Below are positions 1 to 64,000 of a stretch of DNA of 64,000 nt, in pieces. A program made the translations under genes and the position numbers. The stretch is taken from assembly GCF_901000735.1 (NCBI RefSeq), contig NC_081541.1, positions 46,791,485 through 46,855,484 of the forward strand. The letters run 5' to 3'. Source of the stretch: Corylus avellana (lineage: Eukaryota; Streptophyta; Magnoliopsida; Fagales; Betulaceae). The notes beneath the pieces are model-generated. The model did no database searches, was not told the origin of the DNA, and saw only the letters and a program-made list of their open reading frames with translations. Every line of letters starts with the position of its first letter. Position 1 is the first letter of the stretch.

Positions 1-910
1 ACTCCCTCTGGTGTCACCCCAACCTGCTATCCCAAATTGTGCCAGAAATTATTTTCAACATTTAATAAATCAATGCAGACTTGCATATTAAACTGGTACC
101 ACCAACAATGTAACTTAAGCCATCAGTTAGTGTTTAACCAACCATTTGGTTCTTTGGAACAATGAGAGGAGTGAAAAGATAATTCTTGACTAAGAAAGGA
201 CTTTTTTTACCCTCTTAATGAGCATTTTCATACCATTTCCTTCCTTTCTTTCCAAGAATCCAAAGCTAAGTCCATTAGAAATCTTTTTTTTTTCAAGAAA
301 AGGACCAAAATTCTTTAATCTACTCAATCAACAAAGAAAGGACCCCGTAGAAGCCACTAGCGACCTAATTCACATAATTTTAACAATGTGTATATAAGGT
401 CTTGAGTACTCCTTCCTTCCAAGCCAATTTTCAAAGGTTTCAAAGCCGAGTTGTGCTCAACGTTTGTATCAAACAATTATATCAACTAATTGTTCCAACG
501 ACCAAACTTAAATTCTCGTATTCACAAGTGTAATGCTGAGACAACTAACCAACAATTATATCAATGGCTCACTCCAGTAACCAAACATGAATTCTCGTAC
601 TCACAGGCGTATACTGAAACAAGTAACAAACAATTACCTGGTAATGCAGGGCCGGACGCTCCTGGAGGCGCTTGAAATCCGCGGGGCGCTCGAAGTACTG
701 CTCCATCATATCGATGAACCGGTCGTTGTCCTCCGCCGTACATCTCGGATCCTTCACCAGCAACGCCCCGGTCTCTCTCAGGACCCGACTCACCTCTCTA
801 CACAGCCCGGACAGTTCGGGTCCGACGCGGTCCGTCAACGTTGACGGATCGCCGTTGATCTCGTCCGCCAGCGCCAGATACACCGTCAGATCGATCACCG
901 GTAGGTCCAT
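1..910 (-). CDS. 2-oxoglutarate/Fe(II)-dependent oxygenase family protein, 5' end only
   Basis: Exons on the minus strand are 910-638 (91 codons, phase 0) and 23 to beyond position 1. The first exon starts MDLPVIDLTVYLALADE and contains LRETGALLVKDPRC and EDNDRFIDMMEQYFERP. This is the N-terminal (DIOX_N-like) region of an uncharacterised plant 2OG-Fe(II) oxygenase subfamily. The donor is CAG|GTAATT. The acceptor lies 23 bases from the left edge, and the frame continues VGVTPEG there, which is the expected continuation of this subfamily. The iron-binding HxD...H residues and the 2OG-binding RxS lie outside the window. The ATG at 910 fits the family start; a longer upstream reading frame exists but has no family similarity. 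Substrate unknown. Family identity is secure, exact function is not. Confidence 0.85.
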
Positions 911-1448
911 TCCTTTTTTTTCTTCTTTTTGCCTTTTGTTTTGTGATGGCGGGAGAGAGACGGTGGGTATGCGGGTTTTTTTTTTAACTTTTTGGGTTTG
1001 TGCTAAAGTGGGCGAGTGGCGCACGTTAGCGTAGGGAATACAGATTCGTGTAAAACTGGGGCTCTGTTGCGTGGTGATTATGTACACGCGACGTACAGAT
1101 TCGAAATTGGTATTGACTGGACACGTGGCAATTATCCGTGGCCAAAGTAACAATACTCTCACATTATCTTAGGAAAATTTTTTTATTGTACAGAAATTTT
1201 CTTTTAAATTGTGTTGAAATTATTTGTTTATTAATTTAGGAGAAAAATACTCCAAACATCTAGAGCCTTGAGGTATCATTTTTTTTTTTTTCAAAATCCT
1301 CCTAAGGTTTAAATTTTATTAATTTATTCTTTATGGTCCAAATTGTTATCAATTTTAGATCATTTTGCTTATCTTCTCTTAAATTTTTAACAATATTATC
1401 ACGTCATTCGACTCATAATGAATCATAAAGTGATATTGGTAATTTTTA

Positions 1449-1897
1449 GAGCATTCACAATGGAAGAGCCATATTTTTATGTAAAATGACTCATCATAAC
1501 TCACTTTTATCTAATTTAGGTAAACCATTTTTAAATGTCTCTACATCCGATTAGCTATATTTCTATCTATTTTATTAAAATATTATTAAAAATAAGAAAA
1601 GTTTTGGGAAGAAGAGAACATGTAAGAGGAAAAAATGAAAAAAGTTTTGGGAAAGAGAGAACGTGCAGAGAAAAAGTAGGAAAATATTTGGGAAAAAGAG
1701 AAAATAGGTGAGAGAAACAATGAAAAATAAAATAGCTCCCTTGAAAAGTGCTGCTACATTTAACTTTTTTTTTAGCTCTTATAATCAAATATTTATTTTA
1801 CATTTTCTTTTGGCTAATCCAATGTAAGTGGGTTTTTAAACATTTAAATAGCTACTTTAGATAAAAGTAACATTTAGCTATTCCATTGAAAATGCTC
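1449..1897. mobile_element. Tourist/PIF-Harbinger-like MITE with TTA target duplication
   Basis: The left end reads GAGCATTCACAATGGAAGAG. The right end, read on the other strand, is GAGCATTTTCAATGGAATAG, giving a near-matching terminal inverted repeat. The element is flanked by TTA at 1446-1448 and 1898-1900, the 3-bp TWA duplication typical of PIF/Harbinger elements. It is 449 bp, AT-rich and has no transposase. Confidence 0.85.
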
Positions 1898-1964
1898 TTA
1901 GGGGTTATTGTCTTGTCGAGTTAGAGGAGCTAGCCGAGCCATTTAAAATTAGAAGTAAAAAGAC

Positions 1965-2605
1965 GATTGCGATTAGCGGTTAATAGCTAAAACCGTTAAC
2001 CGCAACCGCCTAAACGGTTAGTAAAATTTACTAACCACCTCCGCTAACCGCCAGTTAGCGGTTAATTGCATCTGGCATATGCTAACCGTTGTTTTAATAT
2101 TTTGAAAATGATCTCAAATTTTCAACAAAGATGGCCGAAATACTTGTTCAAATCATCTTGAAAATAAAATACCTGAAAACAAGAGAGACATAGATAAGAG
2201 ATAAGAGAGGCCATGGCCCATGAGATAGAGACAGAGATAGAGACACCGTGAGATAGCAACATAGACAAAGAAGGGAGTTTTGACAATACATAATTACATA
2301 TACCAATATAAGGGCCAGAGAGTATACTCGAGATCAAAGACAACGATGCGAGGATGGTTCCGGACCAAGAGAGCTAGGAGAGACGGCGAGTCGAGGATGA
2401 CAACGAGGGAGCGATGAGAGACGGTGTGAGTGAGCGTGAGAGGTTGAGTGATGGGTTTAGGGTTAGGAAGAGATGAATATATAAAAGTGTAAAACGACGT
2501 AGTTTTGCATTCAATTAATTTTATTCAAGTTATATATATATATTGTATTTTAAAAAAGTGGAACGATTAACGCGGTTAGCCGTTAGAATGCTATTAATAA
2601 AAACC
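1965..2605. repeat. GCGGTTA-motif-rich repeat, possibly a non-autonomous hAT-type element
   Basis: Many direct and inverted copies of GCGGTTA/TAACCGC cluster at about 1970-2090, and again at about 2568-2615 in inverted order. Subterminal clusters of short motifs like this are common in plant hAT elements. I could not define terminal inverted repeats or an 8-bp duplication, so the class and borders are guesses. Confidence 0.35.
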
Positions 2606-3052
2606 GCATTTTCACCCTTATTTCCAATAGCCAACTCTTTTGGTCTCTTGAGAAATAGTTTGTTAAGTGGAAAATTCTACCTTCGGCTATTTTCAATAAA
2701 AACAAGTTATTTTTTAGGATGGAAACTCATTCCGCCTACTAAAGATAATTTTAGTGTGTTGTTTAAGGGTATTGCAACATTTATTATAAATTATTTAATG
2801 ATTAACGTGACAATCCATAACACTTCTCAAGTGAGTTATTAAACAATTAAATAACTTAATTTTTTTTCAGCCTTAAAATGTAGCCAAGCATTTTTCAAAA
2901 TATTATTGAGGTTAAACGGCAAAAATCTTGCTGCCGTGTAAATCACTTGACAAAGGCAAAACCAATGGCATTTATCGTAAAACCCCACCAACGACTACGT
3001 CCTTTCCCGTCAAAACGAAAAAAAAAAAACCCAAAATTCCCACGTACGCTTC

Positions 3053-3080
3053 TTTCGCGCCACTCTTCGATTCCCGCGCC
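3053..3080 (+). promoter_or_regulatory. two E2F-like sites upstream of the cohesin gene
   Basis: TTTCGCGCC at 3053-3061 fits the E2F consensus TTTSSCGC, and TTCCCGCGCC at 3071-3080 is a close second. They lie about 180-205 bp before the start codon of a sister-chromatid cohesion gene, where S-phase control by E2F/DP would be expected. Function is inferred. Confidence 0.6.
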
Positions 3081-3232
3081 CCCACTACTGTTCAATTTCC
3101 AAAATTTCCGATAAAACCCTAACCCCCAATCTTCCTCTATCTATCTATTCGCTGTAACTAAAACGAATCAAAGAACCCAATCTCCCTCGATCTCTCTTTC
3201 TATTTATCTATTTGCTGTAACTAACAAATCAA

Positions 3233-3256
3233 AGAAGAAGAAGAAGAAGAAGAAGA
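3233..3256 (+). repeat. (GAA)n microsatellite in the 5' leader of the cohesin gene
   Basis: About eight GAA units directly abut the start codon, so length changes would alter the leader but not the protein. Confidence 0.9.
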
Positions 3257-6200
3257 ATGTTTTACTCGCAGACTTATTTGGCGAGAAAAGGGCCGCTGGG
3301 GACGGTGTGGTGCGCGGCGCATCTGCAGCACCGGCTCCGCAAGTCTCACTACACCTCCACCGATATCTCCTCCACCGTCGGTCCGAATAACGCTCCCTAA
3401 ACTCAGCATTGCATTTTCACTTTCATTATATGTCTGTGTGTGTGCGTGTGTGTGTGTGTGAATTCATTGTGGGATGAATAGAGTTTTTCGGTGTTTTTTT
3501 TTTTTTGGTCAAGGAATGAAATTTCTTTGACTTTGTATCCGATGCTAAAAAGTCTTATTTTATTTATTCATGAGCCCAGAAATGGTTTAAAGTTACGGAC
3601 TTATTTGACTAAACTCAGCTTTGCAATTTGCACTTTTCATTACATGTGTTTGTCTGTGTGGTCATTGAGAGATGAATAGAGTTTCTGGGTGTTGCTTTTT
3701 TTTTTTTTTTTTGGTGAAGGAATGAAATTTCTTTGATTTTGTACTGATGCTGAAATTCTTATTTTATTTATTCATAAACCAAGAAATAGTTTGGAATGAG
3801 GAATGATTTAATATACACATGTATGTACTTGTATATGTACTCATTATTCGACTATAACTTTTGTTGAGCGTATGTTTGAATTTGGTTTTGTTCTGTTTCT
3901 TAGTCAAGGTGAAAATTTTGAGTTTTTGCTGTTTCCTTATCTTGTTCAATGGCATTGTGCCATTGTGGGTCGTCATTTGTCATTCTGGTCTTTTCCTTTT
4001 AAATGAATAAAATTTCTTTAATTTTGTTCAGTTTCTTATTCAATGTGAAATTAGTTTTGCCCCGATTTGGTTTTTACTGTTTTTTTTTTTAATTTAAATA
4101 TCTGGTTCAATGCATTGTCTGTGTTCAATGTTTTCTGGGTGTTTTTCCGTGATGAGTAAATTTGTCTGTTGGAGTTTAATTGTTTTTTTCGTATCCCATA
4201 GACGAATATATTAGCTGATTCCCATTTGATCACCCAGTTCATTGATAAGGTTTAGTTTCTGACAGCTTGGTTTTGGATAAGTCATATTTTAAGTTGTCAT
4301 TTTTAAGTTTACACAAAACGTTACATGTTAAAAAGCAAAGTGATAACGGGCGCTGTTTCTAATAAATTTGGTTAACACTTTGTAATCCAAATGTCTATTT
4401 TAGATCGAATCATGTTTCCAGAAGTTCCCATCGCGCTGAGAATGTCGGGCCACCTTCTCTTAGGCATTGTTCGGATATATTCAAAGAAAGTGGAGTATCT
4501 GTTCCAAGATTGTAATGTTGTTTTAAATGGTTTAAGAAAGGCCTTTGCTTCTATAGACCTTAATTTGCCGGAGGATGCAAGACAAGCGCCGGTTCAATCG
4601 ATCACTTTGCCAGACAAATTTGACCTTGATTCGTTGGAGTTGGATGATGAGATATACTGTGATGGGTATAATTCTTGGAAATTCTATTTTTCACTGTCTT
4701 CTTTACTCCAAAATTTTTATTTATATGACAAGTTTGCATTTTGATTTTGATTCTCAGGACTCCGGATAATCACCTCAGGAGTCAAGAGGAGATTACATTG
4801 ACAGGTTATCAAACTAGTTCCATTTTTCTTTTTAATTATGTACTTTTTTCAAGAAGTAAACACCTTAAATTGAGTAAATTTTCATGCACCAGATCAAATT
4901 CCTTTTGGAAGAGACCATTATGTTGCTATTTCTTTTGATGAGGTGGGATTCCTTTATTCTTTTATATCAACGTTTTCCGTCATTGCTTTCATCTTATTGT
5001 TGGTTGAATCCTGAGGTATTGCAATTGCATTTTCACCAATAGAAACTTTCTGATCTGTTTAGGATATCATGATGATGGACTCATCACATCCAGAAATGGT
5101 TCCCAATTCAGATGTTAGACAAATGGAGGAGGAGTATGTCTCCAACTGCCATCTAAAATCCTTTGGCTGCTTTTTTTGTTTTTTGTTTTTCTATGAGGAA
5201 CAGTGCATTCTTATTTTTTATTCGCGTTAAATTACAGCATTCCCACACCACCTCCAATTTTTGAGAAGGAAGCACTTAATGCAAGGTTTAATAATGACGG
5301 GACGCCTCAAAATTTTCAGCATGATGTGAACTTTCGAGATGCTGATCCAAGTAATCAGACAGAAATGCTTAATACGAGGTTTGCTGATGACAATATATCT
5401 CCAGATGTTCCAGGAAGGGAAATACTGCGTGATGCTGTCCCTGATTTTGGCTTAGAAAACCTTCCTCCGGTGTTGCCAGATCACGGGGAAGACATGGCTG
5501 AAACAAATGAATCTTTAGACCAAATCATGAACGAGAAGGACATAATCTCTCCAATCATGGAGGACAATTTAGTATCTGCTGGGCAGTCTTTACTGTTTCA
5601 GCAATGTTCTGAACCACCACCTTCTGCTGCTTCCCCAGAGGCTCCTGAGATTCTTGATACGCATGTTTCATTTAGTAAGTGCAGTTTTCTCATTGTTGAA
5701 TCTATGGATATGTGAGGATTATAGAGTCCAACATTGTTTTGATTCTGAACGTTTTGTATTTTTAGGTATGGCAGGGGATATTTCTCCTGGACTGGGAATT
5801 ATTCGATCAACACCACCTGTTCAGCAGCCAAAGGCAAGATCAAGGAAGAGAAAGCAGTTTGATAAGTCTACAGTTTTGACTAATAAGTATGGTTGGTCAT
5901 GTAATCCATAGATCATTTTTTTCTTCTTGTACTAGTTTACTAATGTAAGGATGTGAATTTTGTAGATTTATGAAGAAGTCACTTGAAGATGCTAGTGACT
6001 TATTGCGGAAGAAAAGGGATGCCCCTTGCTCTGCTTTGGGTGTGTGGAAGTTGAACAGCATCCTAAGAAAGGAACAAATTTTTCATCAACCTTCATTAAC
6101 TGGTGAGTGAACCTTTCCCTTTGCCAATTCTTTTATTGCTGCTGACCATCCCTTTTAAGGTGTTCATTTTTTAAGAAGTCAGGCATTTACATGCAGGTTT

Positions 6201-8875
6201 ATGTATGGATCTCTGTGATATTTTCAAGGACGACTACATGTCTTCAAAGCCCCATCTGGTTGTCTCCGAGGAAGCTTTTCCAGATCGTAGGATTGCAGCT
6301 ACTCCCATTTCAACAAATGATGCTTTCCCAGAGCCTAGGGTTCCACAATCTCCTGCTGCTACAGCTGAAGCTGTCCCAGAGCCTTGTGATGCTCAATCTC
6401 CTGCTCCTGTGCCTGACCTTGACATGGAAATTGAACTTCCTCGAAATGTTGAAGGCCATGATGGCAGCAACTTTTTACCTGAATTTGTGCCTTCTCAAGC
6501 CAGATTCACACCTTCTCCTCTTAGAAGACATGACTTCTCTCCTGCAACAACCAGTGAGACCGGAGTGCTTCCTACACCTGATCCAGCAGCATTCACTGGA
6601 ACTTGTAGGTCTGAACTGGAAAGACCAATGACACATTCAGAGGAGCGACTAGATCTAGAGCGCACTGGCTTTTCAGATATCCCTGGTCTGATGAATTCTG
6701 CAGAAGCAGATGTAAGTCCTTGTGATTCATATGATTTTCTTAGTAATAAATATCATTGCTTGCGATTTTCCATGTTTCCTTCTCCATTAACTGCTTGATG
6801 CATAATGTTGGGGAAGTTGGAAGCCATATGTGTTATGTTCTTTTTGTTTTATCATTTGAGCCATCCACCCTAAGGATTGCCTTTGTGTTAGAACTTAATA
6901 AGAGATTGCCACAAAGTATATTGTATACATGAAATACATCCCTCATCCTTTAAGGGTTTTCATGATAGTTAAACCACGTGAACTATATATTTGTTACATA
7001 CCCGGCTTTTTTAAGGTTATGATGGTATGCACAATATATGGTATCTTCAAGGTTTTTACAACTCGTTTTGGAACATCCTAGTGCTTCACCTCATGCCTTC
7101 CTTTAAGAACCAGCTGTATTTTAAACCTTAATTTAAACATTATTCTCACTCATTGAATTATTTCATTACAGGAACTTTATTTTCTGGAAGCAGATAACAA
7201 TACACCAACAGGTAAGCTGAGTAATGTTAGTACTTGTCTTGATTTGGGTGATTCTACAAATTGTGGGAAGTGTTTTTTTCAGTTATGAAAAAGGAATTCA
7301 TAGTATGTGGACAGATTCTAGGAATTCCACTTTTTGTATGTAATACGTGGATAACATATCTAATGCTTATAGCAGGATCCCAAGGAATGGGAGGAGTTGA
7401 CTCGTTGTCTGTGAGAAGCAGGTACTACAAGAAACTTTGTTAGTGGTGGTTTGTTAATTACATTTTGGTGGACAATGAACATATTAAATGTTATTGGGGT
7501 GCAGGGCTATGGCTCAATATTTAAGAAGGCATTCTCCTATCAACCCAATCTCAGAAGATCTATCTGAAGATCTCAGTTTAAACAAGATTTTAGAAGGAAA
7601 AACAAGAAAGATATGTGCTCGAATGTTCTTTGAGACACTGGTAAGTTTCTTAAACATTTCCATGTAGCCATATCTTCGCAAGATATCTATATAGGGTAGG
7701 TCTTAGCACTTGAAAATAATTAAGAGGATTTTCTTTTTTTAATTGGGGTGCAGCAACATGATTCAGTATTTTATTTAAGGATATGCATTGTTTGGGTGAA
7801 TGATGTTATTTCATTGAAAGTTGCATCCAAAGGAAATTCACTCCCTTGAATATTGGAAAAGCATGGGATTTTGTAACATCTTCTCAGTATTTGGTTAGTT
7901 TCTTGTGTCGCAAACTTGACAGTTACTAATGACTTAATCTAAAGAATCTCTCTTTTGTTCTTCATCTTCATGTTCTTGTCTTGAGTTGTTTAGTTATCAG
8001 TTGTCCTGCTGTTTCTTCTTCCTTGCATGTTAAAATCGCATGGTAACAATTGGAGCTTTCTGAATGTATCTAGTAGACATGATGGATAGTTTACCGATCA
8101 AGTACAGTGATTTCATTTAGTTTTCCAGGTTTATTAGTTCATTTCTAACGATCTCAGGCTTGAACGCCATAGCACTAAAACCTTTGTTTTCATCTGGCTT
8201 GCCACTACTATAGTTTTTCAATCTGAGTAGTTTTGTGCTGAACATTTCTTGTGTCCTGGGGCGGTTGGTTACTAATACTGACATTATGTGATGATTAGTT
8301 ACCAACGTTGAATAATTAATTTAATATATTTTAGTACAATACTCACAAAAACCCACCTTTACTGAGTACTTATGACCATAAGCTGTATGCCTTCTTAGAT
8401 TCTGATATGAAATATGCTGGTATTCAGCCTGTTGGCATGTACAGGAAGATTACACATAATTGTGTTTAGCAAATTCATCAACATGATAATTGCATTGGTT
8501 CAACCATCTGACCCCCATATTCTTCTATATTATTAATATCATAATGATTTATCTCTAGTAGATGTCCTTCTATTAATGAAGGATAGAATAACCTGACTTT
8601 TAGGCACAAGTTCTTCCACTGCTAATACCATCAGTTGTAGCTCTATAAAAATATGGTCTGCAGCATGCAGAAATGTGCACTGCGGTGAACTACAAGTGTC
8701 TTTTTAAACTGGTTATTTTATCTGTTCTTACTTGTGAGGTCAGTAAAGATAGGTGATTATTCATGGTAAATCACAGGTTTTGAAGAGTAATGGACTGGTT
8801 GATGTACAACAAGAAGAACCTTATGGTGATATTAGTTTGAAGCTGACTCCCACACTTTCAAAGGCTGAAATTTGA
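3257..8875 (+). CDS. SYN3: cohesin alpha-kleisin subunit (RAD21/SCC1 family, SYN3/RAD21.2-like)
   Basis: Thirteen exons: 3257-3380, 4404-4665, 4758-4804, 4893-4942, 5063-5133, 5238-5674, 5766-5886, 5966-6102, 6197-6711, 7172-7211, 7376-7421, 7505-7640, 8777-8875. All borders are GT..AG and the frame is kept, giving 694 aa. Residues 1 to about 105 (MFYSQTYLARKGPLGTVWCA, RIYSKKVEYLFQDC) are the Rad21/Rec8 N-terminal domain that binds SMC3. The last 65 or so (MAQYLRRHSP, MFFETLVLKSNGLVDVQ) form the winged-helix domain that binds SMC1. The middle is acidic and low-complexity, with a basic stretch KARSRKRKQ near residue 350 (likely nuclear signal) and several ExxR sites that could be separase targets. 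The length matches Arabidopsis SYN3 better than SYN2 or SYN4. Two GA-rich lines precede the ATG. Paralogue assignment is moderate, family is certain. Confidence 0.93.
3403..3800 (+). repeat. diverged tandem duplication of about 205 bp in cohesin intron 1
   Basis: Two consecutive copies share the same order of blocks: AACTCAGC..TGCA, GATGAATAGAGTTT, a poly(T) run, GGAATGAAATTTCTTTGA and CTTATTTTATTTATTCAT. The first begins near 3403 and the second near 3610. Confidence 0.85.
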
Positions 8876-10237
8876 GTTACAAAGCTACGAGACTTGTTTT
8901 GCAGCCTTCATGTATATATATAGGTAAGGATCTAACTGCTACTGTGGGGTACAAGCTTTTTCACTAGGTCAAAGTTTCACCAACATATCCTAACTAGTCT
9001 TCTACAATCAGCATTGGACTACTTTAATGGGAAATCGCCTGATTATAATGACTGTATTTTATTAGGTTACTGTTGTCTGATTTGGGCCAGTCTGGCATAA
9101 GAATTTAAGAGTTGTTGATTTACTACTGATTCAAAGTATGGTTTTCTTCAGTTTTAGAGCTATCCATTCAAATTTGAGATGAATCTTGGATGAAAGAATC
9201 GGAGGTGCAAAAGCAATATAGTCAGGAAAATTTTAGACAAAACTCATTCTTGTTTTCCTTCTCTTTTGGGCTGGATAAGATTTTGGACAGTCAATAAAAT
9301 ATATGCAAATTGACTATAATTATCATAATGATAAATATATTGAGGCATTAGCCACTTGGCTTAGTTTGGCAATTGGGAAGCTTTGCAAGAGAGGAATGAA
9401 AGGCCATACTTCAGTCATTGAAAGTGACTTTTTGGCCTCCCACTTTTCCTTTACCCCTATCTTATCAATTTTATCTCTCTCCTTCTCCTGACCCCTGCAG
9501 TGTCTCTTTTATCTAGACTAAGATAAGATTTCCTGTGAAAAATGCAGATGAGTTACCAAGCCAAGGAAAAGCAAATGCTGTTGGATTTGTACAGCGGCAG
9601 CATTCAATTTTGGATTCTATGCTTAGAACATTTTTCTACTAGGATCTTTGTAGGTGATGCTAAATTATTGTAAGCAGCAAAGTTGTGTGAAATTATTGTA
9701 GTTTAAAGGCTGTTCACTCTTGTTCAGCATATAAGTTAATATAATTCTTTTCCTGCTTACAGAATTGGTTGGCGTCCCATTTGTTATTTTGATGTTGTGC
9801 TAAATTATGAAACTACAATCATGATTGCAATGTAGTTAGGAATGTCATATAATACATTCTCATCCCATCGCATAGAGCATTACTCATAGGGAAAAGCTAT
9901 TGGTTTTTACCAGATCCAAGGCAAATGTTGATTTCAAGCAAAATGAGCTACCGAGTATTTGGCATTCATCTTTCCAAAAGCACCATATGCATATATCTTA
10001 TCAGAAAGAACATATTTTGCCCATACCCTTGTTTGGTGCTTCCCTAATCAAAGCAAAAAGTGATTAGCTACCACATGGCCTAAACTGAAATATTATCACT
10101 TGCATGAAAACTTTATTTCATTGACTGGTAACCGGCCTTACAAGGATACATAATAAACTACCAATAGTTTAAAAAAGATGGCCCCAAGAACATATGGAAG
10201 TCACAACCATCTTATACATATGGGAAGCAATAAACAG
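8876..10237. other. 3' region of the cohesin gene and intergenic sequence
   Basis: No coding sequence recognised. The cohesin 3' UTR probably lies at the start. A strong donor-like ATAG|GTAAGG at about 8922 followed by AATGCAG near 9546 could be a 3'-UTR intron, which cannot be proved from sequence. The 3' UTR of the Clot gene lies at the right end. Confidence 0.5.
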
Positions 10238-10908
10238 TCAGTTGCCAGCAACAAGGGCACTGATTTTATTTTCAATGTGTGCTTCATGGTCTGCAAGGCG
10301 GCCACGGATGGTGTCGTTTTCCCAGCGGACTAGTGTTGGAACTCCTGTGAGCTTAAACCTTGAGTCTACTCTCCATGGATGCTGGGGATTCCTCCATGTT
10401 GGCCTATCTCCAACAAAAGCTCTCAAAAGCACAACATCATCTGCTGTTGCCTCCAGCTTCTTGTAGATTACAGGCTCAGCTCTTACACAATCTGGAAAAG
10501 AAGAGGGCCAAAAGGTCAATACTTGATCGCATATTGAAACACTTTTAACTTGTGAATTCATTGCCCAATGTTTTCATGCTTTTCATCAAGCAATTGATGT
10601 ATATCATGGTCTACTCTTTAACCCTTTTTGGAAGTCTTATCTAATAATCGATGCATCGTCACAAAATATCAAAAACCCATAAACAATGTGCAGTAATAAA
10701 GAAGAAACGCAAGAATTCTGTCATGGGGAAAGAGAAAAATGAATATGGGTATGCGTGTGTTACCAGGGCACCAGCTGAGGGAGGTAGAAGGGTCTTTGTC
10801 AGCCAAGAAGAGAATCAGATTGGCTTTGTTTTGGGGTGCTTCTGATCTGAACTTCTCAAACACGCTATCAAAGCTTGACACAGTGGCGTCCAACAGCTTC
10901 AGCGGCAT
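10238..10908 (-). CDS. Clot-type thioredoxin-like protein
   Basis: Two exons, 10908-10764 and 10491-10238, join in frame to give 132 aa. The protein is a TRP14/Clot-like thioredoxin fold: it carries ANLILFLADKDPSTSLSWCPDC with the active site WCPDC at residues 46-50 (the cysteine pair is completed across the intron), then GDRPTWRNPQHPWR and GVPTLVRWENDT with the cis-proline. It is very like Arabidopsis Clot as I recall it. Likely a cytosolic disulfide reductase for specific substrates rather than a general thioredoxin. An in-frame ATG 22 codons upstream (10974) would add MRSSSSAKHSSIFPIHTLEQ-type residues; the conserved start MPLKLLDATV favours 10908. Length is normal for the family. Confidence 0.95.
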
Positions 10909-10974
10909 CTTCGGTTGCTCGAGGGTATGTATGGGAAAGATGGAAGAATGTTTTGCAGAGGATGATGAACGCAA

Positions 10975-12787
10975 CCTGCAGGTGCAGGGTCTCCCTTTTA
11001 TAAGCTAATCTTCGGGCAAATGACTTCAATGCCCTTGCCCGTGTTATTTGGTGTTTGTTTTTTCTAAAGCCTGTGTTCTGCTCGTGCCATGCAGGGTATG
11101 GTCCGCAAAAGGATGATTTTGAATGATTTGTCGTGCTCGTGGGCAAGAAATGAAGAAAAGAAACACAGAATGAATTCCTTGCGTGCGATTTTTCCTCATT
11201 TCATTATTATTTTCAGATATATATATTTTCATGGATTAATTCAAAATAAGAAATATAGTTTGTAAAAATATTGTTAATTCTTTAGTTTTTAAGAGGATAT
11301 GCTCTTGTTCAACTTGTATTTCGCTGAGTTTTAATTTAATTTATGGGAAAAATAAACTTTCCCCATCTGCTCACACCTCAACCCCTCTTCTCCTCTTTAA
11401 ATTTTTTTTTTTTTTTTTTTTCAACGAGTTTGGATTAAAATTGGACCTACAAGTAAATTTTATATAAATTTTAAGATTAACATAAGGTTAAAATATGAAT
11501 TTGATCTTCAAACTAATGATTTTTAGGTGTTTTCTATTTTTTAATTATGATGTGCAAAAATAGTTTTGAATGCTTTTTTTTTTTTTTTTTTTTTTTAAGT
11601 ATTAACAAACAAGCTCAATTATCACTAGAGTAAACTAAGGATACATTTGGGATTACGATTTTGCAAGAATAATCTAAGTTTTTAAAAGATATCACAAACA
11701 TAAGGCGTTTTGATATTGCGATTTAAAAAGCATTTAATTTAAAATATGAAAAATATCTATAATTTCTATAAGCAATCTAAGAAATGCTTATTTGAAAAAG
11801 AGCGAATTTAAACCAAAATCACAATTTCGCATAACAAATATTCGATAAAAACGTACTTTTTAACATGTTTTACCAAACGTCTTTATAATTTTAAAAATAC
11901 AATTTTTAAAATTTCACTTATTAAAACCGCAATCTAAAGTAAGTCACTAGCATCCGATATACGTCCATTCTATTCTTGTCTAGATTGAAATGTGATTGAG
12001 GGGAAACAAAGGTCAAGAACTTGATAGGAAATTAGAATGAACGTGAATATGGTCGAAAATATGATTGTCTAGTTATTTCGACAAGAAATTATTCTAAACT
12101 GGGTTAATAAAAAAGTCTTCCAAAATAGACTATTAAATGCATGTGAAAATTAAAATTATTAATGAAAATCGCATGCATCTAGACACATAACGGCATAATA
12201 GACTTAGTTAGGAGAATTTACTTTAGGAAAAAAAGAACTTTATCCATTTACTAAGAGTAATATTAAAAACTACATTTTTATTTCATAAATATCATCAGAA
12301 GTCTCAATCTACCCTTGGATTAGTCCTATTAAAAAAAAAAAAAAAAAAAAATCAAAGATTGATTGACGAAGACAACCACGTTAGCATTATGAAATAGTTG
12401 TGAGATAAAAGTGTCGTTTCTAGCATTTTTCATTTACTGTAAAGCTTTGAGAATCATAGTTGGTAATATTCAACAAAGCCAAGCTTGAACAACAGAAGGC
12501 TTGATTGAGCTCATTTATCATCAACTTGAAGAATAGATCATAATTAGAGGCACCAATTTGCCAGGCTTGGCATATTACCCCGTACTATATACTTTTTACT
12601 AGCAGATGCACCAGTGGGCGTCTGCTGAGAAACAAGTGCAGAATTCTACCAGAAAAACAATCAGAACTATGAAAGAGACAAAGTACTAATTCCTAAAATT
12701 CATTTCAAGTGAACAAAAACCATCCTAATTTTCATACAAAGGATACAAAATGGACATGCTCCAAACACCATGGTGTGTCCCCCTATT
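10975..12787. other. intergenic, AT-rich, MITE-like repeat
   Basis: Long T and A runs lie at 11401-11422, 11574-11596 and 12331-12350. A possible Harbinger-type MITE spans about 11645-11945. No gene seen; the right end carries the 3' UTR of PSRP2. Confidence 0.6.
11645..11945. mobile_element. possible Tourist-like MITE
   Basis: The left end includes TTTGGGATTACGATTTT. The right end, reverse-complemented, includes TTTAGATTGCGGTTTT, a partial terminal inverted repeat. The inside is AT-rich and non-coding. Exact ends and target duplication are unclear. Confidence 0.4.
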
Positions 12788-15176
12788 TTATGCCTTGTTT
12801 ACACGAATTGATTGCCCTTCTAACAACTGCAATGAAGAAAGAGTAATAGACTATTAGGGAATGAATTGTCCAAACAAGAATTACAATAGATAACAAGAAA
12901 GCCAATTTCGTTAAGGGTTCCAATTATTATCAACAAATGAATAGCTATCTTCATGAAAGACATGGGCCAGTGATGGCATCATGGAAGCTGAGGAAGCGGC
13001 ACCAGGAAAGATATGATGGGGATTTCAGAATTAAATGAATAAAATGTAGCATGAACAGCATGCCTGTGCAAACATAGATGATAGATATCCCTCTATGTCA
13101 ATGATGGAAGGACATTATGGAAGATGAGCTAGAGGCATCATGACAGCAATCAAAGATGGGAATCATAACTAACAGATCAGAATTTCTTGAAAAATATTCA
13201 GGAATCACACAAACACAAGCCATCCACAAGTGCAGGAAAGCTAGTCTAACATTCAGAAGCAAGAATAGCAGTGCACGAAAATATATGTCCATGTAACCAT
13301 CCGCTTACCAGTGCATATGTTTGTGCATATTCAGATATACCAAGGTTCAATTAAGTAAAACAGGGGCAGTGAACAACTTACAGTGTTGTTCAAAGATGAG
13401 ATTGCAGTTTCTACATCCTCCTCTGAAGAAAAGGTAACAAAGCCAAACCCACTGGATTTTGAGGTCCCCGGAACCCGTGAAACCTTTGCACTAAGAACCT
13501 GTCCCTTCTCAGAGAAAAAGTTTTTGAGTGTATCTGCCGTTACTGTCTTTGCAAGATTTCCTACATAAACCTTGTGGGGGCTGTCAACAAATTGTGATTC
13601 CTCTGCCTGGAGAAGTGACAAATCTCCTGTCATCAAAGGCTTTTCTGTTACGTTTACTTTAATCTCACGTCCTCCAATTTCCTGTCATTAACAGCATATG
13701 GAACTCATTAGCCCTTCACCATGAAATGATGAATATGAGAGCAATGAATATTAGCATGTGGCGTTATGTGATTATGAATATAATTTCTTGTTCGATAATT
13801 TAAACGTACAGTTCCATTCAGTTTCTCAATTACTGCATTTGCATCCTCAACTGTCTTCATCATAACAAATGCAAATCGGCGGCTCCTTCCAGAGTACTTA
13901 TCATACATCACCTATGAACAAAAAAATGGAAAGAAAGTCATCCCAAATTGTCAGATCAACGTATGTATTGAACTAAAAAAACCTCAAATAGCAAATCGGT
14001 AGTTCCTTGTAGAGTACTTATCATACATCTACCATTCAACTGGCGATATGCTTCCCAGTGTTATGTGTTTCAGTTAAATTTAGAAGAAAAGTTTACTGAG
14101 GGTCACTGTAATGGAGAAAAAAGTATGGCTGGTCCCTAAAATTTAGAATTCCAGTCAATCTTGGTGAACATATCTCCTTCAGAATTCTGTGTGCAATTGT
14201 AAGTAGATCTTTATATGGAATCTTCAGATGGAGTACCAATAACCAATGTAAGAAGAATATCATTTTTATTCCCAGCTATTACTTGTTTCTCATTGGCCAC
14301 AAGTAAAAGATCAATGCTCTAAACTTTAAACTATCTCAATGCAATCAACTTCAGGAAAAAAAAGTTCAAAATTTTACCCATGCTCCTAAATTTTTGTAAA
14401 AAGTAGGAGACACTAACCACAACCATGACAAACTTAAAGTCATATAGAGTATAAAAACAAGAGGACAAGTTCCATCTACACCCAGCCACCGCTTTCCACC
14501 ACGTCACAGAAATCAGTTTGTATCACTGAACATAACCCAGTATCTATTTCAGTCTAATGCACCGTTTTAAGACCTTAATTTATCCAAAACACACACACAG
14601 TCACACACATGAATTTCCACAAAAAGACTTTTTTTGATCTTTCGAAACACACACATAAGAACTTCTGCCAAAAGACATGTTTCAAACACTTTATCCTTCA
14701 CGCGAGGGCATATGGTAATATCCTAATTACCATAGTACCAAAACTCAACCTTTTCAGCAACCCAATTACCAAAACAGCACAACAATTACATACACAACTG
14801 ACAACAATAAATCCTTAAAACTGCGAGCGAATTTTTCAGTCTTTCAGAGACAAAATACCTCAGCTTTCTCCACAGCACCGTGCTCCTCGACAATCCGGGT
14901 GAGCTCGGCGTTGTCCACGGTCCTCGGAATGTTACCTATATACAATCTCCTCGCAGCCGGCGAGGATGGGTCAACCGAAGCCACCTGGGTTTCCTCGGCA
15001 ACAGCCAAGAGCAGAGTTTGGGAGCGTTTGTGGGTGAGAATGAGAGGTAAAAGAGTGAGCTTTGGAAGGTTTTGGAAGTGGGTTTGGTGATGGAGCTTTG
15101 GTGGGAGTGTGAGGGGTTTTGTGGGGTTGTGGAGGAGAATGGGAGCTGAAAGCTGCAGGGATGAGACTGAAGCCAT
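12788..15176 (-). CDS. PSRP2: plastid-specific 30S ribosomal protein 2 (PSRP2), two RRM domains
   Basis: Four exons, all phase 0: 15176-14859, 13911-13810, 13681-13382, 12826-12788, giving 252 aa. Residues 1 to about 60 are Ser/Leu/Pro/His-rich and acid-poor, a typical chloroplast transit peptide. RRM1 has RNP2 LYIGNI at 78-83 and RNP1 RRFAFVMM near 117-124. RRM2 has KVYVGNL at 177-183 and SGFGFVTF near 213-220. The tail LLEGQSIRVNKA is a separate 13-codon last exon, easily missed. The sequence matches PSRP2 (also called cp33-like RNP, Arabidopsis At3g52150 from memory), a plastid ribosome-associated RNA-binding protein. The start codon faces the eL6 gene 815 bp away. Confidence 0.95.
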
Positions 15177-15991
15177 CTCTTTGTAGGAAGTGGATTGAGT
15201 TCTGGGATTGAGGAGAGAGTGGGAGAAGAAGGGGGTTTATCTCTCACATTATCTGGTTGAGGCTTTTTGCCTTGGTTTGTTTGTGGGTTTAGGCCAGGCC
15301 TACAATACAATACAATAAATAATAAATATAAAAGAAAAAGAAAATATCTAATTGAGTTTAAATCTATTTTTATAAATTTCAGTTCTAAGATTTTGACATT
15401 TAAGTTCCATTTGTTTTTATGTATATTGTTTTTAGATGAAAACATTTTTTTAAGAAAATTATTGATGTTTTAATGATTCTTGAATAACCGATCGGACGCC
15501 AAATCCTTAATCAATCAGACTTGCAAAAATAAAAAAGGTCAAATATAAAATGTCCCGCTACGAGTCAAATGGAGTGTCACTCTAATAAAAATGTAAATTA
15601 TGTTATAAAAAATAAAGATGTGTTACATAATTTACAATAAAAAATAATAAAAAATATTCTTTCAAGTATTGTACATGGAAATGAAGCTAAGTCTTAGCTG
15701 TTACTTGCATCTTAACGAGAGATATGAAAAAAAATAAAAATAAAAAAAATTTGTAAGTGATGGTTAATTTGGAGTAACAAAAAAATAAGTAAATAAATTC
15801 TCAAAACCCAAGCCCAAGCCTGAGATAGGCCTGCTCTTCAGCGCATTAGGGTTTTCTAGGGCTTTCACACCCGACCCGCCTATAAATACATTATATATAT
15901 AACCTTCTCAACCTAGGGTTTTGCGGTAGAGCCTCTCATTTTCGTTCACTCACTCAAGGAGACCGAAAGAGAGAGAGGGAGAGAGGAATCA
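15177..15991. promoter_or_regulatory. shared intergenic promoter region between PSRP2 and eL6
   Basis: The two genes are head-to-head over 815 bp. On the eL6 side there is TATAAATA at 15881-15888 and telo-box-like AGGGTTTT at about 15849 and 15915, elements well known from plant ribosomal-protein promoters. The middle (15300-15780) is AT-rich without clear motifs. Confidence 0.65.
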
Positions 15992-18532
<2,541 letters not shown>

Positions 18533-19314
18533 AATTTTTTTTCTCATCGTTACCTTGTTTTGTTTTGCTTGAACTTGGTCGTAGCAGATGTACTCTTAAA
18601 AGTTCCATTGGTAATAGACAGCTAAATTTGATGTTGTGTTAGGTGATGCATTGTTTCAAGGAATTTTCCTTTTTCCAATTTTGGTTGTGCGGGTGCAAGT
18701 GCTACTGACTACCGATATATATGATGTGATTTGTTCTTCCATATATGCATGGAGATATCCCAGAAAATTTTGTTTTCCAGATTTCTAGAGAACTAATATG
18801 GTTCACTTGTGCATACGAATTTTGGGTATCTGCCCAATTGCTTGGACATGCGAGTCCTTATAGAGATTTTTTTTATATTTAGGAAAAAATCAGATTTATT
18901 ACTTTGATTTTCATATAATATGGATTTATTATTTGGGTTTTAAACTTCAAGAATAAGGTTAGATTTTCATCTAATATGGACTTATTATTCGGGTTTTAAA
19001 CTTCAAGGATAAGGTTATTAGGTTTTGTCCAAGTTTAAAATGGGTCCTTTTATCACTTTATCACACCAATGTTATTATGGGGCAATGAAATCGAAGTTTT
19101 TTCTTTTATCAAATTGTGTTTCTCCGTAAAATCAATTGTTTTTTGTGGGTCTTATACCAATGTGTACGTCATAGAATATTTTACCCAAAAAAAAGGGGGG
19201 GAGAATAAAAAAAAAAAAATTGAACTTTCCATTTATTGAAACTCAGACGAGGAAGGGTAAAATCACAAGAACTAAGCAATAAACCAAACTATAGTTTCCA
19301 ACATTTAGTATCGA
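18533..19314. other. convergent 3' intergenic region between eL6 and MCTP
   Basis: Contains the 3' UTRs of both genes, a two-copy 56-bp tandem repeat (18906-19017) and homopolymer runs near 19190-19220. No gene seen. Confidence 0.7.
18906..19017 (+). repeat. two-copy 56-bp tandem repeat
   Basis: Units 18906-18961 and 18962-19017 share GATTTTCAT.TAATATGGA.TTATTATT.GGGTTTTAAACTTCAA with only a few substitutions. Confidence 0.9.
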
Positions 19315-22300
19315 TCATAGTAAGCTATCTGTTCGAGCCGACAATCTCTTGAAGAAATTGCTTGGTACTGAAGGTAGCTTGCTCCGGAACCTAGGGTGCC
19401 GCAAGTAATACAAGCCTGCAAGCAGAGCCACCACTCTGAATGGTGTCACATAAAGCATCACAGCTGCACAAAGAGAGAACAATACGAAAAGGCTAGTTGC
19501 TCTTGGGTCTCTCCAGCTGAGCAGAGACTGAAGTCTCTCCCCCTGCGTTGCAATGTCACCTACCACTGTTTGAATCCTCCCTGCAACACTTCTGAGCCTG
19601 TCATACCTCATTCGAACTATGTCATGCGGTCTTGAAGTTGGAAATGTGTCAAATTCCTCATCAAGCTCATCCGGATGCACCGCCTCCGCCCACGAGAGTT
19701 TAGTATCCATATGCGGCGGGTACCGCGGCCGGTACCTATAGTTCCATAACCCGATGAGGAACATATAGAGGAAGAGGGTTGGAAGTATCAGCTCTGGATA
19801 CCAAATCAATATCAGAAATAACATATGAACCAGAACTGATGTGATGGGGTTCTTCCAGTCACAAACATCGCCAAACCATCGGCTCATTGAAAACATGCCG
19901 GAAAGAAGCGACATGACACGAAAGAAGTTGGCTTTGCTTCTTCTCATACTCCACATGTGGGAGTCTACATCTAACATGTACTCCACCACTTCTTTTCTCA
20001 GAGGCGGTTCAGCTCTACCAAGCCTCACTGCCACAATATTCATGGCTTGGTATCTTAAATTGTCTACTTGGTTCACTGTGAAGGGATGCAAGTAATGCAT
20101 TTTTGGAAGCAAGGGATGGCCATAAATGTATACCATGTTAGCTAGAGAGAGGGTAGTGAAGCGAACGGCTAGTTGGAGCTCTCCCATTTTCTTTACTCCA
20201 TGTGGTTGAAGAACAAGAAGTGGGTAAGAATGTGTATATACTCGATAAGCTTCGAGTGTTGATAGCCGAATACGTACCTGTTAGAATATAAACTAAATAG
20301 TTAAATTCATTCATTCCTATTAGTTTAAGCTTTTTGAAATAAGTGGTGATTTAACCGTACCTTTCCGATCCGGGAATCTCTTGCTGCAGTGCCACCAGCA
20401 GTTGGTTTCTCACCTCCACCCAAGTGGCAGTTGTCAAAAACTCCCAATGTTATCACTGTGCAGGGGTCGTAAACTTCCCATGTGTACTGCTCATTCCATT
20501 TGGGATTGAAGGTGTCAAGGATTGTTCTTGTTCGAACCCATTTCTGGCCATACTTAGCTACGCAGTAAGAATCTGTAGTCCCTCTTCCATCTTTCATCTT
20601 CATTGGAAGAAGCCCTTGTGCACTCAAAATGCCCACTTCCAACATCCCAACTGGCTGTTTCCAGAGCTGCTTTGCCGTTGGCCTTTGATCACTTATGTAC
20701 ATAGTTGATTCATCTAATACATGGTATCCACCTTCAAGACAAACTCTTAGGTGAATTCTACTTGAAAACTTGAGCTCCTTCCGCCTGTCAGCTTCCAAGA
20801 CTCCAAAACCATATTTCTCAAGATTGAACCACCGAGTATGAACTGGCCGGTGGTCAAGCCGCCGCTCGAACATGTCAAGTGGTAGGCTTATCTTCCCTAA
20901 CACCTCGTCTTTCGCTTGATGCAGACGATCCTCAACTGTAACAAACAGCTGCTCCTCGAAAGGCTCAGCTGCCACGAAGACTAAATCTTCATTCCAAAAT
21001 GGGTTAGTGGTGCGAGTTTGACATACCTGTTAGAATATGAATTAAATGATTAAGCTTTTTGGATAAATTGTGATTTAAGATAGTATTAGAGCAGAGGTTT
21101 TAAGTTTGAACCTGTCTCTCCAGCTTCAAACTTTTGAAATAAGTAGTGATTTAAGAATACCTTGGTTTTCAGCACTTGGTTTCCAATCTGAGCTTTGACA
21201 AAAACTTCTGGGAGGCGGTTTCTGTCATTGGGCAGCACATCCTGAGCTTCAATGACATTTACTCTGAGGTACCACAGTTTGGGAGATACATAAACCTTTG
21301 ATCGGATGTTAAAAACACCCTCTCCATAAACAGCAGCAGCATCAGAATGCCATGACTCTGGGAAGGCTTCATCAGCTTGTGTTCCCATCCAAACTGCAAG
21401 CATAATCTCCCCCCTTACCTTCCCTTGCCCGCGCCGGTCCTCCAATCTGTGCCACTGAGGAGCCAGTGTGCTATCTGGTGGAACTCTGGTTGGAATCTCA
21501 TTCAAGTCAAAAACCACCCTTCCAAGATAATCATCCCTTCCCACCATTTCTTTATCCTTCACAAAAACTTCTAGTACTGATGACTGAATGCGTTCTTTTG
21601 AGAATGCAAACACCTGATGCCACTCTGGATTCATTTTCCTTTCAAGATGCTTTGTTCTTCCTTTATAGTTCCCCAGCTTGACTTCCACATAAGGATCACA
21701 GCTACCAGTAATGGTGCTCGGAGGAAGATCTCTTGCTTTCACAACTCGAACATATAGATAAAACGTTTGCTCAACAAGGTCATATCTGTCACTGCTCATC
21801 CACCCTCTTCCGCCGTAGCCTGCACCATTTGGCCACCTCTCACCAAGTTGTGGGTTGGTGTCCTTCAATTCGTAGTCCTCTTGGAGGCTAGGATGAGCTT
21901 GTGGATTGGCTTGGTGCATGGTGAATTGGACAACTGATATAATATAAATTAGATGATTAAATTCATCTCTATAAGCTTAAGCTTTTGGAATGAGTGGTGA
22001 TCACCACTCATTCCAAGATTTAACATGCTATTAGAGCAAAGGTCCTCAGTTTGAACCCTGTCTCTATTATTTATTCTCATATCAGTTAAATATTTTACGT
22101 GTTAAGTCTCATGTATTAAGAAGGAATTTGAACCTATACGTGTGAAAATAAAAATTAAATGATCAAATTCATTCATTCTTATAAGCTTAAGCATTGGGGA
22201 TAAGCGGTGATTTAACAATACCTTGTGGTTGTTTCTCTACAGGTATGTCGGGCTGCTGCAAAGATTGGTGCTTGTATATGTGCTGGGCTCTTCCTGCTCT

Positions 22301-22903
22301 TTCTTCTGCAGGTTCCCTGATTTCCTGTGTCTCTTTAACAGGATCAGCACCAGTAGGCTCGACTGCTGCAATAGTGGAACTAGAATTGCTTATGACACCA
22401 ACTTTTGGAGTTTCAACAACAGGAACTTTTGATTTGGGAACAGCTGCTAATGTTTTGCCAAGGAGATTTGTATTTTCTGAAATGGGAGGAGAATTAAGAG
22501 GAGGTGGAGGGCTAAAACTAGATTCTGATGAAAGATAGATTTTTAGGCCAATCTCTCCTTTTACAGGTGAGAAGAACCACTTCCTTTCCAACTGGAATCT
22601 TTGATAAGCTTCTTCACCTTTCTTGACAATATTTGAGCAAGGAAATCTTACTCGACCAAGGAAGTTTCTGCCTGGAATTGGTTTTCTCTCATTGTAAACA
22701 GAAATTTCTATGGCTTGGTGGGTTTTGGTTTGGTCGAAATCAAGGATAAGTTTGTGGTTCCAAATGGGGTTGAGGTTCTTTGGGATAGTTTTGGTTCTGC
22801 TTAACTGGTTTTCAAAATCAACTTCTACAAAAGAACTAGCTGACCCTTCACCATCCTTTGGCATAAGATCATGAGCATCCACTACTTCCACCACTAGCTT
22901 CAT
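19315..22903 (-). CDS. MCTP/FTIP family protein: four C2 domains plus C-terminal membrane region
   Basis: Exons 22903-22222, 21933-21161, 21026-20361, 20277-19315 give 1027 aa in frame. C2 domains lie near residues 1-125 (MKLVVEVVDAHDLMPKDGEG), 285-400 (FYLYVRVVKARDLPP), 447-570 (LWYLRVNVIEAQDVLP) and 620-735 (GMLEVGILSAQGLLPMK). A Pro/Ser/Thr-rich linker separates C2-1 from C2-2. The plant PRT_C region follows, with hydrophobic segments near 856-895 and 970-1005 and the conserved end RHPRFRSKLPSVPSNFFKRL. Family members tether the ER to the plasma membrane at plasmodesmata and traffic FT or receptor kinases. I cannot name the orthologue. To my knowledge most such genes have no coding introns. 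Here all three introns consist wholly of one LTR-like repeat and its target duplication (see the mobile elements). If the introns were not spliced, each would break the protein. Confidence 0.95.
20279..20356 (+). mobile_element. solo LTR (TRIM-type) forming MCTP intron 3
   Basis: A 78-bp element starts TGTTAGAATATAAAC and ends GGTGATTTAACC, flanked by perfect 5-bp duplications GTACC at 20274-20278 and 20357-20361. The intron (20360-20278 on the minus strand) is exactly element plus 5 bp. On the gene strand the donor GTAC lies in the first duplication; the acceptor is the terminal A of the element plus G of the second. Removing it restores AAG GTA CGT ATT. The antisense LTR start reads TTTATATTCTAACA, a U-rich tract with a CTAAC branch-like motif. 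Confidence 0.88.
21028..21156 (+). mobile_element. deleted TRIM-type element forming MCTP intron 2
   Basis: A 129-bp element, TGTTAGAATATGAATT to GTGATTTAAGA, flanked by perfect duplications ATACC at 21023-21027 and 21157-21161. It contains a shortened first terminal repeat, then TAGTATTAGAGC (resembling the complement of the initiator-tRNA-Met end used as primer site), then part of a second terminal repeat. The intron 21160-21027 equals element plus 5 bp; splicing restores ACC AAG GTA TGT CAA. Confidence 0.86.
21935..22217 (+). mobile_element. two-LTR TRIM-type element forming MCTP intron 1
   Basis: A 283-bp element with a first terminal repeat at 21935-22025 (carrying a small internal inverted duplication GTGATCACCAC), a primer-site-like TGCTATTAGAGC at 22026, an internal piece with GTTTGAACCC, and a second repeat at 22141-22217 ending in TTTAACA. 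Flanks are ACAAC (21930-21934) and ATACC (22218-22222), only 3 of 5 identical, so this copy looks older. The intron 22221-21934 is again element plus 5 bp. Confidence 0.82.
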
Positions 22904-23299
22904 TCTCCTTTTTCTTACTTACTTTGCTGCTGCAAGAAGCAACATGGAAGTAGCACCTGAAAAGAGACCTCAAACTCGATTCGGAAGCAAAGAAGTTCTA
23001 TTTAAGTAGGCAAAGATAAAAAATAAGTACTAGTTAAACGTTCTCTTTCTGCCTCATTGGCGGCTGGTGTTATTGTGGATGAAGCAAGGAACGGTTTGAT
23101 GGAGAAGCTGCCTGTGAGTTCTGTACTTCTGCAGAAACCCAAAGTAGGACTAGACAAAATTGGAGGGAAAGCATAAAACTTTATGAAAAATGGTACACAC
23201 ACTCCCCGACGTGACAATAAAAATTACCTTTATATTTTGGATGGATCAATATTGGACATTAGATCCAATAGTGATTTTCATAGCTACATTTGAGAATGT

Positions 23300-23905
23300 G
23301 TATAACATTTCTCTTGAACCATTATCAAATAACTACCTCGATTTCAAAAATTATTACACTGTCAAAAAGGTTGTCTAATTATAAAATTAATACCTAAGGT
23401 TGTCTAGTTATCAAATTAATACCTAAGGTTGTCTAATTAACGGAGTTTGTCATTTTGTCAATGTTCCGTCCAAAAACTTAAACAAAATTTCATGTCAAAA
23501 CTTCTCAAAATTCGGCAAGTGTCCCATTCGCCACATCAGCATTATTTAAAAAATAATAATAATTTTTTTTAAAAAAAAAAATTTACCTTCTCATTTCTTC
23601 TCTTTTTTTCCAATTTTTTTTTATTATTTAAATAATGTTGATGTAGCATAATGACATGTCCCCCATGCCATGTCATTATGCTACATCAACATTATTAAAA
23701 AAAAAAATTAAAAAAAAAAAAAAAAAAAATTGACGCTTAGAGGTTTTGACGTAGCGGGCTGTTAAGTTTTTTGCCAAAACATGGACAAAGGGATTGACTC
23801 TGTTAATTAGACAATCATAGGTACCGCGTGTGATAATTTTTGAAACCAATGTAGCAATTTGATAATGATCCAAAGCACATGTAACAAAATAACATTTAAC
23901 CCTGA
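23300..23905. mobile_element. fold-back/MULE-like non-autonomous element with long inverted repeats
   Basis: The left arm, about 23300-23465, and right arm, about 23760-23905, are imperfect inverted copies (shared ATTATCAAAT, TTTCAAAAATTAT and TTAATTAGACAA on opposite strands). The centre has a perfect 28-bp inverted repeat, 23631-23658 and 23669-23696, with a 10-base loop. The left arm also carries a short tandem duplication of GGTTGTCTA..TTAATACCTAA. Confidence 0.75.
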
Positions 23906-24388
23906 TAGTTAGTTTATCATTGTAGAAATATATGTAGAATGTAAAATAAGAAAATAAAAGTGGAAGCAAAAGAGAAAGAGAACACAAGAGAATTTGGGGT
24001 GGTTCGGCCTTAAATGCCTACATCCACACCACTGATGATATGGTGTAAAAATTTATGCATTCTATACTAATAAATTTTTACTTGTAAGACCCTTCATTCT
24101 GGCCAACAATGTTCAACTTTGTATATTACATCCCTTTCTTCTTTGGCCAGCAATGCCAAAGTGATGAAAAGAAAGTGAGAGAACATAGAGTTAAAGGCAG
24201 AGATGGAGGTGAAAGAAACCAAAAGCAGCTTAAGCCCTTGTGACCATGGCCAAAGATGCTTTTTCCTGTGCTTTATTCTCTTACTTTAAATCATGATTAT
24301 TATTTTGTTGTCACCACCTTTGTTTAGACCAATATTGAAGTTGATGAAACATATTTTTAGCCAGCCTAATTCCTTCTCAAGCGACTAA

Positions 24389-24465
24389 TGTTAAAATATT
24401 AATTAAATGATTAAATCAATCGTTTTTTACAAATTTAAGCTTTTAAAATAAATGGCGATTCAACA
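24389..24465 (+). mobile_element. solo LTR of the family that forms the MCTP introns
   Basis: 77 bp, TGTTAAAATATTAATTAAAT to GGCGATTCAACA, aligned along its length with the terminal repeats in MCTP introns 1 and 3. It lies about 1.5 kb upstream of the MCTP start. Flanking 5-mers ACTAA and CGGCG do not match. Confidence 0.75.
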
Positions 24466-25227
24466 CGGCGTCAAAATAAAAATATTGGTAATTTAACTAT
24501 GGAACCACATCTTAGGGTTTTTCCTAACTATGAACAATTTCCAATATTATTCAACAGTACCATTACTGGTTACATGGCTAATTTCAGACAGTGACAACCT
24601 CAAAAGAACCTAAAGAGATGGTTTCCTTACATTACATAGCTGAACTCTAACTTTATGTTTCGCAGGCTTATCACTATCATCCGTGCTAACACTTGAAATT
24701 TGAACTTCATTCTTTGTAAGATTTTGAGGTGGTCCATAAGAATGTTTTTCATAAATCTGACATGTAATTTTTTATAACTCATGTTACGCCACTTTACGCT
24801 CTTGAGATAATAATCTTTAATGTTAATCTCAAGAAAAATCCTAAGGAAATTCAGAAGTTTGGAATTCATGGTGAACAAACATCACCGTTCGAAGGTTGTA
24901 TATGTTTAACAGATGCAACTCTTGAATAAACACCCTAATGGAAAAATTATAACAATTTTCATTAAGATCCTTCAAAAGAAACCCATTATGCAATGCTGAT
25001 ATTTTTCTTGCTAATAATGAACTCAAGTTTGGAATTTCAAAACATGATGCTGAGTTGATCGATCATGGTTAATATTGCTTCCATATGCATGCTGGGCTGA
25101 GAATTCATAGCCAGGCTCCATGCTGGTGAAATGGGTGTTAGCCTTAAGCTTTGGAGCTTGAGCTTGAGCTTGGGGCCCAAAATTGTGTAGTGATAGTGGC
25201 CTACTACTGTATTATATTTTTTATCAG

Positions 25228-25440
25228 GTTAAACTTTTGGTATAACTTGTCATTTAACATAGTATTAGAGTGTCTCCAAGAGGTACCTCCTTCCCCCTCT
25301 TGTGGACATGTCAAAAACATAGTATTAGAGTGAAGATCTTGACTTCGAATCTTGTGTCCGTCATTCACCTCTCATTTTAATATATTCCACGTGTTAGACT
25401 TCAATAATTGAGGGACAGTTTCACATGAGTGTCAGGTAGT
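25228..25440 (+). mobile_element. truncated TRIM-family copy
   Basis: The end of a terminal repeat (CATTTAACA) is followed by TAGTATTAGAG, which appears twice (25260 and 25320) because of a local 60-bp duplication. An internal part with CTTCGAATC and a degenerate right side follow. Confidence 0.6.
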
Positions 25441-26380
25441 ATGAGCGAAAAGAAATTAAGCAACAAAATTTGATAAGTACATTCAATTGTTTAATAACTG
25501 ACGTGATATGTGTTACGCAGATTATCACGCTAGTTTATAAGAAACTATAGTACCCCTAGTTGCACTTCTTATATCAACTAATTGATTCGAGGCTAATGGG
25601 CTCATTCTTGGAGATTCGCCTGCAATTGTTTCTACATCACCTAAGCCAAATCCAATTGAAATATATGTTAAAAGCATACTCTTTTTGTGAATTGTAATTT
25701 TGTGTTGTACACATTAATGTTCCCTAAACTCTTCCTTTGTCTTCTTAAATGTAGCCTGTAAATTATATTATTTTTTCTTAATTTTCAAATGAAAGTTACT
25801 AAGTTATAACTATTCTTGCCTTCTTGGGCATAGTATTGGCGACCAATTTGGCTTGGTGTTTTCTTGCTTAACACGGGCTAAATTACATGAATTTATTTAT
25901 TGCCTCTGTTAAGGGAAATCTTAATTATCTTTGAAATATTTTTTTTTTCTCTCCCTTTTAGATTTTATTGGCTTCATTTATTTCTTCCATATAAGTTGCT
26001 AAAACTTGGGGAACAAGTCATATCTCTTCTAGTTCAATGTTGAGAAAAATTGTGGCTTAGGTTTCTCATGGTGTAACAATTCCAATTGACACATGAATCT
26101 AACATGGAGATTATTAACCACAAATTTTTGATTTTGAAGTCCAAATAATATGATAAAAAAAAAAAAAAATCAAGAACTTTATGGTTTGTATTTGGACAAA
26201 AATTCTCTTAAAATTGGGTAGGAGGGAATTCTTTTAATCCAATTTATTAAACTAATATATGTTTTTAAAGCATATAATTTAAAAATTCATATGAAAATCA
26301 CATGTTTTATTAAAAATGCACAGAAAAATTATATGCTCTAAAAATAAATATTAATTTAATATACTAGACTAAAAAAAAAA

Positions 26381-26776
26381 GGAAAAACTTCATTTTAGCC
26401 CCCTGAAGTTTCACGTGATTTGATCGAACCCCTCTCGCCCAAACTTTTAAATCTCTCACTTTGGACTCCTAAACTTTTAATTGCTCTCAATGTAGACCAT
26501 TTTCGTTAGATTTTAAACATTACACAACGTTTATACCCCTGACTTTTGTATAAAATTTTAATTTTACCCTTAATTCCAAAACCTTTTTTTATTTTAAAAA
26601 ATGAAAATCAGTGATATTTTGATATTTTTAATGGCTAAAATTGACGGAATTGTTCACATTGAAAGCAATTGAAAGTTTAGAAGTTCAAATTGAGAGATTT
26701 AAAAGTTTAGGAAGAGTTTGTCCAATCGCGTAGAATGTCAAAGGGTTAAAAGTGAAGCTTAAAAAAAAAAAAAAAA
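26381..26776. mobile_element. MITE with about 130-bp terminal inverted repeats
   Basis: The left arm (AACTTCATTTTAGCCCCCTG, AAACTTTTAAATCTCTCA, ATTGCTCTCAATGT) and right arm on the other strand (AGCTTCACTTTTAACCC, AAACTTTTAAATCTCTCA, ATTGCTTTCAATGT) match closely. No coding capacity. A-runs lie on both sides. Confidence 0.8.
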
Positions 26777-27123
26777 ATTATTGTATTTGTTACTCCCATA
26801 AAAGATGTTTTGCATTTATGGGTCAAAGAGGCTATTTTATGGTATATGCTTGAGCCCCACACACACACCAAGGCCGAAAGTGTCTCCCACAAGATTGGGC
26901 TTCTCTGCTTCCATATAAAACACAAAATAAACATTTGTTTTTTCTAAAAAAAAAAAAGAAAAAAAAAAAGGACTCTCTCTGTGTGTATGTGAACACACTG
27001 GAACCTTCCAATCTGTAACCAATTAGGGGTTCTCTAGGGTTTATCAGAATAAACCCAAATCCCCAAAGCCCTAATCTCTCTGGTTCTCTCTCTCTTTCTC
27101 ACTAACACTCACGCATACACAAA

Positions 27124-30100
27124 ATGGTTCGCTCCAACGGGATGAGGCTTGTCTACGGGCTTGCTCGTCGCTCTATCGCCTCCAATATCTTCCACCAATC
27201 CAAGACCTCCGTACGCCTTCTCTTTCTACTCCAATAGCACTGAATTTTCGTTATTTTTCAGTTAGTTCTCTTATTCTCTGATTCCTGCATGAAAATTTTG
27301 GTTGGGTTTGTGTAAACTTTCGATTTTTACAGATATACGAGACGGTGTGTAATGCGGGATATAGGAGTTTCAATTCTGGTGTTTGCAACCCATCTCGGAT
27401 TCTTGGAAATTATGCTTCAAAAAATGGTGAATATCATTTTTTTTCTTTAGTTTCAAGTTTGTTGGGGTTCTTTTGTAAGGTTGCTATGAGAATTTGTGGA
27501 AATAAAGGGAAGTAAAATGAAGTATTTGTTATTTTTTGGTATGTTGGTTAACGAAAACTCCACATAAAGTTAGCAGTTTACATATTGGGTTCAGTAAAAA
27601 TCAGCAACCAAATGAAGCTTACTGTATTAAATTGTTTTCGTTTTTTTCAATTTGGAATAATGATTTTTGTGTTCTGATAAGCAGTTGCTCAGAAAAATTG
27701 GTTGCTATTGGGAGCTCTGAATGCCAATTGGGGCGGAGTCAGATCAATTCATGGAACTGGTAATAAATGTACACTTGCAAAATAGATTTATATCTGAGTG
27801 TATCGATATGCATCCTTTGTGCCTTTCCCGTTTTGGAATAATTTATTCATCTGAAGTTTTTTACTGAAGAAGATTTTTTTTCTCATTTTATGGTTCCATG
27901 TTGTTTGAGATGTTGTGGGACTTGTGGAAATTTTCTCATGTCTAGTTCAATGGAAGGAATTATTTTTTGGGTGAAAAAATCTTCAGGAATGTTATGTGAG
28001 AGATGGAGTTTAATGCTGTTTTGCTTACTCTGTTTTGTGTTCGTTCTTGCTTTATAAATGCGTTTGTTTGTTTTCAATATTGGATTCTGAAAGGAAACTC
28101 TGGAATATGGTTAATGTGTTTGTGCTGGATTTTTTTTTTTTTTTATCTTTTATCAGCGGCCGCTGCGAGAGATTATTATGATATACTTGGCGTGAACAGG
28201 AATGCTAGTGCACCTGAGATAAAGAAAGCTTATTATGGGGTAGGTCCTTGCGTCATCTCTGTTTTAAGATTTACAGTTTTACACACAGACATAGGTACCG
28301 AAAGGATACAAACAAAGCATATGTATATGCCTATTAAATACGTAGAGCATCGACTACAGATGCTTGTCTGTCATTTTTTGATCACACATTGCCAACATTA
28401 TTTCTTTACTTATATATATGAAGCTCAGGCAGTTTAGAAAAGCTGGTAAGTATGGAACACTTATTCTCTCATACCTTGAAGGTTTGGTATATGGTGTGAT
28501 TGTCCTTTTAGTTATAATTGTGAAACACTTAAAAATTCTAAATTGAGAGAAGCTCATAAATTTGTTTATTTGTAAAGCCAAATAAACAAATGATGTAGCA
28601 CAAAAGTTTCTTAGGCAGGAGGAAGAAAAGGCTTGTGCATATGTATTGATTTAAATGAAAAAACCCATGTATATCATATGTATTGCTGGATATGTCTACA
28701 TATACTTCATGTGTTGCTTGTCTCCTCTGTGTAGGGTGCTAGGTTTGGATATTCTGTTTCTCAACTTTGAGTTGCTTTTGCTTTGAATATGTCACCATTT
28801 ACTGTGTAATTATTTGTTGGGTGTTTTTTCTGCAGCTTGCAAAGAAGCTCCATCCAGATACAAATAAAAGTGATCCAGAGGCCGAAAAAAAGTTTCAAGA
28901 AGTTCAAGCAGCATATGAGGTTTTTGTTTTTTTTTTCTTTCTATTTTTATTTTTTATTTTTAACTCCAGAATCTTTTAAGTATGTTCTCAAGATTTACTT
29001 GTGTAATTGCTTAAAGCTTTTATCTTTTTTTTGTTATTGTTGTAGGTTTTGAAAGATGACGATAAGCGACAGCAATATGATCAGGTTTAACATTTTTAAC
29101 GAATAGTTATTTGCTGATTATTTTTCTGCTATAATATTTCTGATGGGTTTGAACATGGAAGTAGATTAGTACTTGCATGTTACTGTACAAACTCCTTGTA
29201 TTTGAAATTCTGTATAGTTCAATGGTGTTACAAGTAAATAGATAAGTTCTGTTTTCTAGATAATACTGAATACGATGTGGAAAAACTTGCATGGAAATAA
29301 AATTTTCTAAACACATATTCATATTCTTTTCCCTAGTCTTGAATGTGTGAAAAATAACCAACATATAATCATGAACATCATCCAGTATAGGTGTATTTCT
29401 CTTTTCTTATAGGTAGCTTTGTTATCTTGCTTCTAAAGGCATGGTGACATTTGTTTTATATCCATGGAATTGTCTTTATGCATGAGGAAATAAGGTTTCT
29501 TTGACAAGATACTATTAGTCACTTGACCTGAGGTTTCCCACGATTACTGATACAAAACTGATTAATATAGGACAAACAAATTTAATTCTAAAACTGATGT
29601 AGGTTGGGTGCTGATTATCCCATAGATGGCACAAACTGAGTTAGACACTTTTGGGATGAAGCTTGGGGGAAACATGAATTAAAGTTACCAGTATTTTGGC
29701 AGTTGGTGTTTAGGGGCTTTAATATCACTATGTTTAAGCTTTAAAGAGGGGAAGGGTTAGGGTGTTGAGAAAGGCCTGAGCTTTGGATTCAAATTAAAGA
29801 AAAAAAGTCTTCATCGCTTTTCTGAGGTCTGTGAGAAGTACCCAAGGATAGAAACTTTCAGTTATAAGTGCTTTGGAGGCCTATTTAAGGCGTGAGATGA
29901 GCTATGGTTTTTCTGTAGGAATTCTTAAGGTTTTCTTCCCTTCTTTCCCCCTTTTTCCTTTCAGTTCCCTTCCCCTGTGACATGCATTACATGAATGCCT
30001 ATGTACATGTTTGTTCTTATGAGTCATATATGTGTTCCTCCTATACCCAGCAAATGCATATAAATGAGTTCCCTTTATCATAATTGGCTTGTAAAGTGGG

Positions 30101-33100
30101 GGAGATTATTCCGTTTGCTATTTGAGTGCGCAAAGTAATTGTGCATTTTAGAAGATTCATTGCTTAGATGTATAATGGTTTTTCTGGTACTTATCTTATC
30201 ATTTTTCATCTTATTCGCCACTATTCCTCCTATAAGCTTTGTATTTGTCTGTATTTACCTTGTTTGAACACACAATCTTATAGGTTGGTCATGAGGCATT
30301 TGTACAGCAAGGAGAAAATGGTTTTCCCAATGGTTTTCAGGGTCCATTTTCGGATTTCTTTCGTGATAATGTAAGTACTTTTCAATTGTTTTAGTTCTGC
30401 CAATATGTTGCTTACAAACTTAAATCTTCCCCAATCTTTAATGTGTATCTATTATTCAATATGGGCTTGTTTCGGTGTTGAGAATTTTGAGTGCTTGAAA
30501 TCAGTTTTAAGCCTTTGGTGGGTTCAAGTTGTTGAGATATAAAATTTTTAGAAGCTGAACTTCACATGATTCAGGCAAAAGTGGTTGTCTCTATCCAGTA
30601 TTACTGTTATGTTACAACATCCATGAAAAACACCAGATAGCATTTTATTGATTTTGTGGAAGTTAAATTTGTTATATATAATTTGTACACGTCTGTTTGA
30701 TGAAGAATATAATAGACTTACAAGAGTCCCTATCACATATAATTGGTATTGGGTTCAGATACGAGGTACGAAGTTGGAAAAAATCATCTAGGATCCGCAA
30801 TTGCATTCTTACTTCCATCTCAGGACGTGCTGTCTGTTTTTCGAGCTAAGCTGAACCCTTCTTGATTAAGTTTTTGCCCTAATTGATCTTGCCAATTGTA
30901 CACTCAATTTGACAAGCGGATAACACAACCTATACAAGTCTTTCACCTCAGCGTATCTTTAGCCTGCTTCCATTCAAGATTTTGTGGGGTCTTTATCTTT
31001 AGTGATTTTTTTTTATAAAAAAAAAAAGAATCTTTAGTGCTTCTTTACTTGTTTCTTTAGTTCCAGCTTTTTAGAGGTTTTTGGCATTACTTGTTTTGTT
31101 TCTAAACATCAAGTGTTCATACAATACATGCTAGGGAAGCTATGCTTCCATCAAGTAAGTATTCACTGCGAATTGGTGCTTACTGGAAACTGCTTATGGT
31201 AATTTCTTACTTGGTGCTTTTTTTCTAGTGTACTATTACCTAATTGATTCAAGAATCGGTCCATTTTCCATTTGGTGGGGGTTATCAAACTTTTGTTTGG
31301 AGTTTCCAGTGTTGAGATCACGATGTTGCTGAAGTCCATAGTATGGTCTATGGATGGGATGTTGTATTGCAAAAATTGTCTGCCTTTTAGCATTTCTGTT
31401 TTTCAGGATGTTAATTTCTTCTTTGAAATCTGATGTGATATTTTATGCGCATGCTGTGGCTACTATGGTGATCAGGTGTTTGAAGATTTCTTCAATCGAA
31501 GACTTGGTGGTGAAGATGTCAAGGTTTTCTTGCAATTCGATTATGCATCATTTGTTTTTTGTTTTACATCTGGTTCTTTGGCATGCATTTCATAGCTGAT
31601 TAATTTTCATAGGTTGCTCTTGAACTATCCTTCATGGAAGCTGTTCAGGGAACCACTAAGACTGTGACATTTCAAACTGATGTGCCATGTCAACCCTGTG
31701 GTATGCTGATTCAATATACTTATGAAATGTTACGACTCTATTTTGTAATTTTATTTGTTGTTTGCTCTGTTTGGTTGGTGAGATTAATTTAGTTTGGATT
31801 TAAAGGTTCCCAACCTTATATTTTATTCTGTTTCTGGAGTTTTGCAGGTGGACGTGGTGTTGCTGCAGGAGTCAAACCAGAAAAATGTTCACGCTGTAAA
31901 GGTTTAGGCGCTGTAAGTTTTACTAGGGAAGAGAAACTTAATCATTTTTATTGGGATAAAATTTACTATCCCATTGATAACTTCTTGTTTTGCTGCCTAT
32001 ACAGATAACTATGCAACAGGGTATATTTACGGTGCAGATTACTTGTCCCCAGTGTCATGGAGAACGGGAATATGTGCCGGTATTGTTATCTGTCTCTGTA
32101 TTCTCACTTAATGATTAATATGAATTTCAAGATAATCCCTTGAATTATTTTTTACTATTCTCTGTATCCTGCATCTTTTTTTTTTTTCATGCTTTTTTTT
32201 CAAGTCTATAATACCAGTTGGCCACTATTATCTGCAGCCTCAATACATCTGCAAGTCATGCAAGGGAAAACGAGTTGTGTCAGGAACAAAGTCAGTCAAG
32301 CTTAATATCGTGCCAGGTATTTCTTTTTTTAATCTTAAGATTTTTAGGCCCTGGTGGTTGTGTTGCTGAAAGTTCATCCAGCGGTTGATCGATTTCATAT
32401 CCTTGCTATTTAATGAAGGAACTCCTTCAGCAATTTTGTATAACAAACTTCTCCATACCAAATCTAATGCTTAGTTGCATGATTTCAGGACTTCAATTTT
32501 GTATGTGGTTGGTTAGTGTGTACTAGAATGGGGATTTGGGAATTAAATTGATTGTTTTACAGGTTTTATTTAGTAATTTCGGATCAGACTTGCTTCACGT
32601 AGCAGAGATATTTTGTTTCTCAAGCTTTAAGAAGAAAAGAAAAGAAAATGAATAATATCTGGTTTTATAGGATTCTTATATACTAGTTTCTATAGGTGCT
32701 TAACTCTCTAGTTCTTTGCCATTTGCAGGGGTAGATAACAATGAGACTATAAAGGTGAGCAGAAGCGGTGGAGCAGATCCTGATGGAAATCAGCCTGGAG
32801 ATCTTTACGTTGTCCTTAAGGTAACCGGCATAACTTTCTTTTCCATTGATTATGTCCTCTTTTGTTTCTTTTTGTGGTTACTTCACTGTTAGAATGCCCT
32901 TTTTCTAAAAATTTCCTTTCTTTTCCAACTATAAATATCATATTCTTCTCTGCAGGTTCGTGAAGATCCTGTTTTCCGTAGAGAAGGCTCTGACATTCAT
33001 GTAGATGCCGTCTTGAGTATCAGTCAGGTAATGCTTGCTGTAATGTTTCATTTCGTAGGCATTGATATGTTGTAATGTGTGGAAGTATTGAACAGTAAGT

Positions 33101-36100
33101 TGTATGAGGTGGTTGAATAAAATAATTATTGTGCCCAGCTTGAAGCTATATTAATTTCATTCAAATTTTTGGTTAGCAAAAGCTAAACTGAGACTTTCAC
33201 TGACTTCATACAAAATATTTTGTAGTTAAGGCTTGTAGACTAATTCTAGGAATTTGCCCCATGTGTTGTTTCTTCCCACCTTTGTGGCCACCATAACAGA
33301 GTATAGACCTTTGTGTACTAGGGTTGCATCTCTTAGCGCTTTTCAATAAAATGAATTACTTATTAAAGAAATGAAAATCATGCCTGCAGATGCTGGCGTT
33401 GGGGTTTGGTATCGCAAAGTTGGTCATTGGTCTAGTGATTATAGAAGAAGGTTTTAAGCTAATCAACCTTTATTAGTTGATTATGGTTTCAGAAAAGATG
33501 AGACATAAGAATGAAGATGATCCATTGACACGCCATTCTTCTTACATATGCAACCCCCACTTAAACGTAATGATATGTTGTTTCTTTAGATTGTCCGGGG
33601 TAAAGATCTTCCCTAAAGCGGTTGAGCAGGGAAAGAAAAGCCACTCTCAAAGGAACCTTATTCCGCCTAATACTCCTCTATGAGAATGGAGTATTATCAT
33701 GGGAAACAAGGATAATGTAGTAAGATCTAACATCAAACAACCCTCTCCTGGAAGGAACTCGATAAAGTATGTCTTCACCACCCAAAATGGAACCTTACTA
33801 ATTGGAAATTACTCTTTTATCTATATCTTTAATCAAAGGATTTACTTATATTTTTCCTGTCTCACCCTAACATCATAGAACAAGGTGAATACTGAGGTAA
33901 ATAGATATATCTCCCAATCGTGAGCCATTCTGAGAAAAATAATATTCCACTAATGAGAGGCACTAGAAAGCTCCAAATGGTCTGCCGTTGTAGCATCCTT
34001 GAAACAGACAATGCTAAGCAAGTCCAGAAGAGCTATTTTGAGGGCTTGGTCCCCACACCGTATATCATGCCATAATCGAATTTGGAACCATCACCCACCT
34101 CAAATCTCGTATGGCTAGAAAGCTCCCCCCAACCCCTCCTAATATTCTTCCAAAGCCCCACCCCATACAACCCATAGTCCTCATTTGAACACCGCCCACC
34201 CACTTCAAATCTAGTAAGATCTCTCTTTAATGAACATAGCGCCAAAGCCACTTCTCCAGAAGAGCCCAGCTGAACACAGTTGTAGTACTTACACAATTTC
34301 AAAGTATAGTTTTCAATCACAACCTTACCTAGGGGCACCTTACGCCTTTAAAGAAATTTTGATTACTAACTAAAAAAAAAGTTTTCAATCACTTATGTTT
34401 TTCAACCACAGCTGGTGTTAAAACTGCTTTAGTATAACCTTTTAGAGTAATAGAAAAATCATTTGACAAAATATCATTGAGTTACATTTGTGGAAACCAC
34501 TCCTGTTAGCGTATAAAACTTCCTGAGATTTGGTAGTTTATCCAAAACTTTTGTTATGTGCAAACCTGTCCTGTTGACCAAATCTAGTAACCTAGCCCCT
34601 TTTGAAGTTCATGTTTGATACAGTTTTATGTTAAATTCTTTCAAGTTACTTATTTTTTTGGTTTTATTGGATTGATCTTGGGCAGGCAATTTTGGGGGGA
34701 ACCATCCAAGTTCCAACTCTCACCGGAGATGTTGTCCTCAAGGTTTGTTTAATCCATTGTATATGTTTATTACTTTTGCCTGGGAAAAATTATTAATGGC
34801 TGGTTTTTATGTTGAGGTTCTTTCTATTTTGATTGGGAATCGCCACAACTCACAAGATTTGAATCCATGACTTGACCCCCACATCATTTATATGGGGTTG
34901 GAAGGGCCTTTTAGCTGAATGTCTATTGGATTGTACATTTCTTTCTTGTCATAATTCTCTATAGAGTATCATGATTAAAATAATTTCTGATATTCAGGTC
35001 CGCACAGGCACCCAGCCTGGTCAGAAGGTAGTTCTTAAGAAGAAAGGTTAGTGAACTAGACTTGCTAAATCTCATTGTCTTTGTTTGTACAATTTTGTGT
35101 GCAATGAAGGATTATATTTTTGCTTGCTCCTTACATTTCTAGTCTGCCAAAGGGTGCGAAAATAATTTTTTTAATTAATTAGATCCTTTTATATTTCAGT
35201 CCCTTGGACTTTGTTTCTTGTTTGTTTTTCCCTTCAAATTCCTATTAAAGCAGCTTCCTCCTTGACTTGTGTAAATTTAGTCCTCTCAAGGAATTTCCTG
35301 GAAATTTAACAAAAGATCACCTATGATGTCAGAGTTAATTTGAGTCACACAAGACTATTATGTACACACTGTTGGTGATCATCATTTCAATGCAATATTT
35401 GATGATTTTATTTTTAATAGTTAAAGCAAGTTATTATGTATAGAATAGTTGATTTTTATTTGTTTGTCCTGACCTTGAATGCAGTTTGTGAATAGCAGTT
35501 GCGTACATGTTATATTGAGAATCTTCGTTAACTTTGATGCAACTTACTCAAGTAGTAAAAGCTGGCGTAGTAATGTGTTAAAAACTCACAATAATATAAA
35601 ACTATTTTGTTTAGTGAGGATAGAGAATTGATTGAGGCTGTTGTCCCAAGAGAATTGATCACTAGCCTGCCTTAATCCTTTTCTAATCGAGTGTGCATAT
35701 TAGCTTCAATTTTGTGCATACTAAGATGGAAATGATATGCTCTAATTTTGCTTTGATGCTGCTAGATTCTGAAAATTTCTCAAGCTCAAAATTTGTTATT
35801 CAAAGCTATGTATGTTTTGTCAGTGTACATTGATAGGCATGTTTAACCTCTAATCTTGTTTTTGAGCAGGGATCAAGACGAGGAACTCTTTCTCGTTTGG
35901 TGATCAATTTGTGCACTTCAATGTCAGCATTCCAGCGTAGGGTTTCTTGCTCTAAACCATTGTTTTTGTAGTGTTTTTTCACGCACCAGCAGATATATTT
36001 ATGGCTGTGTTCCAACATGGGGTGGATTAGGGGGAAAATTGTGCAGTTTTAAGTGAAATGCATAAGCATCATATCTGTAGCCCTCTCATTTAACCACAGA

Positions 36101-36252
36101 TTTTCTTTTTGTTGTGGAAGTAGATTAGAATGCTTGACTAGGAGAATGATTTGTGCAGGAATCTGACACAAAGGCAACGTGAATTGATTGAAGAGTTTGC
36201 CAAAGAAGAGCAAGGGGAATGTGATAAGCGTGCCGCCGGAGCATCTGGATAA
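27124..36252 (+). CDS. GFA2: mitochondrial DnaJ/Hsp40 co-chaperone (GFA2-like)
   Basis: Eighteen coding exons: 27124-27210, 27333-27426, 27685-27759, 28157-28239, 28836-28919, 29046-29084, 30284-30370, 31476-31523, 31613-31700, 31848-31912, 32005-32079, 32238-32316, 32729-32820, 32956-33027, 34686-34742, 34998-35046, 35870-35936, 36159-36252; 444 aa. The N-terminus is rich in Arg/Ser with few acids (mitochondrial presequence). The J domain, [13 protein letters not shown] to KRQQYDQ, spans about 90-154 with HPD at 119-121. A G/F-poor linker precedes four CxxCxG zinc-binding repeats at about 226-285 (CQPCGG, CSRCKG, CPQCHG, CKSCKG), then the C-terminal substrate-binding domain. Type I DnaJ partner of mitochondrial Hsp70; Arabidopsis GFA2 is needed for polar nuclei fusion and synergid death. 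If intron 17 is retained, a TAG follows at once. Intron 14 carries a LINE relic. Confidence 0.94.
33450..34345 (-). pseudogene. LINE (L1-type) ORF2 C-terminal relic in GFA2 intron 14
   Basis: On the minus strand a broken frame reads [20 protein letters not shown] then VGDGSK, followed by ALK and [13 protein letters not shown], and later [14 protein letters not shown] and [12 protein letters not shown]. These are hallmark pieces of the region after the reverse transcriptase in plant L1-type LINEs. Stops and frame changes show it is dead. The insertion is antisense to GFA2 and explains the 1.66-kb intron. Confidence 0.8.
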
Positions 36253-38414
36253 ACAGAGACTAGAGAAATATTTTTTGTGTGCTAATTTATCCAAATTCAT
36301 ACTTAGCAAGCGAGGACAAAGGAACATAAAGGAAAAGCATCAATAGTAGAAAGACCAACCTCTCTGGAAGTTTTGTAGGAGTGATTTTGGCTTTATTTTG
36401 TCAATTTGTTTATCTTGTAAGGGCATGTAACATTCTTCAACATAAATCACAATGGTATAATTATCATTTGAGGCTAAAATATTTGATCACTTGCATCCAG
36501 AGTATCCAAGCTGGCATTGTACATATTCTTTACTTTTCTATACTATTAAAATAAATGTATGCAGATTCATCATAAAGTCGAGTTCTGCCACTTTTGTCTA
36601 AGTATTTTAGAAGATAAGAGTTTTTTTTTTTTTTTTTGAATCTTGATATAGATATGGGTGTTTATATGGAAAACGTTATATTTACTAAATTTTTTTCTAA
36701 AAAGTTAGTTCGTAGGTGATGTGTCATCATTTTATCCCATGAGATTTACTATTTTGGAAAATGTGTCAGCATTTCATGTGATGGTGACACATTACTTAGA
36801 AACCAACTTTTTGAGAAAATTTGTGAAGTGTAGCATGTCTCAAATAAACTGATCTTGAACATAGTAACATACAATCTAGTTGGTAAAAAGTTTGAACTCA
36901 ACTTCTTGAAACAAAATAAAACGGACCAAATTTTGACTTTTAATTTTTGGTTTAACTTAAAGACTATATTGCAGTCTAAAAAATGATTGTCAAGACTATG
37001 CCCTAAATACGAATACAACTTGTTTACTCTAGCAAACTGAATTCGAATACAAGTCTCTAATTCCTTAAAAACTCAGTTCTAAAATCCTAGTTGATATATA
37101 CTAAGCATGTACCTAGAATTGATAGATATTTAGGAAGTTAATTTACATCCAAAATGAATTTAGAGTAGGGTTGAGCTTAATTAAGGATTAAAGAAATCAA
37201 GGGTATAATTGGATAATGACTACAAGAATCAAAGAATTTTTGAGGTCGAGTTGGGATGAAGCCCTTAAAACCCAAATCTATACTACCTCCTATAAAATTG
37301 CCAGATTTTAAGAAGTATTACACTGGTGTTATAACTTCTATTCCAAGTCAATGTTATATACCACGCTTCTATCTCACCTTGCCGATGTAATATTGCCAAT
37401 CAGCTCTTGGATTATCTATTTAAAAAAAAAGGTTTGACGGTGCTACATTTGCATTACTCTTTCTAACATTTATGGCCCATCACATTAGTTCTAAAGGAGA
37501 TTGTAATAAAAGTCACAATACCCCAGGCATTTTCCTTTTAAAAATAGAGCTCAAGGCCACTCCAAATTCATGTAAACGACTCCAAAACTGTCCTACTAAT
37601 ATTGGATTGAGTAGGTATACCAGCTAAAACAGATCCATTGTTAGGCAAGGAACAACAAAAAGGGAAGGGGAAAGGGATAGGTTTTAAATAACTGCCACAG
37701 GAAATAAATGAGACCAGGTAGATCTATGAAACGATCCTCAACTGGTACTTCCTTGGGAGAGTAGATAAAGCATGCAGGAATATCCAAGTTTAAAGCAAAC
37801 AACCGGTAGACAAACTTGATAAAGATATGGAAGTTTTCTGCCCTGCTTCATTTGCATGATAAACTGTGTAAAAAACAATTCCCGGCCAGGGGCTATTCTA
37901 ACAGACATCTTTCTTAAAGCCAACCTTTATAAGCACAGTAAATTATGAAGCAAGCTGTTTTATATAAAAAATGAAATTATGCTCAATCGTTCTAGAGGGC
38001 ACTTGTCACTGTTTTTACACAAAAAAAAAAAAAAAAAAAAAAACATTGAAATGCTTTGGATGATTACCCAAAAATGGCCCAAAATTATATATATGTATAT
38101 ATTGAAAAAAAAAAAAAAAAACTGACGAGTTCATTCATCAGTCAGTACCTGGAAAAATAGATTAATCTATTGCATGAGCATTGCCGCCATGCTCTCTATG
38201 AGCCTGATTATTGGTTAAAACAAAAAGGAATACCTCTGGGCCAATCGGCAAATCTGAAAATCCTTTATAGCTTCTCAGAGCCGAGGATAAACGAGGTAGA
38301 TCATCACTCAAAAGAGACTGGAAAAAGCTCTCATGCAATAATAGAAATTATTCCCAGTCTCACAAACAAATCCGGGGATTTCTTGACTCAACATAACCTC
38401 AGCTGTGCAACATA
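36253..38414. other. convergent intergenic region between GFA2 and FRIENDLY
   Basis: 3' UTRs of both genes, one fold-back MITE (36655-36840), poly(A) runs near 38019-38043 and 38105-38120. No gene seen. Confidence 0.7.
36655..36840. mobile_element. short fold-back MITE
   Basis: About 60-bp imperfect inverted repeats: the left has AAAAAGTTAGTT and GATGTGTCATCAT, the right has GATGGTGACACATTA and AACCAACTTTTTGAG. The internal part is under 70 bp. Confidence 0.7.
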
Positions 38415-41400
38415 TCAAGCAGCAACTTTGGCTTTTGCTTTCTGTTTCTTGGCATCCTGTGACGCTAAGCCTATACGCAATCCAACTGGAGTCTGATCTT
38501 CTTTCCCTGATGTCAATTGCTCGTTTTTGGAATCTACTGGGCCATTTGAAGGATGGCCATTAGCTTCACTGTTCGCTCCATTGGTTTCCCCAGCATCCAC
38601 CGCATCTGGGGTCATACCTGAATTGATAATGTTAAGGAGCTGTGTAAGTGGCGGAAAAGCTTGTACTGGAACACCGTGTGGACGTATCAAGAGGCCCCTT
38701 GCTACGGCTTTCTTTCTGACTTCAGCAGCTGCACGAGCAGCTCTTTCATCAACTCCCCTCCCTCGGGGAAGAGTCTCGCCAATTATTGCAGCATTAAGGG
38801 ATTTGTTGACAGGAGCGCCTGAACTCCCAGACCCTCCGCTTGTAGCGGCAGCTTGGAATGCATGTATTAAGTCAGGATGGGCCTGTCATGCAATGTCAAA
38901 TAATAAATGAGAAATCTAATGACATTAGAGATTACACCAGACAAAAACAGACGATTGCAGTACTACAGATATTTGGGGGCTAGTATAACCAACAAGCAAT
39001 CATTTGCTTGAGAACCATGTAACATTTTTTTTCTTTTTCTTTTTCTTAAACATAAAGCTTTTGGAAAAGCATGCATCAAGAGATTTTTTTATAAGTGCGC
39101 AGGAGTACCAAGATACAAGGACCAAATTTTTAAGATCTCCTCAAATCAGAAATGTAGGGGTTGTATACACCATATAGAGAATGAGTAACAGGTCAGGCAA
39201 AAAAATGACAAAAGCATGAATATGGGAAGCATTTTCTCAATCAAGCAGAAATTGTTATGAGATATGATGATGGTCTTCCCTTTCATCTATGATAATGAAG
39301 AAATCGTCCATAACAAACAAAACCAGCAAAAAGGAGAATTCAAAAGCACCTTCAAAATATCAATTGCTTTTTGAGTAGAAGCTGCATCCAAAGCTTGGCC
39401 TTTTTGCTTTTGTGCATTCATCTGTCAAAAGAAGATTCACAAAATTCAGAAACCCAAAGATGTTGGGAGAAGAGGAGAAACAAATCATCCATTTAAGAAC
39501 ATATAAAAATCGTCCAACTTTCAACCACTCAGAGACACCATGAATTTACCTGTAGCTCACGCATCTTAAATGTCTTCATCCAGTTCTGAGAGTCGCGTGT
39601 CCTTGAATCCTCCTCGCCAAGTTGTTTGACAAGTATATCATAAGTTTTCTTCTCATGCTGTCACACCAAATGCAATAATTGGTAAATTACAATTTACAGT
39701 AGCCCAATGATAACCCTTTAGTAGGCAAAATTAATTTTACAAAGGTACAAACCTGGTGAGAAAGCTTGAAGGCACCCATACAATTGAATGCAATGGCAAG
39801 AGCATGATAGCATACAGCAGTTTGGATGTGTTCCTCGCCTAGAAGCCTTTCATTCTTTTTCAAAGCTTCTTGCAGATAACGAAGAGCTGTGTTCATCTTT
39901 CCAATGTCTTGGTACATCATTGCAACATTTATAAAGGTTGCAGCAACATCAGGGTGATCTGGGCCAGATGACAAACTTAGCAAGAGCAATGCCCGGGACA
40001 TGTGCCGTAGTGCAAGTTCTGTTTGGTTAAGCCCATGGTAGAAAAGAGCCATATTGCCATAACTGCAGTAGCACAGTGCAGATTAAGTGACCAATAATTA
40101 GATGTGTGACTGTGTCGGAGAGAGAGAGAGAGAACGTGTTTGTGGGGGGGGGGGGGGACACAGTACCAACAAGAAAATAAATTTTCTCCCATTTTACACA
40201 ACTTTAAACAAGCTTTTCTCATCTTACACATGATTTTCAGACTTATTGTGACATTTCATCCACTGTTTATTTCATTAAATGGTTCCATTTTTTTGGTCTT
40301 AATATTTGCTACATTACACTTGTGGTAGTGCGAATAACTATGTCCAATGGGTTTATAACGTCAAACCCTACGAACCCCAAAAGATTTCATCACAAAAGAT
40401 ACTATCAGTGATTAAAAGAAAAGAAAAGAAAAGAAGGGCATACCTGTGAGCAGTGTCAGGGTGATCCAAACCCAGGCAACGTTCATTTATTATCAGCTCC
40501 TTGTGCTGTTGCATTATCGCACCAGCCATGTCTCCAGCATGATATAAAACCATGGCGAGATACCTGAAAAATAACGAAAAGGAATACCAGTAATGTTTGT
40601 CCAGAAATTGATCAGCTTTGGTCTTAAGTGCAGATTACCGAGTTGATAATTAATTTTATCAACAAATCATTCGATAACTTAAAGATGTAATCAGTCATAT
40701 CTTGCTAGGGAATATTAATGCCAGCTAGCTATGATCAAAATCAAAGCAGAAGATGCAAAACTTTTCTACATATTATCCACTACGATCAAGCTAACAATAA
40801 TAGAAAAATATATGCAGAATGGTTTTGAGGTGTATACCGACAGCAATTAGCAACCTCCCGATGCATTGGACCAGTAACCTGCAAAACCACAAAAAAAAAA
40901 AAAAAAATTGATACACTATACAATAGAAATTCCTAGAGGCCAAACCATGGGATAACATACCTGCTGAAGTATAGCAAATGCCTCAGAAAATAGCGTGTAT
41001 GCTTCACTAAGCATTCCCTGAAACAAAGAGCCACATGACTTAATAACTACATCTTTCCATGCAAGAACATAAAATATGATGTGACCACACTCAGCAGAAC
41101 TTTCAGCCTTATGCAAACCCCAAAAGCTGATTCAATCATGAATGAAGTTCCCCAGGATTATAATGCTCCATATTAATATCATAGCTACACCAACTTCACG
41201 ATCCCAAGATATTTAATAGGGCTCATTTGGGTTTGCGATTTTTTTCTATTCTACTGAACTGAATTCAAAATTGCGAATATCGAGGAGAAAAAAGAATTGA
41301 GATTATGTTTGGGTTATTTGAAGAATATAAAATTTTGAATAAGGTTGAAATTTTTTGAGTTGAGTTGAGTGTTAGTGGTGTCAAATCAACTAAAAAAAGA

Positions 41401-44400
41401 GAAAAAAGTTGAGAAGAATTGGGAAGAATTGTCTTCCCAAACAAGCCCTAGGCACTAAAGTTTTCGATGATTAATTTGACATTACGGTGACTCAAAAATA
41501 CATATCCATTCAATGATCTAAATAAGACAACAAAGCACAGTGCATACCTCAGCCAATTGGATTTTACCCGTTTCTATGAGATCCTTAGCTTCTGAACATA
41601 TGGGAACTGAATTTTTCACTACAGGTTGGAGATTCAAGATATCTGATGTTTGGAAAGGTGCTGAAGAATTAAGATCATATTTGCGTGCTGCAACATTTAT
41701 GCCTACCTGTTAAAGAAACCATATTCAAGCAAGATATAGCTCATTCAGAAGCTCAATCTTAGCGATAAAAATATTAGCAAGAGATACTTAATTAGCCACA
41801 TGAAGGCAAATAAACTCTACAGCTTGAGCTGACAAGAATCCAACATGGTAGCAAAACAGGAAACTCGCATATATATACACTAAATAGAGTTCAGCAATTG
41901 CAGCATATTATTGAGGAGGCTATACAAAAGATTTGGAGGACTAATCCATTCCACAAGTATTTACTCAAAAAGCAGGGTGTACCAAGAAAAAACATATCAG
42001 AAAGGAAGTGCTGCTTTGAAGTGTTGGACAACAGTGTAGTGTAAGAAGAGCAACTAGTTTGGCAAGTATGGATTATCTGTTTTCAAATTCAAATAGTAAA
42101 TTTTGCATCTACAATGTGCACAAGTATACTGAATTTTAAGGCTGAATAGTCAGAGTTGAGGATCTCGGCCAATGAAGTTACCAGCATTGTTCACACAAGT
42201 AAAATGGGAAATTAAACATTTAAGGGGCACAAATCCTAAGAGTGTATAGTCTACAATCCATTCATTCAATTTTCCTTTTTTAGAGGACAATTCCCACACA
42301 ATGCTTTTACTAGTGAAAAGCAGCCAATTCTTGTGTTATGACTAAACAGCAAATTTTCTAGGCCACAACAAGCTTGTAACTCACCCTATGATATATATTG
42401 TTTGCTTAAGCGTAGAGATTAACCAATACCCATGAAGCATGATTGAATAATAAGTTAAACACACAACCAATTGGAGAAGATCCAATCTCCTGGCACGTAC
42501 AATAGGTAACATCTAGAAAAAGTGGACAATAGCATGAGAATACTCTTCAGTAAGAAGAATAACACATAAAGTAAGGCATCATATTACTTTCCAATAACCA
42601 TTTGGATGGAACTTAACTAGTCGTAAAAATTATGCATACTCCCGAACATCTGCTCTGGTACAACATTAAAATAAAAACATCTATATATGATGATGGACAA
42701 TCATAGTGCAAAAGGATGGCACTCCCAATTTTCAAGGCACTTAATCCTATAAGTTAACAGAGAATTTGAAAGCTTCCATTGCAACAGCACAAGAAACATG
42801 AGTAAAGCAATATATCTGACACAAAAAGTAATGTATTGTGGCACTATAAGACACAAACCGGAATCAATTCAAGAAGATATGAACTTATAATTACCTTTTG
42901 GCAAAGATTACGGATAACAGAAATTTTCTTTACACGTGACCTTGCATCCTCCGGCAACTCAAACTACAAACATGAGAAAATTTACTTCAAACATCAGAGA
43001 TAAATCATGGGAGGAACAAAGAATGTGATCGGAGATCCCATATGAAACAGATTACTCCATTTCATTTTCATCAGCAATGAAAGTCAAAAGACCAGTCAAC
43101 TAAAAATATGTTGTCTTTTTAATGCTTTTTATAACAAGTGACTCGTCCTACATCCTAGAAATGCCCAGCATTCCCTTTAGAGACTTACTGACAATTTTTT
43201 TTTTTTGATAAGTACTTACTGACAATTGATACCTGATATTTCAGTTTTGCAAATTCTTGTAAGTCTGACCACACAGTTTCTGAGCTAACATTCATATATG
43301 AGGATTGATTCTTTCTTGCAGATGCTCCACCCTTCCACCTTCCTTGCCCCCTAGAAGGCTTTCCTGGAGATTGATGACCTCCTTGGTCCTGTAAATAATT
43401 GACAATAAAACACAGCCTGAGGACAACATTTCTATACCCGAAGAAGTGACTGGTTTGGTAAAGATTTTGGATTCTAAACCTCATTATTTATCTTAAGAAA
43501 AAAAATTTCCTGTCTTCTGAAGAAAAAGATTCAATTAATTGCTTACTAATGTACAGTTACAATGTCAGACTGCAAACAATAAAAATTAAAAAAAAAAAAA
43601 TTAAGGGAACATATGGCCTCAAGAATCAGCTGATAAAAGCTCAAAACTAAAAAGAAGTACTAGCCGAAGTAACCACAAGTAATCCTGAAACTGTTCATCT
43701 AAGTTGCACATACTTTTCTGTGGGTTCTTGACTGAATAGTATTAGCAGCAACTTTTGCACCAGCAGCTTGATAACTTCCAAAAAAACAGTTGAAGAAATG
43801 TGATACAGCCGGCCCAAAATCATGGTCCTCTGTATTTCTCAAAACATCCTGCATAAAAGTAAAAGATAGCCTCAACATAAGGTTTTGTGTGCAAGGATAG
43901 AATCTAAGGATCTACAAAGGAATATGAAAAGTAAAGTCAGCTTTCTGGGTCCCCATCAATGTGGATTGTTAAAGCATGGGAAGGGGGATTAGACATATAT
44001 TTCTTTTTCTACCATGGTCGGAAAAAATAAGGGAGTCTGTGTTCTTTCATCTTAGACAAGTGTAGCAAACAAAGCATCCACCAATTTTTTAAAGCAGAAA
44101 AGAAGGGAAAGTTGGATGTGAATAAGAAACATTTTTTCACATGCATACAAACAAGGTAAGCCAGACTGTCCTTTATGTTTCAAGCAGGTGCAGGCAAGTT
44201 GATAGCTGCTGCCTGTAACACCAACAGCAGGAACGAGGTGTCATGTTACAGTATCTACTGTAAGAGTGACACCTCGTTGCAAAATCATCACAGTGAAACT
44301 TTATGGCATTAAGTGAAATAATGTATGCATTTCATCCCATCATTTCTAAACCAAATAATGACGTAGAAGCTGGTAAGATTATTCTCGTCACCTTGAGGAT

Positions 44401-47400
44401 ATGCTTTGCAGACCTGACAACAATCTCATTAGAACAAAGATCCCAAAGATGAGGCAAATGTTTCGTCCCATCAGCCACCTGTAATAAAGATCCAGACATG
44501 TCAAAAGCAATACAATCATTGGCAGAAAGAAGGAAAAAGAACATCACAACTTTCAGGATACCATAGAAAATAAATATCAATTTAGGCAAAGTTTTTTAAA
44601 AAAGCTTATCTTTCCCATAGTTATATGTTAATAATTAATCAGTCAAATTTGTACATAAGAGTATCGACTGGAAACATTAATGCTTACTTTTCCAATGTAG
44701 CGAACATTGATTCCGTGGGCATGAAGTGCTTCAGTTAATGTTTGCCCATCCATAGGAGAAACTTCAAGCGTGCAAAGATCTTGTACAAACTTTGGTAGGA
44801 CAACATCTGTAAGATATGAAGTTGCTTTCCTCACATTTTCTTCATCTGCTGCTATCTCCTGGGGAAGGCAAAGTGTAAAAAATTATATAAGAGAACTTAG
44901 AATTCAATAAACTTGACAAATACTATTACAAGATCCAGACTTGCCTCCTGACTCCCAGCCAACTTAAACTCCGTGAAGGCATTAGGGTTAAAAAGAATTT
45001 CATCATATGATTCAGTTTGCGCTGATAAAGAAGCACAGTCCTTGACATTCTCATGCTTCCCATCTTTTGTTATATCCTGCAAGAAGAGCAAGAGAAAGGG
45101 TCATGTATAGCAGAATATTAGAGGGAAATCATGGCACAAGCTATCTTCATATTATAACATATTAGTGTTAAGTGATCTAAAGTGACATAAACATGTAATT
45201 CTTAGTTTTTTGCTCAAGTCCAAGTATTATACATCTACAATACTTTAAGCATCTATCTACCGCCAAAATAACAGTACCTGCCACTTTTTTGTCCCACAAA
45301 TCAAGAAAATGGATACTCCCAACTCTTTTTTGGTAAGCAATATACTTGCTGGCAATTTTCTATTTCCAAACACCTCGAATATCCTCTTAATTGAACACCA
45401 CTACTTCTAAACGAGGATGACGATGACAGGAGGGGCATAACCATGCAGGAGCTGCTATTCTATAACTATCTCCTCAACAAAAGAAGAGAACACACGAAGT
45501 CACACTTTCAAGTTCAATAATAAGACAGGCAAATTTCTAACAATGACTCACACAGGGATACTGGTATTTCCTCATAACCGAAAACATTTGTTTCTTTGAC
45601 TATGGTGGATATATTCACACCAAAAGAAGCCACTAGAAACACGAGTATTGCTGACACTGCTAATCCAAGGGCACTAAGATATTGTCATGTAACAAGCAGG
45701 CAAGCATTGTACAAACAGTAGTGCAAATCATCACTAACTCAAGCCATACTGCAACATAAATAAAAGGCACCAAAACGCAGTTAGAAGTACATAATCAAAG
45801 AATAGAAGGTAAAAAGTTAGGTAAATTCCAACAGACAAATACTAGTAAAGCAAAATAAACATTAAATCAGAGAATAACATTCAAGAATGCAATTCACTCC
45901 CAAAAAAAAACACCACTAATGGCAATCACAAGCTGCAGTTTCATTTGCCTCCATTCTCACCTGTTTGGCAACATCAGAAGCCTCTGAAGAGTTAGTGGTC
46001 ACTTGAGCATCTCCTTCAGACTTATATTTTGATCTCTCTGCAGCTTGGGCCTTCTCCAATAAAGGAAATATTCATATAAGAGAAGGAACATATGAAATAA
46101 GGCCCAAAACTGATGTTAATATCAGAATATCATAATTTACCTGGCAAAACGCAGTAATTAGTTCTGGTCTCAAGATACAGAATCTGGATCCAGGTCCAGT
46201 AAAGTTTGCATCTCGAGGTGTTACTCTCATCAAGTCAAGAAGATAATGCCTGAGATTGAAATTTTAAAAACAAAAAAAACGTATAAAAAAACTGCATAAA
46301 GCTTTATAAAATCTAAATAAGCGCATTAGTGAACAGTTGCGGCATCCTAAATGTAGTCAGAAACTAGAAGCATGTAGCAGAGATTACGACTATATAGCTA
46401 ATAAAAGCCCAATCCTCAAATCCTTAAATTTGGTGTACTAACAACAAATTTAAGGATTTGAGGATTGGGCTTTTATTAGCTAACAACAAAACCCCAAGGG
46501 ATTGGCCCAAGTGGTGAAGGCCTTGGTGTTGAGGGTTTGCTCCCTTTAAGATCCAAGGTTCAACACCTCATGGATGCAAACAATTCCTTGGGGCCACACC
46601 CCCTGATGAAAAGTCAGTGATTTAACCAGTTATGTGTAGGGAAACTTTCAAAAATGCGGTGCACGAGATCTGGATTTACTTTGCAGGGGTGAATCCGAAG
46701 GGCCTTCCCTTAGAGAGTTTCCCCGACATAAGAAATAAAAATAAAAAATAAAAACAAAAAACAACAACAACAATTTTTTGAGGAAAACGTGCATTGAAAG
46801 TGCCAAGTGCTGGCAATTCCATATCTGGATCACAATTTTTAACGAATTTTAAGCATTATGGATAAGGAAATCCAAGCACTAAAAAGGAGAAAAGCAACCA
46901 ACAAAAGATTTGTGTAAATAAATACACCAACCCAAGAGAGTAATTACCTGTCGTCACTACCAACAATACCCTTGCATTCCACAGGGGCAGCTAATTTGAA
47001 AGCATTTCCAGATCCATCAAGGACAGTGTGTTCCTTCAAATGAAGGTGTTTAGCAGCCTCAAGCACCTAAAGATAAAGAAAAACTTAGCACGTCTAACAA
47101 GGAAATCCATTTCACAAATCATAGATAGCATTGAAGAAACAAAAAGAGAATAAACTCCCACAAATGAAAATTATATTTTTTTGAAATATCGACCCAGGCC
47201 CCAATATCGGGGTTTTTTTATGGATTGCGGTTTCAAGTATTGCTCCCATTGGACTTCTTATGTCAGGATATGGTTCAAATAATAAATATTCCTTTTTAGG
47301 TGGTCTACGAGCTGCTGCTCAATCGATTAGTTATCCTACCCCATGTGAAGCTTAAGAAATCCTCTCACATAAGAATTAACAAAGATGTAATATGAGAAAT

Positions 47401-47856
47401 CTGACAGCATGACAAAGCAACAAATTCATATGCTCCCTCACCTTGGAATGAAAATCTTCATTCCAACATATCTTCTTGCCGTTGTCAACAGAACCATACA
47501 GAAGAGATTCTGATTTGTCCCCTTGAAGAATGCCGGGTAAAACACTCTGCAGCGAAATGTGTAAAAGCAACTGAGGGCCAGCTAAGACAAATTTAAGCAT
47601 AGACAAGCACAAAGATGTTCTAAGACAACAGGAATTGGTATAAACAAGTAGAAATAGCTAACATAAAAAAAAAAATAATAAAAAAAAAATAATAGGTCAT
47701 GCAACTATATGTTGACTAGGCGAGACATGTCAAGCAATAGCATTGAAAAGGAAATTTTGCACAAATTATTTCTTTCCTTTGTTTAAGTGCCAACAATTAC
47801 TTCTTACTTGCAAGAAATAGTCATTGAAAAGTCGAATACAAGAAAACAAGAAAACA

Positions 47857-47897
<41 letters not shown>

Positions 47898-50800
47898 AAT
47901 CCCAGAATGTCAATAAACACCTTTGCAACAAATACATGGGCTATGTGTTGAGCTATAAAAGCACTAAAAAGTCAAATAACATTCCTAAGGAAAAAGTAAA
48001 TATACCAACAAAAAGATATGGTATCTTTGATACAAACCTGAGCTACTACTCTATGACCTCTGTAATCAATTATGGCCATAGCAAGATTATAAAGTCCAGA
48101 GACATCAGCTTCCTGGTACGCCTTGGTGCCTTTCAAATCATTATTTGCAGAAGCATATGTAGCCTGCTCACTCTCTGTCAACGGTGTTTCAGCTGACACA
48201 TCAGAAGCCACTTCCACGCCACTATCATGTTCTCCTGTAGTTGATCCTTCACATTTTTCCCCATTGGGAGTTCCACTCTCTCCATGTAACAAACAACTGG
48301 AGGCCTTATCAGATGAACTGTTTAAAGAGCTTGAACTCTCAACCTTTAAATTAGCATTGGATGCACGTTTCTTGGACAGCTGCTCAAGGTCCGCATCCAT
48401 AGCAAAGCTAAAGAATATATTGTTGTGAACATACCTAAAACCAAGAAAGTGTAGCTATGATGCTAATCCGACACTAACAAATCTCTCAAGGAAAAATAAG
48501 AACGTCAAAAATAAATAAGATCCATCACAGAGAATGTAACGTAAAAACATAAGAAAATAAAAAATGCATTCCCTAGATTCATACCAAGAACCATTCAGAA
48601 TATATTATTACAGGCAGTAACCATTTTATATAAAGCTTATCCAAGAAAGCAAAGCAAAGTCTAGTCTTACATTAACATGTGATAGCACATCTAACTCAAG
48701 GAACTTTATAGCCTGCACTAAAGTACACTTGATACTAATTAGCTACCAAGCTGGAAAACATGTTTTCAACGTTGAGGTACAAAGATATAGTAATCAACAG
48801 TAAATAGCCAAAAATGTGTTATCTTCTAAGCATTTGAAATGAATTCCTTAAAAGAGAAAAAAAAAAAAAAAAAAAAAAAGGAGGTTCTTTTAAGATCCCA
48901 CTAACATGTGAAAGCACTCTGGATCTGTTGGATTTATTGGGGGTATACATCTACTGATCACTCCAATAGCACCACTGATTGCAGCATCGACAAAGTCCGA
49001 TGTTACTTTGTAGAGAGCCCTATCCCGCAGAATCCTGCAATGAAATTACCTTTGTTAGTAGAGAAGCTGGAAACCATATAGAAGAAACAATTTTAAAAAG
49101 AGAGAGAGAGAAGAAATTATTAAAATGCAGAAATAAACTAAAGGGATCAGCATCACTGTAACAGGTCACTGAATCAGAGATCAACCTTTCCTGAGGAGTT
49201 GAATGAGGGAATTCTCGACAGGATTGCAACTCCTCATTCCAATCTCTTTGCATGCCAATCAGCTCACTACCGTAAGAAAGAGTCAGTGCATCTTCTGCTC
49301 TGGCTGCATCACGTTTGTGATCTGGCAATGGGAATATATACAAAATTTAACGGAAGAAAATAAACCATGGCACCAAGGAACCCCAAAAGTTGACAAAACA
49401 TCCATAAGTCATGCTGGTGCAGCAAGTAGGGTAGATGCTAAAAAATTATCATCCCAAAATGTGTTATGTAATTAGTAATAATCATATTGTGCAACTGAAA
49501 GACGCAAATTTTGTATTGGCATCAACATAACAATATTACCAATAAGCAATGCACTCATAAAGTGATAAACCTAGTCTTTTGAACACCATTAAATTATTTT
49601 TTAATAAGTAATCGAGATATCATTAAAAGAGTAAGGCGCCTCCATGTACACAAAAAGTCTTAATTAACACAATCTTCCATCACATCCTACTTCTTTAAAT
49701 TAGATTTTACACACTGACTTATGGAAACTTATGAAAGTTCCAAATTAACTTCTTGCGGGAAGCAGAAATGCCTAAACTAGGCCAACAGTAAGCTAGCCCA
49801 AGTCTTAGAGATGGTCCATGATGAACCTAAATGTAAAACTTGCTCTACAATACTATAGTAGAAAAGAGGTTCTTGAGTATAAACTTCAAAGAAAAATAGC
49901 ACACTTTCCACAACTCCAAAAGCCAAAACTCCATCCATCAATTCATGGATTTAAATGGAAAAGATATCACAAAAGCTTCTATCAAGCTGAACTTACCAGG
50001 AACTGGATATACTCCCAGCCATGAATTTGGTGGCAACAAAGATTGAACATTTTCAAAAGGGTGTGCAGAGGCCCTCCACTCCAAAATTTCACGAAATGCT
50101 TCAGAATAAGCACACAGAAGGAAAATTTTATTCAATGTCATCAGAAAATTAGCCCACTTCAAACCTTAACAAAATAAAATGCTTAAATCATGTTATGTTA
50201 CCTTTTTTAAACTTGGGGCTTATTTTTTGCAGGAGCCCAGCAAGGGTGGTTGCTTCAAAATTTGTCTTACTCGGCCTTGGGTCAAGAGTATTACCAGTGC
50301 TTGAGTTGACATAGAACGTTTTTGTAGTTCCGGTAATACAAAATTTATTACCCTCCAATGTTACTACATCCAAATAAATCAAATCCCCAACAAGCCTGGG
50401 GTCAACAAAAACACCATTATATGGTTTCCACAGAAAAAAAAGTCAATGATTTTATGGAACATAATAAGGTAAAGGTGTAGAGAAGAGACATTATAATTCA
50501 CCTTCTATAGCTTGGGGCAGGATTGAAGGAGGAAAACACAATGCTTTCCACACATTTGATCTCTTTTGAAGATGACAATAACAAATTACTCAGTGAACCA
50601 GCAACATCCTCCATAAAACCCAGACCATCAAGCTCTGGGACCTCGGTTTTCGCAGTATCTAGGTCATAGTAAAATACAGAAGCATAAGTGTGGTACAGCG
50701 TAAAACTACAAGGAAAATAATTGAAGCACACTGATAGCATGTTCAATATCCCAAACCTCCTGGACTGGAAGCTTTGTTTTGTGCTGTCTCGTACTGCAAT

Positions 50801-52691
50801 GCAAGTGATGTTGATAACGAGGAATGAAGCGTGGAAAGGGAGAGCAATTCCCTCGTACGGTGAACATGAGCCCTTATAGATCTATCATCATACAATGCTG
50901 CCAAAAAAACTTTCCATGTTAGAGCCTGTAGATAGACCTTATTACTTCAAAAACAAAGCAAAACAAGTATACCTGGAACCATCTCCAAGGAGCAACCACC
51001 AGTAGTAATGTCAGCCACTTCAGAAATTTCATTATAATCTTCCAGATGTTGAGTGGAACCATCCTTTGTGTGCAGCAATAGATCATAGCATGTGAAATAA
51101 CACGTCTCTGGAGCATCAAGAAGAAATTGTCTTATGTCCATTACAGAATCTCCTGGATTCAGCTGCAAGTAGATTTACAAATTCAGCCATCTATATTTTA
51201 TGGATAAGGTAAATATTATGCCAAAAATAAAAAACTCAAATTCCAGATTAAAAGACAAATGACTTCCATGCAGGCAACTGCAATCAGTATATTCCAAGAG
51301 CCTAGAAATTAACTACTAAATGCATGCACGGTTCTGCATTTTATCAATTCAAAGCAGAGTAAAGATACAAGCAGTGGATTTACTCACTTGGAGCTCAAGT
51401 TTCTCGCCACTTTGTGTTTTGACAGAGACAGGATAAAGATGAAGGTCACCTGCACTCATGTGAGGGGGATAAACTGAATGAGATATATGATGAAAGGCTG
51501 AAGATCAAGCATCATAATCCATTGCAACAGCCACAAACTAAAATATAATGGGATGAGGCTTTGTTGAGTTGTTGATGTTATGCATCCAGATGTATCATTG
51601 CCAAATGTAAGATACTTGCTGGTAATAAAAGGCTCAAGTTTGACAGCATAAATTGCTAAGAGTAGCCCGCCACCACCCACTAATTTTGTATATAAAGTCA
51701 TTATCTGTAATATAAATAAGGCACTTGTCTCCTCCTCATCTTAAAAGAAATAAGGTCAGAAATCAATTGGTTAAAAAATGTTACTTCCCACTTCGATAAC
51801 TTAAGTAAACAAAAGCCAATAGCTAAGACGAATAGTTGCATGTCTGCCAATATACGCACATATATGCATATACAGGTAGGTATATATGATTTTTTTTTTT
51901 TTTTTTTTTCATAAGTATGGTAGGTATATATGAATTATCCATCAACGTATCTGAATATAATGTCAGCATGTATGGCCTACTCAATTCTTTTTAAATGACC
52001 AAGTTCCTTACATTCAAGGGCAAAGTTTGGCAGAAGGCATAGGTGCCCTCCCCCACAAAAAATAAAAAAAATAAAAAATTCTACCAAATGCTATAGTCTT
52101 GGCTCCACCCCTGCATACATGCAGGTAATCTATGTATTGACACGTGACGTTTCCAGCAAGTGGAAAGCATAGAACAGTAAATTTTAAATCCCTTCTTTCT
52201 TTGGCTACACTACCATCTAGTGTTTTCAAAATAGAAAATTGCAATCTTGTCTCAGTTGTATGTACTTGGATTCACCAAAATTCAGAAAATGTCTTCAGCC
52301 ATTGAAAGCAGATTACAATTCCTCAATGCGGTTAAATTTCCATGTATTGAAACAATTAAATGAAGTTACTTTGACACTCGAGGTAAATTCAACATTCCTA
52401 TGAAATACTTGCTAGAGTTACTAGCCATAAAGCATATATTAGAACATTCATGCAACTAACTTCACCTTGCTTCTGTTGGCTAGCTGAATTTGCTGTTTCA
52501 GACTCCTTTACCTCCGGTGTGACATTAGTTGATTCATCTAAAGTTGAAACACCATTTGAATCAGCTTTGGGGGACTCTGACGCACTTGAATTATCTTTCA
52601 CAGGAGCATCAGATGAGACCACTGACTCAGAAGAATGCACAGTAGTATGTGCCCCTCTCCGGTTCCTCCCCTTGTTTGACTTCCCCGCCAT
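38415..52691 (-). CDS. FMT: FRIENDLY / clustered mitochondria (CLU) protein
   Basis: Twenty-eight coding exons, minus strand: 52691-52466, 51449-51388, 51162-50973, 50897-50757, 50658-50502, 50395-50202, 50098-49997, 49321-49186, 49034-48906, 48434-48038, 47546-47442, 47066-46948, 46249-46141, 46050-45961, 45076-44945, 44858-44688, 44478-44392, 43848-43714, 43388-43233, 42963-42895, 41706-41548, 41017-40961, 40878-40838, 40563-40444, 40062-39753, 39657-39550, 39421-39350, 38882-38415. All phases fit; 1413 aa, close to Arabidopsis FMT. Order: Ser/Thr-rich N-terminus, CLU-N region ([20 protein letters not shown]), CLU core ([20 protein letters not shown]), eIF3/TIF31-like middle ([20 protein letters not shown]), then TPRs ([18 protein letters not shown]) from about residue 1040 and a Lys/Ala-rich tail. 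Cytosolic protein for mitochondrial fusion/clustering and binding of nuclear mRNAs. Intron 15 has a GC donor. A 5'-UTR intron is likely (52701-53558). Confidence 0.96.
41219..41448. mobile_element. Harbinger-like MITE in FRIENDLY intron 21
   Basis: Ends are GGGCTCATTTGGGTTTGCGA and, on the other strand, GGGCTTGTTTGGGAAGACAA. 230 bp, non-coding. Flanks ATA and TAG do not give a clear TWA duplication. Confidence 0.65.
43183..43227 (-). mobile_element. minute LINE/SINE tail insertion with perfect 14-bp target duplication
   Basis: ACTTACTGACAATT is at 43183-43196 and 43214-43227. Between them lie only 17 bases, a T run followed by GATAAGT, which on the minus strand is ACTTATC plus poly(A). It sits just inside the donor of FRIENDLY intron 19. 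Confidence 0.75.
44232..44278. repeat. hairpin in FRIENDLY intron 17
   Basis: AACGAGGTGTCA pairs with TGACACCTCGTT (12 bp). After a small internal mismatch, TACAGTA pairs with TACTGTA. The loop is 2 bases. Confidence 0.7.
44859..44944 (-). promoter_or_regulatory. GC-AG intron (FRIENDLY intron 15)
   Basis: The donor reads GAG|GCAAGT, the known consensus of GC-AG introns. The join [10 protein letters not shown] is in frame and matches the family. A GT at +5 would shift the frame. Confidence 0.85.
46395..46482. repeat. perfect 37-bp palindrome with 14-base loop
   Basis: Arms 46395-46431 and 46446-46482 are exact reverse complements (TAGCTAATAAAAGCCC... against ...GGGCTTTTATTAGCTA). Lies in FRIENDLY intron 12 directly left of a SINE. 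Confidence 0.95.
46483..46773 (+). mobile_element. tRNA-derived SINE in FRIENDLY intron 12
   Basis: A-box-like TGGCCCAAGTGG at 46503-46514 and B-box-like GGTTCAACACC at 46557-46567, about 43 bases apart, are the internal RNA polymerase III promoter of a tRNA-derived SINE. An A-rich tail follows at about 46730-46773. The layout resembles plant Au-type SINEs. Opposite in strand to the host gene. Confidence 0.8.
47193..47335 (+). pseudogene. plastid ndhA fragment in the nucleus (NUPT)
   Basis: One frame reads [20 protein letters not shown] then [20 protein letters not shown] and ISY. This is an internal piece of chloroplast NADH dehydrogenase subunit A. It ends abruptly at TTAGTTAT, after which family similarity stops. 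It lies in FRIENDLY intron 11, antisense to the gene. No in-frame stop within the piece, which suggests a young transfer. Confidence 0.9.
47862..47896 (+). repeat. (GA)n microsatellite
   Basis: About 17 GA units in FRIENDLY intron 10, near the donor side of exon 10. Confidence 0.95.
49590..49670 (-). mobile_element. LINE 3'-end fragment in FRIENDLY intron 7
   Basis: TTTTTTAATAAGTAATCGAG and GAGTAAGGCGCCTCCATGTA recall, on the opposite strand, the 3' end of common plant LINEs; the terminal TTATTAAAAAA matches the tail of the minute insertion at 43197. Confidence 0.45.
51875..51933 (-). mobile_element. minute poly(A)-tail insertion with perfect 15-bp target duplication
   Basis: GGTAGGTATATATGA is at 51875-51889 and 51919-51933. 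The 29 bases between are a T run plus CATAAGTAT. Same layout as the insertion at 43183-43227. FRIENDLY intron 1. Confidence 0.75.
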
Positions 52692-53738
52692 ATTTCCCTC
52701 CTAATTTGAGCACACTGCATCAGTTGAAAGGTCACATAGAATTATTATCTTGCAATGCAATAACTAAAACCATTAGCAACAGAGTCAAACCCACATTCAT
52801 TGCATTTAGAAAATCAGTGAAACAATTTCATTCACTCAACTATATTAAAAAAACAATAAGACCAAAGAATGCCAATCCGAAAAATGTACTATCTTTACAT
52901 TTAACTCGCAGCTCAACATAGACACATACATAAAGAATCACAAATTATCAATAATTGATATTGATCCCATTCTCTATTTCAGGGTAATCTTATGACGCAT
53001 ATCCAGAAAACAAAAGCAAACAAAATTCCTTTATTTTTCCAACTCATACCAATCTATAGGAAGCCAGATACTCAAAAAAAGGCCAAAAACACGAAAATGC
53101 AAAACATCAATTTCCACTAAATTGCCATTATCCCACACATAAAACAGATACCCAATAACCATTGGTCCATGATGTACAGATTTATAATGCAATTACAGAA
53201 AAATAAAGTACTTTTATCATAAGCAGTAACACTAAGAATCAAAATCTTAGTACCTAAAGCACAGAGCTGACTATACAATAACAACCAAAAATTTGAATCT
53301 CAGTCAGTTAATGCAAGGATTCAACCCACGAAATAATAAAAAATAAAAAAAAATAAAAAAACTTCGCTGAACTGAAGCCAATACAATGATTGTCTCCCTT
53401 AAGACAACTCTGTTATCCTTCAAACACGAAAACAGTAAACACCCAAACAACAAAATTCAAACTTTCACGTTCTTCTTCATTACTCTGTGTCTTCTCGATA
53501 ACCCAACAGAGAATTAGACGGAAACAAAGAACAAAACACAGTGGAAAGTATGCTTTACCAATGAGATATAACGCTGTCCAAACGCAGCTATACTGTTCGA
53601 CAAAATCGCAAATAGATATATAAAACTATGGAAATGTAGAGAGAGCTTTAGAGAGAGGGAGGCTGAGGTTTTAGGAGAGGGTTATGGGGAGAAGCAGAGG
53701 AAGTGGCTATGGCTGAGAGGCGGCGAAATTTCGCCCTT

Positions 53739-53777
53739 TTTGAGAGAGAGAGACAGAGAGAGAGAGAGTGAGAGAGC
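53739..53777 (-). promoter_or_regulatory. CT-rich leader (GA-rich on plus strand) of FRIENDLY
   Basis: GAGAGAGAGA runs on the plus strand read as a CT tract on the gene strand, typical of plant 5' leaders and Y-patch promoters. It lies 180 bp upstream of the inferred 5'-UTR intron donor. Confidence 0.5.
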
Positions 53778-54169
53778 GCTTATGATTAGTTGGAGAGACC
53801 CAACTCTACATGGGCTTGGGCCTTCTTTACAGGTGACTAGAAAATTGAACAAATTAATTATAGATATTTAAAATAATTTTACCGTCTGAATTAATAATAA
53901 TTTAGAAAGTATATGTAAGAAAGCTAATATTCACATTCAAATTTTGGGCTGTCTACCAACTGGTTCAAGCAATTGGGTCTCTTTCAAACTCTTTCACATT
54001 TTTTATTCGAATTATTAGCACAGTAGATATAAATTACTGATATTCAAATCCATAAATTAGGCGCAACTCAAGTATAGATAACATAAACAAAGACGTTTAA
54101 ATAGAAATAAAAAAAATAAAAAAATCAAACTACATTGTATTAAGGTGAATTTAATTTGTTATCTATTTA

Positions 54170-54237
54170 GGATATGTTTGAGATTGTGTTTGAGGGGTCT
54201 AAAAGTGCTTTTAACACCCAAAAAGTCCGTTTAAAAA

Positions 54238-54268
<31 letters not shown>

Positions 54269-54426
54269 CTCGTTTGGTAAAAAAATTAAAACGCTTTTAA
54301 GTGTTCAAAAAACTTAAAAATTGTCAAAAAAACACTTTTGATAAAAGCTTAAAAATGAAACTTTTACCCAAAAGCTCTTATTTAACTTAAAAATTCTATT
54401 TTTCAAACGTAATTCTAAACAGGCTC
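54170..54426. mobile_element. Harbinger-like MITE with TTA duplication
   Basis: Flanked by TTA at 54167-54169 and 54427-54429. Ends are GGATATGTTTGAGATTGTG and, reverse-complemented, GAGCCTGTTTAGAATTACG. 257 bp, with an (AT)n run inside. Confidence 0.65.
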
Positions 54427-55839
54427 TTAGTATATGGTTTGATGGAAATGAGATTATAAACAAAAGTCAAGATAAGTTATAGGAAGATATCCATTGAACA
54501 AAATTACAAGTTATAGTATTAATGCTGCTGTGAATTTTCTATTTAGTCCATAACTTGAAGTTGAAGAGAATTCTGAAAATGTCTGAAATGATATCTCTTA
54601 TAATATAATCTACTCAATAACCTCATTTCCTGGTGTTAGGTAGATATGGTATTCATTTTGTTTGATAAACATAAATATGGCAAAACTTTAGGTGTTTCAG
54701 GAAGGGATTCATGTCCTTTATTTATTTTATTTTTTTTATGATATGACCAACCAAGAGAAGGAGAGGGGGAGAAGAATGGATGACTTAAGATTCATGCACT
54801 TATACCATTAATTTTTTATATTATCATTGTATTGTTATGAGTCACGTTTTTTTTAATTACTGATGTGGCAACCTCAGCTTATATCATGTGTGCATCTCCA
54901 ATTACTAACGTGGCCCTCAAACTTGCTTGTTTCTTGTGTAACAAAACACATAACACGAGCCATATTCTACATTAATAGTATCAATACCACTTCTATTTCA
55001 CCTCTCTCCCCTCTCCGACCATTTTTTATTTTATTTTATAGTATCATCATTGTATTATTATTACCAATTACTGATCGGTCATCTTTAATTTACGTTTTGT
55101 GTGCGTCTCTAATTACTGATATGGCATTACATCTTATATCCCGTTGTTATCAGGATTACGGTCATTGTCACAAACCCTATAAATATTATATCACCAACAT
55201 TATGAAGTTGTTGTCATTAATATCTTTATTATACCTATTATCGTATTTCCATTTCTTAATATCTAAATATATTAATAAAAACAATGAAAATTTAAGTGGT
55301 TGGTTGAAACCTCCATCAGCTTAAATTCCATCAGTTTAACAAGGCTAAGAACTAAGAAGTTTTAAGTATATGTAGTCCAAACATAAACAGAGTTTTGGAA
55401 ATATGATCAATCTTTCTTGCTCACTCAAAATAGAAGTTTTCTACTTAAAACGATCACAATGGAGCTATTCATTATAGGGTTTAACCATATAACTGACATG
55501 TTAGGGATGGCAAAGTGAATTTGATGATTCTGTATTTGTGTTTGAGGGATAATAAATTATTTGGATGGCATAAAATCTAAACGAAAATATTATATTTAAC
55601 AAATTGTCATACTCAAAAGATTAAACTCTTCACACCCGCATATAATCTGATCATGTAATATTTTTATTTTTTACACCAAAAAAAAAAAAAAAGTTAGTTG
55701 TATGTGCGGTTAGCTTACACGCTAACTTGACAATGCGACGTGACACTGTCACGTTAGTCTAAAAAAAATAAATTACACAAATAAATGAGTTATTGCGTCG
55801 TTTTTGAACGGTGGCTAGACAACCATCTAGCCACTACCA

Positions 55840-56395
55840 TAGGTGGCCAACCACCCCTTTGGAGGCAAGGAGTGATTGGTCACCCCACTAAACCGACCAA
55901 CCCCAAGCGAGAGCTGTTGTAGCGGACTTTTTATTATTATTTTTTAACATGTTACAAAATTTATTTTGACTATAACCCAAAATCTAGGCTTATAGGGCCT
56001 CAAACAGAAGTACTCAACATAGGTGCCCACTGCCGACCCACAAAAAAAGTCCGCTACAACAGCTTCCGCTTGGGGTTGGTCGGTTTGGTGGGGTGACCAA
56101 TCACTCCTTGCCTCCAAAGGGGTGGTCGGCCATCTAGCCACCTAGATGGCCGACCACCCCTTTGGAGGCAAAGAGTGATAGCTAGATGGCCGATCACCCA
56201 TTTGGAGGCAAGGAGTGATTGGCCACCCCACCAAACCGACAAACCCCAAGCGAGAGCTGTTGTAGCGGACTTTTTTTTTCAATTTTTAATTTTTTTAACA
56301 TGTTACAAATTTTATTTTGATTACAACCCAAAATCTAAGCATCTAGGGCCCCAAACAGAAGTACTCAATACAAGTGCCACTGCCGACCCACAGCC
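55840..56395. repeat. rearranged fold-back element with duplicated flank
   Basis: Segment A (CACCCCTTTGGAGGCAAGGA to GTTGTAGCGGACTTTTT) occurs forward at about 55850-55932, inverted at about 56043-56150 and forward again at about 56150-56275. A 100-bp flank B (AACATGTTACAAA...CAAACAGAAGTACTCAA...GCCGACCCACA) follows the first and third copies, giving order A-B-inverted A-A-B. Confidence 0.88.
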
Positions 56396-56757
56396 CGACC
56401 CAGACCCAACCCCAGCCGCCCCTAATTTCGTTGCCTCGGAAGCCCCTTCACCCACAGATAAAATACCCCACCCACAGATAAAATAACCCAACCATCACCT
56501 GACATGTAGTCTCAGGAGGCACCGTTGGAAGTAGCCATTGGCTTTTTCTTCAAAGCTACTCTGAGATGGAGTGTAGGAGATAGAACCTCCCCAATAACCA
56601 TAAACCAACCCCAAAAGTTCCCAAAAGACACGTCCCTCTCGATGCCCAGGAAGCCACTTTTGCCTCCTCAACCTTCCCAAACTCCACATCAAACATCCAA
56701 AAACAGTAGTCTTTCCCCCCTCCTCTCTCTCTCTCTGTGTGTCTCTCGTAAACTGTA

Positions 56758-59700
56758 ATGGCGCTTGTTAATAGGCTCCAATATTTATCTCCTTCTCTAT
56801 CTTCAACCGATTTCAGAAAACCCAAATCCGTAAACTTTCACCCCATTTGTTCTTTATACTATGATTCTTCTTCTTATTCGTCTTCCCCTTTTACTGAGAA
56901 ACACTCTTTTGAGAGATACCAAAGAGACGAATGGCTATACACGAACCAAGTGGAGAAAATTACATGTTGCTCCTTTCCACCTGATTCTGACTCGATAAGG
57001 CAAGATGACATAGCACTACAATTACCAGAGCTAAAGAGGCTGCTTCAGGTGCTGAGAGAGAAGAGAGAAAGCGAAGGATGTGGTGGGGGAAAGTGTGGGC
57101 CAGGGAATGTGTTCTTGGTGGGGACAGGGCCTGGGGACCCTGAACTGCTGACACTCAAGGCTGTGAGAGTGATTCAGAGTGCTGATTTGCTCTTGTATGA
57201 CCGGTTGGTGTCCAATGAAGTGCTGGATTTCGTTGGCCCTGAAGGTAGGCTTCTCTATGTTGGCAAGACTGCAGGTTACCATAGTAGAACCCAGGTAAAA
57301 AAGTCTTGTCTATATGCTTGGCATCGTTTCTCATTTGGGTTTGTGTGTTTCCTTTGATTTTGAATTGGGTTTCTGTTATTTTAATCAATCTATTTCTATA
57401 TCTTTTACAGTTCGGTTTTGCTGGGATTTTTGTTACTTGGTTATGTGGGTTTTTATTGATATGGAATGGGGGTTGTGATATTGGTCAAAAAGTTGTTGAA
57501 TTGGGATTATGGGCAATTGGGTCACCTGTGCATTTGAGTGAGATCATTTCCTTTTCTTTTTAATAACAGGAGGAAATACATGAGTTGCTTCTGAGTTTTG
57601 CTGAAGCCGGAGCTACTGTTGTGAGACTTAAAGGAGGGGATCCACTGGTGAGTTTTAGTTTGGAAATGCAACTAAAATTTGTTAATTAGTATAGTGGTAT
57701 TAGCCTTGAAATGCAATGTCATGTGCACCCTAGTGGAGGTTTCTCTAACATATGTTTCTTGCGTTTTAGGTGTTTGGGAGAGGTGGGGAAGAGATGGATT
57801 TTCTGCAACAGAAAGGGATTCAAGTGAAAGTAATTCCAGGTATCCGATGGTTGAGTAGTCTCTTGAATCTCATTCTTGAAAAGGATGCAATTTAATGCCT
57901 CGTTTACTTGAATGCTACCATTGTGTATAAAACATAGCATATCCAAAAGAAAGGCCATCAGTTCTTAAATGGAGCTATTACAGAATAATGATTGTCATCA
58001 CCAGAGACTGTGAAAATCTGGAATGGTGCACTTTGAGAAAATACTACATTAATTTGGTTCCATTAGATGAGGTTTGATTGGCCTTTTACTTTCACAACTT
58101 ATTCTCTTTGTGTGGAGAATTCATATCACCTACCATTCTTTGTGAATCACTTTGAAAGTGTGTTACAAATGTTGCCAAATATGAAGGGGAATCGGGGATA
58201 GACCAATATCAGGAAAATTAAGTAAAATGATTTGGGTGGAAAAATGATTTGTAGAAATTGGAAATATGAACAGTGTGTTGATAATCTGCAATGCACGAAA
58301 CCATGGACATAATGGTTTTCTTTCTAAGCTAGCTTGAAGGGTGGCTTCCAATATAGACCAGAACACGAGACATTTCTCTAATATTATTTTATGAGGCTAA
58401 TCTTGCATTGTTGTTTTTTGTTAGTAAACAATTTTCTTATGGGCATATGAAGCATTGTTCTCTTTCAAATAGTAGTATGATTGTTATACTAAATGCTTTG
58501 CAGGTATTACTGCTGCTTCAGGAATAGCAGCTGAGCTAGGAATTCCATTAACTCATCGAGGCGTGGCAAACAGTGTAAGATTTCTCACTGGGCACTCAAG
58601 GAAAGGAGGAGCAGATCCTTTGTTTGTAGCAGAAAATGCAGCTGACATTGATTCAACGTTGGTGCTGTACATGGGCTTGTCAACCTTCCCCTCTGTTTCC
58701 CAAAAGTTAATCCATCATGGTCTGCCCCCTAACACACCGGCTGTTGCAGTTGAGCGGGGGACCACACCTCAACAACGCACAGTAAGCACAATTCTTCACA
58801 TAAAATTGTTCTTTTTCTTTTTTCCCTTGCTTTGTTCCTATTTTGTCAAAGTCATTAACTAAATGCCTGAAAGTCATAACGTTTTCAGAAGCTCTCTTGT
58901 TTAAAGTCATTGTTGACATGATAAATTGTGAAACAAGCCTTTTATTTATCTTTCTTCAACATGAGCTTATAACTTTTATGGTTTATCTCATTTGCACATA
59001 CGTTCACGATGGAATTGTCTAAGATTCTGACTTTCTTGAAGCTTTCATAGGCGATGTCATTTTATAAAAATCTTATGAGGGTGATGAATAAAACCATTTT
59101 AAATTCGAAGTCACATGTCAAGGGACATTAACCTGTCCTTAAACTAGAGTATCATTTGGCATTAAGAAGATTAGCTCAATGAGCTTAGAAAGCTTCCTTC
59201 ATTTCTCAACCTATAAACTGAAACTTTGAAACTCAAATCATGCATAATCTTTTAAATTTTATAAAGTATAATGCTGGTGCATATTGATTCTAGTCACTTG
59301 CACTCCACTTCTCATGCACGTATCCATCTGTACACATCAAAAATATGGAGTGTGAGACGCTGAGGTGAATATTGTTGCAACAGTTGCATGTCGGAAGATT
59401 AAGTGATTCAATGGCCTCAAAGCTATAGATTTGTTTATAAGGTTTCAGTTTCAGATGTGGGGTTGCTGAACACAACAAAAATTAATCGACATTCAGTCCT
59501 TATGAATCAAAACTTTATTATTACTCTTTCGATATTGTGTATATAAGTTCTCCATAGCATTTTAGCACAGAAATTCATCCTGTGGAATGGAATTGTTGCA
59601 TAAGTTGGTAAGAAGATGATAATAGGGTAGAAGCAAGGTACTTCATTGGAATCTAAAATGACATTGGATCGTATATGTGAAGACCCTTGTTCAGCTTTTG

Positions 59701-60282
59701 AATTTCTTATAAGCCTTTCTTGTGATTATGATATATCACCTGCTCCTACTCCCTCGAGTCATGCTTTGAGAATTATTTTACCTTCTGCCATGTTACTTAA
59801 TATGTTAATTTAATTTAATTTAATTTAATTTAAATTTTATATATGTTAGGATTTATTTTAAAAGTGCATTTACTTGAAGGGAAAATAACTCACTCAATTG
59901 GGGATGCTATGATATCTCAAGAACCTCAACGGATATCTGGGAAGAAACCAGCCCCGTACAGTTTCTATGTATGAGTTTTTAGGAAGAAAAAATAAAAATA
60001 AAATTTGCTGACCCTTACATCTTAACTTTTAGGACTCATCCTTAGAAAGGTAGGTTATTCATGACATATTTTCAAGATTTTGTCCCATCAATGCCAACAT
60101 CTTATTGTAGTTGCATTTGCAAAATTATACAGGTCTTTGCAGAACTGAAGGATCTAGCTCAACGAATTACATCGGCAGAGTTGGTATCTCCAACTCTGAT
60201 CATCGTTGGAAAAGTTGTTGCACTCTCACCTTTGTGGCCGCTTTCTTTGAAAGAAGCATCCTGTTTAGTAGAGGCTAGCTAG
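56758..60282 (+). CDS. UPM1: uroporphyrinogen III C-methyltransferase (SUMT), plastid, siroheme synthesis
   Basis: Five exons: 56758-57294, 57570-57647, 57770-57839, 58504-58781, 60133-60282; 370 aa, the length of Arabidopsis UPM1 as I recall. Residues 1 to about 60 are Ser-rich, a chloroplast transit peptide. The tetrapyrrole methylase domain begins GNVFLVGTGPGDPELLTLKA at about 116 (SAM-binding loop), with VVRLKGGDPLVFGRGGEE and GITAASGIAAELGIPLTHRG as further signatures, and ends near LIIVGKVVALSPLW. It methylates uroporphyrinogen III with two SAM to precorrin-2, the branch from heme/chlorophyll to siroheme, cofactor of nitrite and sulfite reductases. Plant protein lacks the oxidase/chelatase part of bacterial CysG. 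A fold-back repeat cluster ends about 360 bp upstream. Confidence 0.97.
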
Positions 60283-61842
60283 ACATATTTGAGGCTCAGG
60301 GATAGCATTCATGCTGTCACATGGATAATTTTTGGCAAATTTGGAAGTTCTATTTGCGATTATGGTAATCTGTGGGATGGTGGGCAAGGAATGAACAGAT
60401 TAAGCAAACTGCTACTTCTGGATGGGGGCGGGCACATCTTGTTTAGATTTTGTTGCAATGATTAATATTGCGATTGAGGATTGGGGATTGGGGAACATTG
60501 GTTTATGAGCAGATTTGCATGCAAGATTTTGTTTTGATCTTTGATTGGGTCAGTTAAGATCCATGTGAGAAGCATGGAGTTTGAAGTTCCCACAATGAAG
60601 GTTCAAGGAGCCATCATCTCTTTTGCTTGCTAGCTTTCTCCCCATTAGCATTTTTGGATTCAATTCCTTGAAGACTAACTGCAAGATGATCATTGGTTAT
60701 AAGTTATAATAACATGAGCCTGATTCTGTAATGCAGATAAACATCAGGTTTTGTTTTAGTTCTTTCAAATGAATTGGTGATGTTTAAATGCCATTTCTTG
60801 AATTAGTGTGATTTTGCATCCAAAGTTGATCACTAGGATTCATTGTGGACTTTCAAAACTTGGTTAGAGGACTTATTCTTATCCAATCTATAAAATTGTC
60901 ACTTATCTCTCAAACATGAAATAACCATATGCTAGTATTAATAAAGTTGGAGAAAATTTTATTAAAAACATCACGTGCTTCTCACAAACTATTAAAAAGG
61001 CATGTGGTTTTACATGTTAAAGTACACATGACAATTGTATAGACCAAATTCGATCTTCCAAAAGAAAGAATAGCATGTGAAGAGGACACCTTTGTTTTAT
61101 TCGTGATAAAGATATGCATATTGAGTTATGGAAAATGGAGTACAGGAATCATGTTTCATGGGCAACACTGTCTGGAGTTTTGAAAGTTTTCAGTTTCCAA
61201 ATGATTTCCAAAAGGGCAACAATTAACCATATAAACCCAAAAAATCAATCACGATACAAAATGAGAAATGATAAAAATTATTCTTCATCCCATCTTTCAC
61301 ATATTTTTCGATCCTAGATGTGAGTTCACAAATCTAATGATAAATTTACAAAAGAGATGGTTGAGATAATAATGTGTAAGATAACTCTTACAAAATAATA
61401 CAAAAAACCCTAGTTGAAAATTGTTCCCACCCATCTCCGGACCCAAATACGAGTCTACAATAAATTTGCATGAGATATGGTTGAGAAAAATCTAATGATA
61501 AATTTACAAAAGAGATGGTTGAGATAATGATGTGTAAGATGGCTCTTACAAAATAATACAAAAACCCCTAATTGAAAATTGTTCCCACCCATCTCCGGAC
61601 CCAAATACGAGTCTACAGTAAAATTGCACAAGATATGGTTGAGAAAATGATGTATAACATATCTCTTACAAAATAGTAGAAAAAACCCTAATTGGAAACC
61701 ATTCCAATAAGTGGGCGGGTTACTCTTGGACAGGTGAGTCCCATGCCCCCTAATTGCTAGCAATTGGGTATCAAAATTAGTGATGATCTTATTCCTCATT
61801 AGGACCCAAATTCTCCTATACCTAAAACAATCCCTATAACAG
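60283..61842. other. convergent intergenic region between UPM1 and the BTB gene
   Basis: The UPM1 3' UTR probably covers the first few hundred bases. A 158-bp tandem repeat lies at 61331-61700 near the BTB gene end. Nothing else recognised. Confidence 0.65.
61331..61700 (+). repeat. 158-bp tandem repeat, about 2.3 copies
   Basis: Units start with AATCTAATGATAAATTTAC at 61331 and 61489; a partial third follows from about 61647. Each contains AAAATTGTTCCCACCCATCT. Units are about 93% alike. Confidence 0.9.
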
Positions 61843-63270
61843 TCACGTGATTAAAACAGCAGCAGAAGAATTAGAGCTTTCCCAGACTTCAATTCCTTCA
61901 GCATTTTCTCTACTAACAAACAACCTGTTCCCACCACCTTCAATTTTCTTTATAATCCCTCTCTCAGAATCCTTCAACTTGTCAACAAAATTCCTCCTAT
62001 ACAAACCCTCACAAACCCCACTCTCTCCCTCCACTCGATTTTCACTTCCTTCCACTCTGGACCAAACCTCCAAGCCTCCCTCTCTCCCCACAAACGCTTG
62101 CTTCTTGTAACAGTGAATTACACTATCGCCACCACCTTCACTCCTGTTAATCATGCTTGGGTTCTTGTCGTTCAAATACACCCACGGATCATCTCCTAAA
62201 TTACGCACGTCTGCCATTGCTAAATCGCCCGACTTCGAACATATCTTGAACAGGGTCCACTCGTCCACGTCCACGTCGACGTCAGCGAACGAGTCCCCGA
62301 ACCTACTGCTCCGCCCCGAACCTGGCTCGATCGTCTCCCAAACCACCTCTCCAGACCTCGGGTCCCACAATCTGATGTACCCTGAGCACCCGAACGCCCC
62401 GCTCGTGACTGAGCTTGCGACGAGCACGCCTCTCTCCGGAAGCCACGTCAGCTTCCCGGGGACCATGCTCTTTGCCGAGCCGCCGGACTGCCGGCCGAGC
62501 TCCGAAGCAATCTGGAGAGTGGATTTGTCGATAACTAGGACGCAATTCTCTCTATGCGGACAATCGAACGAGGCGAAGACTGAACTCAGTGAGTCAGAAA
62601 TCGCGGTGACTTGGGCTTTGTAGATGCGCGGATCAGAGGGATCGCTCCAGTGAGTCGAACCGACGTGGCGGCCGCCCGAGATATCGTAGAAGTGGAGACC
62701 GGCGGCGGATTCGGATCCTACGGCGGCGATGTCCGGCCAAATCCGGCGGATCGAGGTGATATCTTCCAAGTGAGTCCGGATAGTCGAGGCGGGGATGAGA
62801 TTCCAGTCGTAGCTGGAGATCTGACCGCCATGGGCGATCCAGACGGAGCCGTCGTCGGAGGCTGCCGTGAACGCCGAGGGAAGGCCGTCGGAGGCTGGAC
62901 GGATGGTGGCGACGACGGAAGCGTCGATCCCGGAGAAGGAAGGTGGCGACATCGCCGACTTAAGGCGCGACTCGATGCCGTAGTAGAGGGCCTCATCGGC
63001 AAGTTCTTGCTTGGAGAATCGGCGAGCTGTGGAGGGGAGGCGATTCGATCGAAGTAGAGAAAGGAGGACCGAGAAGATCTCAGGGTCTCGGTCTATGAAA
63101 ACCGGGTTGGGATCGTGGGTCGGGCGGTCCGAAAGGACCGCAAGGAGTGAATCAGGACCGCCTGACCGGACGGTCGATAGAGTGGTCTCGAAGAGCTTGC
63201 CGCCTACGTTGAGCTTGACTCGGTCGTCAGGATGGGGTCCAGGGGCAGACTGGGAAGTTCGGTCTTCCAT
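61843..63270 (-). CDS. BTB/POZ (KCTD-type T1) domain protein with beta-propeller-like C-terminus
   Basis: A single exon of 475 aa. Residues 17 to about 110 ([52 protein letters not shown]) are a T1/KCTD-type BTB domain, as in K+-channel tetramerisation proteins. The rest has Trp-Asp-like repeats ([36 protein letters not shown]) that suggest a WD40/YVTN-like propeller. The order and length match a small plant family (for example Arabidopsis At5g41330, from memory). Such proteins may be CUL3 ubiquitin-ligase adaptors; that is inference. Coding DNA is GC-rich, unlike its surroundings, which explains long open frames on the other strand. Confidence 0.93.
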
Positions 63271-64000
63271 TGATCAACTACGGTTATACCCATGAGCTTT
63301 TAATCAAACTGAACACTCCTCAAGAAAAGAAAAGTAAAGAAAAAAATCATGGCTCACCTGAAATCATCAGATCTCTGCTCACCAAAAAGGCTCCCAGAGA
63401 GAGGGTCTAGATTGGTCCGAGATGGACAAAGGTGATAAGAAAAACGAACACTTGGGAATTCTTCTCAACCGTTGGTTCTTTGAAGAATCCAGGCCGTTCG
63501 ATGCATCAAACGGCCTGGATTTTAAGGGTCTCCCTTAAAGGGTCTCCAAAATTTTAAGTGGTTTTTATTTTTTATTTTGGGTTAAATACTATTTTAATAA
63601 TTGTGGTTTGTACTAAAATTAAATAGCCACTTAAATTTTTAAAAATATCATAAATGATACTTGTGGTAAGTTAATAAATTCACTTGATACTTCTATCAAG
63701 ACTCCATTAAATTTTTTAACGAAACGCCATGTCACTCTTATACGTGGGCGCCATATGGCATGATACCTAAATTTTTGGATGTCACATCATATATATATAT
63801 ATATATATATTAAAAAAAATCCAAAAAAAAACCAAGAACCAATAAAAAAATAAAAAAACACTGGGGTGGTTCCACTTTCACCCCAGCGTTTTTTTTTTTT
63901 TTTATAAAAAAAAATAAAAATAAAATATGATNNNNNNNNNNNNNNNNNNNNTTGTTTTCTATAGGTTTATTGTCTCCGTGTCAATATCAGTAGCGGATAT
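63271..64000. other. promoter side of the BTB gene, repeats and an assembly gap
   Basis: An inverted repeat AATCCAGGCCGTT / AACGGCCTGGATT lies at about 63489-63522. A MITE-like sequence begins GGGTTAAATACTATTTT at about 63580, with an (AT)n run near 63790. 20 N at 63932-63951 mark an assembly gap. No gene seen. Confidence 0.7.
63932..63951. other. assembly gap (20 N)
   Basis: Run of N; flanks are low-complexity A/T, the likely cause. Confidence 0.99.

What the first reader, a model, noticed from the sequence alone, without database searches (positions are those of the whole stretch)
19315..22903. All three MCTP introns are one LTR-type repeat plus its 5-bp target duplication: LTR/TRIM 'introner'
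Seen: introns of 83, 134 and 288 bp contain elements of 78, 129 and 283 bp, each exactly 5 bp less. All are members of one family (TGTTAGAATA... to ...GGTGATTTAACA), all in the same antisense orientation. Known: LTR-type elements begin TG, end CA and make 5-bp duplications; DNA-transposon introners in algae use duplications to supply splice sites; MCTP genes are, to my knowledge, mostly intronless. Inference: this gene gained its introns by repeated insertion of an LTR-type element. I know of no described case of one TRIM family making every intron of a plant gene.
Basis: partly seen in the sequence, partly recalled or inferred. Interest (0 to 1): 0.95.

Follow-up and report, generated by a model that had tools for sequence, protein, structure and literature searches.

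The report
Retrotransposons that became hazelnut introns
In hazelnut, tiny mobile elements that jumped into protein-coding genes appear to be cut out of the messenger RNA as introns, in ten genes read here including the one in this window, which points to a route by which plants can gain introns from retrotransposons.

Summary
The window is Corylus avellana. The MCTP gene (19315-22903, minus) has three introns (288, 134, 83 bp); each is one antisense LTR-type element (283, 129, 78 bp) plus its 5-bp target duplication. Joined exons give 1027 codons without an internal stop. Six homologous open frames read straight through all three sites. Intron 1's duplication matches at only 3 of 5 bases, but homologues imply GGTGT there, one change from each copy. 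The same family forms introns in nine more genes read here (PME x3, UGT76, UGT78-like, DUF716, S-lectin kinase, P450, L-type lectin kinase, MFS-like, GRAS): 14 introns, all antisense; duplications 5/5 in 8, 4/5 in 4, 3/5 in 2. For a TG...CA element with a 5-bp duplication, these splice sites keep frame only if the target is GGTNN (no change) or GNNNG (one codon added). Both occur; in UGT76 the NCBI hazel model carries the predicted extra residue, which all 118 other alignable homologues lack. The element looks like a ~280-bp TRIM. It behaves like an Introner family, of LTR type, in a land plant, where a large survey found none. No RNA evidence was available.

The parts
19315..20277 (-). MCTP exon 4 (321 codons with stop)
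   Evidence: protein hits
20361..21026 (-). MCTP exon 3
21161..21933 (-). MCTP exon 2
22222..22903 (-). MCTP exon 1
20278..20360 (-). intron 3, 83 bp = element 20279-20356 plus 5 bp
21027..21160 (-). intron 2, 134 bp = element 21028-21156 plus 5 bp
21934..22221 (-). intron 1, 288 bp = element 21935-22217 plus 5 bp
20279..20356 (+). LTR-type element, single repeat of 78 bp, antisense to the gene
20274..20278 (+). target duplication copy GTACC (GGTAC on gene strand)
20357..20361 (+). target duplication copy GTACC
21028..21156 (+). LTR-type element, 129 bp, two shortened repeats around a primer-binding-like stretch (read by eye)
21023..21027 (+). target duplication copy ATACC (GGTAT on gene strand)
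21157..21161 (+). target duplication copy ATACC
21935..22217 (+). LTR-type element, 283 bp, two repeats (55 of 72 aligned bases identical; 56 of 71) and a spacer
21930..21934 (+). target duplication copy ACAAC (GTTGT on gene strand)
22218..22222 (+). target duplication copy ATACC (GGTAT on gene strand)
24389..24465 (+). further single repeat of the family upstream of the gene; no matching duplication seen
25208..25396 (+). decayed copy of the family upstream of the gene

Best explanation
All three introns of this hazel MCTP gene, and introns of nine other genes read here, arose when copies of a ~280-bp non-autonomous LTR-type retrotransposon (TRIM-like), or its single-LTR remnant, came to lie in exons antisense to the gene. 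Integration copies 5 bp of exon. The upstream copy, GGTNN, supplies the donor G^GTNN; the element's terminal CA plus the first G of the downstream copy supplies the acceptor CAG; the antisense LTR supplies a T-rich stretch before it. Splicing then restores the exon exactly (GGTNN) or adds one codon (GNNNG). Shown: anatomy, duplications, open joined frames, uninterrupted MCTP homologues, the extra UGT76 residue. Inferred: actual splicing at each site, retrotransposition as the mode of movement, selection as the main reason for the GGT targets, an age of tens of millions of years.
For: Frame and junctions; table of 14 introns with duplications, best LTR-profile hit in each of the 14 on the antisense strand (weakest SRK, E 0.0011); homologue read-through at the MCTP sites and Gly at codon 228 in 98 of 120; PME with three such introns; UGT76, UGT78-like and DUF716; five further genes among 10 fetched places; Pfam domains running across junctions for DUF716, UDPGT, Pectinesterase (junctions 2 and 3), B_lectin, p450, Lectin_legB, GRAS; NCBI hazel UGT76 model with the predicted junction and one residue more than all 118 other alignable homologues; paired LTRs; primer-binding match of 9-12 of 12 after 13 of 50 LTR copies against 0.5% at random places; a copy outside any convincing joined frame with a perfect unrelated duplication, ATAAT.
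Against: No RNA reads. MCTP-1 and PME-2 have duplications of only 3 of 5, and PME-2 holds one LTR and a piece of spacer rather than a whole element. Five of the 14 introns come from places that I picked for a GGT flank and an antisense end, so their flank and orientation are not independent evidence. Of those 10 places 5 gave full introns, 1 a Pfam-supported coding left side only (L051), 2 an open left side only (L053, L060), 2 nothing convincing (L052, L055). The MFS-like and UGT78-like peptides had no meaningful Pfam match. A purine-tract scan found 12 or more purines of 14 before only 1 of 50 LTR copies. Weak sense-strand profile hits exist inside MCTP-1 (E 0.046, 0.71) and UGT78 (E 0.3).
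Confidence: 0.93

Rival explanations
1. Pre-existing introns were invaded by the element, which later came to fill them.
For: TRIM-type elements are often found within introns of plant genes (PMC4717578 and PMC3281118, passages).
Against: Element ends plus a 5-bp copy of exon account for the whole intron in the three MCTP cases and at both edges of most others; homologues read through the MCTP sites; UGT76 has exactly the one extra residue that an exonic insertion predicts. For the eight genes other than MCTP and UGT76 the homologues were not examined.
Confidence: 0.03
2. The gene copies are pseudogenes or misassembled, and the insertions are simply unspliced damage.
For: No expression data here.
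Against: 1027 codons open with 92% identity to Alnus over the full length although the two LTRs of intron 1 differ at about a quarter of sites; ten different genes show the same in-frame pattern; NCBI lists a hazel UGT76 protein across the junction.
Confidence: 0.02
3. The introns spread by reverse splicing of intron RNA rather than by retrotransposition.
For: Fungal Introner-like elements lack duplications and have been read this way (PMC9860276 passages).
Against: 5-bp duplications, paired LTRs, primer-binding stretch, and a copy outside any convincing joined frame with an unrelated duplication, ATAAT.
Confidence: 0.02
4. Compatible with the main reading in all but the cause of the site choice: the integrase prefers GGT targets, so the fit to splicing is a by-product of targeting and not of selection.
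For: 13 of 14 introns are at GGTNN-type sites, though introns are what was looked for.
Against: Perfect duplications of other sequence occur, such as ATAAT, AAAGG and GAAGG. The unbiased flank count that would decide did not complete (requests).
Confidence: 0.15

Closest known systems
Introners / Introner-like elements (Gozashti et al. 2022, PMC9860276, passages read)
   Same: One family of similar introns in many unrelated genes; splice sites shared between element and target duplication; some insertions add codons.
   Different: The passages describe DNA-transposon-like or signature-less families and report none in land plants; the term LTR has no occurrence in the main text. This one has LTRs and a primer-binding stretch and lives in a flowering plant.
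TRIM / SMART elements (FRetro129, PMC3281118; plant TRIM survey PMC4717578; passages read)
   Same: Very small two-LTR elements (FRetro129: 292 bp, 85-bp repeats), 5-bp duplications, frequent in or near genes.
   Different: The passages read report elements inside introns, exons and UTRs and some altered gene structures, but none whose ends are the splice sites.
Intron gain by transposon insertion at AGGT (review PMC3443670, passages read)
   Same: Target duplication provides donor and acceptor; precise restoration of the coding sequence.
   Different: The review lists 35 events in Oryza, Drosophila, Oikopleura and Zea together. Here one LTR family made 14 introns among the few dozen places read in one plant genome, with a 5-bp duplication and two frame classes.

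Membership tests
TRIM (terminal-repeat retrotransposon in miniature) | Short direct terminal repeats starting TG and ending CA | tested here: met
   Repeats of about 78 bp, paired in MCTP-1, UGT76, UGT78, DUF716, L042, L048 and others; many ends have drifted from TG/CA
TRIM (terminal-repeat retrotransposon in miniature) | 5-bp target duplication | tested here: met
   5/5 in 8 of 14 introns and ATAAT/ATAAT for L048
TRIM (terminal-repeat retrotransposon in miniature) | Primer-binding site next to the 5' repeat | tested here: met
   9-12 of 12 matches to TGGTATCAGAGC (motif recalled) after 13 of 50 LTR copies (duplicated loci counted twice), 3 perfect; random places 0.5%
TRIM (terminal-repeat retrotransposon in miniature) | Polypurine tract before the 3' repeat | tested here: inconclusive
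   Purine-rich by eye in several copies, but 12+ of 14 purines in only 1 of 50
TRIM (terminal-repeat retrotransposon in miniature) | Whole element under about 1 kb | tested here: met
   279 and 280 bp for L042 and L048
TRIM (terminal-repeat retrotransposon in miniature) | Mobilised by an autonomous relative | not tested
   No search for a partner was made
Introner | At least four similar introns in unrelated genes | tested here: met
   14 introns in 10 genes; 13 of them each similar to 11 or more of the others and SRK to 4, by blastn at E 1e-3; criterion from PMC9860276
Introner | Intron positions newly gained | tested here: met
   MCTP and UGT76 by homologues; the other eight genes not tested against homologues
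Introner | Splice sites from element and target duplication | tested here: met
   13 of 14 at GGTNN-type sites, one at GNNNG
Introner | Splicing shown by RNA | not testable with these tools
   Only an NCBI protein model for UGT76 agrees

The most novel reading that the evidence does not exclude
TRIM-type LTR retrotransposons can act as Introners: a family active in the lineage of hazel has installed dozens and perhaps hundreds of introns, because any TG...CA element with a 5-bp duplication turns a GGTNN or GNNNG exon site into an in-frame intron when its antisense strand is splice-competent. LTR elements in general would then be a standing source of plant introns.
Probability: 0.7. Interest if true: 0.93.

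Novelty: new variant of a known kind. Interest (0 to 1): 0.9.

Why it matters
Where new introns come from is a long-standing question. A large survey found Introners in no land plant and ascribes most families to DNA-type movement (passages of PMC9860276). A family of LTR type in a sequenced nut tree makes the question testable with existing hazel genomes and RNA data, and the two-class frame rule gives a simple signature to search for in any plant genome.

Tried and rejected
Rejected: element inside older introns, pseudogene, reverse splicing (see rivals). tRNA and Rfam scans of the window found nothing. A joined-frame scan of 92 element intervals (overlapping, with duplicated loci) gave 8 antisense intervals with 115 or more open residues on both sides, three of them UGT76 copies, and none in sense; at 60 residues it was 8 antisense and 4 sense. 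Random intervals of the same loci reached 115 in 5 of 3000 and 60 in 54 of 3000, and shifted intervals near the elements reached 60 in 30 of 479, so the lower threshold alone proves little. L042, L048, L039, L041, L045, L049 and L037 gave no convincing joined frame. In UGT76 other acceptors close by keep the frame too; the NCBI model uses the one that I give. A gap-free count at introns 1 and 2 of the 121-row MCTP alignment was useless because of gap columns (0 and 1 of 120; 120 of 120 at intron 3); I replaced it by reading the residues of six proteins. Alnus P0121 lacks eight residues just before the intron 1 site in that alignment: either a shared intron with another annotated donor or a true deletion; not decided. 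Paper searches: two found nothing, and the listings of the others, four of them capped (25 of 49, 10 of 11, 40 of 67, 30 of 72), show no title on LTR-type introns in plants; the library holds open-licence PMC papers only.
Full report
What is there. The gene at 19315-22903 (minus strand) encodes a plant MCTP / FT-interacting protein. With exons 22903-22222, 21933-21161, 21026-20361 and 20277-19315 the coding sequence is 3084 nt, 1027 codons without an internal stop. The closest listed protein is Alnus glutinosa, 92% identical over the full length. The three introns are 288, 134 and 83 bp and consist of a repeat of one family plus 5 bp.

The species. The window lies in a held genome of 369,928,215 bases in 12 contigs. 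Contig C1 has 50,950,907 bases, and a Corylus avellana UGT76B1-like protein listed lies on a contig of exactly that length and is 100% identical to the protein that I predicted from C1, over 99% of the query. The window is therefore European hazel.

The element. Repeats of about 78 bp occur singly or as a pair around a short spacer; whole copies of 279 and 280 bp were seen (L042, L048). After 13 of 50 LTR copies (duplicated loci counted twice) there is a 9-12 of 12 match to the plant initiator-tRNA primer site (motif recalled), three of them perfect, against 0.5% at random places. L048 has TG..CA ends and a perfect duplication ATAAT, with no convincing joined reading frame around it. The polypurine tract is not firmly shown (1 of 50 copies with 12+ purines of 14). 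FRetro129 of 292 bp was called the smallest LTR retrotransposon in 2012 (PMC3281118, passages); this family is of that size. LTR pairs in four introns differ by K 0.27-0.44, in five other copies by 0.18-0.34, so the insertions are not recent; a date needs a rate that I did not measure.

How the introns form. On the gene strand, intron 2 reads AAG^GTATTC...CTAACAG^GTATG and intron 3 AAG^GTACGG...CTAACAG^GTACG: the duplication is GGTAT and GGTAC. The donor lies in the upstream copy; the acceptor is the element's terminal CA plus the first G of the downstream copy; splicing restores the old exon. For intron 1 the copies are GGTAT and GTTGT. Homologues have Gly at codon 228 in 98 of 120 and Val at 229 in 48 of 120, so the old sequence was probably GGT GT., one change from each present copy. 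This is inference from protein residues.

A frame rule. With a 5-bp duplication and TG...CA ends, if the acceptor is CA plus the first G and the donor GT begins at base i of the upstream copy, the mRNA gains (i-1)+4-5 bases. Only i=2 (GGTNN, no change) and i=5 (GNNNG, using the element's first T, plus one codon) keep the frame. Both were found.

Homologues without the introns. Six unnamed proteins of 1046-1088 residues (P0125, P0126, P0130, P0169, P0170, P0171) on contigs of 7.75-23.6 kb read through all three sites. That these are unspliced open frames is my inference from the absence of names, the contig lengths (longer than such an mRNA) and, in three (P0126, P0169, P0170), an N-terminal extension before the usual start. 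Published surveys (passages read) give intronless MCTP ratios of 0.64-1.00 in seed plants except Vitis (PMC7325108) and 15 of 18 in maize (PMC9347167).

Other genes. Searching the genome with the intron 3 repeat gave 42 matches, with 40 of 459 first-look candidates scored. Reading 30 loci of about 3 kb and 20 stretches of 10 kb gave: a pectin methylesterase with three such introns (L035; a duplicate in L036), a UGT76 cluster (duplication GAAGG; intron 568 bp in the copy tabulated), a UGT78-like gene (GGTAA/GGTAA, 442 bp) and a DUF716 gene (GGTGT/GGTAT, 629 bp). The labels UGT78, S-locus-type kinase, CYP711 and MFS-like are from recall; the UGT78-like peptide had no Pfam match and the MFS-like one only a meaningless one (E 0.092).

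A pattern search for AGGTNN before the antisense LTR end, with up to two mismatches, gave 434 matches against 99 for the reversed pattern. By my count of its listing, 30 of the 49 places with at most one mismatch have GGT there, two of them in the MCTP gene; the pattern asks for AGGT, so this is not an unbiased rate. I fetched 10 of the other 28, choosing non-duplicates. Five are complete in-frame introns: S-locus-lectin-type kinase (88 bp), P450 (78), L-type lectin kinase (168), MFS-like (113), GRAS (257). L051 has pectinesterase coding sequence right up to the donor but its acceptor was not found in the 700 bases; L053 and L060 have open left sides only; L052 and L055 are unconvincing.

The table of 14 introns. 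Duplications match 5/5 in 8, 4/5 in 4, 3/5 in 2 (MCTP-1, PME-2). In each of the 14 the best LTR-profile hit is antisense, from E 2.3e-21 (MCTP-3) to 0.0011 (SRK); weak sense hits occur inside MCTP-1 and UGT78. Nine of the 14 were found without asking for orientation or flank. The last 25 bases hold 9-13 T in 13 of 14 and 6 in PME-2. Pfam domains run across the junctions for DUF716, UDPGT (UGT76), Pectinesterase (junctions 2 and 3), B_lectin, p450, Lectin_legB and GRAS.

An independent check. In UGT76 the GNNNG class predicts one extra residue. The NCBI hazel model P0241 contains exactly that junction (RVE|EGKGCIVKWAPQ). In an alignment of the 120 listed proteins, P0241 has 15 residues in the segment, 118 others have 14, and one could not be placed. 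Four other hazel proteins among them (P0337, P0342, P0346, P0357) are printed without the extra residue. A simpler text match had parsed 67 others, all with the shorter spacer.

What is known. Gozashti et al. 2022 (passages) keep families with at least four similar introns, find Introners in no land plant, and ascribe most families to DNA transposition; the term LTR has no occurrence in the main text. The review PMC3443670 (passages) describes insertion at AGGT as a route to precise introns and lists 35 events in Oryza, Drosophila, Oikopleura and Zea. TRIM papers (passages) report elements in introns and some altered gene structures, not whole introns made of the element. I know of no report of an LTR-type Introner; ten searches of one open library do not prove that none exists.

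Limits. No RNA evidence. The genome-wide count, the unbiased flank distribution and the MCTP paralogues were not obtained because the search machine answered only twice. Positions in the eight genes other than MCTP and UGT76 were not compared with homologues here.

Noticed in passing
window 24389-24465 and 25208-25396: Two more copies of the family lie just upstream of the MCTP gene in the same orientation; the copies found in the 64-kb window cluster within about 5 kb.
   Followed up: partly
window about 21985-22020: The left repeat of the intron 1 element carries an inverted duplication (GAATGAGTGGTGATCACCACTCATTC) that could fold into a hairpin.
   Followed up: no
P0121 (Alnus glutinosa MCTP) at the intron 1 site: The Alnus model lacks eight residues just before intron 1 in the alignment; it may share the intron with a different annotated donor.
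   Followed up: partly
L031-L034, C1:49.139-49.179 Mb: UGT76 genes in a clustered, partly inverted arrangement share the element-derived intron; two copies have identical exon translations as printed.
   Followed up: partly
L035 3996-4177 (and L036 3767-3948): Copies of the same family in the opposite orientation lie just downstream of the pectin methylesterase gene.
   Followed up: no
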